Assembly: GCA_017402995.1 (NCBI GenBank)
Contig: JAFQOV010000005.1
Span: forward strand, 1-64,000
DNA from: Candidatus Gastranaerophilales bacterium
Lineage (GTDB): Bacteria; Cyanobacteriota; Vampirovibrionia; Gastranaerophilales; Gastranaerophilaceae
Length of the DNA stretch: 64,000 nt
Direction of reading: 5' to 3'
Part shown: positions 1-64,000 of the stretch, piece after piece
Position numbering within the stretch: the first letter of the stretch is position 1
Layout: every line of letters begins with the position of its first letter
Position numbers and translations under genes: made by a program
Notes under the pieces: model-generated
What the model was told of the DNA's origin: nothing
What the model saw: the letters and a program-made list of their open reading frames with translations, nothing else
Databases searched by the model: none

Positions 1-118
1 GAAACGGCAATGCGTGAGGGTTGTCTGAGCGCTAGCGAGTTCCCGTAAGCATTGCCGTTGAATTTAGTGCGTCTCTAGAAGCTCACATGAAACCGAGCCG
101 TGTTTTCTTTTATTTTTG

Positions 119-171
119 CTTCGTTTTTCTTTTCTTTGATCGGCGATTGAAAAAAGAAAAGAAAAACGAAG
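119..171. repeat. long perfect inverted repeat in left intergenic region
   Basis: Bases 119-137 (CTTCGTTTTTCTTTTCTTT) are perfectly complementary to 153-171, with a 15-base loop. A smaller hairpin (AAGTCT/AGACTT) follows at about 172-186. A further inverted repeat, AACGGCAATGC/GCATTGCCGTT, lies within 1-60 and encloses G+C-rich sequence unlike the rest of the window. I see no gene in 1-272; this stretch holds hairpins only. No clear U-tract follows, so it is not a standard terminator. Its role is unknown. Confidence 0.6.
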
Positions 172-272
172 AAGTCTGAAAGACTTGACGAAAGAAAAAG
201 AAAATGAACAAGAACTTTAGTTCTTTATAAAAAATCAAAATTGAATAAAACAATATATTTTATTCAAACACA

Positions 273-303
273 AAAAAGACCCACAATACATGGGTCTTTT
301 TAA
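273..303 (-). terminator. Rho-independent terminator downstream of rplI
   Basis: The stem AAAAGACCCA / TGGGTCTTTT has a short loop and A/T runs on both sides. It lies 18 bases after the rplI stop codon on the leftward strand, and its symmetry could make it bidirectional. Confidence 0.8.
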
Positions 304-320
304 TAAAAATCTTATAAAAC

Positions 321-815
321 TTAAGCTTCTTCAGCAACTTCTTCTTCAAAAACTTCTTTAATTGTTTCAGAAGCGCTAACTTTTACGTTTAATTGAGCTT
401 TAACTTTTGAAGATAATTTAATTGTCATCAAGAATTCGCCAACGTGGTTAATTGGGCTATCAAGAATGATGGTTTTCTTGTCAATTGCTAAGCCACATTT
501 TGCAAGTAATTCTTCTGATAATTTTTTAGTTGTAATTGTACCAAACAATTTACCAGATTCACCAGCTTTTGCGCTAAGTTCAATTGTACCAATTTTTTCG
601 ATTTCTTCTTTAGATGCTAAAGCTTCTTGGTGTAATTTTTCAGCTTTCGCTTTAATTCTTGCAATGTTTCTTTCTCTTTGAGCTAATGCACCAGCTGTTG
701 CAATTTCAGCCAAAGAGTTTGGAATTAAATAGTTTCTAGCATAGCCGTCTTTAACGTTAACTAAATCGCCAACTTCGCCTATGTTTTGAACATCTTTTTT
801 CAATATAACTTGCAT
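321..815 (-). CDS. rplI: 50S ribosomal protein bL9
   Basis: This codes a 164-residue protein with the classic bL9 N-terminus (MQVILKKDVQNIGEVGDLV, then GYARNYLIP), which binds 23S rRNA near the L1 stalk base. A long helix (about residues 45-75) and a C-terminal domain follow. The last dozen residues are an acidic EVFEEEVAEEA tail, making it somewhat longer than the common ~150 residues. AAGGAG precedes the ATG at good spacing. A good sigma-70-type promoter lies in the 79-base gap after minE, so it can be transcribed apart from the min operon. The usual rpsF-ssb-rpsR neighbours are absent. The family call is secure. Confidence 0.97.
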   Translation of the reverse strand: MQVILKKDVQNIGEVGDLVNVKDGYARNYLIPNSLAEIATAGALAQRERNIARIKAKAEKLHQEALASKEEIEKIGTIELSAKAGESGKLFGTITTKKLSEELLAKCGLAIDKKTIILDSPINHVGEFLMTIKLSSKVKAQLNVKVSASETIKEVFEEEVAEEA

Positions 816-853
816 TTATATTTCTCCTTTTTGTTTGTGATGAGCTAAGTTTA

Positions 854-882
854 ATCATATTTAAAACATGTTTTTATTTCAA
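854..882 (-). promoter_or_regulatory. sigma-70-type promoter of rplI
   Basis: On the minus strand TTGAAA (877-882) is followed after 17 bases by TATGAT (854-859). This predicts transcription starting near 847, about 30 bases before the rplI start codon. Confidence 0.6.
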
Positions 883-894
883 GCCATGTCTAAA

Positions 895-1452
895 TTATTC
901 AGCTTTGCTCTTTTTCTTTGTCTTTTTTGTTTTTTTATTTTCTTCGTTTTCTTCTGAAGCTTCTTCTGTTTCTTCCTCGGTTTCTTCCTCGGTTTCAACT
1001 TCTTCTGTTTCTTCCTCGGTTTCTTCCTCAGCTTCTTCGTTCATTTGTTCTGCTAATTCTTGAGCTTTTTCTTTAACAAGCTCTTGCAATTCGCCAACAA
1101 TTTCTTGAGTTTTTTCAATTTTAACTTTTTCTTGGATAGATAAAGCTTCGTCAATTTCTTCGTCTGTTTTTGGTCTTAAAACAGGAATACTCAAATTCAA
1201 AATTGTAGCATTTTCAGATGCGTCAATGCTTAAATCAAAAGAATCTACTTCAATTTCAAGATATTTTGAAATATTTTCAATTAAATCATCTTTCAACATT
1301 TGCATAGCGCGTTCAGAAAAACCAACTCTATCTTGCATTAAAACAGTTCTTAAACGGCTTTTTGCAGTATTTTTAGACTCGTCTTGTACCTGTTGAGTTG
1401 CGTTAAAGAAACTCAAAACTCTATCATATAAATCTGAAAAAATGTCTTTCAT
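895..1452 (-). CDS. minE: cell division topological specificity factor MinE with long charged tail
   Basis: MinE stimulates MinD ATPase and drives MinC/MinD off the membrane, restricting FtsZ inhibition to the poles. Residues 1-85 or so match the family: an N-terminal anti-MinCD helix, then a dimerisation domain (SRLRTVLMQDRVGFSERAMQML and on to LNLSIPVLRPK). Typical MinE is about 85-90 residues; this protein has 185. The extra ~95 residues are a Glu-rich, repeat-bearing stretch (multiple TEEETEE units) ending in a Lys-rich NKKTKKTKKKSKAE tail. Its ATG directly follows the minD stop codon, so translation is probably coupled. The core is confident; the tail's role is unknown. Confidence 0.92.
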   Translation of the reverse strand: MKDIFSDLYDRVLSFFNATQQVQDESKNTAKSRLRTVLMQDRVGFSERAMQMLKDDLIENISKYLEIEVDSFDLSIDASENATILNLSIPVLRPKTDEEIDEALSIQEKVKIEKTQEIVGELQELVKEKAQELAEQMNEEAEEETEEETEEVETEEETEEETEEASEENEENKKTKKTKKKSKAE

Positions 1453-2262
1453 CTACTCCTGCACTTTCTTTGCAAAGAATTTTTTAATTTTGTCAATTAA
1501 AGTTTTAGGTTCGTCAATGTCCAACAAAGGAACTTCTTCGCCCATAATTCTTTTTGCAACATTCAAATATGCCATGCCTGCCAATGATTTTTCGTCATTT
1601 ACAACAGGTTCACCTTTATTTGTAGATGTAATAATGTTTGTATCTTCAGGAATTACACCGATTAATTCACAAGATAAAATCTCAACAACATCATCAACAC
1701 CCATCATATCGTTTGATTTAATCAAATTTGGACGGACACGATTTACCAAAAGACGATATTTATCGACACCTTCTTTTGATTCTAACAAACCAATAATTCT
1801 ATCCGCGTCTCTAATTGCGCTCATTTCAGGAGTTGTTACAACAATTGCTTCGTTAGCGCCTGCAACAGCGTTTTGGAAACCTTGTTCAATACCAGCAGGA
1901 CAGTCAACTAAAACATAGTCGAAATCTTCTTTTAATTTGTCGCAAATATCTTTTAATTGTTCAGCATCTAGCGCTGATTTGTCGCGAGTTTGCGCAGCAG
2001 CCAACAAGCAAAGATTTGGATTTTTCTTGTCTTTAACAAGTGCTTGTTTTAATTTGCAACGTTCTTCAACAACATCAACAATTGTATAAACAATTCTATT
2101 TTCAAGACCTAACAATAAATCTAGGTTTCTTAATCCGATATCTGTATCGATTAATACAACTTTATTGCCCATGTGAGCTAAAGCCGTACCAATATTTGCA
2201 GAAGTTGTCGTTTTTCCAACCCCGCCTTTTCCAGATGTAATAACAATAACAGAACCTGCCAT
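1453..2262 (-). CDS. minD: septum site-determining ATPase MinD
   Basis: This is a 269-residue ParA/MinD-family ATPase that dimerises with ATP on the inner membrane and recruits MinC and MinE. The deviant Walker A motif GKGGVGKTT is at residues 11-19, the switch I region at NIGTALAHMGNKVVLIDTD, and Walker B at DYVLVDCPAGIE. The C-terminus (LIDKIKKFFAKKVQE) is the expected amphipathic membrane-targeting helix. The gene lies between minC (14-base gap) and minE (no gap) in the order minC-minD-minE. Confidence 0.97.
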   Translation of the reverse strand: MAGSVIVITSGKGGVGKTTTSANIGTALAHMGNKVVLIDTDIGLRNLDLLLGLENRIVYTIVDVVEERCKLKQALVKDKKNPNLCLLAAAQTRDKSALDAEQLKDICDKLKEDFDYVLVDCPAGIEQGFQNAVAGANEAIVVTTPEMSAIRDADRIIGLLESKEGVDKYRLLVNRVRPNLIKSNDMMGVDDVVEILSCELIGVIPEDTNIITSTNKGEPVVNDEKSLAGMAYLNVAKRIMGEEVPLLDIDEPKTLIDKIKKFFAKKVQE

Positions 2263-2276
2263 TTTAATATGCTCCT

Positions 2277-3428
2277 TTAGTTTTGATTAATCTTAAATAA
2301 CATAATTTCATTATCTACAACACGCGCTTCTTCAGGCGTGAAAATAGATGATTTTATAATATATGGTATGTTCGTGCCATCGGGACGTCTTGAATAGCAA
2401 TTGCCTATTCTTAACTGAACTGCATTTAATTTTAATGCTCTAACTTTTGCATTCAAATTACCTTTACAGCCCGCATGAGCAATACCTGATAAAACACCCC
2501 AAACAGTGATATCACCAATTGCTCGAATTTCACTTCCTGGGTGGCAATCTCCAATAATTACAACATTTCCGTCTGATTCAAGAACTTGTCCAGAACGAAG
2601 GGTTTGGTTAATATATGTTGTATTTTTAGAATCTGATACAACAGGGTCGGTTGTTGGTGTTTCATAGAAATCAACATCTTCCCATTGATCTTCTTGTGCT
2701 TCATATTCATCATATGCTTTTTTGTAAACGCCAATTGAATTTTTTTCAACGTCTTGCAATTCTTCTTGGGTTTCTTCGTTTTCGTCTTCTTTTTCTTCTT
2801 CTTTAATTTCTTCTTTAATTTCTTGAGCTTTAAAATCATCTAATAATGAATTATTGATTTTAGAAAACTCTTCGACAGTTTTTACAATGTCATCTGGTGC
2901 AATATATTGAGAAGAAATTTGTTTTTCAATATTTTCAAAATCTGCGTTTGGATTAATTCCCGCGTTTAATAAGTCTTTTTGGATATCAATTTCGCTTTGT
3001 GCTTGAGCTAAAGCATCGAGATTAGCTTGAAAATGTGTTTCATTTGCTTCTTTTAGCGGAATAATTTCAGATTTATTTTCTGTATTAATATTAAATGGGA
3101 TAAAATCTGAAGTTTTTTCTTCATTTGAAATATATTTTTCTTCAACCCTTTTTTCAATTGGTTTTTGAACAAAAATATTCATATTTTCAGCTAATTGAGC
3201 AGTTTCTTTGTTGATTGTTTCAATTGTATCTAAAATACAACCATAACTTGTCACCAAAGATTGAATGCTTAAAAGTTGCGATTGGTTTAAATATGTATCG
3301 TTTAACTTTAAAACAATTTTTTTACCAGAGTGGTTTAAGGTCTCTAAAGCTAAAGATAAACTATTTACAATCTCACCGGTTGATGTGCAAGATGCCATAT
3401 CTACAACAAAAAACTCATTGTCATACAT
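2277..3428 (-). CDS. minC: septum site-determining protein MinC
   Basis: MinC is the FtsZ polymerisation inhibitor of the Min system. The C-terminal ~110 residues form the right-handed beta-helix MinC_C domain (TLRSGQVLESDGNVVIIGDCHPGSEIRAIGD, split here by HPG and the GIAHAG turn), which dimerises and binds MinD. The first ~100 residues resemble the smaller MinC_N fold. They are joined by a long (~150 residue), Glu/Gln-rich, probably disordered linker, which makes the protein 383 residues against ~230 in E. coli. The ATG at 3428 has AAGGT upstream at good spacing. It is the first gene of the min operon. Confidence 0.9.
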   Translation of the reverse strand: MYDNEFFVVDMASCTSTGEIVNSLSLALETLNHSGKKIVLKLNDTYLNQSQLLSIQSLVTSYGCILDTIETINKETAQLAENMNIFVQKPIEKRVEEKYISNEEKTSDFIPFNINTENKSEIIPLKEANETHFQANLDALAQAQSEIDIQKDLLNAGINPNADFENIEKQISSQYIAPDDIVKTVEEFSKINNSLLDDFKAQEIKEEIKEEEKEDENEETQEELQDVEKNSIGVYKKAYDEYEAQEDQWEDVDFYETPTTDPVVSDSKNTTYINQTLRSGQVLESDGNVVIIGDCHPGSEIRAIGDITVWGVLSGIAHAGCKGNLNAKVRALKLNAVQLRIGNCYSRRPDGTNIPYIIKSSIFTPEEARVVDNEIMLFKINQN

Positions 3429-3546
3429 AAAACTTTACCTTAATTCTAATACTTTATAAAAGAGTACATTAAATATTTAATTACTACAATTATTTATAAC
3501 GTTTTGTAAAAAGGAAGTCAGATTTAAAAGTGTAGATTGTACGCTT

Positions 3547-3575
3547 ATTATAAATTTAAGACATGCAAAAGCCAA
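3547..3575 (-). promoter_or_regulatory. promoter of the min operon
   Basis: On the minus strand TTGGCT (3570-3575), a 17-base spacer and a perfect TATAAT (3547-3552) are present. The predicted start is near 3540, giving a leader of about 110 bases before minC. Confidence 0.55.
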
Positions 3576-3596
3576 CCCAAGTCATGATTTAAAGAT

Positions 3597-3770
3597 AAAA
3601 AAAGGGGGCAAAATTGCCCCAAACTGTCTGGAATTAAGAATAGCTGGAAGTATGAAAAAGATTAATTATATCTAATAATAAGCAGGATTTAAGAACAATT
3701 ACTCACTTGGGTAATATTTTATTTGAGGAAAATTTAATCAACATGATAATAAGTGTATTTTAGACAGTTA
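3597..3770 (-). ncRNA. candidate structured small RNA with own terminator
   Basis: No gene is visible in 3429-3936. On the minus strand, AACTGTCT (3769-3762) pairs with AGACAGTT (3629-3622), closing a ~148-base element that has an internal hairpin ATTAC/GTAAT. Immediately after the closing stem comes a textbook terminator: GGGGCAA/TTGCCCC (3605-3620) followed by seven U (3603-3597). Upstream, TTGGGC and TTAAAT with 17-base spacing could be its promoter. The architecture (a long closed rod of ~150-180 nt) would suit 6S RNA or another regulatory RNA, but I do not recognise a family. Confidence 0.4.
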
Positions 3771-3839
3771 TTTAAAATTTTTTCCGAGTTTTGCCCAAAA
3801 CCCAAATATAGCTTGAAAAAAATATTTTAAAAATAGGGG

Positions 3840-3868
3840 TTGACAAAAATAATTTTTAGGTGCATAAT
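3840..3868 (+). promoter_or_regulatory. strong promoter upstream of the 83-residue protein gene
   Basis: A perfect -35 TTGACA (3840-3845) is followed after 17 bases by CATAAT (3863-3868). The predicted start is near 3875, about 60 bases before the start codon at 3937. Confidence 0.7.
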
Positions 3869-3936
3869 AAAAACATAAGGATAAAGTGTTAAACAAACAC
3901 TAAAAACTAAAAAACAAAGAGGTGAAAAAAACCAAA

Positions 3937-4188
3937 ATGTTAGCAGTAAGTCCAATAACAAATGTAAAAAATACAATTAATAATATAAGTTTCAAAGCAG
4001 GTGTTAAAGTCAATGCAGGAGCAAACGTAATTAACACCACAAACCCAAAAAAAGAAGGAAGCTTCGTTACTGACTTTTTGGGAACAATCAAACAATCTCC
4101 ACTGTTCTATGAAACATTCATGAAAAGACAAACAAGCATTGAAAAAGGATTAGAACTGGAACAAAAGAAAATTAACACATTAGTGTAA
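3937..4188 (+). CDS. small protein with SFKAG motif, unknown function
   Basis: I chose ATG 3937 (83 residues) over an in-frame GTG at 3922 because the Shine-Dalgarno AGAGGTG (3918-3924) overlaps that GTG. The protein has no signal peptide or membrane segment. Its N-terminal third contains ISFKAG, a short motif that recurs with variations in other unknown proteins here (1280-, 114- and 97-residue proteins). The C-terminal third is charged and helical (FMKRQTSIEKGLELEQKK). It sits alone between a strong promoter and a strong terminator, so it is probably well expressed. No function is recognised. Confidence 0.7.
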   Translation: MLAVSPITNVKNTINNISFKAGVKVNAGANVINTTNPKKEGSFVTDFLGTIKQSPLFYETFMKRQTSIEKGLELEQKKINTLV

Positions 4189-4244
4189 AAAAGCATTATC
4201 AACACCTAACAACACAATCTCGAAGCATAAACAACAAACAACAC

Positions 4245-4275
4245 AGCCTTATTGATTTTCAATAAGGCTTTTTAA
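4245..4275 (+). terminator. Rho-independent terminator
   Basis: AGCCTTATTGA (4245-4255) pairs with TCAATAAGGCT (4259-4269) across a three-base loop, followed by five T. It ends the transcript of the small gene at 3937. Confidence 0.85.
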
Positions 4276-4366
4276 TTTATTAAGAAAAAGACATAAAAAT
4301 ATGTTAAATTTTTGAAAATTCTCTTATTGTGTGTCAAATTATATAATATAAAATCTTGGTGCAATA

Positions 4367-5911
4367 ATGCAGAATATTGAAATCATTGAAATAAACGAAG
4401 AACAAGCCCACCAGGCAAAGCTCTTAGCAAGCAATCTTTCCACTCCTCAATTAAGAAAAAGAGGACTAATCGACATGCTTGGTATTTCATGTGCTGTAAA
4501 TTATTTATATGAAAAAAAAGTCAAAACAAGCACCAAAAAAAGTCTCTATAAAATCCCTGCATTGTTTGAAGAGTTTAAAATCAGCGATATTTATTGGGGA
4601 AATTACAGAATCGATATCATTACCCTATTCAAAGAAAAAACAATAAAAATTCCAAAAATCCACATGGATATGGATATTTTGCCAGATTTTTATTTTGTTG
4701 TGCAAATTGGTGCAAAAATTAAAGAGGCAAAAATCATTGGGTTTATTAATGCCAAAAGCATTCCAAGCTGTTCACATGATTCAAAATTTTATTACCCAAC
4801 CCTTGATATGATTTTTGATATTCAAAGATTTAAAAACTGCACAAAACATTCAATTCCAACAAAAACACTGCTTGGCAAACACATTGATTGCATGGGCTTA
4901 TTTTTAAAATTCATTGATAAAGACCTATCTTCTGTATATAAAAGGCAATTAATCCAACATTTGATGAATTGTGATTCATGTCGAGCTAAGTTTATCGATA
5001 CAATGGAATTTGAAAAATTAGCCAACAACATAAGGCACTATCCGGGGGCAATCAGACGCGCTGAGCTCACAACATTAAACAAAAATATTAATATTGTTGA
5101 CGAAGAAGAAAACAGCTTTGCAAATCTTGAAAAAGAAATTAAAGAAGAAATTATTGAAGAAAAAGAATATATTGCGCCAAGTGACTCGCTAAAAACCGCA
5201 GAAATGTTTGATATTATTGATAAAAACGATAAAAAACAAACAAGCAAAAAAGTAATTGAAGCAATTTTCAATGAAATTCCAAAAATTGAACTTCCGCCAT
5301 TGAAAAATGTGATGAATACAAAAAATAAACGTGCTTTGTTGACTGTTTGTGCGTTGTTTTTAACTGTAATTATTTTTGCAATAATTTCAGCAACGACAAG
5401 CCCAAGCGTACACGACGAAAATGAAAACATTGCCTCTTGGGAAGAAAATTTCAACTCTTTTGAGGAAGAATATGGCTATACCCCTGGGGAAGCAATGTTA
5501 ATTCCAAAAGAAAAAAATCTTGATGATTTTACAATTAAGCAACCTGTTTCAACAAAACCAACTTATGCGCCAGGTGTGTCTAAAATTTCGCTTGAAGCAC
5601 CAGAAAGCCTTGTAAAAAAAGAAGCCTATACAAAATATTTGCAATCTATTGGAAAAAATATCAAATTAAATTTACAAAATGATTTATTGCTTGTTAACGA
5701 AATTCCAATTAATAAGACAGCAAAAGTTGATATTAAAATTGCAGGAAATGGCGAAGTTAATGAAATTCAAATCATTCGCTCATCTGGCTCAGAAATGATT
5801 GATAATTCAATTCAAAAAGTTGTTGGAGACACTTTGAAATATATGAAACCGCCAAGCCATGGTTTTATGGCAAAACCTGCAATTGTGACATTGTCAGTTG
5901 AATTGAATTAA
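4367..5911 (+). CDS. membrane protein with CxxC box and TonB-like C-terminal domain
   Basis: This 514-residue protein has a modular build. Residues ~1-180 form a cytoplasmic domain, possibly related to the cyanobacterial DUF1822 family (weak impression). Residues ~195-215 carry HLMNCDSCRAKF, an H-x3-C-x2-C box like the zinc-binding anti-sigma (zf-HC2) motif. A Glu/Lys-rich linker follows, then one transmembrane helix (LLTVCALFLTVIIFAIISA, ~325-345). The C-terminal ~90 residues resemble a TonB C-terminal domain (KVDIKIAGNGEVNEIQIIRSSG, split at GNG). The topology suggests N-in, C-out, linking a cytoplasmic sensor to an envelope partner. TATAAT lies at 4342-4347; there is no clear Shine-Dalgarno. 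Function is unknown. Confidence 0.75.
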   Translation: MQNIEIIEINEEQAHQAKLLASNLSTPQLRKRGLIDMLGISCAVNYLYEKKVKTSTKKSLYKIPALFEEFKISDIYWGNYRIDIITLFKEKTIKIPKIHMDMDILPDFYFVVQIGAKIKEAKIIGFINAKSIPSCSHDSKFYYPTLDMIFDIQRFKNCTKHSIPTKTLLGKHIDCMGLFLKFIDKDLSSVYKRQLIQHLMNCDSCRAKFIDTMEFEKLANNIRHYPGAIRRAELTTLNKNINIVDEEENSFANLEKEIKEEIIEEKEYIAPSDSLKTAEMFDIIDKNDKKQTSKKVIEAIFNEIPKIELPPLKNVMNTKNKRALLTVCALFLTVIIFAIISATTSPSVHDENENIASWEENFNSFEEEYGYTPGEAMLIPKEKNLDDFTIKQPVSTKPTYAPGVSKISLEAPESLVKKEAYTKYLQSIGKNIKLNLQNDLLLVNEIPINKTAKVDIKIAGNGEVNEIQIIRSSGSEMIDNSIQKVVGDTLKYMKPPSHGFMAKPAIVTLSVELN

Positions 5912-5976
5912 AAGTTCACAGCAAAAAAATTTTTCAGAAGTTTTAAAATATTAGTAATAATATTGACTTTTTTGCT

Positions 5977-7056
5977 ATGAACATAAATAAAATTAATTTA
6001 ATCTCATTAAACAAAAATTATAATAAAAATTTAAAAAGCACTGTTTGTTTTCAAGAAACAAAAAGTGATTGCTTTATAAAAAACAACAATTTAAAGGCAG
6101 TTTTAGCTTTTGGTGGCAAAATTTCTAATAAACAAAAATCGGATTTTAAAAACAAAAAAAGCAAAATCGAAAAAGAATTAAACGAAAATAGAGAACTAAC
6201 CAAAAAACAAAAAAATGAGCTTTTGGGCATAATCACGCCTGAAAACATTGATTTTGCGCAAAGCTTAAACTCTGATAAAAAAATTTCAAAACAAGAAATG
6301 TGCACTCTTTTAAAATTTTCTGATTTAAAAGATATTAAAACAAAAACCAATATCCACTGCATTTTAAAAAAGGATAAATATCTTTCAAGTGATGCAACTT
6401 TTGATATTTTATATAGAATTAACGAGGAAAATTTTTCATTTGGATTAGAGTTAATCAACAACAAAGATTTCCCCAAAAAGCTTGTTGGATATACTCTTTC
6501 AATGATTAGTGAAACAAAAAAAGAAATGTATAAATTTTTAAATGAAGAAAAAGAATTTTCTTGGAAAGAAAAATTTAATCTTTTAAAAATTTCAAGCGAG
6601 GAAAATATTGAAGAAATAAAAGACTTTTATACTTCCCTTAAAACAAACGAACAAATTAAAAAAGAAGAAAAAAACTCAATTTTGCTTGAAATAACCGAGA
6701 CAAATTTACCTTTTGCTAAAAAATTGTGCAATAGCAAAGATTTTGCAAAAAAAGAAATCGCCCCAATTTTACACTATTATCACGCGCAAAATTGTTCTTT
6801 AGCGGAAAAATTGTGCATTGATAAAGATTTTCCAAAAAATAAAATAGCAAAAATTTTGGCTCGAACACGCAATGAAAATCTTTCGTTATCAGAAAAATTA
6901 TGCAAAAGTAAAAAATTTCCAAAAGAAAAAATTGCAGATTTTTTGATGTTGACAGAATTTAAAAACCAAGAGCAATATATCAGCTTGATTAATAAGCTTG
7001 AAAACGGAGAAATTGCTTTTGAAGATATTAAAAACTTGTTTCACCCTTTTATCTAA
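5977..7056 (+). CDS. unknown protein with degenerate helical repeats
   Basis: This 359-residue, very Lys-rich protein has no recognised domain, signal peptide or membrane helix. The C-terminal half shows at least three ~36-residue repeats, each with a core like (A/S)EKLCxxKDFxKxxIAxIL. Examples are KKLCNSKDFAKKEIAPIL, EKLCIDKDFPKNKIAKIL and EKLCKSKKFPKEKIADFL. Earlier copies are more diverged (ELINNKDFPKKLVGYTL). This suggests an alpha-solenoid used for binding. The N-terminal MNINKINLISLNKN resembles the start of other lineage-specific proteins in the window. It may be an effector or scaffold, but that is speculation. Confidence 0.7.
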   Translation: MNINKINLISLNKNYNKNLKSTVCFQETKSDCFIKNNNLKAVLAFGGKISNKQKSDFKNKKSKIEKELNENRELTKKQKNELLGIITPENIDFAQSLNSDKKISKQEMCTLLKFSDLKDIKTKTNIHCILKKDKYLSSDATFDILYRINEENFSFGLELINNKDFPKKLVGYTLSMISETKKEMYKFLNEEKEFSWKEKFNLLKISSEENIEEIKDFYTSLKTNEQIKKEEKNSILLEITETNLPFAKKLCNSKDFAKKEIAPILHYYHAQNCSLAEKLCIDKDFPKNKIAKILARTRNENLSLSEKLCKSKKFPKEKIADFLMLTEFKNQEQYISLINKLENGEIAFEDIKNLFHPFI

Positions 7057-7113
7057 TTAAATCTTGCAAAAAATTCATTTTTAGGATTTAATGAAAGTGT
7101 TGAGATTACTTAA

Positions 7114-7156
7114 TCACAAATGAAAATTTAATATAATAAATGCGGAAGTAACTCAA
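7114..7156 (+). repeat. partial upstream copy of the tRNA-Gly promoter and 5' end
   Basis: Bases 7114-7156 are an exact 43-base copy of 7217-7259. The copy includes the TATAAT box and the first 15 nucleotides of tRNA-Gly. After that it diverges into G+C-rich sequence (7157-7190) and then an inverted 15-base piece of the same D-arm (7195-7209, complementary to 7252-7266). The segment between 7150 and 7208 could fold with AACTCAA/TTGAGTT as a closing stem. It is not a complete tRNA. Confidence 0.85.
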
Positions 7157-7244
7157 CGTCGCGAGTTCACGTAGCGAAGTGGCTTGACCACATTCTACCA
7201 ATTGAGTTAGAATAGGTCACAAATGAAAATTTAATATAATAAAT

Positions 7245-7317
7245 GCGGAAGTAACTCAATTGGTAGAGTACCTGCCTTCCAAGCAGGCTGCTGCGGGTTC
7301 GAGCCCCGTCTTCCGCT
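7245..7317 (+). tRNA. tRNA-Gly (anticodon TCC)
   Basis: The 73-nt cloverleaf is complete: acceptor GCGGAAG/CTTCCGC, D-stem ACTC/GAGT, anticodon stem CCTGC/GCAGG around CTTCCAA (anticodon TCC), T-stem GCGGG/CCCGT with loop TTCGAGC, and discriminator U. CCA is not encoded. TATAAT lies five bases upstream. Confidence 0.97.
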
Positions 7318-7321
7318 AATT

Positions 7322-7352
7322 AAAAAAGGTAGTGAATTTCACTACCTTTTTT
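7322..7352 (+). terminator. bidirectional terminator between tRNA-Gly and the exonuclease gene
   Basis: GGTAGTGAA/TTCACTACC forms the stem, flanked by A6 and T6 runs, so it can act on either strand. Another hairpin, ATAATGC/GCATTAT (7388-7404), lies just after the exonuclease stop codon. Apart from the tRNA and its partial copy, 7057-7410 holds no gene. Confidence 0.85.
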
Positions 7353-7410
7353 AATTCACAAAAATACGGAAACTTGCAAGAACCCGCATAATGCGAAGCA
7401 TTATCGCGAT

Positions 7411-8328
7411 TTAGCCTTTCCTATCAGGCTTTACAACACTAAAAGATTTATTTTCTGTAATTTCAATTCTTGCAGATTTAATTTTGTCTTTAACTTCATC
7501 AGAAAGAGCGTTTCCAGCAACCAATCTATCTACAAAGGAATTATTCAATTTAACAGCTTTTGGTAATGCACCAATTTCATCTAAAATATCTTTAATTTGC
7601 GCAAAATCATATGAAAAAGTTTTCTTATGATTATATGTTAAAACTTCACCTGTATTTGCTTGGATTTCTTCGCCACCACGTTCAAAATAGATTTTAAAAA
7701 TAGAGCGCAAATCTTGAATTTCAGATTGCATAGTATTAATCGCAGATTGAAGTCTTAAGTATCTTTCAAATAAATATTCAACATGATCAATTTGAGATAA
7801 TTGCCAATTGTATTTTTGGAAATATAGCGCTTTTAGTTTTGGATAACACTCAGCTAAAGCCATAGCGTCACCCATTGCACGATGACGGTGTTCATTATTT
7901 GCCCCAAAAACAGAAACCAAAGAATCTAATCCACAAGATTCATATTGCGGATAAACCTCTTTAAACATCATTTGCGTATCAACGTAATTGTTTTCTAAAG
8001 GCTTATTGTAAAGTCTTTTGGAAACGCGATTTAAAAAACTAAAGTCAAAAATTGCATTGTGAGCAACTATGGTCGCACCTTCTAAAAATTCAAAAATTTT
8101 AGGGTAAATTTCTTCTTCCTCTGGAGCGCCTTCTAGGTCTTCTTCTGAAATCCCATGGATTGCTTGGGAAGATTTTCTAATGTGTTGGTGTGGGTTGATT
8201 AATGTTTCAAAAGTATCCACGATTTTGCCATCTTCAAGTTTGACAGCAGCAAATTCAATAATTCTTTCACGAGTATAATCTAATCCCGTGGTTTCGACGT
8301 CTAATACAACTTCAATTTCTTTTGACAT
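7411..8328 (-). CDS. DnaQ-like 3'-5' exonuclease (DEDDh)
   Basis: This 305-residue protein has an N-terminal DEDDh exonuclease domain (residues ~5-170). Exo I is VLDVETTG (catalytic D10, E12), Exo II is HNAIFDFSF, and Exo III is HRAMGDAMA (H and D). This matches the proofreading epsilon-subunit/PolC exonuclease family. The C-terminal ~130 residues are helical and unassigned; they are not the short clamp-binding tail of E. coli epsilon. It may be the replicative proofreader or a separate repair exonuclease; sequence alone does not settle this. GGGAAGAG precedes the ATG at normal spacing. Confidence 0.88.
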   Translation of the reverse strand: MSKEIEVVLDVETTGLDYTRERIIEFAAVKLEDGKIVDTFETLINPHQHIRKSSQAIHGISEEDLEGAPEEEEIYPKIFEFLEGATIVAHNAIFDFSFLNRVSKRLYNKPLENNYVDTQMMFKEVYPQYESCGLDSLVSVFGANNEHRHRAMGDAMALAECYPKLKALYFQKYNWQLSQIDHVEYLFERYLRLQSAINTMQSEIQDLRSIFKIYFERGGEEIQANTGEVLTYNHKKTFSYDFAQIKDILDEIGALPKAVKLNNSFVDRLVAGNALSDEVKDKIKSARIEITENKSFSVVKPDRKG

Positions 8329-8365
8329 TAATCTCTTCCCTTCAAAAAAATCATAACATAAAAAA

Positions 8366-9022
8366 TTATTTTTTTATAATTTCGTTGATTTTTTCGACAT
8401 TTTTATTAAGTTTGTTAATCTTTTGTGAAATTTCGCCTTGTTTTTGTTTCACAGTTTGGGCTTTTTTATGTACTTCGTTTTCAATCTTATCAATTTCTTT
8501 TCCAACGCTTTGAATTTTATCATCTCGAGCGTCAATCACAGCTTCAAGGAATTTTTGCATATTTTCCTTGCTCAATCCTTTGACGTATTGTTCAATAATT
8601 TCAACAATTTCAACCATTCCTTTAGCCTCATCTACAACGTCAATGAGCCTGATTGTGTCGCTTGTCAAAATTCCAACATCACAAGTGCCATCTGGTGGCA
8701 TTAACTCAATAGATTTTGAACCGCCAAGCCCGAAAAACTCGACCTTTGCCACTGTTCCATTTGGGATTTTCATGTCTTTTTTGGTAACCAAAATTTGCAC
8801 GTTGATATGTTTATCTTTTGATTTTAATGAACGAACATAACCAATATTTATTCCCATAAAACGAACAGGTGAACCTTTTGTAATGCCGTCAATGTCTTTA
8901 AATTCAATGTTATAGATGTTTGGTTCAATAAACATTTTTGAATATGAAAAAATTGCAATTAAAAAAACTGCGCACAAAACAATTGTCCAGATAATTATTT
9001 CAACAAGAATTGGTTTTTTCAT
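8366..9022 (-). CDS. MCE (MlaD-like) domain protein
   Basis: This 218-residue protein has an N-terminal transmembrane anchor (IIWTIVLCAVFLIAIFSY, ~10-28). A single MCE domain follows (~35-115; FKDIDGITKGSPVRFMGINIGYV and the FFGLGGSKSIELMPP loop), then a long coiled coil (~140-218). MCE proteins form hexameric rings that ferry lipids between membranes, which supports a two-membrane envelope. The ABC partners (MlaE, MlaF) are not adjacent. On the minus strand TATAAT lies exactly six bases before the ATG, so the mRNA is predicted to be leaderless. The promoter region is shared divergently with prmC. Confidence 0.88.
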   Translation of the reverse strand: MKKPILVEIIIWTIVLCAVFLIAIFSYSKMFIEPNIYNIEFKDIDGITKGSPVRFMGINIGYVRSLKSKDKHINVQILVTKKDMKIPNGTVAKVEFFGLGGSKSIELMPPDGTCDVGILTSDTIRLIDVVDEAKGMVEIVEIIEQYVKGLSKENMQKFLEAVIDARDDKIQSVGKEIDKIENEVHKKAQTVKQKQGEISQKINKLNKNVEKINEIIKK

Positions 9023-9082
9023 AAAACAATTATAGCTTAAATTTTAAAATGCTTAATACACTTAAAAAATTATTTTATTAAT

Positions 9083-9111
9083 TTGAACATTCCCATTAAA
9101 ACCTCTATAAT
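9083..9111 (+). promoter_or_regulatory. promoter of prmC, predicted leaderless
   Basis: TTGAAC (9083-9088), a 17-base spacer and TATAAT (9106-9111) stand six bases before the ATG at 9118. Transcription should therefore start at or next to the start codon. Confidence 0.7.
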
Positions 9112-9117
9112 AAAACT

Positions 9118-9951
9118 ATGTTAAAAACAATTGAAAATATCCTTTTAAAAGGCGGGATTGAAGAATATAGGGCAGAAGCAAAATTAATCGTTGAAAGCGT
9201 ATCTAACCTCAGCTTAGATAAAATTTTGATTGCAGATGAACTCCCAAACAAAGAAAAAATGCTTGAAATAGCAAATAAACGCGCGCAAACTCACGCCCCA
9301 ATTCAACATATTCTTGGTTTTGCATATTTTATGGGTGAAAAATATATTGTAAATGAAAATGTTTTAATCCCGCGAGATGAAACAGAATTACTTGTGCAAA
9401 AAGCATATGAATTAATTAAAAATCAACAAACAAAAATAGATATTTTAGATATCGGCGTTGGCTCAGGGTGCATTTCTTGTGCTCTAGCTAAAAAATTATT
9501 TGAAAAAGACATTGAAATATTAGGAGTAGATATCAGCCTTGATGCGATTTCAACTGCCTTAGAAAACATTAATAAATTAGATTTAATTAGAAAAGTGATT
9601 TTAAGAAAATCAGATATTTTTTCAAAAATTAGAGATATTGAAAAGTTTGATTTAATTGTCTCAAATCCGCCCTATATACCACTTTCGCAAAAAGACGAAT
9701 TAGATAATGTTGTTAAAAATTTTGACCCACACCTTGCGCTTTTTGCACCTGATGAAGATGGAATTGAGTTTTACAAAAAAATTATCGAAACAGCGCCAAA
9801 ATTCCTTAAAAAAGGCGGGTTTTTGGCTTTTGAGCTTGGGGTAAATCAAAGCGAAAAAGTTAAAAAATTATTAGAAAAAGATTTTAAAAATATTGAGATT
9901 ACAAAAGATTTAGCAGGAATTGATAGAGTAATCACAGCTCAAAGCGTGTAA
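9118..9951 (+). CDS. prmC: peptide chain release factor N5-glutamine methyltransferase PrmC
   Basis: PrmC (HemK) methylates the Gln of the GGQ motif in release factors RF1/RF2 using S-adenosylmethionine. The 277-residue length is typical. An N-terminal helical substrate-binding domain comes first. The Rossmann methyltransferase core carries the SAM loop DIGVGSGC (~115-122) and the diagnostic N-P-P-Y motif (SNPPYIPLS, ~183-191). The gene is usually next to prfA, but here it is alone, followed by a G+C-rich spacer. No Shine-Dalgarno sequence is present, and the -10 box lies six bases before the ATG. Confidence 0.95.
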   Translation: MLKTIENILLKGGIEEYRAEAKLIVESVSNLSLDKILIADELPNKEKMLEIANKRAQTHAPIQHILGFAYFMGEKYIVNENVLIPRDETELLVQKAYELIKNQQTKIDILDIGVGSGCISCALAKKLFEKDIEILGVDISLDAISTALENINKLDLIRKVILRKSDIFSKIRDIEKFDLIVSNPPYIPLSQKDELDNVVKNFDPHLALFAPDEDGIEFYKKIIETAPKFLKKGGFLAFELGVNQSEKVKKLLEKDFKNIEITKDLAGIDRVITAQSV

Positions 9952-9957
9952 AGCCTT

Positions 9958-10141
9958 AAAAATGGCAAAGCGAGGAGCTGGTGCCGAGCGCGAAAACCCG
10001 AAGGGCAAGGAGCCGACGACAGTCGAGCGAACGCCCTGAGGGCAGAGGTGTGTGAAGCGCGACGGCAGCCGCGTCGAGCTGGTGCCGAGCGCGAAATCCG
10101 TACCAGTCCGCCGTTGCGACTGAAGCGTAAGCGCGAAAAAA
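9958..10141. other. G+C-rich intergenic island with internal direct repeat
   Basis: About 180 bases, clearly G+C-rich against AT-rich surroundings, separate the convergent genes prmC and glmS. A 21-base unit (beginning GAGCTGGTGCCGAGCGC) occurs at 9975-9995 and again at 10076-10096. Other motifs are GAAGCGTAAGCGCG and CGAGCGAACGCCCTGAGGGC. I see no convincing coding frame. The composition resembles the short G+C-rich pieces at 1-60 and 7157-7190, which share GCGAGTTC(C/A)CGTA with each other. It could be a dispersed intergenic repeat family. Confidence 0.6.
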
Positions 10142-11986
10142 CTACTCCACAGTAACAGATTTTGCCAAATTTCTTGGTTGGTCAACATCTTTTCCTAAAT
10201 ATTCAGCTATAAAATATGCTAAAAGTTGCAATACAACAATATTTAAAGCAGGGCTAATTAAATCAGAACCAAAAGGCACCATAATCACATCATCAAATAA
10301 ATTTTCGTCTTTTGGTGCAATATAATTTGTCACAGCAATTAATTTTGCCTGTCTTGCGCGCGCTTCTTCGCAATTAGACAACACTTTGTCATAGACAACT
10401 CCTGTGTTTAAAATCGCCAAAACAGGCATATTTTCGTCTAACATCGCAATTGGACCATGTTTTAATTCACCAGCGGAATAACCTGTTGCATTTATATAGC
10501 TGATTTCTTTTAATTTCAAGGCGCCTTCAAGCGCTGATGGAAAATTTATCCCACGTGCTATAAAAATGAAATTTTTATAGCTGGAATATTTTTTTGCCAC
10601 TTTCTGAATTTTTTCGCTATGTCCTAGTAATTCTTCAATTTTCGTTGGAAGTTCAAAAAGCTCTTGTTTTAATTTAATTATTTCGATATCTTTAAAATCA
10701 AATTTTAGCTCTCTTAAACGAATTGCAAGCAAATATAGGCTAATTAACTGTGCCATATATGATTTTGTGGCTGCAACAGAAACCTCAATCCCTGCATTAA
10801 CAGGCAACAAACTGTCTGCTAAACGCGCCATTGTTGAATCAACTCTATTTGTAATTATTGCAACATGCGCACCTTGCTCCTTTGCTTGTTTAATTGCAGT
10901 TATAGTATCTGCTGTTTCGCCAGATTGAGAAATGCCAATAACTAGAGTGTTTTCATCTACAATTGTATCGCGATAAATATATTCACTCGACGCTTCAACA
11001 TCTGTTGGGATTTTTGCAAATTTTTCAATAATATATTTACCGACCATTCCCGCATGAAGACTTGTACCGCAGGCGATTATTTGAACTCTGGTAATTTTTT
11101 TAATGTTATTTCCGTCTAATTTTAATTCATCTAATTTAATATTTTCATTTTGAGAAACAAGTTTTTGTGCCAAAATATTTCTCGCAACATCACTTTGTTC
11201 ATATATCTCTTTCAACATAAAATGTTTATATCCCATTTTAGAAATTGCTAGAGCTTCATATGGCAAAAATTCAATTTTATTTGCTGTTAATTTATCTTCT
11301 TTATCATAAATTTTTATATCATTTTTTGTTACAACCCCAGTTTGATAATCAGATAAATATATTGCTTTTTTAGTATATTCAATAATTGCAGGCACATCTG
11401 AAGCAATAAAATTTTCACCAATTCCAACTCCGACAATTAAAGGGGCATTTCTTTTTGCAATTACAATTTTATTTGGTTCATGTTTGTGCATAGCGCAAAA
11501 TGCAAATGCGCCTTGAATTTTTTTAACAGCATTTTGCATTGCCTTTAGTAAATCTTGTGTTTTTCCATATTCCTGCGCGATTAAATGAGCTGCAACTTCG
11601 GTATCTGTTTGAGATTTAAATTTGCAACCGAGCATTTGAAGCTCTTGTTTTAATTCTTGATAATTTTCAATTATTCCATTGTGCACAAGCGTTAAATTTT
11701 CACAATTACAAGTATGCGGGTGTGCATTAATTTCTGTTGGCATACCATGTGTTGCCCAACGAATATGTCCAATTCCCATATGTGAACTAGTGCATATTTC
11801 TTTCTTCGAATTTAGCACATGAATTAAATTTATTAATTTGCCTTGTGCCTTATATATTTCAATATCTTTTTCTCCAAATAATGCGACGCCAGAAGAATCA
11901 TATCCACGATATTCAAGATGAGACAATCCTGAAATTAAAACATCACTCGCTTTTTTATCCCCAATATATCCAATTATTCCGCACAT
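10142..11986 (-). CDS. glmS: glutamine--fructose-6-phosphate aminotransferase (isomerising)
   Basis: GlmS makes glucosamine-6-phosphate from fructose-6-phosphate and glutamine, the first step toward UDP-GlcNAc. I set the start at ATG 11986 (614 residues) because the N-terminal nucleophile Cys must directly follow Met (MCGIIGYIG); an upstream in-frame ATG at 11998 contains the Shine-Dalgarno GGAG. The glutaminase domain includes RWATHG and NGIIENY. Two SIS domains follow (SQSGETADT, then EVSVAATKSYMAQL), and the C-terminus ends in the expected PRNLAKSVTVE. No glmS ribozyme is evident in the short upstream gap. It is convergent with prmC. Confidence 0.97.
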   Translation of the reverse strand: MCGIIGYIGDKKASDVLISGLSHLEYRGYDSSGVALFGEKDIEIYKAQGKLINLIHVLNSKKEICTSSHMGIGHIRWATHGMPTEINAHPHTCNCENLTLVHNGIIENYQELKQELQMLGCKFKSQTDTEVAAHLIAQEYGKTQDLLKAMQNAVKKIQGAFAFCAMHKHEPNKIVIAKRNAPLIVGVGIGENFIASDVPAIIEYTKKAIYLSDYQTGVVTKNDIKIYDKEDKLTANKIEFLPYEALAISKMGYKHFMLKEIYEQSDVARNILAQKLVSQNENIKLDELKLDGNNIKKITRVQIIACGTSLHAGMVGKYIIEKFAKIPTDVEASSEYIYRDTIVDENTLVIGISQSGETADTITAIKQAKEQGAHVAIITNRVDSTMARLADSLLPVNAGIEVSVAATKSYMAQLISLYLLAIRLRELKFDFKDIEIIKLKQELFELPTKIEELLGHSEKIQKVAKKYSSYKNFIFIARGINFPSALEGALKLKEISYINATGYSAGELKHGPIAMLDENMPVLAILNTGVVYDKVLSNCEEARARQAKLIAVTNYIAPKDENLFDDVIMVPFGSDLISPALNIVVLQLLAYFIAEYLGKDVDQPRNLAKSVTVE

Positions 11987-12073
11987 GTTTTTCTCCATAA
12001 AAAATTTTATGGAATAATTTTAATACGCGAATTTTTGATTGGCAAATTAAGAATTTATAAAGCATTAGTGTGC

Positions 12074-12553
12074 TTACGAAGAAATTTTTACCCCTTCAAT
12101 TCGATATTTTGCACTGTTTTTTTCAATCAATTTTTTTGACTTATCGTATTTTTCAACAATAAACTCATCAATCCCTGAAAAGTTATTGCCCTGCAAGGTA
12201 AAAGTTACTTTTTCAATATATTTAATTTGATTTTCTTGTTCTTTTACAATTTTTTCACGCTCAAAACTTAGCGTTTTACCATCTTTTGGTTTTTCATCAA
12301 TAAAAATTTCACTATATGCGCCACTTTTAAGATTTTGCAAAATCAAAATGTTTGAATATCCGCCCAAAGTCCAAATGTCTTTGCTTTCATAGTTAAATAA
12401 TTTTTCATTATTTGTTGATTGTAATTTTGAAATCACACCCCAAGAGCCAAAAAACCCCTTAGGGATTATTTCTTCAACAACGCCGCCTTTTAAAACCATG
12501 GCTTGCGAAAAGAAAAAAAGCAAACAAATTAAGCTTAAAAATATTTTTCTCAT
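12074..12553 (-). CDS. exported protein of unknown function
   Basis: This 159-residue protein has an N-terminal signal peptide (charged MRK, then IFLSLICLLFFFSQAM). The mature part looks beta-rich, starting GFFGSWGVISKLQSTN, with alternating strands such as NILILQNLKSGAYSEIFI and KVTFTLQGNNFSG. That pattern hints at a small periplasmic beta-barrel or lipocalin-like fold, but I recognise no family. No lipobox Cys is seen. It is divergent from the gene at 12645, and its neighbour glmS is unrelated. Confidence 0.7.
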   Translation of the reverse strand: MRKIFLSLICLLFFFSQAMVLKGGVVEEIIPKGFFGSWGVISKLQSTNNEKLFNYESKDIWTLGGYSNILILQNLKSGAYSEIFIDEKPKDGKTLSFEREKIVKEQENQIKYIEKVTFTLQGNNFSGIDEFIVEKYDKSKKLIEKNSAKYRIEGVKISS

Positions 12554-12644
12554 ACCGTAGTTTTAACTATTTTTCAAGAAATTTCAACCCAGAGATTGAG
12601 GATTTTTAAAAAAATTATTGTAGTATTAAACTAAGGGGGAAGTT

Positions 12645-13100
12645 TTGAGAAAAATATTATCCGTTTTAATTACTTTATCTTTCATTGTGGCATTAGTTTT
12701 AAACCAAAACATGCCGGCAAACGCTGCTAAAAAAGCGACAAAGAAAAAAGGAATGAACCAAGAATTATTAAAAGAAATTAACGACGGAGTCAATATTTTG
12801 ACCAAAAAAATCTACGAAAGAGAACTATATACCCCAGAAGATTTAAACAAATTAATCGATTTAAAAATTAAAGTAGATGACCAAATGGATATAACACCAG
12901 ACCCAGCTTTAGCGCCTATTTATTATAAATTGGGCAATATTTTCAAAATGAGAGGTCAAGAAAAAGAAGCGATTGTTTGCTATCAAACAATATTAGAAAA
13001 CTTCTTAGATACAGCCTATGGTCCAAAATCACGCGATACGCTAGCGCAAATGGGAATTGAAGTTAAACTTCCAGAAGTAGCAGAAACCGAAGAATTTTAA
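12645..13100 (+). CDS. exported small TPR-like protein
   Basis: I use a TTG start at 12645 because AAGGGGGA (12633-12640) sits just upstream and translation from there gives an intact signal peptide (MRKILSVLITLSFIVALVL, then NANA-type cleavage region PANAAKK). The mature ~115 residues include one tetratricopeptide-like helix pair (APIYYKLGNIFKMRGQEKEA, then IVCYQTILENF). This suggests a periplasmic protein-protein adaptor. Its stop codon abuts the stop codon of the convergent protease gene at 13101 with no space for a terminator. Confidence 0.75.
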   Translation: MRKILSVLITLSFIVALVLNQNMPANAAKKATKKKGMNQELLKEINDGVNILTKKIYERELYTPEDLNKLIDLKIKVDDQMDITPDPALAPIYYKLGNIFKMRGQEKEAIVCYQTILENFLDTAYGPKSRDTLAQMGIEVKLPEVAETEEF

Positions 13101-14336
13101 CTATTTCAATTCTACTGTTATGTTTGTATTTTTGTGCACTTGTTGTTGCAATATTTCACATGCTTTTGCAAGCTGTGGGTCTTTTTTCGCTTTTAAATCT
13201 TCTTCTTTCAATTCAACAACGTAATCTGGAATTATACCTTTTTTGTTGATATCTATTCCATTTGGAGTTAGATATTTTTGAATTGTAATGTGCATTGCAG
13301 AGCCATCTGGCAATCTGTTAATTTCTTGAACAAGTCCTTTTCCAAAAGATTTTTTACCGACAATTATTGCACGTTTGTTGTCTTTTAAAGCACCTGATAA
13401 AATTTCAGAAGCAGAAGCCGAACCGCCATCAATCAAAACAACGATTGGTTGACGAGTCACCATTTGCGCCATAGATTTTTGAGTTTCTTTATAACCATCT
13501 CTATCAACTGTCGATACAATCACTTTTGAATCTAATAGCATATCTGCAATATAAATAGCGTTTGTTAAAAGTCCACCTGGGTTTGAGCGCAAGTCAATTA
13601 TTAAGCCATCTTTGTCTTTCAAAGTATTTAATGCTTGTTGAAATTCACCAGCAGCATTTCTTGAAATAAAAGAGCTAAGGCGAATATAGCCCAAATTATC
13701 ATCAACTTTGCCAATTTTTGGGGCTTTAATTGAAACAGATTTCAATTCAATATTAGCTCTTTGAATAACATATTCTTTGTTTTCTTCACCTTTTCTTTTA
13801 ATTAAAAGCTTAACAGATGTGCCCTCTGGACCTCTAATTTTGTCTGCTGCCGCTTCAACTGTTATCCCTTTTGTTGATTGGTTATCAATTTCTAATATTT
13901 CATCTTCGCTTTTTAAACCGGCGCGTTCCCCTGGGGTATCTTCTAATGGTGCAATAATTAACAATTTGCCATCTCGAACACCAATTTGAACGCCAATGCC
14001 CTTCAAGGAGCCTTGAATGCTTTCAGATTCTTCTTTATATTCTTTTGGAGTTAAAAATTTCGTATAAACATCACCAAGGCTATCTATCATTGTTGAAATT
14101 GCAACATAAGCGTCTTCTTCGTCTTTAATGACGTTGTCGTATTTGTGGCGCCATCTTTCCCAATTTTGTTGGTTTTGCGTCTCATCAACATATTTTGTGC
14201 TAATTAATCTCCAAGCTTTGTCATATAACCCTTGCGGAATAACTGCAAGCGCAGGATTAGACGCATTTGTCACAAAAAACAAAACGATTATTGATATAAT
14301 GATAGATAATTTTTTAAGCATCAGTTTAATATCCAT
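13101..14336 (-). CDS. carboxyl-terminal processing protease (S41 family)
   Basis: This 411-residue protein has an N-terminal signal/anchor (KLSIIISIIVLFFVTNA), a helical pre-domain and a PDZ domain (~110-190; GIGVQIGVRDGKLLIIAPL, with ERAGLKSEDEIL). The S41 protease core follows, with the catalytic Ser in GGSASASEI and Lys in GKKSFGKG. Ctp proteases trim or degrade envelope proteins and lipoproteins from their C-termini. The domain order matches CtpA/CtpB/Prc-small types. The ATG at 14336 is preceded by AAAGGA at good spacing. The substrate here is unknown. Confidence 0.94.
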   Translation of the reverse strand: MDIKLMLKKLSIIISIIVLFFVTNASNPALAVIPQGLYDKAWRLISTKYVDETQNQQNWERWRHKYDNVIKDEEDAYVAISTMIDSLGDVYTKFLTPKEYKEESESIQGSLKGIGVQIGVRDGKLLIIAPLEDTPGERAGLKSEDEILEIDNQSTKGITVEAAADKIRGPEGTSVKLLIKRKGEENKEYVIQRANIELKSVSIKAPKIGKVDDNLGYIRLSSFISRNAAGEFQQALNTLKDKDGLIIDLRSNPGGLLTNAIYIADMLLDSKVIVSTVDRDGYKETQKSMAQMVTRQPIVVLIDGGSASASEILSGALKDNKRAIIVGKKSFGKGLVQEINRLPDGSAMHITIQKYLTPNGIDINKKGIIPDYVVELKEEDLKAKKDPQLAKACEILQQQVHKNTNITVELK

Positions 14337-14432
14337 TGTTTTTCCTTTAATACAATGTCTATATTATAACAAAAGTAGATTTCTTTTCTACATATAAAAT
14401 AATTAGCTCACTTTAAACAAGGGGTTAATAGA

Positions 14433-15038
14433 TTATTTCTTATTTTTCACATCTTTATTTAAAAGATTGTGTTGAAGAGTTCTAATGTGCGCTTTTTCTT
14501 TTTCAAAACGGTGCTTGTATAATCTTTCAAAGTTATCTTGAGAATATTTATAGTTATCAAAAGTGTGCATGATTGCTTTGTTTACACCGATTAAAACAAA
14601 AGGCATTGAAATAATTAACGTTGCAACTGCAAGAACAATGTGGGTAACTGTTGCTTTTTTCTTTTCTAATTGTAATTCTTCATTTTCAATATCAATTTTC
14701 TTTTGAATAGCGTCGTTGATATATGCGCTGCGCTCATCTGTTGACATTTTATCCATGATATCTACAAAATCTTTTGAAATGTAGGTAATATATTTTTTAA
14801 CGACATTGTTTTCTTTGCTAAATTCTTCCCAATGTGCTAAATCGGGAATTACTTCCTCTGTTTGATTTGCTGGAGCTTCACTTTGAGCTTCGTTTTGAAC
14901 TTCACTTTGTTCTTGGTTTTCACTTGCTTCTTGCGCTTCAATATTTTCGCTTGCTTCTTGCGCAAGTTGAATTGATTTTTGCAATTCTTCAATTTGGTTC
15001 ATATCAAAATGTTGTTCGTCTTTTTCAATGTTATCCAA
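14433..15038 (-). CDS. membrane protein of unknown function, TTG start
   Basis: I place the start at TTG 15038 (201 residues). AAAGGAG precedes it by eight bases, and the upstream ATG at 15080 is overlapped by an extended -10 promoter (TGCTATAAT, 15069-15077). The N-terminal ~75 residues are Gln/Glu/Ala-rich with repeats of EAQEASEN, probably disordered. A charged helical section follows, then one transmembrane helix (VTHIVLAVATLIISMPFVLIG, ~135-155) and a basic C-terminus. No family is recognised. Confidence 0.7.
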   Translation of the reverse strand: MDNIEKDEQHFDMNQIEELQKSIQLAQEASENIEAQEASENQEQSEVQNEAQSEAPANQTEEVIPDLAHWEEFSKENNVVKKYITYISKDFVDIMDKMSTDERSAYINDAIQKKIDIENEELQLEKKKATVTHIVLAVATLIISMPFVLIGVNKAIMHTFDNYKYSQDNFERLYKHRFEKEKAHIRTLQHNLLNKDVKNKK

Positions 15039-15123
15039 AGCGTTAACTCCTTTTGCATATAATTTAAGATTATAGCACATTTTAGTAAAAAAATATGAAC
15101 CAAAATTATGATATAATATTTTT

Positions 15124-16170
15124 ATGAGAATTTTAATTTTAGGAAAAAATTATTCAGCGGAAAAATTTTTTGATTATTTCAACAAAAACAAAGAAGATAT
15201 TGTTTTTTCAACAAATTCAAAAAATAAAAACTATATTGAGCTTTTATCTGTTCAAGAAATATTAGATTTTTGCTTAGCAAATGATATAAACCTTGTTTTA
15301 ATAACAGAAGAAAACTATATCAATGAAGGAATACAAGAGCTTTTAAGCGCAAACAATGTCACTGTTTTTTCTCCTTCGATTGACGCAATCAATATCTGTG
15401 CTTCAAAGGCATATTCAAAAAAATTCATTTACAAAAACAAAATTCAATCACCAAAATTTATAGTCGCGGAAAAACCCCAAAACGCTTTTGAATTTGTTAA
15501 TTCGTCTATTTTTCCTTTAGCAATTAAGCCAGACAACCACAATGATTTTGAAACTGTATATTTTATTGAAAACAAAAAACAAGCGCAAGACGCCATTTCG
15601 CGCTATTTTGCAAATGATAATCAAAAAATCATAATCGAAGATTATATCGAAGGAAAAAACGTTCGTTTTTGGGTTTTAACTGATGGATATAGCGCAAAAA
15701 TACTGTTTAAAAGCGCAATCTATCAAAACGAAATTGCTCTTTTTGAGCCCGAATTTATAACAAGCGAAATCGAAGAAAAAATATATAAAGATATGATTTT
15801 GCCAACAATTCAAGCGCTTGCTTCGCAAGAAGAAGAATATATTGGCATTTTAGGTTTTGATTTTATTTTAACTTATGACAATAAACCATATTTACTTGGT
15901 TTTGACAGCTTTTTTGACGATTTAAATATCGATTTCGCGCTTGAGCTTTTGCCATTTGATTGGAGAAAAATATTTGAAAGTACAGTTATTGGCGACGTAT
16001 TTTTAAATAATACTTTTGAAAAAATAAACGCTAACGCTCTTTGTTTCAAAGAAAATGAAAATATTGAAATGATTTGCGCAAACAATAGAACAAATTTAAA
16101 AAGATATTTAAAAGAATTAGAAATTAATACAAAAAAATTAAAAGAAGCGGAAAAAATATGGAAATATTAG
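15124..16170 (+). CDS. PurD-like ATP-grasp protein with lost key loops
   Basis: The 348-residue sequence aligns by eye with phosphoribosylamine-glycine ligase (PurD, ~420 residues). MRILILGKNYSAEKF matches the N-domain, and SPSIDAINICASKAYSKKFIYKN matches the GPTKxAAxxExSK region before the ATP-grasp fold. However, the glycine-rich ATP loop (GLAAGKGV in PurD), the TGGMG segment and the metal-binding E-x-N-x-R-x-G-D-P-E motif are all changed (here GFDSFFDDLN). The C-terminal subdomain is shortened. It is probably not a working PurD. TGATATAAT stands six bases before the ATG, so the mRNA is predicted leaderless. It overlaps the cytidylyltransferase gene by 13 bases. Confidence 0.7.
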   Translation: MRILILGKNYSAEKFFDYFNKNKEDIVFSTNSKNKNYIELLSVQEILDFCLANDINLVLITEENYINEGIQELLSANNVTVFSPSIDAINICASKAYSKKFIYKNKIQSPKFIVAEKPQNAFEFVNSSIFPLAIKPDNHNDFETVYFIENKKQAQDAISRYFANDNQKIIIEDYIEGKNVRFWVLTDGYSAKILFKSAIYQNEIALFEPEFITSEIEEKIYKDMILPTIQALASQEEEYIGILGFDFILTYDNKPYLLGFDSFFDDLNIDFALELLPFDWRKIFESTVIGDVFLNNTFEKINANALCFKENENIEMICANNRTNLKRYLKELEINTKKLKEAEKIWKY

Positions 16171-16847
16171 CAATAATCCCAGCTCGAGGTGGTTCAAAAG
16201 GAATTAAGAGGAAAAATTTAAAACCAATTTTAAATAAACCCTTGGTCGCATATTCTATTTTATCTGCGCTAAATTCAAAATATATTACAAAAGTTGTTGT
16301 TTCATCTGAGGACAGTGAAATTTTAGAAGTTTCAAAAAAATATGGCGCAGAAACAATTAAGCGCCCAGAAGAACTAGCAAAAGACGAAACAAAAACACTT
16401 CCCGTTATGTTACATTGCATTGAAGAGCTTGAAAAACAAAGCTATGTGCCAGATTACGTCGTTCTTTTGCAACCAACTTGCCCATTAAGAGACGAGGGTT
16501 ATATCGATAGTGCTTTTGAATATTATTTTGAAAAAGAAAAACAAGGCTTTGACAGCTGTTTTGGCGCGTTCAAGCTTGGTTTGACCCATGCAAAATGGAA
16601 AGTTTTGCACAATGAAAAACTAGAAGGCTTATACGATTACAGAACTCGTCCAAGACGCCAAGATTTAGATGAACACTATGATTTAATCCAAGAAAATGGT
16701 GCTTTTTATGCTCTTGAAACAAAAACTTTAAAAAAAGCAAACGATTTTATTGGCTTTAATCCAACTTGTTATATAACCCCGCAAATCATTGATATTGACA
16801 CTGTTGAAGATTTTGAAAAAGTGGAAAACATTTTAAAAAATGCTTAA
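16158..16847 (+). CDS. acylneuraminate cytidylyltransferase family protein (NeuA/PseF-like)
   Basis: This 229-residue nucleotidyltransferase has the family signature [15 protein letters not shown] (residues ~7-21), which binds CTP, and the LQPTCPLR motif (~105). It activates a nonulosonic acid (sialic, pseudaminic or legionaminic type) or Kdo-like sugar as the CMP form for surface or flagellin glycosylation. Which sugar is used cannot be read from the sequence, and no synthase (NeuB/PseI) or other pathway gene is nearby. It overlaps the PurD-like gene upstream (13 bases) and yidD downstream (8 bases), so the three are probably cotranscribed. Confidence 0.88.
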
Positions 16848-17064
16848 AAAAATATTATTAAAATTAATCAAAATATATCAATTTTTTTCAAAATATACCC
16901 CTGCAACTTGCAGATTTGAACCCACTTGTTCAAAATATACATATCTTGCAATAGAAAAATTTGGCGCACTCAGGGGATTATATCTTGGCATTAAAAGAAT
17001 TTTAAAATGTCACCCATATCACAAAGGCGGATATGACCCAGTTCCAGAGGAATTCAAATTTTAA
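16840..17064 (+). CDS. yidD: membrane protein insertion efficiency factor YidD
   Basis: This 74-residue protein shows the full YidD signature: [30 protein letters not shown] (abridged), then [21 protein letters not shown]. It has three Cys, including the CRFEPTCS pair. YidD is a peripheral inner-membrane protein that helps YidC insert proteins. It is usually in the rpmH-rnpA-yidD-yidC cluster; here it is detached and tails a sugar-activation gene. Its stop codon overlaps the stop of convergent fliI by four bases. Confidence 0.95.
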
Positions 17065-18365
17065 GAATTTGACAAATTAATCAATTCTTGTTTTGAAATT
17101 TCAAAATCAACTTTTTCATCAACTGCTTGAATTAAATATTCGCTAATTTTATCATGAAGGCGAATTGCCTCATCTACTGTGGCGTCTGACCCTTTTGCAT
17201 ATGCACCGATATTAATCAAATCTTCATTTTTTTGATAACTTGCCATCAAATTGCGAATTTTCCCAGCGCTTTGCTTTTGTTCATCATCAACAACGCTTGT
17301 CATAACACGCGAAATGCTTGCCAAAACATCAATTGCAGGATAATGGTTTTTGTGTGCTAAAGCACGAGATAAAACAATGTGACCATCTAAAATGCTTCTT
17401 GAAACGTCGGCGACTGGTTCGTTCATATCGTCACCCTCGACTAAAACCGTATATAAACCTGTGATTGTTCCATTTTTGTTTGCCCCAGCACGTTCTAAAA
17501 ATTTTGGCAAAAGAGCAAAAACAGAAGGCGTATAGCCCCTTGTTGCTGGCGGTTCACCAACCGCAAGCCCAACCTCGCGTTGCGCAAGCGCAATACGCGT
17601 CACACTGTCAAGCATGAAAAGAACGTCTTTTCCTTTATCTCTAAAATATTCGGCAATTGCACAAGCAACAAAAGCTGCTTTAATTTTAACCAAAGCGGGT
17701 TGTTCAGAAGTCGCACAAACAACAACTGAGCGTTTCATGCCTTCATCACCTAAGGTTTTTTCAATAAACTCGCGGACTTCTCTTCCACGTTCACCAATCA
17801 GAGCAATGACATTTATATCAGCTGATGTATTTTTGGCTATCATTGCCAATGTTGTTGATTTTCCAACACCAGACCCTGCAAAAATACCAATTCTTTGACC
17901 TTTTCCAACAGTATTTAACCCGTCAATTGCACGAATACCGAGGCTTAAAGGTTCATCTATTGGTTTTCTTTCTAAAGGATTAATTATCTCGGCAGATGTG
18001 GGATAGTAGTCATCTGCAATGATTTCGCCTTTTGAATCTATCGGGTTTCCAAGTCCATCTAAAACTCTTCCAAGCAAAGTATCTGAAACTTTTACTTTCA
18101 TATGAGAATTAGTATTAATTACCTTGTTTCCAGCGCAAAGCCCTTCAATTGAGCCAAGAGGCATCAATAAAACTGTATCTTTTCTAAAGCCGACGACTTC
18201 ACATGCAACATTTTTACCATCTTCTTTTTGAACATAGCACAAATCCCCAATTGAAGCGTCAGGTCCATCTGCAACAATTGTTAGACCAATAATTTCAATG
18301 ATACGTCCAATTTTTTTTATTGAATTTATATTATCTATAATCTCGTTAAGACTATTCAACTTCAT
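17061..18365 (-). CDS. fliI: flagellum-specific ATPase FliI
   Basis: FliI is the hexameric ATPase of the flagellar type III export apparatus. The 434-residue protein has an F1-beta-like N-domain, Walker A GSGVGKST (164-171), Walker [11 protein letters not shown] and the export-ATPase motif [20 protein letters not shown]. It could in principle be a virulence T3SS ATPase (SctN), but the fliF-fliG-fliH neighbours decide for FliI. It is the last gene of the operon and overlaps fliH by 14 bases. Confidence 0.94.
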
Positions 18366-19227
18366 TTTTTAATTCTTCCGAAACCAAGTCTAGTTCTTCA
18401 TTTTTAAATGATTCGTATATTTCATTTACAATTACATCAATTTGCGAATTAATCGAAGCGTCAAAACGTTCTTTTAAATTTTCAACAATAATTGTGTCTT
18501 CTGCTATTTTTGGATTGCAAGAAATATTGAAATTTTCGTAATTTTTCAATTCATTAAGAGAAAATTCTTTATCTTCACCTAAGCTTTTGTTTTGAATTTC
18601 TAAAAATAAATTTGCATATTTTTCGCTTAAAATAACGTTGATATTTTCCTTTTTTTCAAGCAAAAATATCGTTTTTTTAATGACATTTTCTAATGTTTCA
18701 ATATCGAGTTCTTTTTGAATAACCTTTTTTGAAACTCTTGAAATTATCCCAATAATATCATTTTTCAAAGATTTTAAAATTTTATTTTTCAATTCAAATT
18801 GAACTAAACAAAAATCATCAACCGCTTTAATTTTTTCTTCTAATTCTTCTTGAATTTTTTCTTGACCGTCTTTGTGCCCTTCTTCGTAGCCAATTTTTGC
18901 CTGTTCAATTCTTTTGTTTTCAATTTCTTCTTGCGCATTTTGGATAATTTCTTGCGCGCTTTGTTCGCTTTCTACTTGAACATTAGACAAAATTTCATCT
19001 GCCTGTTTTTGCGCATTGTCTAATATTTCTTGAGCTTTTATTTGCGCATTTTGGATAATTTCTTGCGCATTTTTATTCGCTTCCTCAATCAAATTTTGCA
19101 TTCTATTTTGCACAAGCTCTTCTTGAGCTATTTCTTCATTAGCCCTAGAAACATCTTGAGTTTGCGCAACAGTTACAACAAAATTTGCGTCTTGATATTC
19201 AATTTTATCAGCTCTAATTTTACTCAA
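18352..19227 (-). CDS. fliH: flagellar assembly protein FliH
   Basis: FliH binds and regulates the FliI ATPase and links it to the C-ring. The 291-residue sequence is divergent, as is usual for FliH. Residues ~35-110 are a long coiled coil with repeated units such as AQEIIQNAQ and ADEIL. Residues ~115-280 are the FliH/V-ATPase E-subunit-like domain (YEEGHKDGQEKIQEELEEK, later ILKSLKNDIIGIISRVSKKVIQKEL). Identification relies on gene order (fliG-fliH-fliI) as well as on the composition and fold pattern. It overlaps both neighbours. Confidence 0.88.
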   Translation of the reverse strand: MSKIRADKIEYQDANFVVTVAQTQDVSRANEEIAQEELVQNRMQNLIEEANKNAQEIIQNAQIKAQEILDNAQKQADEILSNVQVESEQSAQEIIQNAQEEIENKRIEQAKIGYEEGHKDGQEKIQEELEEKIKAVDDFCLVQFELKNKILKSLKNDIIGIISRVSKKVIQKELDIETLENVIKKTIFLLEKKENINVILSEKYANLFLEIQNKSLGEDKEFSLNELKNYENFNISCNPKIAEDTIIVENLKERFDASINSQIDVIVNEIYESFKNEELDLVSEELKNEVE

Positions 19228-20242
19228 TTAATTCGTCCTCTTGAGCACCGCGATAGATTGTGATTTCACCAACGGCTTCAAGCGCTTTGATTATGCCAAC
19301 AATTTTTGATTGAACTTTTTGAACTTCTTTTGTTCTAACAGGTCCCATATATTCAATGTCTTCAAGCAATACACTTTGAGCACGTTCAGACATATTTTTA
19401 AGAATTTTTTGTTTGACTTCTTCTTTAGCACCCTTCAAGGAAGTTGCCAAATCTCTTGAATCAACTTCTCTTAGAACTCTTTGAATAGATGAATCGTCAA
19501 GTTGGATAATGTCTTCAAACACGAACATAAGGCTTCTAACATCTTCTGCTAATTCTGGTGTTTCAATTTCCATCATTTCAATAACATTTTTCTCTGTTGC
19601 CCTGTCGGTGCTGTTTAAGATACTTGCAAGAGTTTTTGTTCCGCCAGCTTTAGAAAAGTCTGTTGCAACAACATTTGAAAATCTTGATTCAACAATTTTT
19701 TCAACTTCAGATATGACTTCTGGGTTTGTTGTTTCCATTTGTGCAATTTTTAGGGCAACTTTGTGTTGAATGTTTGGCGCAAGACAGTTTAAAACTTTTG
19801 CTGATTGCTCAGGTTTTAAATATGCCAAAATAAGCGCAATTAATTGCGGGTTTTCATTTTGGAAAGAAGTCGCCAATTGAACAGGATCTGCCTCGTTGAA
19901 AAATTGAAACGGATTTGAATTTAAAATTGTTACTAAACGATTTAAGATATTATTCGCTTCAGAAGCACCATATGCCTTTTCTAACAATTCACGAGCATAG
20001 TTCATACCGCCTGATGAAAGCATTGAAGAAGCTTGGAAAACAGTATGAAACTCATCAACAATCCCTTCAATTGTTTCAGAAGATAATTTTGACAACCCCG
20101 CAATTTCAATTGTAATTTGTTCAAGAGCCGAATCATCATCTATGTTTTTCATGATTTCAGATGCAGCAGAAGGACCGAGCGTGATTAAAAGCGCTGCTGC
20201 CTTTTGAGTTGGTGTCATTTGTTCTAAACGAATATTTGCCAT
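19220..20242 (-). CDS. fliG: flagellar motor switch protein FliG
   Basis: FliG forms the upper C-ring, binds FliF, and interacts with the stator through its C-terminal domain. The 340-residue length is typical. FliG_N is at ~10-110 (QKAAALLITLGPSAASEIMK), the middle domain includes HPQ-like EHPQ replacement ENPQLIALILAYLKPEQ, and the charged stator-interacting helix region at ~280-300 carries SERAQSVLLEDIEYMGPVRTKEV. It overlaps fliH by eight bases and is nine bases from fliF. Confidence 0.96.
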   Translation of the reverse strand: MANIRLEQMTPTQKAAALLITLGPSAASEIMKNIDDDSALEQITIEIAGLSKLSSETIEGIVDEFHTVFQASSMLSSGGMNYARELLEKAYGASEANNILNRLVTILNSNPFQFFNEADPVQLATSFQNENPQLIALILAYLKPEQSAKVLNCLAPNIQHKVALKIAQMETTNPEVISEVEKIVESRFSNVVATDFSKAGGTKTLASILNSTDRATEKNVIEMMEIETPELAEDVRSLMFVFEDIIQLDDSSIQRVLREVDSRDLATSLKGAKEEVKQKILKNMSERAQSVLLEDIEYMGPVRTKEVQKVQSKIVGIIKALEAVGEITIYRGAQEDELIE

Positions 20243-20251
20243 TTGTTTTTA

Positions 20252-21982
20252 TTATTCCTTTATATACGAGGTTAAAATTCTCGCAGCTTCTTCTGGATTA
20301 TTAAATACGGAATTAATAATCTCATTCTTTTTCTTATCCACAACTGATGTATATTGCGTTTCAGCATGGTAAAAATCATCTTTATTTTGCTGATTTTGTT
20401 GCAACATCAAATATGGGTCAAATGCTGGTAAACCATTGTCTTGGTTTTCTTCTTGTTCCTCTTTTTTAGCTGGAACTTTGAAAATATTTCCAAAATTATT
20501 CAATGCCATAATTCCTAATAAAAGTATTATTATTACAGGTGAAACATTTTTAAATATAAATGTCAAAATTTCCATTGTCATTTGTCTTTGTTCAAGCTTG
20601 TTTTCAACAAGCTCTTGAGTGTTATCAATGCCTGTAAATTTCAAACTAGAAACATTAACAACATCACCTCTTGCTGGGTCAATACCAGCAGCCGCTGTTA
20701 CAAGATTTTTAATTTCTTCTTTTTCTTCATCAGTTAAAATCTTGTTCACAGCAACCGCAACGCTCATTCTAACAACTGAACCTGGAGCGTAAACAACTTG
20801 TTTAACTTCCTTTGTCACAGCATATGTTGTTGCGGATTTTTCTTTTTCATAGCTTAATTTTTTAGTTTGTTCAATATTTTTATATTCTTCATCTCCCATA
20901 TAATTTGAAGTTTTTGCAGGAGTTTGATTTAAAGGCAAAGTTGTAACATCTTGATTAGCAGAGGCTTCACGTGGTGTCATTGTATTATTTACCAAATCTT
21001 GCGCAGTATTTTGCGCGTCTGTCGGTTGAATTACACTGTTTTGCGCTTCTTTTGGTTTTTGATTTTGCGTTTGAATAGGATTTGAATAAACCTCTTTTTC
21101 GCCTTGTTGCGCAATTACAATGCCAGAATTTGAATTTTGATTTGGGCTATAACTTTCAATTGTTGTACGTGTTTGGTTAAAATCCATCACTGTTGAAACT
21201 TGAACAGAGACGTTATCTTTGCCCATTATTGTTTCAAGAGTGTCTTGAATTTTTTTAGCCGCTTCTTTTTCAAAATTTGCTCTATATGTTTGCATATCAG
21301 ATGAATTTTTAGATACATCTTCTGATAAAACATTTCCGAATTGGTCAGTGATAAACACTCTGTCGTTTGTCAAACGAGGAACAGAATAAGCAACAAGATT
21401 TTTAATTGCAAGAATTTGACTAGCTTTTAATTTGATCCCAGGTTCTAATATTAAAACTACGCTTGCAGAAGGGTCTTCATCATTATCTGAAAAAATAGAC
21501 CTTTCAGGCTCAGCAAGCTGAACTCTTGCTCTTTTAACCCCTTGCATTTTTTCAATTGAGCGAGTTAATTCGCCTTGAAAAATTCTTTGTTTAGTCAATT
21601 TATTTTTAAAATCTGTTGAGCCTAATTGTAAATCATCTAAAAGCTCAAAACCGCCAGCAGAGTCTTTAATTAAATCATTTTGAGCAACAAATAATCTCAA
21701 GTCTTCTTTTTCTTGGTTTTTAACTAAAATTGCCGTTTTATCTTCGGAAATTTTAAAAGCATGCCCGCTTTTTTTCAAACTTTCAGAAATCGCAGCAACA
21801 TCTTCTTTAGATAAATCTGAATATAAAACAGTCCAATTTGGCTCTGTCGCTTTAAAAATGAAAAATACGCCAACTACAAAAACGGCAAGCAAAAGAGCCG
21901 AAACAGAAAATTTTTGATTTACGTCAAGCTTTTGCCATAAGCCTTTTATATCATCAATGATTAGTTTTAAATGTTCGTTCAC
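20252..21982 (-). CDS. fliF: flagellar MS-ring protein FliF
   Basis: FliF builds the MS ring in the inner membrane. The 576-residue protein has an N-terminal transmembrane helix (VSALLLAVFVVGVFFIF, ~27-43) and ring-building motif domains (WTVLYSDLSKEDVAAI; VQLAEPERSIF). A variable, Asn/Gln-rich periplasmic loop spans ~270-350. A second transmembrane helix (VSPVIIILLLGIMAL, ~480-495) leads to a cytoplasmic tail ending NNPEEAARILTSYIKE, the FliG-binding signature. The start is a GTG. FliE, usually upstream, is absent, so the flagellar genes are scattered. Confidence 0.95.
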   Translation of the reverse strand: MNEHLKLIIDDIKGLWQKLDVNQKFSVSALLLAVFVVGVFFIFKATEPNWTVLYSDLSKEDVAAISESLKKSGHAFKISEDKTAILVKNQEKEDLRLFVAQNDLIKDSAGGFELLDDLQLGSTDFKNKLTKQRIFQGELTRSIEKMQGVKRARVQLAEPERSIFSDNDEDPSASVVLILEPGIKLKASQILAIKNLVAYSVPRLTNDRVFITDQFGNVLSEDVSKNSSDMQTYRANFEKEAAKKIQDTLETIMGKDNVSVQVSTVMDFNQTRTTIESYSPNQNSNSGIVIAQQGEKEVYSNPIQTQNQKPKEAQNSVIQPTDAQNTAQDLVNNTMTPREASANQDVTTLPLNQTPAKTSNYMGDEEYKNIEQTKKLSYEKEKSATTYAVTKEVKQVVYAPGSVVRMSVAVAVNKILTDEEKEEIKNLVTAAAGIDPARGDVVNVSSLKFTGIDNTQELVENKLEQRQMTMEILTFIFKNVSPVIIILLLGIMALNNFGNIFKVPAKKEEQEENQDNGLPAFDPYLMLQQNQQNKDDFYHAETQYTSVVDKKKNEIINSVFNNPEEAARILTSYIKE

Positions 21983-22158
21983 TTAATTTTCCCAAAATAC
22001 TAATTCTTACCTCAAAATTAAGGATATAAATCCTCCCAATAATATAATATATTATTTAGGCGTAATTTCAATAATATTAAGTTTTTTAAAGCACATAAAA
22101 TCATTCTTTTGAGTGACTTTTGAAATATTACAAATTGTTACAAAAGAATTTAAAATCC

Positions 22159-22186
22159 TAAAGTTTTGAAGTATTTCAACCGATAA
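22159..22186 (+). promoter_or_regulatory. sigma-28 (FliA/SigD)-type promoter
   Basis: TAAA (22159-22162) and ACCGATAA (22179-22186) are separated by 16 bases. The known flagellar sigma-28 pattern is TAAA, 14-16 bases, GCCGATAA/T, so only one base of the -10 element differs. It lies 37 bases before the gene at 22224. Confidence 0.65.
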
Positions 22187-22223
22187 AAAACATGTTAGAC
22201 AATAAAGCGCAAAGGAGAATGAT

Positions 22224-22961
22224 ATGGGGCTTTCTGCAAGCCAAGCTAGATTTCTACAATTGACTGCTAGAAGAAGCAATGTCGAATATCAAGCTCAACA
22301 AATCAATCAAGAGCGCTTAATGTTGAGCGAAAAATTATCTCAAGCGTCAAATAAATATAACGATTTGACAAACAATCGCACTCTAACTTTCAATTATAAT
22401 GACGGAACTGGGGTTCAAGAAGTCGGGCTTTCATATACAAATTACAAAAACTATATGAATCAGCAAATGGAAGGCATTGTTTCAACACAACAACAATATT
22501 TCCTTGTTTCTTCAACTGGAAACAAAATCGTTGTTGCAAACGAAGAAGACATGCAAGCAATGATTAATAGCGAATCAACTTCTGATTCACCATTAACAGC
22601 TGATGATTTCATGATTGCTCCTGACTTAGATGATGTTGATAACTTCCAAAGAGCAATCAGAGAAGGTGTTTATTTCTTTGCCACAAAAGGAAAAGATGAC
22701 GAAGGCAATATGAAATTTAATACTCAAGATTGGGGTACTCTTGGTGGTGGCGCAATCAACGACAAATTAGATAAAGCAGACGACAAAGCTGCAGAAGCTG
22801 AATTTAACGCTTTCCAAACAAAAATTCAAAATAGTGATAAAAAATTAGAATTGAAATTGACTCAGCTTGAAACTGAAAGAGATGCAATCCAAACAGAGAT
22901 TGAATCTATATCAAAAGTTGTTGATGATAATATTGAATCATCATTCAAAGTCTTTAGTTAA
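22224..22961 (+). CDS. candidate late flagellar / axial-type protein
   Basis: This 245-residue protein begins MGLSASQARFLQLTARRSN and has coiled-coil helices at both ends (~5-50 and ~190-240, ending in VVDDNIESSFKVFS), with a polar, Asp-rich centre. There is no signal peptide. Helical N- and C-termini around a variable core are typical of flagellar axial proteins (hook, filament-junction, flagellin), which are exported without a signal peptide. The sigma-28-type promoter and the divergent fliF operon support a late flagellar role. AAAGGAG sits six bases before the ATG. No named family is recognised with certainty. Confidence 0.7.
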   Translation: MGLSASQARFLQLTARRSNVEYQAQQINQERLMLSEKLSQASNKYNDLTNNRTLTFNYNDGTGVQEVGLSYTNYKNYMNQQMEGIVSTQQQYFLVSSTGNKIVVANEEDMQAMINSESTSDSPLTADDFMIAPDLDDVDNFQRAIREGVYFFATKGKDDEGNMKFNTQDWGTLGGGAINDKLDKADDKAAEAEFNAFQTKIQNSDKKLELKLTQLETERDAIQTEIESISKVVDDNIESSFKVFS

Positions 22962-22990
22962 GTCAAACATTCATAAATACGGAGTAAATA

Positions 22991-23017
22991 AAAGCCCTCT
23001 TTCGAAGGGCTTTTTTT
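22991..23017. terminator. bidirectional terminator between convergent genes
   Basis: AAAGCCCT (22991-22998) pairs with AGGGCTTT (23006-23013) followed by a T run; A-rich sequence on the left also serves the leftward gene. Confidence 0.85.
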
Positions 23018-23023
23018 ATATTT

Positions 23024-23410
23024 TTAACAATAATATGCTTCCCAAGGACAATTTTTGATAGAATCTTCTCTGTCTGAAACCACCGGTTGCAATTCGCCTG
23101 TTCCATTGTTTTCTGGAACTTTAAAACCTTCGCCCCAAGCGCTACCTTTTACATTTTCGTTTGGTGTAATTGGATTTGAAAACGGATTTAAATTAGCACT
23201 TGTTAAATCAATTTCACCATTATTTACAGCTTCCATAAATGCAAGCTTTTCTTCAGGTTTATATGAAGGAGTAATTACAGGAGTTGTTGTTGGCGCTTGA
23301 TATGCTTGATGATAACCCTCAACACTTGCTTGAGGTTTATTTACACCTTTTGTTCCGTAATTGCCATATGGATTTGATGCTTGTAAAAATGGTAGTTTAT
23401 CTATTGCCAT
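23024..23410 (-). CDS. low-complexity protein of unknown function
   Basis: This 128-residue protein is rich in Pro, Asn, Gly and Thr, with no signal peptide or membrane helix. It starts MAIDKLPFLQASNPYGNYG and ends in CPWEAYYC, with only two Cys, both in the last eight residues. It is probably mostly disordered. A 19-base element upstream (23433-23451) recurs upstream of the candidate RNA at 23517-23700, which suggests shared regulation. It may be lineage-specific; function is unknown. Confidence 0.65.
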   Translation of the reverse strand: MAIDKLPFLQASNPYGNYGTKGVNKPQASVEGYHQAYQAPTTTPVITPSYKPEEKLAFMEAVNNGEIDLTSANLNPFSNPITPNENVKGSAWGEGFKVPENNGTGELQPVVSDREDSIKNCPWEAYYC

Positions 23411-23516
23411 ACTTATACCTATACTATCGCTTATATTAATAAAGTATTTTTTGAAAATAAAATTGCAAAACTAATCATTTTCGTTACATTTTGTAATATT
23501 TGAATATTTAAACGTG

Positions 23517-23700
23517 AAAAAGCCCCAAGTTTCCTTGAGGCTTAAAATTTGTTTTTCTCCAAACTATTGTGAAAATAGCTTGCTCAATTCATAACCACAC
23601 TAGATAAAAACCCACACCTTTGGCATTAATATCAAAGTTATAAAAAGCACATAACCCATAAACTTCGCTGTCTTATGAATTAGTGGTATCACCTACATAT
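23517..23700 (-). ncRNA. candidate structured small RNA with GNRA-capped terminator
   Basis: No sizeable gene lies in 23411-23753. On the minus strand a hairpin AAGCCTCAAG-GAAA-CTTGGGGCTT (23543-23520) with five U forms a strong terminator, 210 bases beyond the next upstream stop codon. The upstream ~150 nt contain a long-range pair AATTCATAA/TTATGAATT and smaller hairpins (CTATT/AATAG, CTTTG/CAAAG). The promoter-like element at 23697-23715 also occurs at 23433-23451. A 19-codon hydrophobic reading frame (23600-23659) lies inside. It may be a small RNA, or simply a long 3' untranslated region of the gene at 23754. Confidence 0.4.
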
Positions 23701-23753
23701 TAATAAAGTATTTTTGTTGAAAAAAATTGCCTTTTTTTTAAAAAAATTTTTTC

Positions 23754-24134
23754 TTAATTGGCTTTTTGCACACCACGTCTAGTTAATGGCGGATGTGATG
23801 TATATTTTTTCTTTCTTTTCATAGAGCTTGTTGAAGTTTTTGTTTTACTATATTTAACCTTTGGCGCTGTTGTTTTTTTAACTTCTTCTTTTTGTGTTTG
23901 AACGGCTTGTTCTCCTGCCAATTGATATATTTCTTGCAATTTTCTTTTTGTTTCTTTAAACAAATATTCTTGCTGATTAGCATCAAAATTGTACTTTTGA
24001 ATTATTTGCATAATTTCTTCATCTGTTGGCATTTGTCCAATTTCTTCTTGCCCTGTTAATTGAAATGTTTCCTGAGCTTGAATTGGTGCAAAAACTAAAG
24101 ATAAAAATACAAACAATAATATTAACTTTTTCAT
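23754..24134 (-). CDS. exported basic protein of unknown function
   Basis: This 126-residue protein has a clear signal peptide (MKKLILLFVFLSLVFAPIQA, cleavage near AQA-Q). The first part of the mature protein (~25-75) is helical and acidic to neutral (MPTDEEIMQIIQKYNF). The C-terminal 45 residues are strongly basic (KVKYSKTKTSTSSMKRKKK), ending near HPPLTRRG. A periplasmic, possibly cell-wall- or nucleic-acid-associated role is conceivable but unsupported. AAAGGA precedes the ATG. Confidence 0.7.
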   Translation of the reverse strand: MKKLILLFVFLSLVFAPIQAQETFQLTGQEEIGQMPTDEEIMQIIQKYNFDANQQEYLFKETKRKLQEIYQLAGEQAVQTQKEEVKKTTAPKVKYSKTKTSTSSMKRKKKYTSHPPLTRRGVQKAN

Positions 24135-24202
24135 AACTTTTCCTTTTATTCTCTTAACTTGATTATACTTTAATTTATCGATTTTTATAATAGAATAAAT
24201 TT

Positions 24203-25573
24203 ATGAATTTTTTAGATGAATTAAAAAAAGTTTGTGGCAAAAATCTTCTTACAAAAAAAGAAGATTTATATGTCTATGCTTATGATACGTCACTAAATCC
24301 TGAAAAAATAATTTTACCTTTGTGCGTTGTTTTCCCTAAAAATTCAAAAGAAATATCTGAAATTGTTAAAATTGCAAATAAATATAATTTGACGCTTATT
24401 CCTCGTGCGCAAGGCACAAACCATTGTGGCGCAACGCGCCCAAGCGAAAATTGCATAGTTATGCACTTTTCAAAAATGAACAAAATCATTGAAATAAATA
24501 AAGAAAATTTGACTGCAATAGTTGAGCCTAACGTCGTTATAGGCGAATTAAACAAAGAACTAGATAAATTAAATCTTTTCTTCCCACCAGACCCATCAAA
24601 CCTTGCTGTTTCAACTGTTGGCGGCGCAGTAGCTTTAAACGCTGGTGGCCCAAGAACATTTAAATACGGAAACACAAAAGATTATGTGATTAATTTAGAA
24701 GTTGTTTTAGCTGATGGAACAATTATTGAAACCGCAAAAAATATCGCCAAAAACGCCACTGGCTACAATTTAACAAATCTTTTTGTAGGTTCAGAGGGCA
24801 CATTAGGGATAATTAGCAAAATCACTTTAAAATTAATCCCAAAACCGCAAGCAAGTTTTGTCACTTTAGCATATTTTGATAAACTTGAAACCTGCTTAAA
24901 TTGTGTAAATAATATTATTTCATCTGGTTTTATGCCATCAACAATTGATTTAATGGATAATCAAACTCTAAAAACAATTGAAAACTTTAACCCTTGCAAT
25001 TTATTAACCGATATGGAAGCAGGGTTATTGATTGAATTAGACGGGTTTGAAAAATGTATTCAAGAAGAAATGATGATTTTAAAAGAAATTTTAGAAAAAT
25101 CAGGTTCAAAAAAATATATTCAAGCAAAAACCAAGGAAGAAAATGAAAACATTTGGCGCGCAAGAAGAAGCGCTTTTTCTGCTGCAACGCAATTGAAACC
25201 AAACGTAATAACCGAAGATATCGTTGTCCCAAGAAATAAAATTATTGATTTTGTTAATAAAATCAGAGAATTAAGCAAAAAATACGATATTCAAGTTCTA
25301 ATTATGGGTCATGTTGGAGATGGAAATATTCACCCGCACTTTTTGTTAGATTTAGAAAACAAGCGCGAAAAAATGCGCCACGAAAAATTAAGAAACGAAT
25401 TATATGCCTATGCTATTTCGATTAATGGAGTTTTGTCTGGCGAACATGGAATAGGAAATACAAAAAAGAAATTTTTACCAGACGCAATAGATAAAAATGC
25501 GCTTGATTTAATGAAAAAAATTAAAAATTTATTAGACGAAAAAAATATTTTAAACACAGGTAAAACAATCTAA
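24203..25573 (+). CDS. FAD-linked oxidase (glycolate oxidase GlcD / D-lactate dehydrogenase family)
   Basis: This 456-residue flavoprotein has an N-terminal PCMH FAD-binding domain (~35-215; IPRAQGTNHCGATRPS, then PPDPSNLAVSTVGGAVALNAGGP, abridged) and a C-terminal FAD-oxidase C domain. The latter holds the catalytic and metal-binding motif MGHVGDGNIHPH and the closing SGEHGIG. The family oxidises 2-hydroxy acids such as glycolate or D-lactate and passes electrons to quinone, electron-transfer flavoprotein or an Fe-S partner. Neither GlcE/GlcF nor an ETF gene is adjacent, so substrate and acceptor remain open. It abuts the MATE gene with no gap. Confidence 0.9.
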   Translation: MNFLDELKKVCGKNLLTKKEDLYVYAYDTSLNPEKIILPLCVVFPKNSKEISEIVKIANKYNLTLIPRAQGTNHCGATRPSENCIVMHFSKMNKIIEINKENLTAIVEPNVVIGELNKELDKLNLFFPPDPSNLAVSTVGGAVALNAGGPRTFKYGNTKDYVINLEVVLADGTIIETAKNIAKNATGYNLTNLFVGSEGTLGIISKITLKLIPKPQASFVTLAYFDKLETCLNCVNNIISSGFMPSTIDLMDNQTLKTIENFNPCNLLTDMEAGLLIELDGFEKCIQEEMMILKEILEKSGSKKYIQAKTKEENENIWRARRSAFSAATQLKPNVITEDIVVPRNKIIDFVNKIRELSKKYDIQVLIMGHVGDGNIHPHFLLDLENKREKMRHEKLRNELYAYAISINGVLSGEHGIGNTKKKFLPDAIDKNALDLMKKIKNLLDEKNILNTGKTI

Positions 25574-26893
25574 ATGGAAAAATATAAACAAATATTTATT
25601 GATTTAATTAAGCTTACCTTGCCAATTTTAGCAGGCAATTTGTCGCAAATTTTAATATTTTTGGCAGACACCATTGTCGCAGGGCGCTATTCAACAGTTG
25701 CACTTGGCGCAATCAGCGTCGCAAGTGCAATAACAATGACAGCAACAATTGCCGCAATTGGAATTGTAGTTGCAATCAGCCCTGTTGTTTCAAATTATAG
25801 GGGCGCTAAAATCCCAGCTAAAAAATATTTTGGCTTTAGCGTATTATTTTCTTTTTTGGTTTCAATTCCATTTTTCCTATTGTTAAAATTGGCAACCATC
25901 AAGCTTCACACCTTTAATTTAGACCAAGAGCTTTTTCCATATGTTAAACAATACCTCGAGGTTTGCGCTTGGACTGTTTTTCCGGCAACTATTTTTGTTG
26001 CAATAAAAGAATTTTTACAAGCATATGAAAAAGTTATTTTTGCAAACGTTTTAATGTTTTTATCAGTCATTGTAAATTTAATTTTAAATATTATTTTAAC
26101 CTTTGGTCTAGATTGGAATTTCATTCATATTCAAGAAATGGGCGTTTTGGGCTTAAGCGTTGCAACTTTAGCAACAAGATTAACTTCAATGTTTGGAATT
26201 TTATTATATTGCATACCACTTTTTAAAAATGGTATTAAAATTTCAAAAAAATATATTAAAGATTTGATGAAAACTGGCGTGCCAATTTCTTTTGCGCTAT
26301 TTTTTGAATTTTTGGGCTTTAATTTAACTGCTGTTTTAATCGGCAAATTCAGTGCATTATTCGCTGCTGTTCATAATATTATTTTATGTATTGCAAACGT
26401 AACGTTTATGATTTGTCTTTCTGTTTCAAATGCAAGTGCTGTAAAAATTGGATTTTTCAACGGAAAAAAAGACAAAACAAATGTTGTAAAATATGCAAAA
26501 ACGAGCATTTTTATTATTTTAATTATAGCTTTTTGCGCATTTTTAACTTTAAGCTTATTTTCTGAACAAATTATTTTAATTTTCTCAAAAGACCCGCAAG
26601 TCGTTGCCTTGTGCCAAAAAATTATGGTGCTTGTATTAGCGTTTTTATTTTTCGATTGCATGCAATGCGCCAATGTTGGTATTTTAAAAGGGTTAAAGGA
26701 TACAAAAGCACCAATGTTTGCAACATTATTTGGATATTTAATCATTGCAATTCCGCTAGGTTCATTTTTAGCATTTAAAAAAGGAATTGTTTTAGAAGGT
26801 TTTTGGCTTGGGCTTGCTTTAGCGTTATTTTCTGTTGCAATTATAACTGGGTTAAGAGTCGTTTATGACATTAAAAAACTGCCTTATCAATAA
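25574..26893 (+). CDS. MATE family efflux transporter
   Basis: This 439-residue polytopic membrane protein has about 12 hydrophobic segments. It begins with the MATE signature (LTLPILAGNLSQILIFLADTI, abridged: TLPILAG then LADTIVAGRYST). MATE pumps expel cationic drugs or metabolites using a Na+ or H+ gradient. The ATG directly follows the stop codon of the oxidase gene, suggesting a two-gene transcript. The last codons also encode, on the other strand, the terminator of RNase P RNA. Confidence 0.92.
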   Translation: MEKYKQIFIDLIKLTLPILAGNLSQILIFLADTIVAGRYSTVALGAISVASAITMTATIAAIGIVVAISPVVSNYRGAKIPAKKYFGFSVLFSFLVSIPFFLLLKLATIKLHTFNLDQELFPYVKQYLEVCAWTVFPATIFVAIKEFLQAYEKVIFANVLMFLSVIVNLILNIILTFGLDWNFIHIQEMGVLGLSVATLATRLTSMFGILLYCIPLFKNGIKISKKYIKDLMKTGVPISFALFFEFLGFNLTAVLIGKFSALFAAVHNIILCIANVTFMICLSVSNASAVKIGFFNGKKDKTNVVKYAKTSIFIILIIAFCAFLTLSLFSEQIILIFSKDPQVVALCQKIMVLVLAFLFFDCMQCANVGILKGLKDTKAPMFATLFGYLIIAIPLGSFLAFKKGIVLEGFWLGLALALFSVAIITGLRVVYDIKKLPYQ

Positions 26894-26898
26894 GGCAG
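26873..26898 (-). terminator. terminator of RNase P RNA, inside the MATE gene end
   Basis: On the minus strand CTGCCTTAT/ATAAGGCAG forms a nine-base stem followed by six U (26878-26873). It overlaps the final codons and stop of the convergent MATE gene. Confidence 0.8.
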
Positions 26899-27359
26899 AA
26901 AGTCGAGTATAAGCCGAGTTCTGTAATAAGATAGTTATCTGTCTAAGCGTTTTTTTATGTATCTTCGAATGAAACGGAAATAGCACCTGATACAAATTCA
27001 AACTTGCAGTCAATCGGGGTTTACCATGCCTGATATCTCACGATATCAGCGGTGAGCTCTTACCTCGCCGTTGCACAATCACTATGTTTTCCTTTTACAT
27101 TCCGCCTGTGGGTATCTCGCTTTCAATTTGCTTCGCTATCGCTGTCGCAAATTCGCTCGATTATCCTACGGCGGTTTTCTAAGGTTCCAGTGCATTTCAA
27201 GAGAAATGCGCTTAGAAACACAGTATTCTTCTTTTCTGTGGCACTGTCCTCGTCCTCACGGACACTTGGCTTTCCCAAGCGATTTGCTATTTAGACTGCC
27301 CGGACTTTCCTCATTTTAAATAAATAAATTTATTTAAAACGCAACTATCAGTCGACTTT
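26899..27359 (-). ncRNA. rnpB: RNase P RNA (class A)
   Basis: The minus strand contains the hallmark GAGGAAAGTCCGGGC near the 5' end (27312-27298) and the conserved 3' end CAGAACTCGGCTTATACTCG (26922-26903). The P1 helix pairs AAAGUCGA at the 5' end (27359-27352) with UCGACUUU at the 3' end (26906-26899). The length of about 460 nt is at the upper side for this RNA. It is the catalytic subunit that removes tRNA 5' leaders. Apparent reading frames here are not coding. Confidence 0.95.
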
Positions 27360-27378
27360 TTTAACATGTTACCATGAA

Positions 27379-28134
27379 TTATTTTCTAATAAAGTCCAAA
27401 ATCGCATTAATAAATGTCAAAGGATGAACTGGACACCCTGGGATATATAAATCAATCTTGTATTTATCAATAAATTCTCGATTTAATTCGGTTGACTCTT
27501 GAAAAACACCCCCAGAAATCGCACAAGTTCCGCACAAAACAACGACTTTTGGCTCAGGCACGGATTTGTAGCAATCTTCAAGAGCATATGCCATATTTTT
27601 TGTTATTGGACCAGTAATTACAATCCCATCTGCATGACGAGGGGAAGCAACAAAATCAATCCCAAAACGACCCATATCAAAATTTGCATTTGATGAAGCA
27701 TTCAATTCCATTTCGCAACCATTACACCCACCAGCAGACACTTGGCGAAATTTAATTGAGCGATTAAAAATTGAATATATTTCTTTTCTTGCTTGAATTG
27801 CTCTTTTTTCAAATTCTTCTTTAGTTGTTTCAGATGTAATAATCAATTTATCACGCTTATCTGCCCCTAGTTTATAATAATTTGAAAAATCAATCGCCCC
27901 ATTTGGACACATCATTTTGCATTGCCCACACAATGTACATCTGCCAAGGTCAATTTTTAAAGGATTTAAGCTAATTGCGCCCGTTGGACAAGAATTAACA
28001 CATTGATTACATGCACAACACATATTATCTTTTACAACAGGCAAACCGCGAAATTGACTGCGCATTTGAGCGTTTTGAATATCAGGGATATATTGTTTTT
28101 TTTGAACTAATTTCATTTTTAAAGTTTCAAACAT
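27379..28134 (-). CDS. Ehr complex small subunit (NuoB/HycG-like fused to 2[4Fe-4S] ferredoxin)
   Basis: I start at ATG 28134 (251 residues), which has AAAGGA six bases upstream. Residues ~36-80 hold two 4Fe-4S motifs (C-x2-C-x2-C-x3-C type: ACNQCVNSCP and CTLCGQCKMMCP), as in NuoI/HycF. The rest is a NuoB/HycG-like module with all four proximal-cluster cysteines in place (GGCNGCE, CGTCAISGG, PGCPVHP). It should relay electrons from a soluble donor, probably ferredoxin, toward the large subunit. It is the last gene of the operon and is convergent with nothing; rnpB follows on the same strand. Confidence 0.88.
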   Translation of the reverse strand: MFETLKMKLVQKKQYIPDIQNAQMRSQFRGLPVVKDNMCCACNQCVNSCPTGAISLNPLKIDLGRCTLCGQCKMMCPNGAIDFSNYYKLGADKRDKLIITSETTKEEFEKRAIQARKEIYSIFNRSIKFRQVSAGGCNGCEMELNASSNANFDMGRFGIDFVASPRHADGIVITGPITKNMAYALEDCYKSVPEPKVVVLCGTCAISGGVFQESTELNREFIDKYKIDLYIPGCPVHPLTFINAILDFIRK

Positions 28135-28144
28135 AATTTTTCCT

Positions 28145-29596
28145 TTATAAGTCAAATCCTGCATAAGACAGGTCAAAACCTTTGTTGCACAATGGAAAAT
28201 CAGATATTCCATTTCCTCTTAAAGCCATTGAAAGCCCCCACCAATTGTTAAATGATGGGTCTTTAATTTTATATCTTCTCAATTTTCCATTTTCGTCAGT
28301 CAGTGCAATGTGAACAACTTCTCCACGCCAACCTTCAACAATTGAAATTGCAAGTGAATTTGAAATTAAATCATTTTTTTCAACCAAAATTTCATCATCT
28401 TTTACAACTTCGAGTTTTTTCAACAATTTTTTAACAAAAGATATTGATTCAATAACTTCTTTATATCTAATTTTAAAGCGTGAATATGCGTCATTTGTCG
28501 CACTAAATTTTTTCTTTTCGAAATCTTGATAAAATTCATCTTTAAAATCAAAGCGCGAATCAATCTCTATTCCGCAAGAGCGAGCAATCAAGCCAACTAA
28601 ATTAAGCTCTTGAGCAGTTTCTTTTGAAACAACGCCTGTTTTTTCCAATCTTGACATAACGCTTGAAGATTGAAGCGCAGCTTTGGTCATTTTTTCAACA
28701 GTAGCTTTAACTTCAGATAAGACCGAAAGAATTTTTTCACTTAATTCATCATCAATATCAAAATTTACGCCACCAAAAGTGATTAAACCTCTACCAAAAC
28801 GAGAGCCCGAAATTTCAAGCATAGTATTGATTACAAGAGTTCTTGTAACGGCATATACTTCTTTTCCCATTAAATAAGCAATATCGCCCAAAATTGCACC
28901 CATATCGCCGATATGAATTGCAATGCGCTCCATTTCAAGAGCAATCGCACGAATTAGCTTTGCTTTGATTGAAACTTTTGTATCACTCAATGCTTCCATA
29001 ACTTGTGAATATGCTGTATTATATGCTATTACGCTATCTCCACAAATCGATTCTGCTAATTGGTTTGACGGTTTTTTGACCATTAAATCTTCAACACCTC
29101 TATGTTGATATCCAAGCATAATTTCAAGGTTATAGACCTTTTCGCCTTGGCACATAAATCTAAAATGTCCTGGTTCGATAACTCCCGCGTGGATTGGTCC
29201 AACGGCAACTTGGTGGATTTCTTCGCCTTCCATCTCAAAAAATTCATGTTTATCTTGATTTAATCTCAAAGGCTTTAACCAAGGGTGCCCAACGGGCTTT
29301 ATTCCGAATTGTTCATAAAACTCGCGCTCAAAAATATGATATTGATGATTTTCTTTTGTAATTGAAGGATATTCTTTTGCGTTTTTATCAAGCAAAGCAG
29401 AACTGATAAAGATTTCACCTTCTTCATCATCAACCAAAAAAGCAAAAAGTCTGATATTTTCGCCCCAATCTGCCCCAAAAAAGCCAATCGGGCGAAGATT
29501 TGTCATCTCGAGTTGTGCTTTAAATGTTTCAAAATCAATCGTTGGAATATCAGATAAATTAATTCTTTGATTATTTTTTGCTGTGTAATAATTCAT
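28145..29596 (-). CDS. Ehr complex large subunit (HycE/NuoCD-like, NiFe ligands lost)
   Basis: This 483-residue protein fuses a NuoC-like N-domain (~1-115) to a NuoD/HycE-like domain. VGPIHAGVIEPGHFRF marks it as group-4-hydrogenase-like. True NiFe enzymes carry two C-x2-C pairs as metal ligands. Here the first is AESICGDSVIAYN (C185, second Cys replaced by Ser) and the C-terminal DPCxxC is replaced by KDPSFNNWWG. It therefore cannot bind a NiFe centre in the usual way. This is the hallmark of Ehr (energy-converting hydrogenase-related) complexes, whose reaction is not established. Gaps to both neighbours are about ten bases. Confidence 0.88.
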   Translation of the reverse strand: MNYYTAKNNQRINLSDIPTIDFETFKAQLEMTNLRPIGFFGADWGENIRLFAFLVDDEEGEIFISSALLDKNAKEYPSITKENHQYHIFEREFYEQFGIKPVGHPWLKPLRLNQDKHEFFEMEGEEIHQVAVGPIHAGVIEPGHFRFMCQGEKVYNLEIMLGYQHRGVEDLMVKKPSNQLAESICGDSVIAYNTAYSQVMEALSDTKVSIKAKLIRAIALEMERIAIHIGDMGAILGDIAYLMGKEVYAVTRTLVINTMLEISGSRFGRGLITFGGVNFDIDDELSEKILSVLSEVKATVEKMTKAALQSSSVMSRLEKTGVVSKETAQELNLVGLIARSCGIEIDSRFDFKDEFYQDFEKKKFSATNDAYSRFKIRYKEVIESISFVKKLLKKLEVVKDDEILVEKNDLISNSLAISIVEGWRGEVVHIALTDENGKLRRYKIKDPSFNNWWGLSMALRGNGISDFPLCNKGFDLSYAGFDL

Positions 29597-29604
29597 TTTA
29601 TCTC

Positions 29605-31032
29605 CTAACCAACTATCGTATTTCTCATAATCTCTTGTAAAAATTTAGGCAAATACAAGCCCAAAACAAACGCCAAGGTTAATAAAACCGCTTGTGGAAG
29701 ATACATCAATCCGCTCATTTTTGGCATGTTTCTCTTTGCGCGCTCAAATCTTTCTTCGTTTTTGTCATCAAATAACATTGCAAAAACGACCCTTGCCATT
29801 GCAAATAAAATTATCGTTAACAAAAATAAAAACAGAAAACAAAGAACATATTTCTTTTGCAAAATCATTTCTTTTGCAATTAAAAATTCGCTGATGAACA
29901 ATATGCTTGGCGGAAAAGCGCATATTCCAAGGCAAGAAGCTATCCAAAGCCATGACGTTTTTTTGTCAACATGTCCTAGAGCTCTTACTGATTTAATTTT
30001 TTTAGATTGAAAAATTTCTAAAATATTTCCCGCAGTTAAAAAATATGACGCTTTAATTAAAGAATGTCCGATTAAATGTATCATCAAAGCAAAATATGCC
30101 CCACCGCCAAGTGATGTTGCAAGAGCGATAATTCCCATATTTTCAATTGATGAATAAGCAAGCATTCTTTTGTAATTTGTTGTGTGATACAAAAATACAC
30201 TTGTAACAAACAAAGATAAAACTCCCATTGTTAAAAGCATTAATTTTGCAAAAGAAACACAATCAGCGCAAATTAAAACCTTATAAACATTTAAAATAAC
30301 CAAAAATGCACAATTTAATAACGTTGCAGATAACAGCGCCGAAATTGGACTTGGCGCTTGCGCATGGGCATCTGGAAGCCAAAAATGAACAGGTGCAAGC
30401 CCCATTTTTGTGCCCATTCCAAATAAAATGAATACAAAAGCAATATTTAACCAGAAATGGTTGAAATTTTTTGCACATTGATATAATTCAGAATAATTTA
30501 AAGTGTTCATGTTGCCTTGCGAAACAGTTAAAAGAATAATCCCAACAAACGCTAGAGCAATACCGATTGAGCAAATGAAAACATATTTCCAAGCAGCTTC
30601 AATTGTATGTTTTGTTTTGTTGAAATAAATTAAATATGCACTTGCAAGAGTTGTTCCTTCAATGAAAATCCAAGCAAGACCAAGATTGTTTGCTAAAATC
30701 CCGCCTGTCATAGACATTACAAAAATCAATGTCATTATGCTATATCGCATAATTCTTTTTTCGTCAAATTCCATATTTTTTGAATATGGAATGTTATAAA
30801 ACGCAACTGCTAAAAACACAACCGATAAAACAATATAGAAAACAATATTTGAACTATTTAGGGCAAAATATTGCGTGTTTTTAATTAATTCAGGCTTTAG
30901 GAAATATAAAATACCTAAAATTGAATGAATGATTGAATATGAAACTATTGCAATATTGTTTGTAGTTTTATTTTTGACTAAAAACAAAAACACGCAAAAT
31001 ATTATCGGTAAAATTAAAACTAAATTAATCAT
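29605..31032 (-). CDS. Ehr complex antiporter-like subunit (NuoN/HyfF-like)
   Basis: This ~475-residue polytopic protein has about 14 hydrophobic segments and the proton-antiporter motifs of complex I membrane subunits. These include KMGLAPVHFWLPDAHAQAPSPISALLSATLL (abridged; K and H along the half-channels), YSSIENMGIIALA and HLIGHSLIKA. It resembles HyfF. ATG 31041 lies only two bases from the AAAGGA, so I prefer ATG 31032, which overlaps the previous stop codon. It should pump protons or sodium ions when the hydrophilic arm is reduced. Confidence 0.88.
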   Translation of the reverse strand: MINLVLILPIIFCVFLFLVKNKTTNNIAIVSYSIIHSILGILYFLKPELIKNTQYFALNSSNIVFYIVLSVVFLAVAFYNIPYSKNMEFDEKRIMRYSIMTLIFVMSMTGGILANNLGLAWIFIEGTTLASAYLIYFNKTKHTIEAAWKYVFICSIGIALAFVGIILLTVSQGNMNTLNYSELYQCAKNFNHFWLNIAFVFILFGMGTKMGLAPVHFWLPDAHAQAPSPISALLSATLLNCAFLVILNVYKVLICADCVSFAKLMLLTMGVLSLFVTSVFLYHTTNYKRMLAYSSIENMGIIALATSLGGGAYFALMIHLIGHSLIKASYFLTAGNILEIFQSKKIKSVRALGHVDKKTSWLWIASCLGICAFPPSILFISEFLIAKEMILQKKYVLCFLFLFLLTIILFAMARVVFAMLFDDKNEERFERAKRNMPKMSGLMYLPQAVLLTLAFVLGLYLPKFLQEIMRNTIVG

Positions 31033-31675
31033 TATATTCATAATCCTTTAAATCAGACAAATGTGCCACTTCCATATCGCAAAATTCTTTGTTTATTTGA
31101 GAAACAAACAAACCTAAAATATAAATCGCGATAAAAACGTCAAGCAATACGCCAATATTAACCAATAGAGGCATTTCTTTTGCAACAGATAAAGATAAAA
31201 GAAAAATCCCATTTTCCATTGCAATGAAATCAATTACATTTGATAAAATTTTATGTTTAATTGTAATCAACCATAAGCTAATTAAAATTGTAGACAATGC
31301 TATTCCAAAACATATTGGGTTAATCATTGAAATAGAAGGAATTTTCACAACACCAAGCATTAATCCGCCAAAAAGAATCAAGCTTGAAATAATCAAACAG
31401 TAAAAATGGGTGATGTTTGCGTCTGTGTCTCTATTTGAGTGCGTTTTTTTAAGAACTTTATTTAAAAACATTGGAATAACAATCGCTTTAACAACAAGTG
31501 TTTCAAGAGTTAAAAACAAAATCATATACCAAGGCGTGTGTTTAAAAGCCAAAGAGCAAATTAAAAACAACAAAAACCCTTGCACGCTCAATGTGCCGAT
31601 ATGTGCCTTTAGACGACTTGTTGTCGCAAGATAAAGCATTGTAAAACCAAATAAAATAATAAAACCGTTTTCCAT
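31025..31675 (-). CDS. Ehr complex subunit (NuoK/HyfE-like)
   Basis: This 216-residue membrane protein has six to seven helices and fits HyfE, the NuoK-like subunit of group-4 hydrogenase complexes (E. coli HyfE is 216 residues). Segments such as FTMLYLATTSRLKAHIG and LETLVVKAIVIPMFLNKVLKK carry the buried charged residues of the ion path. It sits between the NuoH-like and NuoN-like genes, two bases from the former. Confidence 0.82.
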   Translation of the reverse strand: MENGFIILFGFTMLYLATTSRLKAHIGTLSVQGFLLFLICSLAFKHTPWYMILFLTLETLVVKAIVIPMFLNKVLKKTHSNRDTDANITHFYCLIISSLILFGGLMLGVVKIPSISMINPICFGIALSTILISLWLITIKHKILSNVIDFIAMENGIFLLSLSVAKEMPLLVNIGVLLDVFIAIYILGLFVSQINKEFCDMEVAHLSDLKDYEYND

Positions 31676-31677
31676 AC

Positions 31678-32607
31678 CTACACCCCAAACATTCTAACCG
31701 CAACCAATGACGCGATTACAAGTGCAATTGACGACATGATAAAAACAAATTCAAATACATGGCTCATTCTTATTCTTGCCATCATTGATTCAATTATTCC
31801 AATAATTATTGCTAAAAGCAAAGTCAAAGCAATAAATAAAACTGCAAAAAGCGCCCCATTAAGCGCTGAAGGCAAAATTAAATTTACAATTATAGCTGAT
31901 AGTATCGCCATCTTAATTCCTGAAGCATATGTGATTAGAGCCAAATCAAAACCAGAATTGTCTAATATCATAACCTCATGAATCATTGTTAACTCAAGGT
32001 GCGTTTCAGGATCATCAACAGGAACTCTTGAACATTCAACTAAAAGCATAATGAAAATTGCGGCAACCATCATTATTGTGATTAAAAGCCCAAAAGCACC
32101 AGTCGAAGTCAAAATCATTGAAATGCTATTAAATGTTGAATTTCCTGTTAAAACAGCAATTGACGCCAAAATAATGAAAAAAGCAGGCTCGATTAAAGTT
32201 GTAAAACAAGCTTCTCTGCTTGAGCCCATACCTTCAAAAGAACTTCCTGTATCAAGAGCTGAAATAATTGCAAAAAACTTCGAAAAACCAAGCAAATATG
32301 AAAAAACAACAAACGCACATTCAAGCTCTATTATTGCTTTTCCATAAAAAATCGGTGCAAAAAGCCCAGCAAAAATTACAGAAGAAAAAATTACCAATGG
32401 TGCAATTTTAAATATCCAAGAAGTGCTTGAGCTGATTACTTGTCCTTTTTTCAAAAGTTTTACAAAATCATAAAACGGTTGAAAGATTGATATTCCTTTT
32501 CTTCCGCCAAAAAAAGCTTTTGTTTTTTTGATTAAACCAACCATAAAAAATGGCATAATCAACAAAAATAAAATATTTAAAACTATAATTAAAATATTAT
32601 TTATCAT
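31678..32607 (-). CDS. Ehr complex subunit (NuoH/HyfC-like)
   Basis: This 309-residue protein has eight membrane helices. The conserved cytoplasmic loops of the NuoH/HyfC family are present: QPFYDFVKLLKKGQV, DTGSSFEGMGSSREA and ECSRVPVDDPETHLELTMIHE. NuoH-like subunits join the hydrophilic arm to the membrane arm and carry the E-channel. Three-base gaps on both sides suggest translational coupling. Confidence 0.92.
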   Translation of the reverse strand: MINNILIIVLNILFLLIMPFFMVGLIKKTKAFFGGRKGISIFQPFYDFVKLLKKGQVISSSTSWIFKIAPLVIFSSVIFAGLFAPIFYGKAIIELECAFVVFSYLLGFSKFFAIISALDTGSSFEGMGSSREACFTTLIEPAFFIILASIAVLTGNSTFNSISMILTSTGAFGLLITIMMVAAIFIMLLVECSRVPVDDPETHLELTMIHEVMILDNSGFDLALITYASGIKMAILSAIIVNLILPSALNGALFAVLFIALTLLLAIIIGIIESMMARIRMSHVFEFVFIMSSIALVIASLVAVRMFGV

Positions 32608-32609
32608 CT

Positions 32610-34577
32610 TTAACCCAATAAAATTGCCACTATTAAAACTATTACTAAGAAAATAATTCCATAAGAAATATATTGTTGAATATTTCCGTTTTGTATTCTT
32701 TCAAACTGTTCAAAAAACTTCTCTGTTGATTTCAAAACAGGTTTCAAGAAATATTCTTCTTCAACATCTTCCAAATGTTGCACAAAATGCGCATGCACAG
32801 GGAAAATTGTTTTTGGTTTTTTAATATCTGATACTTTTTTAAACAAAGGCATTAACATAACCAAAAATGGACTTGCAAAAGAAGAAGCGCTATATTGCAT
32901 TTTTTCATTTGGTTTATCATAGCCACAACCCCAAGTTTGATGAACTTTTGAACCTTTTGAAACAAAATAGCGGATAGTATATAAAATGCCGATAAAAATC
33001 AACAAGCCCGCTAAAACAATTGAAATTGTTTGTAAAATGTTGAGATATTGTTCAATTTGACCTGTTTGCACAAAAATTGAAACAGGTTTTGAAACAAACA
33101 AAAATATTAATTTTGGCGCCAAGCCAATGAAAAAGATAAAACAAGCCAAAAGGCTCATTGGGAAAATGAAAGACGAATTGACATCTTCATTGATATCTTT
33201 TGCTTTTTCACGTTTTTCACCAAGAAAAATCGCGCTAAATGCTTTTGTAAAGCATAAAACCGCCATTGTTCCAACCAAAGCTAAAGCCCCAAAAGCCAAA
33301 AGACAAATCAAAAACGCAGAAATATTATCTATCATAATGCCTTTTAACATACCAAAATATATTAAAAATTCACTGATAAAGCCATTAAACGGAGGAAGAG
33401 CGCAAATTGCAATCGCGCCAATCAAAAATAAAACAGCTGTTTTCGGCATAGATTTAATTAAACCGCCCAAAACTTCAATATCTCTTGTATGAGTTTTGGA
33501 ATAAATCGCACCCGCCCCAAAGAAAAGCAACTCTTTAAATATTGAATGGTTTAAAACATGCAACATACAGCCGCTAAACCCAAGAAGCGCAACACTTGGA
33601 TTGTTATATGAAAGACCTAATATCCCAACGCCAAGCCCCAAACCGATTATACCGATATTTTCAATTGAAGAATAGGCAAGAAGTTTTTTGATATCTTGTT
33701 GTGATATTGCATATAATATGCCATAAAGCATTGTTATTATTGAAATTATGATAACGACATATCCAATTTGGCAACTTGGAATTAAAATCAAAGATAAAAT
33801 TCTTAAAATCCCATAAATTCCTGTTTTAATCATAACCCCGCTCATCATGCCAGAAACATGGCTAGGAGCGGCAGGGTGTGCAGATGGGAGCCAATTGTGG
33901 AAAGGAACAAAACCAGCTTTTATTCCAAAACCAATAAAGCCCAAAATAAAAGCAACGTTTGCCATTGCAAAATCGTTTTCTAGGGCAATTTTAAACTGTG
34001 CAAAGTCTAAACTATTTGAAGCAAGCGACATTAAAGCAAATGCAAGAATAATGAATATTACACTAACGTGCATATAAATTAAATATTTAATCCCAGCTTG
34101 TCTTGTTTCTTTTTTCTCATGTTCAAACATCACAAGGAAAAATGAAGATAATGACATCATTTCCCAAACAATTAAAAACATCAGCGCATTTTGAACGCCA
34201 ACAACAAGCAACATTGAAGCCGTCAAAATCGGCAAAAATACACTGTGCGCGGTGATATCTTTTTTCTTTTTAATGTAATTTGATAAATATCCTCTAGCAT
34301 AAATTGCGCCAAGAGTTGTCATAATTGTGATGAAAAAAATGAAAAATGCACTCAAATAATCAAGCGAAAATCTGACTTGGTTAAAAATTGAACCATATTC
34401 AAATATTTTTTCAATTGTTCCAAATTTAAAAATTTTAAAAACAGAGTTTAATTCAAAACAAGTCGAAACGAACGCGCAAAGTGCGATAAATTTTAGTTTT
34501 AAATATGAATTTTTAATTAATAGCGAAAAAATTCCACTAAAAATCAGAATTAAAATACCTATGAAATAATTTTCCAT
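32610..34577 (-). CDS. Ehr complex antiporter-like subunit (NuoL/HyfB-like)
   Basis: This 655-residue polytopic protein is related to NuoL/NuoM and HyfB. GFGIKAGFVPFHNWLPSAHPAAPSHVS (abridged) and AYSSIENIGIIGLGLGVG are diagnostic. The C-terminus has an additional helix and a WGCGYDKPNEKMQYSASSFASP motif found in HyfB/MnhA-like subunits. It is the first gene of the operon. GAGGGAAT precedes the ATG, and a Rex-type operator lies at 34591-34608. Confidence 0.92.
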   Translation of the reverse strand: MENYFIGILILIFSGIFSLLIKNSYLKLKFIALCAFVSTCFELNSVFKIFKFGTIEKIFEYGSIFNQVRFSLDYLSAFFIFFITIMTTLGAIYARGYLSNYIKKKKDITAHSVFLPILTASMLLVVGVQNALMFLIVWEMMSLSSFFLVMFEHEKKETRQAGIKYLIYMHVSVIFIILAFALMSLASNSLDFAQFKIALENDFAMANVAFILGFIGFGIKAGFVPFHNWLPSAHPAAPSHVSGMMSGVMIKTGIYGILRILSLILIPSCQIGYVVIIISIITMLYGILYAISQQDIKKLLAYSSIENIGIIGLGLGVGILGLSYNNPSVALLGFSGCMLHVLNHSIFKELLFFGAGAIYSKTHTRDIEVLGGLIKSMPKTAVLFLIGAIAICALPPFNGFISEFLIYFGMLKGIMIDNISAFLICLLAFGALALVGTMAVLCFTKAFSAIFLGEKREKAKDINEDVNSSFIFPMSLLACFIFFIGLAPKLIFLFVSKPVSIFVQTGQIEQYLNILQTISIVLAGLLIFIGILYTIRYFVSKGSKVHQTWGCGYDKPNEKMQYSASSFASPFLVMLMPLFKKVSDIKKPKTIFPVHAHFVQHLEDVEEEYFLKPVLKSTEKFFEQFERIQNGNIQQYISYGIIFLVIVLIVAILLG

Positions 34578-34590
34578 ATTCCCTCAAATG

Positions 34591-34608
34591 TTGTTAATTG
34601 GCTAACAA
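34591..34608. promoter_or_regulatory. Rex-type operator upstream of the Ehr operon
   Basis: TTGTTAATTGGCTAACAA matches the Rex palindrome known from anaerobic Firmicutes (TTGTTAA, four bases, TTAACAA) in all but one of 14 specified bases. It lies 14-31 bases before the first Ehr gene, just after a plausible promoter, a repressing position. No rex gene is in the window. Confidence 0.55.
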
Positions 34609-34683
34609 TTAATTTTGTATCAAAGAAAAGTGATTTTCAAGGGGAAAATTACAATTTTTCAAGGTTTTTGATATAATTTTTGT

Positions 34684-36459
34684 ATGGAAAAACTTGAACT
34701 TTTAGCCCCCGCACAAAACAAAGCTTGCGCAATCAGCGCAATTAATTGTGGCGCAGATGCTATCTATATCGGCGCAAGTGCTTATGGTGCGCGAAAAAAC
34801 GCGTCTAATTCACTTGGTGATATCAAAGAAATAATCGATTATGCACATTTATTTAATGTTAAAGTTTACATCACTTTAAATACAATTTTAAATGATGAAG
34901 AATTAAAAAATTGCGAAAAATTAATCCATGAATTATATGAAATTAAAGCTGATGCAATAATTATTCAAGACATGGGGATTTTAGAACTTGATTTGCCACC
35001 AATTGCACTGCACGCCAGCACGCAGTGCGACAATAGAACCACTGAAAAAATAAAATTTTTAGAAGATATCGGCTTTAAAAGAGCAATCTTGGCGCGCGAA
35101 TTACCTTTAAATAAAATTGAAGAAATCAAAAAAAACACTCATATTCAACTTGAACATTTTATCCATGGCGCACTTTGTGTATCATATTCTGGTCAATGTT
35201 ATATGTCTGAATATATTGGCAAAAGAAGCGCAAACAAAGGCGAATGTGCCCAAGCTTGCCGAATGAAATATTCACTTGTTGATGAAAATAATAATTTTTT
35301 AGCAAAAGATAAATATTTGCTTTCCTTAAAAGACAATAACCTATCAAAACATCTTGATAAACTGATTAATGCAGGGGTGATGAGCTTTAAAATCGAAGGT
35401 CGATTGAAAGATGAAAACTATATCAAAAACACTGTTTTATATTATCATAAGCTTTTAAAAAACTATCCAAGACAATCAATTGGCAAAGTTTTTGAAGATT
35501 TTGAACCAAGCCCAGATAAAACTTTCAACCGTGGCTTTTGCGACGATTATTTATTTAACAAAAAAGATAACATTTATAATTTTTCAACTCCAAAATCTAT
35601 GGGTGAATTTTTAGGGGAAGTTATTTCAAAAAATGACAACAATTTTGTAATTAAAACTAAAAAAGAAATTAATGCTCAAGATGGGCTTTGCTTCGTAGTT
35701 TCAAACGATTTACAGGGTTGTCTTGTGAACAAAATTGAAATTGTTAAAAATGGGATTAAAATCATTCCAAATAAAAAATTAAATTTAAAAATTGGCGACA
35801 AAATCTATCGAAATATTGATGTAAAATTTAACAAAACTCTTGAAAATTCAAAAATTGCAAGAAAACTTGCGATTGATTTTATTGTCCAAAAAGACAAATT
35901 AATTGTCAAAGACGAAAGAAACAACAAAGAAGAAATCATTTTTGAAGATTTTGAAATTGCAAACAATCAACAAAAAATGAAGGAAAATTTTGAAAAATGT
36001 TTAAATAAATCCCAAGATTTGCCTTATTTTGTTAAAAATATTACATTTGACACAGATAATTTACCATTTATTCCTGTTTCAAAGTTAAATGAATTGAGAA
36101 GAACAATTTTAAACAATCTATCTTTGAAAATTTTATCAAGATATAAAGTTAAAAAAGGCGGAAAAATAAACATTGCAAAATTTCCACAAGAAAAAGGCGA
36201 TTACAGGTTAAACGTTCATAATAATTCGGCAAAAGAATTTTATGAAATGTGCGATTGTGAAGTTTTAGAAAAAAGTTTAGAAACCAAAAAAGAAAATAAA
36301 CAATACGAATTAATGCGCACGAAACATTGCCTGAAACGCGCATTTTTAGGTTGCGACATTCAAAAAAAATTATATTTAATTGATAGAACGAGTGAAAAAT
36401 ATCCGCTCAAATTTGATTGCAAAAATTGCGAAATGATTATTTTATCACCTGATTGTTAA
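34684..36459 (+). CDS. peptidase U32 family protein
   Basis: This 591-residue protein begins MEKLELLAPAQNKACAIS and has the U32 barrel signatures GADAIYIGA, HASTQCDN and the cysteine cluster GQCYMSEYIGKRSANKGECAQACR (abridged), likely for Fe-S binding. Family members such as RlhA/TrhP hydroxylate rRNA or tRNA, so 'collagenase' labels are usually misleading. The C-terminal half (~330-590) resembles the extension (DUF3656-type) of RlhA, with further Cys pairs near the end (FDCKNCEMIIL). TGATATAAT is six bases before the ATG with no Shine-Dalgarno, so it is predicted leaderless. Confidence 0.88.
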   Translation: MEKLELLAPAQNKACAISAINCGADAIYIGASAYGARKNASNSLGDIKEIIDYAHLFNVKVYITLNTILNDEELKNCEKLIHELYEIKADAIIIQDMGILELDLPPIALHASTQCDNRTTEKIKFLEDIGFKRAILARELPLNKIEEIKKNTHIQLEHFIHGALCVSYSGQCYMSEYIGKRSANKGECAQACRMKYSLVDENNNFLAKDKYLLSLKDNNLSKHLDKLINAGVMSFKIEGRLKDENYIKNTVLYYHKLLKNYPRQSIGKVFEDFEPSPDKTFNRGFCDDYLFNKKDNIYNFSTPKSMGEFLGEVISKNDNNFVIKTKKEINAQDGLCFVVSNDLQGCLVNKIEIVKNGIKIIPNKKLNLKIGDKIYRNIDVKFNKTLENSKIARKLAIDFIVQKDKLIVKDERNNKEEIIFEDFEIANNQQKMKENFEKCLNKSQDLPYFVKNITFDTDNLPFIPVSKLNELRRTILNNLSLKILSRYKVKKGGKINIAKFPQEKGDYRLNVHNNSAKEFYEMCDCEVLEKSLETKKENKQYELMRTKHCLKRAFLGCDIQKKLYLIDRTSEKYPLKFDCKNCEMIILSPDC

Positions 36460-36473
36460 AATAAGTGTATTTC

Positions 36474-36502
36474 TTGCCATAAATCCATGTTTAGTATATT
36501 AT
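36474..36502 (+). promoter_or_regulatory. promoter of the NrtR-like gene, predicted leaderless
   Basis: TTGCCA (36474-36479), 17 bases, and TATTAT (36497-36502) lie six bases before the ATG at 36509. Confidence 0.6.
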
Positions 36503-36508
36503 GGGCAT

Positions 36509-37195
36509 ATGAGAACATTTGCAGAAACTAAAACACACGAGGTAACAGTCGACGTTGTTATTTTGACTATTCACAATAGCAAACTAAAAGTCTTGTTAAT
36601 CAAACGTGCAAACGAACCTTTTAGAGGAAAATGGTCAATCCCTGGTGGATTTATCAGATTATCTGAAAACATTGATGACGCGGCGCTTCGCGTATTAAAA
36701 GAAAAAACAACTGTTTCAAATATTTATCTTGAACAGCTCTATACTTTCGGTGACCCACTGCGTTATCCAAACGCTCGTGTCATAACTTGTGCATATTTTG
36801 CGCTTTTAAGAGCAGAAGATATCAAATTAGACATCAAAAACACTGAAGGCGTTCAAGACATTCAATGGCATGATGTTGAAAAATTGCCTCCTTTGGCATT
36901 TGACCACAAAGAAATCATTGAATATTCCCTAAAAAGAACTCGCGAAAGATTGGAATTATGCCCAATTGCGTTCCAGCTTTTGCCTAAGAAATTTACTTTA
37001 ACCGAACTTCAAAAATCGTACGAATTAATTTTGAAAAAAACTTTGGACAAACGTAATTTTAGAAAGAAAATGTTATCTTCAAACATTTTGGTTGAAACAC
37101 ACGAATATACAAAATCTGTTTCAAAACGCCCAGCAGCGCTATATTCTTTCGATAACATTACGCTAAATTCAAAACGCGGACATTTCTTTTCATAG
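36509..37195 (+). CDS. Nudix-domain winged-helix regulator, NrtR-like
   Basis: This 228-residue protein pairs a Nudix fold (~10-140; KWSIPGGFIRLSENIDDAALRVL) with a C-terminal winged helix (~150-215; FTLTELQKSYELILKKTLDKRNFRKKML), the architecture of NrtR, a regulator of NAD metabolism that senses ADP-ribose. The Nudix box is degenerate: the catalytic RExxEExG section reads RVLKEKTTV, lacking two metal-binding glutamates. It is therefore probably a ligand sensor rather than a hydrolase. No NAD biosynthesis gene is adjacent, so the regulon lies elsewhere. Confidence 0.85.
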   Translation: MRTFAETKTHEVTVDVVILTIHNSKLKVLLIKRANEPFRGKWSIPGGFIRLSENIDDAALRVLKEKTTVSNIYLEQLYTFGDPLRYPNARVITCAYFALLRAEDIKLDIKNTEGVQDIQWHDVEKLPPLAFDHKEIIEYSLKRTRERLELCPIAFQLLPKKFTLTELQKSYELILKKTLDKRNFRKKMLSSNILVETHEYTKSVSKRPAALYSFDNITLNSKRGHFFS

Positions 37196-37252
37196 TTTGT
37201 AACGTATTTTTAAATTCAAACCTAAAAAAATGAAAAATGTTATTTTAAAAAT

Positions 37253-37435
37253 ATGAAAACATTTTTCCAAGACGAATTTTTAAATAAAAAAATATTAACA
37301 AGAATGACAAAGGAAGTTGAAAAAGAGCAACTTTCAAAGGTTATAGAAGAAATTGGTTATCTGCATGAATTACAAAATGAATTAATTTCAAGATATAACT
37401 TAATTCCTTCTATCAAAAAAGATTTAGAAAATTAA
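37253..37435 (+). CDS. small acidic/helical protein of unknown function
   Basis: This 60-residue reading frame is highly charged and helical (VEKEQLSKVIEEIGYLHELQNELISR, abridged). Its stop codon shares a base with the start codon of the next gene (TAATG), which supports it being real and translationally coupled. TGTTATTTT lies six bases before the ATG and no Shine-Dalgarno is seen, so it may be leaderless. No family is recognised. Confidence 0.6.
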   Translation: MKTFFQDEFLNKKILTRMTKEVEKEQLSKVIEEIGYLHELQNELISRYNLIPSIKKDLEN

Positions 37436-38127
37436 TGCAAGAAAAAGTTTATAAATATCGTTTAAAAGTCACAAAACAAGCTGAATTAAGGTTTATTTCC
37501 CACCTTGATTGGCAAGGTTTGATTTTAAAAATTTTTAGACGCCTTGAATTACCTCTCGTATTATCTCAAGGTTTTAACAAAATGCCAAAAGTGGCGTTTT
37601 CGCCTGCTTTGCCAATTTTTATCGAGTCTGATTGTGAGATGATTAATTTTCAAGTGCAAAAAAAATTAGATGATGATTTCGTTGAAAATTTTGAAAAAAA
37701 TTCACCAAACGGATTAAAATTAATTTCAATTAAAGAACTAGACGAAAAAACAGCTCAACAAGAGCCAAAATCCCTTGAAAATTACGTGCAATGGGCAAAA
37801 TACGAAGCTCAATTACAAAAAGAAAAAAATCATGTTTACAACATTGAAAAAATACGCTATATTATAGAAAAGTGTTTATCTTCTAGTGAGCTTTTAATCA
37901 CGAAGAAAACTAAAAAAGGTATAGAAAAAACAATTAATTATCGAAATTCCCTAAAATCTTTTGAAATTTTAGACAATGACAAGATGGTCTTTGTCCTTAA
38001 AGCTGGGCAAAACGAAGAAATACCATCTTTGCGTGCAGATGAATTTTTAAAAGCATTATTTGGAACATACGACATCTTTAAAATCAAAAGAGTGGCTTTT
38101 TTCGATACTGACTTAAGAGTTATATAA
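37435..38127 (+). CDS. TIGR03936/DUF2344 family protein
   Basis: This 230-residue protein matches the domain usually found C-terminal to a radical-SAM domain or encoded beside it: YRLKVTKQAELRFISHLDWQ and SQGFNKMPKVAFSPALPIF. DUF2344 shares features with tRNA-modifying (THUMP-like) domains. It lies 17 bases before the RNase E/G gene, an arrangement common in Cyanobacteria and Firmicutes. No radical-SAM partner is beside it here. The biochemical role is not established. Confidence 0.85.
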   Translation: MQEKVYKYRLKVTKQAELRFISHLDWQGLILKIFRRLELPLVLSQGFNKMPKVAFSPALPIFIESDCEMINFQVQKKLDDDFVENFEKNSPNGLKLISIKELDEKTAQQEPKSLENYVQWAKYEAQLQKEKNHVYNIEKIRYIIEKCLSSSELLITKKTKKGIEKTINYRNSLKSFEILDNDKMVFVLKAGQNEEIPSLRADEFLKALFGTYDIFKIKRVAFFDTDLRVI

Positions 38128-38144
38128 GTTTAAAGGATTTAATT

Positions 38145-39863
38145 ATGACAAAAAAGATTGTAATTTCTGAAAAAGATAACGTAGCTGCGTTAATTGAAGA
38201 AGGCAAAGTTTCAGAATTTTTTGTATCAAAAGGTGATGTATTATTAGGTGATGTTTATTTATCTAGAGTAGATAACATTTTACCATCAATTGAAGCTGCA
38301 TTTGTCGACGTTGGCATGTCAGACAGAATGGGCTTTATCCATACAGACGATATTATGGGTAATGGTACTTTGAAAGAAAAAGTTAAACCAAACCAAAAAC
38401 TTATCGTTCAAGTTACAAAAGAACCAACAGGACACAAAGGTCCAAGAGTAACAACGGCGCTATCTTTACCTGGAAGATTTTTGGTATTGTTACCAGATGA
38501 AAAAGGGGTAAATGTTTCTAAGAAAATTACATCTACAAAAGAAAGAGCAAGATTAAAATCAATTGTCAGCTTGTTAAAACCTGTTGGCGTGGGCGTTATT
38601 GTTCGTACAGAAGCACAAGGACAAACAGACGCTGAAATTCAAGAAGATTTAGAAATTTTATTAGAAAAATGGAATTCTATTGTAAATGCTGCAGATAGCG
38701 CAAATCCTCCAACTCTTTTATATCGTGACCAAGATTTGCTATATCGCGTCATAAGAGAAGCATGTGATGCTGATGTTGAAGAAATCATTGTAGATACGGC
38801 TTTTGCGCTTCATAGAACTCAAAAACTTTTGCAACATTGGAACATGCAAGTTCGCGTTTCAATGCACAAAGGAAACGAGCCACTTCTAGTCGCAACAGGC
38901 GTTAATAAAGAAATTACAAACGCGCTTAATACTAAAGTTAACTTGCCATTAGGCGGATATTTATTTATCCAACAAACAGAAGCCCTAACAGTAGTTGACG
39001 TTAACTCTGGTAAATTTGTAAGCTCATCAAATCAAGCGGAAACAATTTTAAAAACAAATATCCAAGCCGCAGATGAAATTGCGCGCCAATTAAAATTGAG
39101 AAACATTGGCGGTATGGTAATTATCGACTTTATCGATATGGCTTCTCGCATGGATAAATTAGCATTATTAGAACATTTTGAAATTATGCTTGAAAAAGAC
39201 AAAGCCAAACCTCAAATTGGACAATTATCTGATTTAGGACTTGTTGAGTTAACTCGTCACAGACAAGGTCAAAGTTTGTCTGAAATTTTCACTAAAAAAT
39301 GTGATAAATGTAATGGTCAAGGTTTCATAATTGATGAAATGAAATTTTCAACACCAACAAGCGTTGGCGAAAACAGAGCTAAAATGAACAAAATTAAAGG
39401 TCCATTCAACTCTAATTTCTCAAATAACGAAAATGCACCAAATCAAAATCAAAAAAATCATAAATTTGATAAAAAGAAAAATAAATTCCAAAATAATCAT
39501 CAACAAAAAGAGCAAAACCAAGAAATTGAAGCAATTAAGGCTATGTCAAAAGCTGAAGTTAACGAGTTAATTGATGATTTAATTAAAGACACACCAAAGG
39601 AAACAGTCGCTGTTGAGACACCTATGGTTGAAGAAAAAGTGGAAAAAGTTGAAACAGTTGAAACTGTTGAAGTAAAAGAAGAAAAAACTAAAAAAGTTCC
39701 AAGAAAAACCAAAAAAACAACCAAAAAAGAAACAACGACTGAAGAAGTTAAAGAAGTAAAAGAAGAAAAAACAAAAGAAAAAGCTGAAAAAAAAGAAAAA
39801 ACTGAAAAACCAAAAGCAAAGAAAGCAACAAGGAGAACAAAAAGTGCAAAAACAAGCTCTTAA
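38145..39863 (+). CDS. rng: ribonuclease E/G
   Basis: This 572-residue endoribonuclease processes rRNA and starts mRNA decay. It has an S1 domain (~35-120; GDVYLSRVDNILPSIEAAFVDVG, abridged), the RNase E/G catalytic core with metal-binding aspartates in VVDVNSGKF and MVIIDFIDM, and the zinc-link motif CDKCNGQG. After residue ~405 the sequence is Asn/Gln/Lys-rich and then a Lys/Glu/Thr repeat tail, probably disordered, perhaps for RNA or partner binding. AAAGGATTTAATT precedes the ATG. The gene downstream overlaps it by 20 bases. Confidence 0.93.
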   Translation: MTKKIVISEKDNVAALIEEGKVSEFFVSKGDVLLGDVYLSRVDNILPSIEAAFVDVGMSDRMGFIHTDDIMGNGTLKEKVKPNQKLIVQVTKEPTGHKGPRVTTALSLPGRFLVLLPDEKGVNVSKKITSTKERARLKSIVSLLKPVGVGVIVRTEAQGQTDAEIQEDLEILLEKWNSIVNAADSANPPTLLYRDQDLLYRVIREACDADVEEIIVDTAFALHRTQKLLQHWNMQVRVSMHKGNEPLLVATGVNKEITNALNTKVNLPLGGYLFIQQTEALTVVDVNSGKFVSSSNQAETILKTNIQAADEIARQLKLRNIGGMVIIDFIDMASRMDKLALLEHFEIMLEKDKAKPQIGQLSDLGLVELTRHRQGQSLSEIFTKKCDKCNGQGFIIDEMKFSTPTSVGENRAKMNKIKGPFNSNFSNNENAPNQNQKNHKFDKKKNKFQNNHQQKEQNQEIEAIKAMSKAEVNELIDDLIKDTPKETVAVETPMVEEKVEKVETVETVEVKEEKTKKVPRKTKKTTKKETTTEEVKEVKEEKTKEKAEKKEKTEKPKAKKATRRTKSAKTSS

Positions 39864-40272
39864 ACTGTTTTTAATAGTTTGCTTGGCAGGTTTTTTATCA
39901 ATATGCAATCCTGCTTTTGCAACAAGATTTCCGCAAAACACGCAAGTTCTTGATAATACTTCAATGGAATTAATCCATAACGATATTAATGTCAAGGATT
40001 TAGATATCAATCCAATTGATACAGACGCTGTTCAAAAATCTGTTGTTCCTGATCCAAAATCAGAAGGCAAAAAGGTATTTGCATTGTTTTTAAAAACAAT
40101 GATGTTGAGCGCACTTTGTGCATTGTTGTTGTATATCATTCTTCTTTTTGTTAAAAAATTCTATGCAAGCGCTTTTGTAACCCAAGAGCCACAAGAATTT
40201 GAAGAGCTTGATTTAACAACGCCTGAAAACAAACAAGACGCGCTTAAATCGTTTTTGAACAGAACAAAGTAA
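39844..40272 (+). CDS. membrane protein of unknown function
   Basis: This 142-residue protein starts at GTG 39844 with AAGGAG eight bases upstream, inside the end of rng. A signal peptide (MQKQALKLFLIVCLAGFLSI, cleavage near AFA-T) is followed by a ~50-residue periplasmic part, one transmembrane helix (FLKTMMLSALCALLLYIILLF, ~80-100, split here as KTMMLSALCALLL) and a ~40-residue cytoplasmic tail rich in acidic residues. No family is recognised. The overlap with rng suggests cotranscription. Confidence 0.75.
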   Translation: MQKQALKLFLIVCLAGFLSICNPAFATRFPQNTQVLDNTSMELIHNDINVKDLDINPIDTDAVQKSVVPDPKSEGKKVFALFLKTMMLSALCALLLYIILLFVKKFYASAFVTQEPQEFEELDLTTPENKQDALKSFLNRTK

Positions 40273-40298
40273 AAACAAGGATAACCAAACTAGTCACA

Positions 40299-40592
40299 CT
40301 ATGCGACGATTTCATCATCTTTTATAGTGGTTTTTGTGTTATCTTGTTCTCCGATGATGGCTTTTTCATCTGGCAATCCTTGTGTTTTTAAAAGAATATC
40401 AACAATGTGTTTCATCTGGCATTTAAAGGAATATCTTGCTTTTGTGATTGAACAATCAGCGCAACAAGAATTTAATTTATAACATTCCAATGCTTGCGGA
40501 GTCCAATTTTGCACAATAGACTCAGAAATAACGCCATTAGTCTGGCACACAAACGTTTCTGCTTCAAAGTTACCCGAATAACTTTTGTACAA
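40299..40592 (-). CDS. small Cys-rich protein of unknown function
   Basis: This 97-residue protein has six cysteines: C16, C37, C43, C44, C47 and C58, with the cluster NSCCADCSITKARYSFKC. This spacing could bind zinc or an Fe-S cluster, but the pattern is not one I recognise. The C-terminal 30 residues are polar and acidic. It is divergent from the Hcp-like gene across a 149-base gap, so the two may share control. Confidence 0.65.
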   Translation of the reverse strand: MYKSYSGNFEAETFVCQTNGVISESIVQNWTPQALECYKLNSCCADCSITKARYSFKCQMKHIVDILLKTQGLPDEKAIIGEQDNTKTTIKDDEIVA

Positions 40593-40741
40593 AATATCTC
40601 CCCAATCGTATAAGTAAATCTAACTACGTTTACATTATGAACCATTTTTTACTTTTTTTCAAATTAATCCTATAAATGTAGTAGTAAAATTTTAACAATT
40701 TCGGCAATTTATTTTTTGATTGTTTCAAATAGACTTTGAAT

Positions 40742-42211
40742 ATGTATAAATTTTTTAAAACAATTTCCGAATCAAATTCTTGTACCCTAAAAGGCGCATG
40801 CACAATCCACCCAAGCGTAAGCGCTCTGTCATTAGTTTTGCAAGAAGAAATAAAAGAAATTGCATATTATCTTGTAAAATTGAAAGAATTAAATTTTTCA
40901 AATCAAGAAATAAATGATTTTTGCATAAGCGCTTTGTCGATTTTTTTAATCAACACAAGCTTTAACAAGAAAAAATATCTGAATTTGGTTAAAGAGCTAA
41001 ATTCAATCAAAATTCAAGCAAAAGAAAAATATATGTCTCATTGCAAGGAAAAAAATATTCCTTGCGAAATGATTAATAATGAATTTGAACTTAAAGACAA
41101 CAATCTTCAAATTTCGCAACTGATTAAACATGCGGAATTTTTAAACATTAATAAACAAAAAAATTGCGAAAAACAAAGGCTTCGCTTATTTGAGTTAATT
41201 GCGCTTTTTGCTAAACTTTGTGCAATTGTTTCAAAGCAAATTAAAAAAGAAAATGGGGAAACAAACGAGCTAAACTATGAAATTTTAAGGTTTTTAGCAC
41301 TTTCAAACAGTTTTTCAATAAGACAAGAAAAATTAAAGCGCAGAATTTTAGAATTTTGTGAAATTTTTGAAAAAGCCTTAAAAAAACTTGATTCCCTAAA
41401 AGAGAAAAACTATGGCGAAAAAACCAGCGCAAAAGTAAACCTCTACCAGCGAAAAGGGCACAGTATCTTAATTTCGGGAGATGACTTATCCGAGCTTAAA
41501 AAACTTTTAGATGACATTGAAGCTTCTAAAAAAGAAAACATAAACGTATATACCCATGGGGCAATGTTTTACGCACATTTTTTCCCAAGCTTTCAAAATA
41601 ATCCATATTTAAAAGGTCACCTAGGCACAAACACCGCCGAATATGACTTTTCAAACTTTCAAGGCGCAATTTTACTAACGCAAAATTTTGTTCAAAAAAT
41701 TGATAGCCTATACCGCGGAGACATCTTTTCAAACAAAATCATTTCGTTTGATAAAGTACTAGACATCAAAAATAATGATTATTTGCCACTTGTTGAAATG
41801 GCTGAAAAAATCAAAGAATTTGACGAAAAAACTATTGAAAAAACTAAAGAAGTTTCATATGACAAAATAAAAATCATTAACTTTTTAAAAACTTTTAGTC
41901 AAGACGAAATCATCATTGTCGTTGGAAATATTGAAAATAGCGAATTTTTTATGGAATACAAAAACAAAAAAGTTTTAAATTTGAATTGCCCTTGCGATAG
42001 CGAAATTATTTTTGAAATAATCGAAATTTTGAGAAATAAACAAGTCAAAATTTCCTTGTTTTTTGCCCAATGCAATGTTATGAATTTAAAAATTATTTTT
42101 GCTTTATTAAATAAAAATTTAAAAGTTTACACAACAAATTGCCCGCATGTTTTAATTAATCCACATGTTGTTGAGGCATTAATCGAAGATTTTAAATTAA
42201 AGATTATTTAA
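40742..42211 (+). CDS. degenerate hybrid-cluster-protein (Hcp) paralogue
   Basis: The 489-residue protein aligns by eye with hybrid-cluster protein over its length. NSCTLKGACTIHPSVSAL corresponds to the end of the N-terminal Fe-S motif. GHSILISGDDLSELKKLL and YTHGAMFYAHFFPSFQNNPYLKGHLG (abridged) match the second domain, and LINPHVVEALIEDFKLK matches the C-terminus. Most ligands are missing: only two of four N-terminal Cys remain, the His of SGHDL is Asp, the Glu of YTHGEM is Ala, and the TTNC cysteine is Phe. It cannot build the normal hybrid Fe-S-O cluster and may have a structural or new role. ATG 40742 is preferred to TTG 40736. Confidence 0.8.
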   Translation: MYKFFKTISESNSCTLKGACTIHPSVSALSLVLQEEIKEIAYYLVKLKELNFSNQEINDFCISALSIFLINTSFNKKKYLNLVKELNSIKIQAKEKYMSHCKEKNIPCEMINNEFELKDNNLQISQLIKHAEFLNINKQKNCEKQRLRLFELIALFAKLCAIVSKQIKKENGETNELNYEILRFLALSNSFSIRQEKLKRRILEFCEIFEKALKKLDSLKEKNYGEKTSAKVNLYQRKGHSILISGDDLSELKKLLDDIEASKKENINVYTHGAMFYAHFFPSFQNNPYLKGHLGTNTAEYDFSNFQGAILLTQNFVQKIDSLYRGDIFSNKIISFDKVLDIKNNDYLPLVEMAEKIKEFDEKTIEKTKEVSYDKIKIINFLKTFSQDEIIIVVGNIENSEFFMEYKNKKVLNLNCPCDSEIIFEIIEILRNKQVKISLFFAQCNVMNLKIIFALLNKNLKVYTTNCPHVLINPHVVEALIEDFKLKII

Positions 42212-45200
42212 AAAATGTCTTTTTTGGAACATAGAAATTAGAAACAGTATCTGTTATGCGGATTTTATTACCATTTTGAGCAACAATTTCGCCGTCTTTA
42301 ACGATATATGTGTTTCCGTCATCTTTAAATTTGCCATCGGCATATATTTTTCTTTTTAAAATTGTTCCGTCGTCTAAGACTGCTCTTTTGTTTTCATCTT
42401 TAATAGGAATAGATTCAATTTGGCAATCGCCATTTTGTTTCACGCCATAATTTGAAATCACGCTAATTGTTTTAGAGCCTGTTTCGTCATATTTAAACAT
42501 TGACCAAAAATCAAGTGCGTTGTTGTTTTTTTCTTCATGTTTAAAATAATTTTCAAGCTCATTAACAACTTCTGGGAAAACTTCATGGTTTGCATTGTCT
42601 GGAGCTACCTTAAGCGTGTTTTGAAGAAAATCGCAACGAGTACTTTTGTTAGAAATTGCCTTGCGAATTTGTTCAAATTTATCTTCAACATTTTCGTTAC
42701 CAATAAAGTTTTTAACGCAAGAAATAAAGTAATTATATTTACCATCATCTGTTTTGCTTGTTGTTGCGTATGGGTTTTCTTGAGCTTGAGACGCTTTTGT
42801 TTCAAGCACAATTGGGAAACCGCCGCGAAGTGCGCTCATGTCTGGTTCTTTATATAAAGAAGTTACAGCTTGCATTTTATTGTAATATTCTTTATAGCCG
42901 TCTGTTTCTTTTAATTCATGAAGAACTTGGTTTCTGTTGCCAACATAAATGTTTTTAGAACCTGTTTCATAGCCAGTTTGAGCAAATTCCATACCGTTAA
43001 ATAAAGTTGGAACGCCAACAAGCGCGCAAGTAACTTGCCACATTTTTTCTTGAAGGTCCATAGAATCTTTTAACATTTCATAGTGGAATTTTAAAACATC
43101 TTTGTCGTCATATTTAATTCCAGATTTATTGAATAAATCTCTGATTGTCACTTCATATGGCAATACGCCGAACGCTTCGGCACGTTTAAACAGATTTTTT
43201 CCGTTTTTATCTTTGCCATTTGTCAAATCTTGAAGAGCTGATTTAAGTTGCGCTTTTTCTTTTGAATTAAATGAAAGCTCATCAATTACTTCGGTCATTT
43301 TTGAAGCAACAGCCACTGCTTTTGCGGAAATATTTTTGTAATCTGTTCTTCCGCCAGTTAATTTTGTTGCTAAATCACGGTATTTTTGATTTTTTGAATC
43401 TGTCAAATCAGTTCTTAAATATAATTCTGTATCTAGTGGCGCAACGTGTAAAACCCTTGGTTTGTCGTGGTTTTCAACAAATACATGAGAATACATTGCG
43501 GTGTTTGGTTGTGCAAATCTTAAGAAATCTTCTGTTTGTTTTTTTAATTTTGCAACATCACCCTTTTCTTTAACTTCACCACGTTCTGGGTCAAGTCCAA
43601 TGAAATTAGATAAATTATTGAAATATTTATCATAGTTTGAATCTGTTGTTGATGATGTTTTTTCAACAAATTGCATTTCTTTTGCATATGGAAGATTGTT
43701 TTCGTAATCATTTCCATATGAAGCGTCTTTTTGAATTTTTGATAAATATTCTTCTGCTAAGTCGCTATCAAAGTCATACATTGAATCAATATCATTCCAA
43801 ACATAAAACTCTGGCAACATTGTAAGCTCATTGATTATATATGAAGATGGATTGCAGGCTCTAATTCTTGAAATAAAATCTGTCCAAAAAGCTTGCACGC
43901 CTTCGTCTTCACCTTGTCCATTCCAAACGGCATCAAGCGTTGTGTCCCCATTTCGAACAGCGTCAAGATCGCCAATATCTTTTGCAGCGTCAAAACGCCA
44001 ATTTAAACCAGCTTTTGAAAAAAGAACAACTTGTTCAGCTTGCATGAAATCTTCAAGAGAAATGTTTTTCAATTCTTTTTTAATTGTATTTTGCAAGCCA
44101 CTAACAGCTTCTGAATTGAATTTAGATTTAATTTCTTCAACAACTTGTCTTCTTTCGATATCAGGCGAGCCAACAGGAGGGTGCAACATTGATTTCAATG
44201 TCACTTTTTTCAATTCGTCTGTTTTAATTTTGCCTTGTTTATCAACTGACTCTGGCGCCATTGAACCAGCGAAAAGTGTCTTAATGATTGTATTTGCATA
44301 TGTTTTAACAACAAATGCTTTATAATCATCATCATTTTGATATCTTTCAGGAATAGCTTCGTTTAAAACATTTTCAATGGTTTCAACGATTGTATCCTCA
44401 AAACCTTTTGCGTATAAGTCATCTTTGAATTTTGGTTGTGCAAAAATCGCACTCAATTCAGGGCTTGTTTCAATAGATTGATATGGAAATTCATCAAGAT
44501 AATCATAAATTGTTTTGTCTTGTTTAAGAACTAATGAATCCATAAATTCTGCGTCAGAAACGATTGCGTCAAACTGTGCTTGAGTTACGTTGTTATTTAA
44601 TGCGATTGCTTTTCTTTCGTCTTGTTTTGCTTTTGCCAAATTCAAAATGAAATCAGATTGAACTGCCTCAGACCAAAAAGTTGCAACACCAAGGATATAA
44701 TCCTTTGCGTCTAACATGCCTTGAATTTTATCAGAATTTTTACCAGGATTTGATAAATTCATTTTGATAATATCTGTATTACCATCCCAAAAAGACGCGC
44801 CAGAAACCTTTGATTTTTCAACAATTCGATATTTTGGGAAAGTTAAAAACTCATCAAGATTTGAAATATCTTTTAAAAGAATTGCATTTTTGTCGCCAAA
44901 TTCTTTAATTTTTTTGTCCGAAATTGGAAGCTCAAAGTAATATGGTTGAATTGAATCTTGATGTCCAACAATTTCATAGTGGTCATCTAATTTTTTATCA
45001 TATGCAACAATTAATTCTTGTGAATTTTGTTGTTCTTTGCTTGATAATCTATCGTCAAAAAATTGAATATATGTAGATTTTGTATCGTCATATTCTTCGC
45101 TATTTGGCGAATTTACAAGCTTAACACCAATATGAGAAAATACTTCGTCATAATTTTCCGAATTTCTATCTGGCAAAATGCCCAGACCAATTTCGCCGCC

Positions 45201-46046
45201 AACTTTTAACATGTTATAAAATGGAGATTCTTCACCCCATTTTAAAATATGTTGAACAAATGGTGATTGAAGGCTTTGAGAGGTGAAAGCACCGTCTGCG
45301 ACATAGCCTTTGCCACGTTTAAACAATTCGTAGTTAAATTCTTTAAAATCATCAATATTTGAACATTGATATTGGTTATTTGGCCAATATTTGTGACTTG
45401 AAGTATTGTCAGCACCAATATCTGGAGTGGTCATAATGTATCTGTATGGATTTAATTCATCTGTATTTTTAAGAAGATAAGTTAAACCCTTAATGTTACC
45501 ACCAAGTTTGTTAAAGTGGTTTCTAACAAATTCAGAATCTTGAGTCATTATTTGACCTTTTGAATTTAAAATGACATCAGAATCTAAAAAGCTATGACGC
45601 ATTGGACCAGCTTTTGGCGTAATGCCATATGTTTCGCCACGGTCAATAAGGTTCATGACCCCTTTTTTGCCTGCAATGTTTATTGTTTTAAATTTATCAA
45701 TTTCAAACCTTGCTTTGTCTGTATCTTTAGAAGCAATTTTATATCTATAAGCGAAAGCGCTTGATTTGCTAGCTTTGTTGAATTTGTCTTGGCTAATTTC
45801 TAATGGTTCATTGCCAACAAAATCAAATTCAAGAATTTCAGTTTCTTTTGGCTCCTTAAAACCTGCCATGCCAACATTTTCTTCTAATGGAACGATTTGC
45901 AAAATAACGCGTTCCTTACTTTGATTGAAAGGAGGAGGGATAAACTTATATACAGGAGTTCCAGATGAGTTATAATCACCCTTCAATCCTTGGAAAGACA
46001 AGTTTTTTTGATTAATTTTATTTATTTTGTTGAACGATAAATCCAT
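42204..46046 (-). CDS. giant GH13-like glycoside hydrolase/transferase
   Basis: This 1280-residue protein has a GH13 catalytic set: nucleophile D686 in LNWRFDAAKD, acid/base E740 in SSYIINEL, and D861 in FVENHDKPR. Region I is probably GKGYVADGAFTSQ (~246-256), so the barrel carries a ~430-residue insertion between regions I and II. The N-terminus has KNLSFQGLKG, the lineage motif, and no signal peptide. GH13 enzymes cleave or transfer alpha-1,4/1,6 glucans. No specific activity is assigned. It is the last gene of a four-gene operon, 44 bases after the smaller GH13 gene, with AAGGAAG before the ATG. It overlaps the convergent Hcp-like gene by eight bases. Confidence 0.8.
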   Translation of the reverse strand: MDLSFNKINKINQKNLSFQGLKGDYNSSGTPVYKFIPPPFNQSKERVILQIVPLEENVGMAGFKEPKETEILEFDFVGNEPLEISQDKFNKASKSSAFAYRYKIASKDTDKARFEIDKFKTINIAGKKGVMNLIDRGETYGITPKAGPMRHSFLDSDVILNSKGQIMTQDSEFVRNHFNKLGGNIKGLTYLLKNTDELNPYRYIMTTPDIGADNTSSHKYWPNNQYQCSNIDDFKEFNYELFKRGKGYVADGAFTSQSLQSPFVQHILKWGEESPFYNMLKVGGEIGLGILPDRNSENYDEVFSHIGVKLVNSPNSEEYDDTKSTYIQFFDDRLSSKEQQNSQELIVAYDKKLDDHYEIVGHQDSIQPYYFELPISDKKIKEFGDKNAILLKDISNLDEFLTFPKYRIVEKSKVSGASFWDGNTDIIKMNLSNPGKNSDKIQGMLDAKDYILGVATFWSEAVQSDFILNLAKAKQDERKAIALNNNVTQAQFDAIVSDAEFMDSLVLKQDKTIYDYLDEFPYQSIETSPELSAIFAQPKFKDDLYAKGFEDTIVETIENVLNEAIPERYQNDDDYKAFVVKTYANTIIKTLFAGSMAPESVDKQGKIKTDELKKVTLKSMLHPPVGSPDIERRQVVEEIKSKFNSEAVSGLQNTIKKELKNISLEDFMQAEQVVLFSKAGLNWRFDAAKDIGDLDAVRNGDTTLDAVWNGQGEDEGVQAFWTDFISRIRACNPSSYIINELTMLPEFYVWNDIDSMYDFDSDLAEEYLSKIQKDASYGNDYENNLPYAKEMQFVEKTSSTTDSNYDKYFNNLSNFIGLDPERGEVKEKGDVAKLKKQTEDFLRFAQPNTAMYSHVFVENHDKPRVLHVAPLDTELYLRTDLTDSKNQKYRDLATKLTGGRTDYKNISAKAVAVASKMTEVIDELSFNSKEKAQLKSALQDLTNGKDKNGKNLFKRAEAFGVLPYEVTIRDLFNKSGIKYDDKDVLKFHYEMLKDSMDLQEKMWQVTCALVGVPTLFNGMEFAQTGYETGSKNIYVGNRNQVLHELKETDGYKEYYNKMQAVTSLYKEPDMSALRGGFPIVLETKASQAQENPYATTSKTDDGKYNYFISCVKNFIGNENVEDKFEQIRKAISNKSTRCDFLQNTLKVAPDNANHEVFPEVVNELENYFKHEEKNNNALDFWSMFKYDETGSKTISVISNYGVKQNGDCQIESIPIKDENKRAVLDDGTILKRKIYADGKFKDDGNTYIVKDGEIVAQNGNKIRITDTVSNFYVPKKTFFK

Positions 46047-46090
46047 AATCTTCCTTTTTAATTTTTTCCCTTCAAACCGAAATTTATAAC

Positions 46091-47980
46091 CTATTTCAAA
46101 TATTGTTGTTGTAAAACATTAACAGGATTTGACAGGTTTTGAATTTCAGGAGCGTCAATTTCAAACACGCAAGCTCTGCTTGAACCAAGCTCTACTGCGA
46201 TTTCGTTTTTCTCAGTATGTTGAATTTTACACTCATCACCATAATTTGGCATCAAATTTTTGAATTTTTGTTCAGGATTTAACCCTGGGATTTCAATTTT
46301 TCCACCAACTCTTTGGTTTACATTACGGTTTCCAATAAATACAAGAGTTTTGCCGTCTTTATGTCTTGCAAAAGCAATGATTTCAGGGTTATTTGTCGGT
46401 AAAACGATAAATGAACCTTTTGTAATTACATCTTGCGCATTTGTCATTTGCAATTTTGTTGCGCTATTTTTATTAACTTCATTATATTTTCCATCTCTTA
46501 AAGAGAAGGCTGTTTTAACAACATTTGAAATCTCAGGACAATCGCCACCTGGTTTTCTTGATTTGTTGAAGATGTCCATTCTGCCTGTATGAACAGTACA
46601 TTCGTGGTTATCTGTTAAAGTGTCTTTAACAAGCGCATGGTCATATGGGAAAATATAATAATCACCAGTTTGAACACCATCTGTCATATATGGGTTTACT
46701 TGTGGCAACATACTTTGCAAAATTGTTGTAAACATTACCCAAGGAGCGCCACCATAAAGCATTGGAGAAGAGTCGTCATGTGTTGCAAAAGAACCAATTA
46801 AAGATTTTGCTTCGCCAATTTGATTGTTCATATCAATATTTTCTTTAACATAGTTATATAATTCATCATTTGTTAACCAGTCGTTGAAAATATGATATTG
46901 ACCATAATAGCTGTCAAAACCAACTTCTAATAATTCTTGTGGTCTATCGTATGGCATATTTAATTGTGGAGAAGCGTCTTCATGGGTATATGTTTCAGCA
47001 AGCCACGCAAATTGTGGGTCTTTTGCTCTTGAATAATTGATAATTACATTCCAAAATTCAACAGGTTTTGCCCTGCCAACGTCAGCTCTAATGCCATCAA
47101 AACCAAGTTCAACGCACATATCGACATATTTTTTGTGCATGTCTAATAAATCTTTATTTAATGAACGATTTTGTTCATCTTCAAAAGGCTTGAACATTCT
47201 AATATCTTGCCAGCCTTTTGGCACTTTTTCTTTACCATCTGCACCAACGGCCATCATCTCAGGGTGTGCTTTTGCAAAGTCTACGCTAGCGCAAGAAGGT
47301 AAATCAAGCATTACCTTGATACCATGTTTGTGACATTCATCAAGATAATATTTACATTGAGCAAAAGCGACTTCTGGGTCATTTTTGTCCATTTTAGTCA
47401 GCTTTTTACCTGTTTTTTGTTCATATAATTGAGCAATTCTACTCCAAGCTTCTTTTGGTGGATTTTCATCAACAAGCTCAGGATCTAATGTTAAGAAATC
47501 TTTTGGAGCATACAAAGAACCTGCTGTTCCCATTGCTTTTGTTTCTCCTGGTGGGTGAATTGGAAGCATGTGTTGCGTATTAAAACCAAGATTTTTAATT
47601 TCATCTAAGCGTCCAACCGCATTCACAAAGTTTCCAGCAACTTCGTTTCCTTGAATTAACTCGTTGCCATCAGTATCTTGAGCATTCATAATTCTTGGAA
47701 TAACAGCTAAAATATTCGCACGGTTTCCAACAAGTGCATCTCTTAAATCATTTTTATAACCAGGAACTCTTTTTTGGGCTTCTGTTAAATTAGCACCTTG
47801 TACAGCATTATTTGGCAAAATTTGTTTTGATTGCGCAATCACAGAAGGACCGACCATTGGGTTGTATCCATTTTGCACATTTTGTACAGCAGGCTGCACA
47901 CTTTGCGCTTGTTGCACTTGAGGTGTTTTTATTTTTAAAGTTTGTGCCAACAATGGACTCATTACTTTGTTAAATTCCAT
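46091..47980 (-). CDS. GH13 alpha-amylase family protein
   Basis: This 629-residue protein has a (beta/alpha)8 amylase barrel with nucleophile D300 (GFDGIRADVGRAKPVEFW), acid/base E329 (FAWLAETYTHED) and the third carboxylate D402 (GSFATHDDS). The RADVGRAKPVEFW context recalls the GlgE maltosyltransferase subfamily (VDNPHTKP..FW). The ~65-residue N-terminus is Gln/Val-rich, begins MEFNKVMSPLLAQTL and lacks a signal peptide, so the enzyme is probably cytoplasmic or exported by another route. A perfect AAAGGAGGTG lies within the end of the preceding gene, and the start overlaps its stop (TAATG). Confidence 0.86.
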   Translation of the reverse strand: MEFNKVMSPLLAQTLKIKTPQVQQAQSVQPAVQNVQNGYNPMVGPSVIAQSKQILPNNAVQGANLTEAQKRVPGYKNDLRDALVGNRANILAVIPRIMNAQDTDGNELIQGNEVAGNFVNAVGRLDEIKNLGFNTQHMLPIHPPGETKAMGTAGSLYAPKDFLTLDPELVDENPPKEAWSRIAQLYEQKTGKKLTKMDKNDPEVAFAQCKYYLDECHKHGIKVMLDLPSCASVDFAKAHPEMMAVGADGKEKVPKGWQDIRMFKPFEDEQNRSLNKDLLDMHKKYVDMCVELGFDGIRADVGRAKPVEFWNVIINYSRAKDPQFAWLAETYTHEDASPQLNMPYDRPQELLEVGFDSYYGQYHIFNDWLTNDELYNYVKENIDMNNQIGEAKSLIGSFATHDDSSPMLYGGAPWVMFTTILQSMLPQVNPYMTDGVQTGDYYIFPYDHALVKDTLTDNHECTVHTGRMDIFNKSRKPGGDCPEISNVVKTAFSLRDGKYNEVNKNSATKLQMTNAQDVITKGSFIVLPTNNPEIIAFARHKDGKTLVFIGNRNVNQRVGGKIEIPGLNPEQKFKNLMPNYGDECKIQHTEKNEIAVELGSSRACVFEIDAPEIQNLSNPVNVLQQQYLK

Positions 47981-50526
47981 TATTTAACACCTCCTTTTTT
48001 GTCTTCAGGATATTCTTTATCAATTTTACCAAATGCAAACTGAGCAAGCAACGTTACGCCAGCAATTCCTGCAGCTATAGGAGCAAAAGTTTTTAACCAA
48101 GTTTTGCTGTTGTATAATTTTGTAGCGTGTTTTTTAACTGCTTCTGTTAAACCACTTGAAAGAATATATTTTCTTGCATTTGGTAATTGTGCGTGTTTTG
48201 ACGCTTCATTAACAAATCTAACTTCTTTTAAATCATCAACAAATTTTGTAATTTCAGGGAAAATTGCCTTTTCTGTTGCAAATTTTGATGAATCAAATAA
48301 TCTTGGAGAAATTGTGTCTAATAATGCACCATCTTTAAAGACTGCATTTGTCATATAGCCACCATTTGCTCTTAAAGACATTGTACTATCGTAAATCATA
48401 TTTCTTGCAGCTTTAATTTCATCTGCTGTCCAATCAGCAAATTCGCCCAATTTTAAGCGTCTTTCAAAGTTTGCGCATAATACTGCTTTTAACTTAGAAG
48501 CTTGAACTTCTGCTAATTTGTTTGTAATTGATTCTTTAATAGCGCCAAGAATTGTTCCTTTTTTCAATGTTGCTTGACCGCTTGAAACAATATTGCCACC
48601 GTCAACTCTTTTTCCAACGCCTTTTTTACCAAAAATTGTATCAGAAATTGAGCCAAGAATTGTGCTGTGTTTGATTTTTGCAATATTATCATCTGCCATT
48701 GCAGTTTCAATTAATTTCATTTGTTCAGGTGTAAATGAATCACCCGCAATGCTTTTGATAAAGTTTTCATATTGAGCTTCATCTTGTACTTTTGTTTTGA
48801 AAATTTCACTCAAAACTTCAACAATATCGCCGTTTTTGCTTTGTGAAATCTCTTTTGCTTTTTTGTAATCTATTCCAAGCTCTTTAAATATTTTTGTCAT
48901 ATTGCCATCGTAAATTTGAGTTGCCAAAGCTTCTTCTTTAGAACCAACTAAAGGATTAAGCGCTTGGACATATTTTTTCAATCTAGCTCTTGAAATTGCT
49001 AAATCTGTTTTGTTATATTCCACAATAGCATTATAAAATTTCGTTAAATCTTCATCAAATAATTGTTTTTTGATTTCAACTGGAATTTCAGAAATATTGT
49101 ATTGTTTTAATACTTTTTCTAGGTTTTCCATTGTAGGTGCTTTTGAAACTTCACGAGTAATTTGCTCAACAATATGTTGAGGAATTTTCTTGTCGCTAAC
49201 ACCTACAACGTTTTTAATAACCGCTGTAATATTTTCTGGATTATATTGAACTTGGTTATCTACAACAAGTTGAGAAACGATTTCTTTAATTTTTTCAGGT
49301 GCTATTTCTTTTTCTTTTAAAACTTTAATTAAATCGCGTTTTGTAGACTCTTCGCTAATAGCGTCAAGGATTTCGTCTAGTTCAACTTGTTGTAATTTTG
49401 TTTTCATGCCAGCAACAAAATTATCTGTGTCTGTATATTCAAGTTGTTCAATAACACCTTTGATTTTTGAAGGATTAATTTCATCTGAACGGCAAGCTTC
49501 GCGCAATGCTTCTAGAGTTTTTCTGACTCTTGAAGTGCTATTTTTTTCGAATAATTTTGCGTCATCAGGATTTAAAAATTCACCATATACATCTTCAACG
49601 CTTAATAATTTTGGCATTCTTTTGTAGAAATATTCATCTGGTTCTTTGTTTTTATAGATATTAGCTAATCTTTCGATTTCTTCTTGATTTCTAATATCTG
49701 GTTTAACGTTTGCCAAGAAATTATCTAGTGCTTGTGTATCTGCAAATACTTTTTTAGATTTTGCTACGCCACTTTTAATCACCGCATTTTTAACATGTGG
49801 TTCTAATCTATTTGAAATTAAAGCAGACATAATTGGAGTTGCAAAACCAGCTGTTGCCATCCATAGAGTTCTATTTTGTAATGCTGTTTTTTGCATTTTT
49901 CTTTGGATTTTTTCATGTCCATTTTTGCTATTAGCATCAATACCCATTTTTTTGCCGATTTCTTCAATTTCTTCTTTAGAATATGCGTCCCAAGGTAAGA
50001 ATTGGTTGTCTAGGAAGAAATCTTTTTTGTCACCTTGTGCGCTAATATATTTTTGTCCAATATCAAAACCGTGTTTAGCTTTTGCAGGAGCATTAATGAA
50101 CAATTTTGGCCATAAACTCATTGAAGCAAGGAAAGCACCGCCACCAATGAATTTCATTATTGCTTCAGTTTTAGTTTTTGAATGAAGAGCTAAAAATGCA
50201 GCAATAACAGCTGCGCCAAATTTCATGCCAAGGTCGTTAATTCTTCCAAGGCGAGTATCGTTCATTTTGCCTGTTTTAACGGCAGTATTGAAGTTTGCAA
50301 TGTCTTTGCCTGTATCTTTAAATGTTGAAACAACGCTTGTTGCAAAATTTTCTTTAACTAATTTTGCTTTTGCTTCGTTTGGGCGAACTTCATTTGCACG
50401 ACGTCTTAAATCTTCATAAACTTTATCATGTTGATTTAAATTTGTGTTAACTACAACAGGATTGCTTTGTTTTGTTGTATTAGTTGCATTTAATCTATTT
50501 TGTAAAAGAGGGCTCATATATGTCAT
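47980..50526 (-). CDS. large membrane-associated protein of unknown function
   Basis: I start at ATG 50526 (848 residues), where GAGGTG precedes and TAATG couples it to the upstream gene. The N-terminus MTYMSPLLQNRLNATN shares MSPLLxQ with the GH13 protein downstream. Hydrophobic segments occur at ~95-140 (GAAVIAAFLAL; FIGGGAFLASMSLWPKLF), ~225-240 (WMATAGFATPIMSALI) and at the C-terminus (FAPIAAGIAGVTLLAQFAF). The central ~500 residues are helical and charged, with repeated EKEIAPEKIKEIVSQL-like units. No family is recognised. It may scaffold the GH13 enzymes at a membrane. Confidence 0.75.
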   Translation of the reverse strand: MTYMSPLLQNRLNATNTTKQSNPVVVNTNLNQHDKVYEDLRRRANEVRPNEAKAKLVKENFATSVVSTFKDTGKDIANFNTAVKTGKMNDTRLGRINDLGMKFGAAVIAAFLALHSKTKTEAIMKFIGGGAFLASMSLWPKLFINAPAKAKHGFDIGQKYISAQGDKKDFFLDNQFLPWDAYSKEEIEEIGKKMGIDANSKNGHEKIQRKMQKTALQNRTLWMATAGFATPIMSALISNRLEPHVKNAVIKSGVAKSKKVFADTQALDNFLANVKPDIRNQEEIERLANIYKNKEPDEYFYKRMPKLLSVEDVYGEFLNPDDAKLFEKNSTSRVRKTLEALREACRSDEINPSKIKGVIEQLEYTDTDNFVAGMKTKLQQVELDEILDAISEESTKRDLIKVLKEKEIAPEKIKEIVSQLVVDNQVQYNPENITAVIKNVVGVSDKKIPQHIVEQITREVSKAPTMENLEKVLKQYNISEIPVEIKKQLFDEDLTKFYNAIVEYNKTDLAISRARLKKYVQALNPLVGSKEEALATQIYDGNMTKIFKELGIDYKKAKEISQSKNGDIVEVLSEIFKTKVQDEAQYENFIKSIAGDSFTPEQMKLIETAMADDNIAKIKHSTILGSISDTIFGKKGVGKRVDGGNIVSSGQATLKKGTILGAIKESITNKLAEVQASKLKAVLCANFERRLKLGEFADWTADEIKAARNMIYDSTMSLRANGGYMTNAVFKDGALLDTISPRLFDSSKFATEKAIFPEITKFVDDLKEVRFVNEASKHAQLPNARKYILSSGLTEAVKKHATKLYNSKTWLKTFAPIAAGIAGVTLLAQFAFGKIDKEYPEDKKGGVK

Positions 50527-51563
50527 TAGCACACCTCGAACTCTCTAGATTCATCAACTCTAGCTTTCATAGTGTCTGGGTTTGTTTTAAAGTTTTTAGA
50601 TGGAATTAACCAAGTAGCCAAAGTTGAAGCAACCGTTGCAATAATCATTGCTTTACCAGCATGTTTTGTGAAAATATTTTTATTTGTTCCCTTCCAAAGC
50701 TGAATTGCAGCCTCTTTAAGAGAATGAAGAATTGTTTTTGCATTTCCTAAAATTGCGCTTGCACCTTTTTCTTTAATTGAATGGAAGTGCATATCGCCAA
50801 ATGCTTTTTGCGCACCAAGAGCAACACCGCAAGCAGCAGCAATATATTTACTGATATTTTCTAGGGCTGTTGTTCTTGCTTTTAATTCTCTAATTTTGTT
50901 GCCCATTGTTTGATTTGGAGCGTTTAATTTTTCTTTAAAGCCTGCTTTTTTAGCGATTTTATCGTTATAGGCATAAATGTCGCCATGATTTAATTCGCTG
51001 TCTTTTTCAAGCAAATCTTTTCTGTAAAAATCAACAGACGAGAAAACTCCGGGGTACTGAGTTCTCACTAGTCCTTGCTCTTGACCATTTTCAGGCAATT
51101 CGTTAACTTTGTTGATATAAAGCATATCTAAGTCAACGCCTGTTGAGTGTTTAATTCCTTTATGTGCTAATTTTGGGGATAAATATTTTCCAACGCCATA
51201 CAACAAAACACCAGCGGCAGCGTTTTTAAACGCTTTTCCTGCGCCAGATGCGTCCATTGCGTTCATTTTTCCTCTTGTTAATCCGTATAGAGCAATTAAA
51301 GTCGCACTACCTGCGATATATGGAATCATGCCCAAAGATAAAAATTCATAAAAATCGCTGTTTTTTGAACCAGCAAAGCCTTTTGGGAAATATGTTAAAA
51401 TGTTGTTTGTAAGTTTATGCGCGCCAGCCTTCACACCCGACAAAGCACCTTGCTTGTGGATATGTGATTCGGTTTTATAGAAGTTTTCCTTCTTTTCTTC
51501 CTTAGAAACCCAATAGCCCACTTTAGGAAGTTTATCAACGCTCGGACCTGTAATTTGTTGCAT
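50526..51563 (-). CDS. membrane protein of unknown function, first gene of the GH13 operon
   Basis: I choose ATG 51563 (345 residues; TTTGGGG upstream, and TATAAT at 51587-51592) over an in-frame TTG at 51578. Hydrophobic segments lie at ~70-90 (LGMIPYIAGSATLIALYGL), ~105-125 (AAAGVLLYGVGKYL), ~235-250 (YIAAACGVALGAQ) and ~300-320 (AMIIATVASTLATWLI). The rest is charged and helical. It resembles the 848-residue protein in general build (short unstructured N-terminus, Ala/Gly-rich helices), and may be a distant relative. No known family is recognised. Confidence 0.72.
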   Translation of the reverse strand: MQQITGPSVDKLPKVGYWVSKEEKKENFYKTESHIHKQGALSGVKAGAHKLTNNILTYFPKGFAGSKNSDFYEFLSLGMIPYIAGSATLIALYGLTRGKMNAMDASGAGKAFKNAAAGVLLYGVGKYLSPKLAHKGIKHSTGVDLDMLYINKVNELPENGQEQGLVRTQYPGVFSSVDFYRKDLLEKDSELNHGDIYAYNDKIAKKAGFKEKLNAPNQTMGNKIRELKARTTALENISKYIAAACGVALGAQKAFGDMHFHSIKEKGASAILGNAKTILHSLKEAAIQLWKGTNKNIFTKHAGKAMIIATVASTLATWLIPSKNFKTNPDTMKARVDESREFEVC

Positions 51564-51742
51564 TTGTACCCCAAACAACTAACACAATTATATAAACAAC
51601 TATAAACGAAAATTTTTGCCTTTTTTCTTTAAATATTCTTAACAATTATTAATATTCTAAATTGCCGTAAAAACTACACTAAAAGAGCTTTTTGAGAATT
51701 TTAAAAAACTTGATTTTTGTTAGTTTTAGAATATTTGTCGTA

Positions 51743-51772
51743 TTGCATAAAATGATGGAATTTATGTACAAT
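51743..51772 (+). promoter_or_regulatory. promoter of the STAND/TPR gene, predicted leaderless
   Basis: TTGCAT (51743-51748), 18 bases, and TACAAT (51767-51772) stand six bases before the ATG at 51779. Confidence 0.55.
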
Positions 51773-51778
51773 AGAGTT

Positions 51779-54103
51779 ATGACGCAAGGTTTTTTTCAAT
51801 TTAATAACAACATTATAAACGAAATATCAGATTTTGGCACTTCGTCTTTTGATTTACTTTTCATCACAGGACAAAAGGGTTCATCAAAAAGCGAAACCAT
51901 GGAAAAAGTTATTCCGCTTCTTGAAGAAAACAATCTGATTTTTCAACATTTTTGCTTTAAAAACACAGTAATTGACGATTTTTTATTAAATTTTTATGAC
52001 GCATTGAGAAGCTTTTCTCTTTCTCAAAAAATCACTTTAAAAAAATATGCAACAGATGATTTTAAAGAAAAAGTCAGCCACTATTTTAAAGCAATCAATA
52101 CAGATTGCATTATCATTATTGAAAATTTTGAACAAGTCGACGAAAATATTGAAATCATTGACTTTTTGTCTCACCTTGCGGGATATGAAAATGTTAAATT
52201 AATTGTAATTTCAAGAAATCAAGAGAAAAATCTTTTCCGATTTAAAAAAATTAAAACAAAAACAATCGCCCTTGAAGGAATTTCAAAAGAAAATTTCAAA
52301 TCTAAACTTGTTGTTTTAACAAACCAACAAGACGAAGAAACCAAAGAAAAATTTTATGAAATTACAAAGGGACTTGAACTTTATTTAAACATGAGCATAA
52401 AATGCGCAAATACTACGGATTCAACAATTAAAGACCTTGTTGATGAGTTTGAGCGCAAAAATATTTTATCAAAAATGGATTTTGAAGAATTTATTGTTTC
52501 AAAATTTGTTTCTTTTGCTCCAAGCACATATAAGGAATTTTTCAAAACTTTGTGCACAATTTCGCACCCAGTTACAAAAACATTTTTAAAAGAATATAAC
52601 CTTGGAGATGTCAGTTTAATTGATTATTTGGCTAAAAACTTCTTAATTAGCTATTTTAAAGATGAAATCTATGTCAAAGACTATTTCAAACAATACATTA
52701 CAAAAACTTTTTCTATTCAAGAAAAAATCACATATTCTCAAAATTTAATTAAAATCTATCAACATGAATTATCTAAAAGCCCAAAAGACAGGCTTTTAAG
52801 GCTTTCAAGAGAAGCTATTAGAAAAGAACTTGAAGACATTGAAAATTCAATGCCTACAATTAACCAAACAAAAACAAAAAATTTCTCATATTTGAGCTCC
52901 TCAAACTCTCTTTGGCAAGAAGAAACAGAGGCAAAGCCTTCTAAATTAGCTGAAAAATTAAATAAAATTAGAGAGAAAAAAGGACTTTTAAAAGAAGAAA
53001 ATAAACTTTCCATCTTCAAAAAATTGTCTGAAACAGTAAAATTTGAAAAAGAAGAAAAAAAAGAAACAGATAGAATGTTTATCATTAATTTGATAAATTC
53101 TTCAAGACAATTTTCAAAATCATATCAATATAAACAAGCGCTCGAAGAGCTTTTACGCGCACTAGAGGCTGATTTTAACAAAGAATTTCATATCGAAATT
53201 TTGTCTTTGATTGCGAAAAATTATGAATATTTAAATAATTATCAAAATGCCAAAAATAGCTTCCAAGAGGCGCTAAAATACGCATACGAACAAAAAGATT
53301 CAAGAATTTGCGAGCTTGAATATTCAATCGCAAGCGCAAACAAAAACTTATATCGAATTGAAGTTGCAAAAGAACAATTCTTAAAAATTGCACAAAACGA
53401 AAACAACACACCAAATTACAGAGCAAAAGCCTATATTGAACTTGGCGAAATGGAAGAGGCAAATGCTTCAATTGACCTTGCAATTAGCTATTATAACTCT
53501 GCTGTTGATTTAAGCATTGGCAAATCAAAGGAAATCACAACAAAAGCCTATTGGCGCTTAGCCGTTTTATATGACGAAAATAGAGATATTGAACAAGCAA
53601 TCAAATTCTATCAAAAAAATTACACAACAAGCTCCGAATTAAAAGAAAATAAATATTATTCATCTTCTTTAACTAACCTTGCTTTAATTTATTCTGAGCT
53701 TGGAAAATTAAGAGAGGCAAGCGAATATTTAAAATTGGCGTTGCTTTTTGACAACGAAATAAACGACCTTGAAAACATGTATTTCTGTCAAAAAGAACTT
53801 GCAAAATTATACACACAAATTGACGAAACAAGCTCTGTGGGCTATTTTAAACAAGCACTTGATACCGCACAAAAACTAAACGACAACTTTAAAGTTGCGC
53901 TTGTCTATTTTGAAGTTGGCGAATATTTTTACGATAGACAAGAAGACGAAAAAGCTTTAAAAAACTTTTTAAATGCAAGACAAGTCTTGAAAAACAACGA
54001 AAAAGACGAAAACGTTATTCGCATTAATTCAAGAATAAATGACATCAAAATGCGCCTTGACGACGCTAGTTTCAAATTAATTTTGGATAAATATGATAAC
54101 TGA
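51779..54103 (+). CDS. STAND-like P-loop NTPase with TPR repeats
   Basis: From ATG 51779 the protein has 774 residues; the longer frame back to 51692 would run through the promoter. A P-loop (GQKGSSKS, ~31-38) and a Walker B-like strand (DCIIIIENFEQVDE, ~117-130) mark an AAA/STAND NTPase. A winged-helix-like region follows, then a charged linker (~370-440). At least six tetratricopeptide repeats cover ~445-760 (YIELGEMEEANASIDLAISYY; YWRLAVLYDENRDIEQAIKFY). Such proteins act as ligand-sensing switches in regulation, signalling or antiphage defence. No effector domain is visible. It overlaps rsmG by 11 bases. Confidence 0.8.
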   Translation: MTQGFFQFNNNIINEISDFGTSSFDLLFITGQKGSSKSETMEKVIPLLEENNLIFQHFCFKNTVIDDFLLNFYDALRSFSLSQKITLKKYATDDFKEKVSHYFKAINTDCIIIIENFEQVDENIEIIDFLSHLAGYENVKLIVISRNQEKNLFRFKKIKTKTIALEGISKENFKSKLVVLTNQQDEETKEKFYEITKGLELYLNMSIKCANTTDSTIKDLVDEFERKNILSKMDFEEFIVSKFVSFAPSTYKEFFKTLCTISHPVTKTFLKEYNLGDVSLIDYLAKNFLISYFKDEIYVKDYFKQYITKTFSIQEKITYSQNLIKIYQHELSKSPKDRLLRLSREAIRKELEDIENSMPTINQTKTKNFSYLSSSNSLWQEETEAKPSKLAEKLNKIREKKGLLKEENKLSIFKKLSETVKFEKEEKKETDRMFIINLINSSRQFSKSYQYKQALEELLRALEADFNKEFHIEILSLIAKNYEYLNNYQNAKNSFQEALKYAYEQKDSRICELEYSIASANKNLYRIEVAKEQFLKIAQNENNTPNYRAKAYIELGEMEEANASIDLAISYYNSAVDLSIGKSKEITTKAYWRLAVLYDENRDIEQAIKFYQKNYTTSSELKENKYYSSSLTNLALIYSELGKLREASEYLKLALLFDNEINDLENMYFCQKELAKLYTQIDETSSVGYFKQALDTAQKLNDNFKVALVYFEVGEYFYDRQEDEKALKNFLNARQVLKNNEKDENVIRINSRINDIKMRLDDASFKLILDKYDN

Positions 54104-54725
54104 AAAAGAAATTAAAATTTTAAAAGATAAATTAAACTTTGAATTAAACAAAGAAACCATAGAAAAACTCAATTTATGGGCAAAAGCTTTTGTTGAATAT
54201 AATTCTCATACAAATTTAATGAGCAAAAATGACACAGAAGTTCTTTTTGAAAAACATGTTTTTGATTCACTTGGAATTTTGAATTGGAAAGATTTTAAAA
54301 ACCATAAAACAATCCTTGATGTCGGCTGTGGTGGGGGTTTTCCAAGTGTAATTTTGGCAATTTGTTTCCCTGAAATGAAAATCATTGCTAACGATTCAAG
54401 AATTAAAAAAATTAATTTTATAAAAGAAATCAAACAAAAATTAAACCTTGAAAACCTTGAAGTTTTATATTCAAGAATTGAAGATGTTTCCCCGCTTCAT
54501 GTTGATTTAATTGTTTCTCGAGCTGTTGGAAAAATGATTGATGTTTGGGAATTATCTAAAAAACATTTAATTAAACAAGGCGATTTTTTAATTTATAAAT
54601 CAAAATTATCAAAAGATGAAATTGAGCTATTTAAAAAGAAATATCAAAAAGCAAATTTTGAAATAATTCCATATGAATTACCTCTAAAAGAACAATTTGA
54701 AAGAAATTTGATTGTTTTAAATTAG
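54093..54725 (+). CDS. rsmG: 16S rRNA (guanine-N7)-methyltransferase RsmG
   Basis: RsmG (GidB) methylates G527 of 16S rRNA with S-adenosylmethionine. The 210-residue length fits. The family motifs are YNSHTNLMSKND, the SAM loop ILDVGCGGGFPSVILAI and SRAVGKM. It overlaps the STAND/TPR gene (11 bases) and converges on engB with a nine-base overlap, so no terminator separates them. Confidence 0.95.
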   Translation: MITEKEIKILKDKLNFELNKETIEKLNLWAKAFVEYNSHTNLMSKNDTEVLFEKHVFDSLGILNWKDFKNHKTILDVGCGGGFPSVILAICFPEMKIIANDSRIKKINFIKEIKQKLNLENLEVLYSRIEDVSPLHVDLIVSRAVGKMIDVWELSKKHLIKQGDFLIYKSKLSKDEIELFKKKYQKANFEIIPYELPLKEQFERNLIVLN

Positions 54726-55292
54726 TTCATTAAACAAAGCTAAAACGCCATCAATAAAAATTTTATTTTTTGAAGAAAAAGCTAAAGTCTTGTTTCCAAA
54801 TTGTTTTTCAATTTGAGCGATTTTTTTTGCAATTTCATTTCTTGAAACATAATCGCACTTTGTTAAAATGTTAAAACAAGGAATATTGTTATATTTTAGC
54901 CATTCTTGCATTAAAATATCATTTTTTTGAATATCGTGGCGTGCATCAATAAATTGAATTGTTGAAACCAATTTGCGTTTCAAAAGGTATTGTTCAAGAT
55001 TTTTTTGCCAAGTTTCTTGCTCTTTTTTTGAAACTTTTGCAAAACCATATCCTGGCAAATCTGCTAAAACAAAAGGTTTTTTATCTGTTGTTATTTCAAA
55101 AAGATTAATTAATCTTGTTTTTCCAGGAGTATTTGAAGTTTTAGCCAATTTTAATTGGTTACATAAAGTGTTAATGAATGTCGATTTTCCAACATTAGAA
55201 CGCCCTAAAAGAGCAAACTCAGGCAAATTAAGCTCGGGGCAAAGCTTTAAATTAGGCGAGCTCAAGATAAACTTCGCACTCTTTATTTTCAT
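54717..55292 (-). CDS. engB: ribosome biogenesis GTP-binding protein EngB (YsxC/YihA)
   Basis: This 191-residue Ras-like GTPase has G1 GRSNVGKST (~32-40), G2/switch TPGKTRLIN, G3 DLPGYGFAK and G4 TKCDYVS. EngB is needed for late 50S subunit assembly. The start at 55292 lies 41 bases inside the preceding gene, so the two are probably translationally coupled. Confidence 0.95.
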   Translation of the reverse strand: MKIKSAKFILSSPNLKLCPELNLPEFALLGRSNVGKSTFINTLCNQLKLAKTSNTPGKTRLINLFEITTDKKPFVLADLPGYGFAKVSKKEQETWQKNLEQYLLKRKLVSTIQFIDARHDIQKNDILMQEWLKYNNIPCFNILTKCDYVSRNEIAKKIAQIEKQFGNKTLAFSSKNKIFIDGVLALFNELI

Positions 55293-55542
55293 TTTTCTTT
55301 TCCATTTCTTTGCGTCTATTGAGCTGACGCTTGTAGATAACGCTGCTTAATAAATTATATGCAGATTCATTGTTAATTACGTTAATTTGTACGGTATCTT
55401 CGCTTAGTTCAACATCAATAGATTTAGACGACACAAAATCAGATTTAAAGCCTGTAATTTGAATTATCCTGTTTTTTAAAATGGATAAGGGTAAGGCAAT
55501 AAATTCTTCAAAAGAATCCATGATTTTGTTTTTGCTTTTCAT
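55252..55542 (-). CDS. small unknown protein overlapping engB
   Basis: I choose ATG 55542 (96 residues), because the upstream in-frame ATG (55551) is part of the promoter's -10 box: TGGTATAAT ends seven bases before 55542. This predicts a leaderless mRNA. The protein (MKSKNKIMDSFEEFIALPLS, then VELSEDTVQINVINNESAYNLLSSVIYKR, abridged) has a short beta-alpha pattern and a charged end. No family is recognised. Confidence 0.65.
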   Translation of the reverse strand: MKSKNKIMDSFEEFIALPLSILKNRIIQITGFKSDFVSSKSIDVELSEDTVQINVINNESAYNLLSSVIYKRQLNRRKEMEKKNENKECEVYLELA

Positions 55543-55621
55543 TAAAAACATTATACCAAATAGTTGATTTTTTTTGTATAATTATGAAACAAGATTAAGA
55601 TAAGTTAAAAAAAGGAAACAA

Positions 55622-56473
55622 ATGTCGATGGAATTATATCACGAAATTACACCTGAAGGCTTTGGTATTGCAATAGAAAAAGATAAAGATTTATTTTCTA
55701 TGAAATCTCCATTTCAACAAATAGATTTCTTTCACTCTCGCGCTTTTGGTAATGTTATGACCCTTGATGGTTTAATGATGACCACAGAAAGAGATGAATT
55801 TTTCTATCATGAAATGATTGTTCATATTCCAATGTTAACACACCCAAACCCTGAAACCGTTTTGGTTATTGGTGGTGGCGACGGTGGTACTGTGAGAGAA
55901 ATCCTTAAGCACCCATCTGTAAAACATGTTGATATGGTTGAAATTGACGGAGATGTTGTTGAAGGTTGTAAAAAATATCAACCAACAATTTCATGTGCGC
56001 TTGATGACCCACGCGTTAGCGTTTTAATTCAAGACGCGGTTGAATTTATCAAAGGAAAAGAAAATGTATATGACGTTGTTTTATCTGATTCAACTGACCC
56101 AATAGGTCCAGGGGAAGGCTTGTTTAACGATAATTTCTATAACAATGTTAAACGCGCATTGAAAAAGGGCGGAATTGTTGTTCCACAAACAGAAGGTCCT
56201 TTTGCGCAATCTGAAAACATGAGAAAAACTTATCAAATGCTAAGACGCGTATTTAAAAACGTTGCACCATATTGCGGTCCAATGCCAACATATCCTGGTG
56301 GATATTGGTCTTGGGGCTTTTGTTCTGATGATGTTGAAATTCCAAGAGATTACACAAAAATTGACGAAATGCGCGCAAAAGAAATTGAAAAAACTTGTAA
56401 AATCTATAATAGAGAGCTTCACGGCGCAGTTTTTGCTGTTCCAAATTTTGTAAAAGAATTAGCTAATGGATAA
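55622..56473 (+). CDS. speE: polyamine aminopropyltransferase (spermidine synthase)
   Basis: SpeE transfers an aminopropyl group from decarboxylated SAM to putrescine. The 283-residue protein has the N-terminal beta-domain (QQIDFFHSRAFGNVMTLDG), the cofactor loop VIGGGDGGTVREILKHP (~81-97) and the catalytic segment LSDSTDPIGPGEGLF (~155-169). AAAGGAAACAA precedes the ATG. SpeD is not adjacent; the gene starts a run speE-aroA-57757 with eight- to eleven-base overlaps. Confidence 0.95.
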   Translation: MSMELYHEITPEGFGIAIEKDKDLFSMKSPFQQIDFFHSRAFGNVMTLDGLMMTTERDEFFYHEMIVHIPMLTHPNPETVLVIGGGDGGTVREILKHPSVKHVDMVEIDGDVVEGCKKYQPTISCALDDPRVSVLIQDAVEFIKGKENVYDVVLSDSTDPIGPGEGLFNDNFYNNVKRALKKGGIVVPQTEGPFAQSENMRKTYQMLRRVFKNVAPYCGPMPTYPGGYWSWGFCSDDVEIPRDYTKIDEMRAKEIEKTCKIYNRELHGAVFAVPNFVKELANG

Positions 56474-57767
56474 TTTTATTTCAAAAGAAAATATTACAAG
56501 CTTATCGGGTGAAATTATTATTCCACCCGATAAATCTATGTCTCACAGGGCAATTATCTTTGGTGCTTTAACCAAGGGCAAGGTGAAAATCTCTAACCTT
56601 TCTTTAGGGCAAGATTGTTTAAATACTCTTAAAATATTTGAGCAACTAGGCGTCAAAGTAGAATTTTTATCTAAAAGAGATTTAATTTTAGATAGTTCAA
56701 ATGGCTTTAAAACGGGCGATTTCACATTTGATTGCGGAAACTCAGGTACAACCACAAGACTTTTAGCTGGGCTTTTTTCTTGGCAAAATTTCAACTCTAA
56801 ACTAATTGGTGACAAAAGCCTTTCAAAACGCCCAATGAAGCGAATTATTGAACCATTAAGCTTAATGGGAGCAGAAATTAAATCAAACGAAAATAAATTA
56901 CCTTTAGAAATTAAAGGAAAAGATTTATCTGGAATTGAATATTTTTCAAAAATTGCTTCTGCGCAAGTAAAAAGCGCAATTTTGTTAGCTGGGCTTGGCG
57001 CAAAAAACAAAACAAGAACCTATGAACCAACCTTATCGCGCAATCATAGTGAAATAATGCTTGAATATTTAGGGGCAAAAATCACAAGCGGAAAAGACGA
57101 AAAAGGCTATTTTGCACAAATTGAAAAATCAAATTTAACTCCAAAAGATATTGAAATTGTTGGCGATATTTCATCTGCTGCGTTTTTTATGGTTATGGGT
57201 GCAATTGTTCCAAATTCTTCAATTTTAATTAAAAATGTCGGAATAAACCCAACAAGAGATGGCATAATTGAGGTTTTCAAACAATCAGAAATTGATTTTG
57301 AAATTTTGAACGAAAAATATGTTTCAAACGAACTTTGTGCCGACATAAAAGTAAATTACACTCCAAACATCAAACCTTTTGAAATCAAAGGGGATATTAT
57401 TCCAAGATTGATTGATGAAATTCCAATTTTAGCAGTTTTAGCAACCCAAGCGCAAGGACAATCAACTGTTTCAAACGCTCAAGATTTAAGAAACAAAGAA
57501 TCTGACAGAATTAAAACAATAGTTGATGCGCTTTTGAGCCTTGATGTCGACATTAAAGAAAAAGAAGACGGCTTTATAATCAACGGCAAAAAAGAATTTG
57601 ATAAAGAAGTTGAGCTTGAAACACATCTAGACCACAGATTAGCAATGAGCTATTTTGTCATGTCTTTAATTAATAAAAAACCTATGAAAATCAAGGGTTT
57701 TGACTGTATTAATACTTCTTTTCCTGAGTTTTTAGATTTAGCGAAACAAATAGGTTATGGCGAATAA
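56466..57767 (+). CDS. aroA: 3-phosphoshikimate 1-carboxyvinyltransferase
   Basis: AroA (EPSP synthase) joins shikimate-3-phosphate and phosphoenolpyruvate in the shikimate pathway. The 433-residue sequence shows PPDKSMSHRAIIFGAL, NSGTTTRLLAG (~90-100), SKRPMKRIIEPL, RNKESDRI (~345) and DHRLAMS (~385). It is a complete two-lobed enzyme. It overlaps speE by eight bases and the next gene by eleven; the three are probably one operon. Confidence 0.96.
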   Translation: MDNFISKENITSLSGEIIIPPDKSMSHRAIIFGALTKGKVKISNLSLGQDCLNTLKIFEQLGVKVEFLSKRDLILDSSNGFKTGDFTFDCGNSGTTTRLLAGLFSWQNFNSKLIGDKSLSKRPMKRIIEPLSLMGAEIKSNENKLPLEIKGKDLSGIEYFSKIASAQVKSAILLAGLGAKNKTRTYEPTLSRNHSEIMLEYLGAKITSGKDEKGYFAQIEKSNLTPKDIEIVGDISSAAFFMVMGAIVPNSSILIKNVGINPTRDGIIEVFKQSEIDFEILNEKYVSNELCADIKVNYTPNIKPFEIKGDIIPRLIDEIPILAVLATQAQGQSTVSNAQDLRNKESDRIKTIVDALLSLDVDIKEKEDGFIINGKKEFDKEVELETHLDHRLAMSYFVMSLINKKPMKIKGFDCINTSFPEFLDLAKQIGYGE

Positions 57768-58569
57768 TTTTGAATTTTTAAAAGAAATAGATAAAGAATT
57801 ATTTTCAAACATTGAAGACGCGCAAAAACTGTTCAGAGATGAATATTTCAACCAATGCGCTGTTCAAGTCAGAGTTTTCGCCGAAAAAGTTGCCAAAAAA
57901 ATCTTGGGTGAAACATCAATTAATCTGACTTTTGATGACACAATTAACTGTTTAAAAGACAAAATTAAATCAACTCGCGAACAAGAATTTGTTGATGATT
58001 TATTTTTCATTAAAAAAATAGGCAATAAATGCGCCCATGGCGAAGATACATCTTCATCTGAAGCATTAGAAATTATCCACCGCGCTTTTGAAGTTGCAAT
58101 CAATTACGCTCAAAGTAAAGATAAGCAGGGCGAATATTTATCTATGCAATTTGATGACACTTTGTTAATCACGGGAAAAGTGCAAAAAGAAGTTACTTTG
58201 GTGGATAAATATATTGAAGCAGCGCAACAAGCGCAAAAAGAAGCGCTCTTAAACGAAAAACAGGGAGATTTTTTATCTAAAGTTGAAAAAGATAACGACG
58301 GTTTTGAAGACAAAAGCAGAGTTAAAAATTTAAAACAATACAAAAAACCAGCTAAAAATCCAAAAAAAGAAAAAATTAAACAAAAAGTTAAACAAGCGCA
58401 AAAAAACCTTAAACAAAACATCAACAAAACTCCAAAAAAAGTAACAAAAAAGCAAGTTAAGCAAACTCGCACGCAAAAAAGAAAACAAAAAAAACTAATT
58501 GCGTTCATAATTTTTTATCTAATTTCTTTGTTTTTGTTAACAAAAATTATTTTTTCTTTTCTTTTTTAG
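57757..58569 (+). CDS. DUF4145-like domain protein with Lys-rich linker and C-terminal membrane anchor
   Basis: This 270-residue protein opens with a helical domain (~1-120) like DUF4145, with QVRVFAEKVAKKIL and the HEPN-type KIGNKCAHGEDTSS. DUF4145 is best known from type I restriction subunits and HEPN-like proteins. Residues ~165-240 are a strongly basic, disordered linker (KQKVKQAQKNLKQNINK, QTRTQKRKQKK). The last ~25 residues form a membrane helix (LIAFIIFYLISLFLLTKIIF). A soluble domain held at the inner membrane by a basic tether is unusual. The link with aroA/speE is probably only positional. Confidence 0.75.
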   Translation: MANNFEFLKEIDKELFSNIEDAQKLFRDEYFNQCAVQVRVFAEKVAKKILGETSINLTFDDTINCLKDKIKSTREQEFVDDLFFIKKIGNKCAHGEDTSSSEALEIIHRAFEVAINYAQSKDKQGEYLSMQFDDTLLITGKVQKEVTLVDKYIEAAQQAQKEALLNEKQGDFLSKVEKDNDGFEDKSRVKNLKQYKKPAKNPKKEKIKQKVKQAQKNLKQNINKTPKKVTKKQVKQTRTQKRKQKKLIAFIIFYLISLFLLTKIIFSFLF

Positions 58570-58624
58570 CAATTTTCCATTAAAAAATAACTTTAAATAC
58601 ATGTAGAGTTATTGGAAGTTAAAA

Positions 58625-58780
58625 ATGGATAAGAATTTACAACTTACAAAAGATTACGATACGCATTTGGAAGACTATAAGTTTTACAAAGAAAAGTTCA
58701 CAAATTGGCAGTTGAGAAATTTGACCCAAAAAATCAAATCCGAAGGGATTATCAACAAATTAAAATATAGCCAATTCTAA
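58625..58780 (+). CDS. 51-residue small protein of unknown function
   Basis: ATG 58625 has GGAAG six bases upstream and leads to a 51-residue, strongly charged, helical protein (MDKNLQLTKDYDTHLEDYKF ... INKLKYSQF). It ends 23 bases before the HAD gene's start. The clear Shine-Dalgarno and position between two genes on the same strand favour a real gene. No family is recognised. Confidence 0.55.
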   Translation: MDKNLQLTKDYDTHLEDYKFYKEKFTNWQLRNLTQKIKSEGIINKLKYSQF

Positions 58781-58785
58781 TCTTT

Positions 58786-58803
58786 TACGCTAATATTAGC
58801 GTA
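58786..58803. promoter_or_regulatory. 18-base perfect palindrome over the -10 region of the HAD gene
   Basis: TACGCTAATATTAGCGTA is a perfect palindrome. It contains the -10-like TAATAT (58791-58796), and its last base is the A of the ATG at 58803. It could be an operator for a dimeric repressor. Confidence 0.5.
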
Positions 58804-59525
58804 TGAAAAAAGTATTATTTTTAGATTTTGACGGTGTATTATTTGATACATTAAGAGAAGTTTACGTTGTAAATCGCGCGATATACAACGGTATTAGCTT
58901 GTTTGATAAAATTGATGAAACAAATTACAAGCTTTATTATAAATATAAATATTTGGTTTATAACATTTACATGTTTTTATATTTCAATCCTTTGATTTTT
59001 GAAAATGTTCAAGAAGAAAAAATTATTGAAAGCTATCAAAAAGCACTTTTGAACAGAGATTTAAAAAAAGAAGAAGAATTTTGCACTAAATTTTTAAATA
59101 TCAGAAAAGATTTAGTCGAAAATCATTATGATTTTTGGGAAAAACTTGAAGTTCCATATGATTTTTTCTTTGCAATTAAAGAAATTAGCAAAAAAGTTGA
59201 TGTTGTAATTGCATCTAAAAAAAATAAAGAATCAATTATCAAGCGCTTTTTAAGCTATGATTTTCATTTAAACGAAAATCAAATTTTCGCACGTGAAGCA
59301 CTAGATAAATATCAAACAAAAGCTGATTTTTTAGCAAAATATATGGAAGAAAAAGGATACAGCGAAGCTTTATTTGTTGATGACAATTCAAACAATCTAA
59401 CTCCTTGTAAAAAATATCCACAAATTAAGACCATTCTTGCTTCTTGGGGAAATATTGCACCAGAAGACAAAGGGTTAGATGAAAAAGAAACGATTGAAGA
59501 AATAAATAAATTTTTTAATTTTTGA
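58803..59525 (+). CDS. HAD-superfamily hydrolase
   Basis: This 240-residue protein has HAD motif I FLDFDGVLFDT (nucleophile D8, acid D10), a helical cap (~20-110), motif II VIASKK, motif III lysine and motif IV LFVDDNSNNL. It is probably a small-molecule phosphatase; the substrate is unknown. The cap is larger than in the simplest HADs. Its mRNA is predicted leaderless, with TAATAT six bases before the ATG inside a palindrome. Confidence 0.82.
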   Translation: MKKVLFLDFDGVLFDTLREVYVVNRAIYNGISLFDKIDETNYKLYYKYKYLVYNIYMFLYFNPLIFENVQEEKIIESYQKALLNRDLKKEEEFCTKFLNIRKDLVENHYDFWEKLEVPYDFFFAIKEISKKVDVVIASKKNKESIIKRFLSYDFHLNENQIFAREALDKYQTKADFLAKYMEEKGYSEALFVDDNSNNLTPCKKYPQIKTILASWGNIAPEDKGLDEKETIEEINKFFNF

Positions 59526-59627
59526 ACATAAGCGCAAAAATATTTTTTCACGTGTTTTATAGGGCAAAATAATGTTGTTTTTTGGATAAAAAAATGATAT
59601 TATCTAGCTAATAAACGAGGGAAAAAT

Positions 59628-59972
59628 ATGGTTGATAACAAGGGCGTATCTCCAATACCAAGTTTCAACTTCAAAGCTGGCGATGCTTCGGGTATGGCTA
59701 ACCGCATGTCTGATGAAAAACAAGGACAAGGTGGTGAATACTTTGCCCAAGAGATGCAAGAAGAATACGAACAAGAACAAAAACAAAGCTACCAAGACCG
59801 CTCTGCACAGCTAAGAGCGTCATTGGACAGTCTTGCTATGGCAAATGCTGGCTCTATAATGTTAATGAAAACCCTCAAAGAAAAAGAAAAAGAACGTAAC
59901 AACAGACACAAATTCAACAAACAAAAAAAAGAAGAAATCGAAATTGAAGAAACCCTTCTAGGAGAAGAATAA
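59628..59972 (+). CDS. small SFNFKAG-motif protein, unknown function
   Basis: This 114-residue protein has no signal peptide. Its N-terminus contains IPSFNFKAGDASG, a variant of the lineage-specific F-K-A-G motif. The middle is Gln/Glu-rich and helical (FAQEMQEEYEQEQKQSYQ) and the C-terminus is charged and Lys/Glu-rich. CGAGGG lies six bases before the ATG. It is separated by only three bases from the TSCPD gene, so the two are probably cotranscribed. Function is unknown. Confidence 0.72.
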   Translation: MVDNKGVSPIPSFNFKAGDASGMANRMSDEKQGQGGEYFAQEMQEEYEQEQKQSYQDRSAQLRASLDSLAMANAGSIMLMKTLKEKEKERNNRHKFNKQKKEEIEIEETLLGEE

Positions 59973-59975
59973 CAA

Positions 59976-60248
59976 ATGTCAGATAAATTTACATATCAAA
60001 CACAAGGCACTTGCGCCAAATTCATCAATATCGAAGTGGATAATGAAATTGTTAAAAATGTTGAGTTTATAGGTGGTTGTGACGGAAATCATAAGGGAAT
60101 TTGTAACTTATCAATCGGTTTAAACATACATGATGTTATTAAAAATTTAAAGGGAATTTCTTGTGGCGCTAGGTCGACAAGCTGTCCTGACCAATTTGCG
60201 CAGGCTCTTGAATTATATATTCAAGAAAAATTAAAAACATCTGTTTAA
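59976..60248 (+). CDS. TSCPD domain protein (TIGR03905 family)
   Basis: This 90-residue protein is a stand-alone TSCPD domain (YQTQGTCAKFINIEVDN, FIGGCDGNHKGICNL, CGARSTSCPDQFAQAL). The domain is also found at the C-terminus of B12-dependent ribonucleotide reductase, where its cysteines reduce or bind metal. The small proteins of this family are uncharacterised. Five Cys are present, including the diagnostic T-S-C-P-D. Confidence 0.88.
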   Translation: MSDKFTYQTQGTCAKFINIEVDNEIVKNVEFIGGCDGNHKGICNLSIGLNIHDVIKNLKGISCGARSTSCPDQFAQALELYIQEKLKTSV

Positions 60249-60296
60249 CTAGTTTTCCTTGGCGTTTGCCCTTTTAAAGCGACAAACTTTTGAAAA

Positions 60297-60470
60297 CTAT
60301 CTTGTGACTTTGAAGTTAATCATTGCTCTAGAATTAGCAGCAATAATTTCCATTGAATTCCAAAATTCAGCAGGGTTCATAGTTGATTTTGAGTCTAAAT
60401 TAACTGTAACTTCAGACATGTATAATTCAGCAACTTTTCGATCAAAATCATTCGCGATCTTTAATCTCAT
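60297..60470 (-). CDS. 57-residue small protein of unknown function
   Basis: On the minus strand ATG 60470 has GAGGA nine bases upstream and leads to a 57-residue protein (MRLKIANDFDRKVAELYMSE ... AMINFKVTR). Codon use and amino-acid mix look natural, with an amphipathic start and a PAEFWNSMEII helix. I favour it over a longer, unlikely frame on the other strand. Convergent with the TSCPD gene. No family is recognised. Confidence 0.6.
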   Translation of the reverse strand: MRLKIANDFDRKVAELYMSEVTVNLDSKSTMNPAEFWNSMEIIAANSRAMINFKVTR

Positions 60471-60567
60471 TTTTAGTATCCTCGGTGACTACTTACATAT
60501 ATATAAAGTATATACTCGAAGACAAATTTCAAAAGTAACATTTCTTGTTACATTTGTTTACAATTCG

Positions 60568-60861
60568 CTATTTTGTCTTTTTAAACAGGCTTATAAGTGA
60601 AATCAAAGACCCAAGCGCAATGCCGATTGAGCAAAATCCTTGGAATTTTAAATCTGTTTTTGGTTTTTCGGATAATTTATAAACAGTATGTGGATTTTCT
60701 TGTCTTTTAAGCTCTAAAATATCTGTTGTTGTTGGCGAAGAAATAGCTGGAACATCAACCACGCCAACATTTGGGCGCAAAGTTTCGCGCTTTGTAGTTG
60801 TAGCATTATTTGAAACTATATTTGGCTCAGGCTGTTTGAGCACATTTAAACTAGGTTCCAT
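60568..60861 (-). CDS. tail-anchored small protein with KFQG motif
   Basis: This 97-residue protein has a polar, Thr/Pro-rich N-terminal 70 residues. It ends with LKFQGFCSIGIALGSLISLI (abridged), a hydrophobic segment and a basic FKKTK tail, suggesting a C-terminal membrane anchor. The KFQG piece resembles the lineage motif seen elsewhere in the window. It is divergent from clpB. Confidence 0.65.
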   Translation of the reverse strand: MEPSLNVLKQPEPNIVSNNATTTKRETLRPNVGVVDVPAISSPTTTDILELKRQENPHTVYKLSEKPKTDLKFQGFCSIGIALGSLISLISLFKKTK

Positions 60862-60976
60862 ATATTTATTAAAACAAAGCTTTAAAAAATATTGCCCGAA
60901 AAATTAAAATATAATTAATTTTGGAAGTTTTTAAAAAAATCCTTATAAACTAAAAATATAGGATAAAGGATTTTTT

Positions 60977-63556
60977 ATGTTTGATAATTTCACAGATTCA
61001 ACTCGCGAATTAATCTTTAAAGCTCAAAATATTGCGCTAATAAACCATAATACCCAAATTGAACCAGTTCATATTTTGCTTGGCGCAACAAATTCAGGGA
61101 TTGAAGGAGTTGAATTATATTTAAATGAATTAAAATTAAATACAAACATTTTTAAAAAAGATTTGGAAAATATCATATCTGACCTTGCAAAAACGCAAAA
61201 CCCACAAAACAACATCTTTTTTAGCAAAGATTCTCTTTTATTGTTTGAAAAAGCGCAAGAAAAAGCAAAATCTTTAAAAGACAAGTTTGTTGCTTTTGAA
61301 CATATTTTGCTTGCTTTAAACGAAATCAAAGAAAATCCAATTCAAAGATTAATTGAAAAATACGAATTAAATGAAAATAAAATTTTACTCGCTATGAAAA
61401 ATATTAGGGGGGATAAAAAAGTGGATAATAAAAACGCAGATGAAGATTATAAAATCATAGAAAAATATTCGCAAGATTTAACAGAACTTGCGCGCAATGG
61501 GAAGCTTGACCCAGTTATCGGACGAGACGAAGAAATAAGAAGAATTATTCAAGTTTTAAATCGCAGAAGCAAAAACAACCCCTGTTTAATTGGCGAAGCA
61601 GGTGTTGGTAAAACCGCTATTGTTGAAGGCTTGGCACAAAGAATTGTTAGAGGAGATGTCCCTGAAAGCCTTAAAAACACAACTTTAATCTCTCTTGATA
61701 TGGGTGCATTGATTGCTGGCGCGAAATTTAGAGGCGAATTTGAAGAACGCCTTAAAAAAGTTTTAGCCGAAGTTGAAAAATCTTGCGGTCAAATAATCAT
61801 GTTTATTGATGAACTACATACAGTCGTTGGCGCGGGCGGTCAAGAAGGCACAGGAGACGCCGGAAACCTTTTAAAACCAATTTTAGCGCGCGGCGCAATA
61901 AGAACAGTTGGCGCGACAACAGTAAACGAATATAGAAAATATATCGAAAAAGACCCAGCGCTAGAGCGCCGTTTTCAGCCAATTTTGGTCGACGAACCAA
62001 CCGTTGAAGATACAATTTCAATCCTAAGAGGTTTAAAAGATAAATACGAAGTCCACCACGGAATTAGAATTAAAGATAGTGCATTGATTGCTGCTGCAAA
62101 ATTATCTAGCCGATATATTACAGATAGATTTTTGCCAGACAAAGCAATAGATTTAGTAGATGAAGCATCATCTGCTATTAGAATTGAGATTGACTCAATG
62201 CCAGAAGAACTAGACAAATTAGAGCGTCAAAAGCTTCAATTACAAATTGAGTTGCAATCTTTAAAAGATGAAAATGACCAAGAAAAAATTAAAAAAGTTG
62301 AAAATATTTTAACTGAAATTTCGCAAAAAGCAGATAAATTAAAAAACCAATGGGAAAAAGAAAAAACTTTAATCAAAGGTGAAGTTGCAATTAAAAGCGA
62401 AATTGAACAAACACGAATTGAAATAGAACGCGCGCAAAGAGAGTTTAATCTTGAACTTGCGGCAAAATTGCAATATGGGAAATTAAGAGAATTAGAAGAA
62501 CAATTAAAAAATTGCAAAAATAAAGAACAAAAAACAACTATGCTAAAAGAAGAAATTGACGAAGAAGATATCGCTCAAATCATCTCAAAATGGACGGGTG
62601 TGCCCGTTTCAAAACTTGTTGAAGAAGAGAGCCAAAAACTTTTAGCCATGGAAAATGTATTGCATTCTCAAGTTATAGGACAAGATGAAGCTGTTGAAAA
62701 AATCTCTGACAGCATAAGAAGAGCAAGAAGCGGTCTATCAGACCCAAAACGCCCTATTGGAACATTTTTATTTTTAGGACCAACAGGCGTTGGTAAAACA
62801 GAATTAGCAAAAGCTTTGGCTAAATTTATGTTTTTAGATGAAGAAAATATCATCAGAATTGACATGTCAGAATATATGGAAAAACACTCTGTCGCAAGGC
62901 TAATCGGCGCGCCTCCAGGATATGTTGGATATGATGAAGGTGGGCAATTAACCTCTGCTGTTCGAAAAAAACCATATTCCGTTGTATTATTTGATGAAAT
63001 TGAAAAAGCACACCCAGATGTGTTTAACATTATGCTTCAAATTTTTGATGATGGAAGATTAACAGATTCAAAAGGAAAAACAGTAGATTTTAAAAACACA
63101 ATTATCATTTTAACCTCTAACATTGGTTCAAATATCATCTTGGATAATGCCCTAAAAGGTATGTTAGGAGAGAAAAACAAGGAACAAGAACGTGAAGAAA
63201 TTAACCAAAAATTAAGGGAATATTTTAAACCTGAGTTTTTAAATAGAATTGATGAAACAATATTTTTTGAAGCTTTAACTTTGGATAATTTGGTTCATAT
63301 TGTTGATATTCAAGTTGATTATTTGAAAAAACTTTTGGCAGAGAGAAAAATTGAACTTGAAATTTCACCTGACGCCAAAAATCAGCTTGCAATATTAGGC
63401 TATAACCCAATTTATGGCGCAAGACCGCTAAAAAGAACTATCAGACAAGAAATCGAAAATCCATTGTCTAAATTGCTTTTGGGAAAAGAATTTAGCGATG
63501 GAGATAAGATTATTGTTGAATATTGTGATGATAGGTTTGAGTTTAAAAAAGGGTAA
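60977..63556 (+). CDS. clpB: ATP-dependent chaperone ClpB
   Basis: This 859-residue AAA+ disaggregase has an N-domain (~1-145), NBD1 with Walker [10 protein letters not shown] (~205) and [15 protein letters not shown]. The coiled-coil M-domain of ClpB (~400-525) and NBD2 with Walker [10 protein letters not shown] (~605) follow. The length and full M-domain distinguish it from ClpA/ClpC, and no ClpP-binding loop is evident. ClpB works with DnaK to resolve aggregates. AAAGGA lies before the ATG. No heat-shock operator (CIRCE) is visible upstream. Confidence 0.94.
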
Positions 63557-63570
63557 AACTCAATCATAAG

Positions 63571-63783
63571 TCAAAAGTTTAAAAATTCTGCCAAAGATAA
63601 ATTAAAGGCTTTGGCAATTTTATTTAATTTTGAAAATGTAATATCGTTTTGCGCAGTTTCAATGTTGCCCAAAGTAGAGCGACCAATGCCAGCACGAAAT
63701 GCTAACTCATCTTGAGTAAAATTGTTGATTTTTCTCAATTCCTTAATTCTATTTGCAAGTTTTTCTATAAGAATCTTGTCCAT
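63571..63783 (-). CDS. XRE-family transcriptional regulator
   Basis: I choose ATG 63783 (70 residues, MDKILIEKLANRIKELRK), because a GACAAT box six bases upstream (63790-63795) with TTGTTT 17 bases further predicts a leaderless mRNA. The sequence is one helix-turn-helix (NNFTQDELAFRAGIGRSTLGNIE, abridged: TQDELAFRAGIG then STLGNIE), with no sensor domain. It is divergent from a HAD gene, and a palindrome covers both promoters, so it probably regulates itself and its neighbour. Confidence 0.85.
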   Translation of the reverse strand: MDKILIEKLANRIKELRKINNFTQDELAFRAGIGRSTLGNIETAQNDITFSKLNKIAKAFNLSLAEFLNF

Positions 63784-63790
63784 AATTAAA

Positions 63791-63809
63791 TTGTCAGCTA
63801 TAATGACAA
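63791..63809. promoter_or_regulatory. candidate operator between XRE and HAD genes
   Basis: TTGTCA (63791-63796) and TGACAA (63804-63809) form an inverted repeat with seven bases between. The site overlaps the rightward -10 TATAAT (63799-63804; TTGTCC at 63776-63781, 17-base spacer) and the leftward GACAAT box. Confidence 0.6.
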
Positions 63810-63841
63810 AGTAAACAAACCGTGACACTGACAGAGGGTAA

Positions 63842-64000
63842 ATGAAATCTAGTTATATCAAGAAAATTCTAATTGATTTAGACGGTGTTTTAAACGTATA
63901 CGAAGGGGGTTTTAATGAAAATAAAATCCCTGCAATAAAAAATGGCGCAAAAGAATTTCTTGAAAAATTAAGCAAAGAAAACGAGCTTTATCTTTTTACA
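63842..64000 (+). CDS. HAD-superfamily hydrolase, partial (cut by window end)
   Basis: Only 53 codons are visible. MKSSYIKKILIDLDGVLN shows HAD motif I (LIDLDGVL), and NGAKEFLEKLSKENELYLFT leads into motif II. The start has AGAGGG upstream. It could be a 5'(3')-nucleotidase-like or polynucleotide phosphatase; the rest is outside the window. Confidence 0.8.
   Translation, partial: MKSSYIKKILIDLDGVLNVYEGGFNENKIPAIKNGAKEFLEKLSKENELYLFT

Follow-up and report, generated by a model that had tools for sequence, protein, structure and literature searches.

The window analysed here, 64,000 nucleotides in length, comprises positions 1-64000 of contig C2 in the 1.7-Mb genome of a Candidatus Gastranaerophilales bacterium (96% complete). 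Its minus strand carries four genes that are transcribed in the order P4, P3, P2 and P1. The first gene of the operon, P4 (50526..51563, -), encodes a helical, putative membrane protein of 345 aa, and P3 (47980..50526, -) a putative membrane protein of 848 aa with a conserved N-terminal module, a fast-evolving helical middle part and a C-terminal hydrophobic segment. They are followed by two GH13 proteins, P2 (629 aa; 46091..47980, -) and P1 (1280 aa; 42204..46046, -), the latter GH13_20-like, with an N-terminal beta domain and a helical insertion. One-base overlaps (TAATG) join P4 to P3 and P3 to P2, and 44 nt separate P2 from P1; an earlier note on this DNA had described the four reading frames as overlapping or nearly touching, and coordinates and junctions agree with that description. 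The exact start of P4 is uncertain, an in-frame TTG lying 15 nt upstream. None of the four proteins carries a signal peptide, as also observed earlier, the N-termini of P1 and P2 not being hydrophobic. A promoter scan of the operon gave matches at chance level, and no clear terminator was found 3' of P1.

The cluster is flanked on both sides by genes of the plus strand. The divergent neighbour at 51692-54103 (+) encodes a TPR protein; its N-terminus gives a weak AAA match, and its MalT-like TPR match stays below threshold. The gene is kept beside the cluster in the genus and in near relatives, and possibly encodes its regulator. At 40736-42211 (+) lies a relative of the hybrid-cluster protein (hydroxylamine reductase), possibly a divergent or reduced form, for its score is far below the curated cut-off and its match to the model is partial. 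The cluster neighbours that were scanned gave no match to a bacterial microcompartment shell protein.

As a single sequence, P1 has no Pfam match and retrieves nothing convincing. The profile of its family (32 orthologues) matches cyclomaltodextrinases and neopullulanases (1ea9 at 1.8e-23), and an AF2 model of residues 1-1195 (pLDDT 89, pTM 0.87) predicts a neopullulanase-like GH13 fold, which superposes on 2z1k with a VIA Z of 33.5 (389 residues at 2.4 A); for the debranching enzyme from Nostoc (2wc7/2wkg) the Z is about 30. The best fold matches, with TVA I superposed from residue 14 onward, belong to subfamily GH13_20, a placement by fold comparison only in which the insertion is unusual. 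Along with barrel fold and homology, the catalytic Asp/Glu/Asp is in place, at the positions of the nucleophile (D686; 43989..43991, -), of the acid/base (E740; 43827..43829, -) and of the transition-state stabiliser (D861; 43464..43466, -). These three residues and R684 are invariant in the order-wide alignment and in all six members found outside the order. The insertion (residues 290-676; 44019..45179, -), delimited by alignment and model, is mainly helical, spans about 390 residues and lies between GH13 motifs I and II, so that D251 of motif I is separated by about 430 residues from R684/D686 of motif II. Both the catalytic residues and the large insertion had been proposed from the window alone, and both proved correct.

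P2 is recognisable as a GH13 relative by its sequence (phmmer E 2.6e-13 to 3dhu). Its family profile finds as best matches the small alpha-amylases 4gkl (2.1e-25) and 3dhu, the Thermotoga maltosyltransferase (1gju) and GlgE (3zss); in Pfam and NCBIfam, no family model scores above its curated cut-off. As for GlgE, or GH13_3, the alignment of P2 with GlgE spans the barrel region only, all NCBIfam models being below cut-off. Because its best matches are amylases, a maltosyltransferase and GlgE at once, the substrate class of P2 is not readable from the sequence. Beside the homology of the barrel, P2 has the catalytic Asp/Glu/Asp, the Arg of motif II and the His of motif IV: D226, R298, D300, E329, H401 and D402 do not vary within the order, and 10 of 11 distant members have them too. 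Of these, D300 (47081..47083, -) occupies the nucleophile position, E329 (46994..46996, -) that of the acid/base and D402 (46775..46777, -) that of the transition-state stabiliser, and the earlier assignment of the three stands. Both P1 and P2 are presumably catalytically active, probably on a glucan. BLASTP gives no match between the two enzymes, and neither of their profiles recognises the other. Elsewhere in the genome (C4, L184:8552-10081), and in relatives, there is a P2 paralogue that does have a signal peptide and is likely a secreted amylase.

The N-terminal MSPLL common to P2 (MSPLLAQTL; 47948..47962, -) and P3 (MSPLLQNRL; 50503..50517, -), to which attention had already been drawn, is real. 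SPxL occurs in both proteins at 20 of 41 loci, all of them near the window's genus. Its candidacy as a general docking motif was dropped, the motif not being present in both proteins beyond that genus and its close neighbours.

P3 and P4 had been described as membrane proteins of no recognisable family with several hydrophobic segments, and this description is borne out. Neither protein matches a family or a solved fold in Pfam, NCBIfam or the PDB, and the known but unrelated family that would have spoken against a single system did not appear there or, for P4, in Foldseek. The two proteins are related to each other: P3 residues 47-250 (49777..50388, -) are homologous to P4 residues 26-263 (50775..51488, -) by profile-profile comparison (probability 97.1, E 5.2e-11), a relationship visible by profiles only, BLASTP of P3 against P4 giving no match. 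The pair therefore derives from one duplicated module, and nearly all invariant columns of P3 fall within its copy of it. Each protein has four moderately hydrophobic segments (mean hydropathy 1.1-1.9), among them, by hydropathy, the C-terminal transmembrane-like segment of P3 (residues 814-832; 48031..48087, -). Charge bias leaves the topology unsettled and, with hydrophobicity only moderate, membrane insertion of P3 and P4 is to be taken as a prediction. The AF2 model of P4 (pLDDT 84, pTM 0.78) shows long helices (102-141, 216-250, 268-291 and 297-326); Foldseek returned no useful match for it and no structural relative standing out. A likeness of P4 to V-ATPase ring subunits (VIA Z 5.5) is within noise for long helices, and the hits of the P3 profile in the PDB, to coiled-coil and designed helical proteins, were put down to composition. 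On the best-supported reading, P3 and P4 are paralogues within a new family of membrane proteins and serve as the platform of a complex.

The four genes form one unit, co-inherited through the order. Among 58 relatives, P3 is found in 50, P4 in 49 and P1 in 48, and P3 is never missing where P4 or P1 is present. P4, P3 and P2 are contiguous in nearly every fetched locus of the order; P1 directly follows the trio in the window's genus and in several others, and is encoded elsewhere in several families. On a wider scale, the P4 profile detects its gene in 204 out of 289 genomes from the class, nearly all of the window's family, usually as a single copy. In two further families of the class P4, P3 and P2 are again adjacent, often with P1 beside them on the opposite strand; in family f15, P1 was not found beside the trio. 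The search for the same synteny in relatives, which the earlier note had proposed as a check, thus finds the genes staying together across the whole order and, beyond it, in other families of the class. The set is absent from six genomes of the order. One of them (G046) is 99% complete and lacks all four genes though two congeners carry them, an apparent joint loss.

In another family of the class, three genera have P3 and P2 fused into single ORFs of 986, 1030 and 1082 aa without internal stop (L287:6229-9189, L291:7820-10912 and L297:7000-10248). In these fusions, about 12 to 57 residues lie between the final hydrophobic segment of the P3 part, which corresponds to the C-terminal segment of P3 in the window, and the start of the GH13 match. 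The fusion links P2 to P3, not P1, and is the strongest single argument that P2 may work attached to P3.

The genome further encodes a canonical GlgA, besides GlgC, GlgX, a GlgB/TreZ-like enzyme, a relative of phosphorylase and a GH77 protein, and a cytoplasmic alpha-glucan is therefore expected. In two distant relatives the gene adjoining the cluster is a starch-synthase-like GT5. Glycogen storage has been inferred for these bacteria (PMC5877343), which are stated to be able to store or ferment glycogen and starch (PMC5877343, PMC3787301, PMC4040986). A search of the literature for the four-gene cluster and for the leader motif described below found nothing on either.

P1 begins with a leader which is predicted to be disordered (residues 1-18 with pLDDT below 50 in the AF2 model, the first strand starting at 21) and in which alignment and model place the motif F18-x-G20 (45987..45995, -). 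This FxG is invariant in the 32 aligned orthologues and kept in 6 of 6 found outside the order. A similar leader is found ahead of the catalytic domain in two divergent GT5 (glycogen) synthases, in a paralogue of phosphoglucomutase (PGM), in a uridine-kinase-like protein and in an adenylate kinase, and is kept in most orthologues inspected; leader-bearing proteins are encoded at L188:324-3296, L222:9675-12005, L196:12658-14346, L201:9615-10535, L224:7316-8107 and L206:14605-17580. The tagged PGM and the GT5 of 990 aa were found in few relatives only, and therefore lie outside the core. The notion that the motif marks alpha-glucan enzymes only was dropped, for it is also carried by many unknown proteins and by proteins unrelated to glucan. 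Over 765 ORFs, from stretches that make up roughly half of the genome, the pattern [VI][SN]F[KSTQ][GA] within N-terminal residues 6-60 was observed 11 times against 1.75 expected, and three control motifs were not enriched in the same test. In a second genus the same pattern was not significantly enriched (1 against 0.16, p 0.15), though tagged proteins are visible there. Because the pattern was set after inspection of the data and is non-significant in the second genus, the motif is treated as a lead, namely as a possible lineage-specific sorting tag.

Taken together, these observations lean, with somewhat better than even probability, towards a single complex, encoded by the four genes and anchored in the membrane, for the processing of alpha-glucan (glycogen or malto-oligosaccharides), most likely at the cytoplasmic face. 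P4 and P3, both built from one helical membrane module, would form the platform, and the C-terminal segment of P3 would hold the GH13 enzyme P2 at the membrane. P1 would be a second GH13 enzyme, of the neopullulanase, cyclomaltodextrinase or debranching type, working with P2 within the same complex; its disordered FxG leader is a plausible docking or sorting signal. At the membrane, beside the ordinary glycogen enzymes of the cell, the two enzymes would cleave or debranch glucan, or transfer its chains. A membrane-organised alpha-glucan machine, such as a storage granule or compartment, had been suggested for these genes at the outset. The single membrane-linked system is upheld by the joint conservation, by the P3-P2 fusion and by the lack of a match of the membrane proteins to a known unrelated family; the granule or compartment is no more than a possibility, suggested by the leader motif of the P1 type that recurs on several of the genome's alpha-glucan enzymes.

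Other explanations have to be weighed against this complex. That the genes merely share an operon, with no joint function, would fit the separate location of P1 in several families, yet it is hard to reconcile with the joint presence and absence of the genes and with their adjacency across families of the class, and the fusion in three genera disfavours it strongly; I regard it as very improbable. A machine of the envelope is conceivable as well, in which P3 and P4 assemble or take up alpha-glucan, with the GH13 proteins trimming it while it is being assembled or enters the cell. Cyclomaltodextrinases of the GH13_20 type often act behind maltodextrin uptake, and the genome does encode a secreted P2 paralogue with a signal peptide (L184:8552-10081); but P3 and P4 have few hydrophobic segments and no transporter or glycosyltransferase among their relatives, and the four proteins are devoid of signal peptides, which makes this explanation unlikely.

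The leader motif opens a further possibility, to which I assign a smallish chance: the FxG leader would be a sorting tag peculiar to this lineage, by which a second set of enzymes for alpha-glucan and nucleotides (P1, the divergent GT5 synthases, phosphoglucomutase and adenylate kinase) reaches a compartment or leaves the cell, with P3 and P4 as membrane receptor or gate of the destination. The invariance of FxG within a disordered leader of P1, the enrichment of the pattern over unenriched controls, and the recurrence of the tag on the two GT5, the PGM paralogue, the uridine-kinase-like protein and the adenylate kinase, in most orthologues inspected, all speak for such relocation. Yet the pattern is a post hoc one without significance in the second genus, the tagged PGM and the 990-aa GT5 are confined to few relatives, and proteins foreign to glucan metabolism bear the motif too. 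A bolder version is a long shot: Gastranaerophilales and their relatives would have a hitherto undescribed site, at the membrane or behind it, with P3 and P4 as platform, the leader directing private alpha-glucan, phosphosugar and nucleotide enzymes to it, and the four-gene cluster as its core.

The membrane-anchored complex, which I prefer, resembles known systems in part. P1 has the barrel, the N-terminal beta domain and the catalytic triad of the GH13_20 neopullulanases, cyclomaltodextrinases and maltogenic amylases (2z1k, 1ea9, 1sma, TVA I and II) and of NPDE from Nostoc punctiforme (2wc7, 2wkg), but differs from them in its low identity (16-22%), its helical insertion of ~390 residues, its invariant disordered FxG leader and its genetic link to membrane proteins. 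Likewise, P2 shares its catalytic motifs with the small GH13 alpha-amylases (4gkl, 3dhu), the Thermotoga maltosyltransferase (1gju) and GlgE (3zss), and unlike them has a membrane protein as fusion partner or operon neighbour, and falls below every curated family cut-off. In animals, the SLC3 heavy chains (rBAT, 4F2hc) are membrane-anchored GH13-like proteins with an extracellular domain, serving amino-acid transporters. The arrangement of a GH13-type domain directly after a transmembrane segment is similar, but the anchor here comes from a bacterial family with no relation to it, and the catalytic residues are preserved. Along another line, the enzymes of chlamydial glycogen metabolism are reported to work outside the bacterial cytosol (PMC4829429, PMC3722199). 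The likeness would lie in a location outside the usual cytosolic place; in the present case no secretion route emerged, the leader motif is a different one, and relocation is hypothetical.

To conclude, the four-gene cluster suggests a previously undescribed, membrane-level way of organising the storage or use of sugar. Nearly all members of a major group of gut bacteria carry its genes, and two of the four belong to families without known relatives. A membrane-tethered pair of GH13 enzymes, if true, would be a new organisation of intracellular glucan use, and the fusion protein, the paralogous membrane module and the leader motif are concrete starting points for studying the cell biology of these bacteria, which are related to cyanobacteria but non-photosynthetic.
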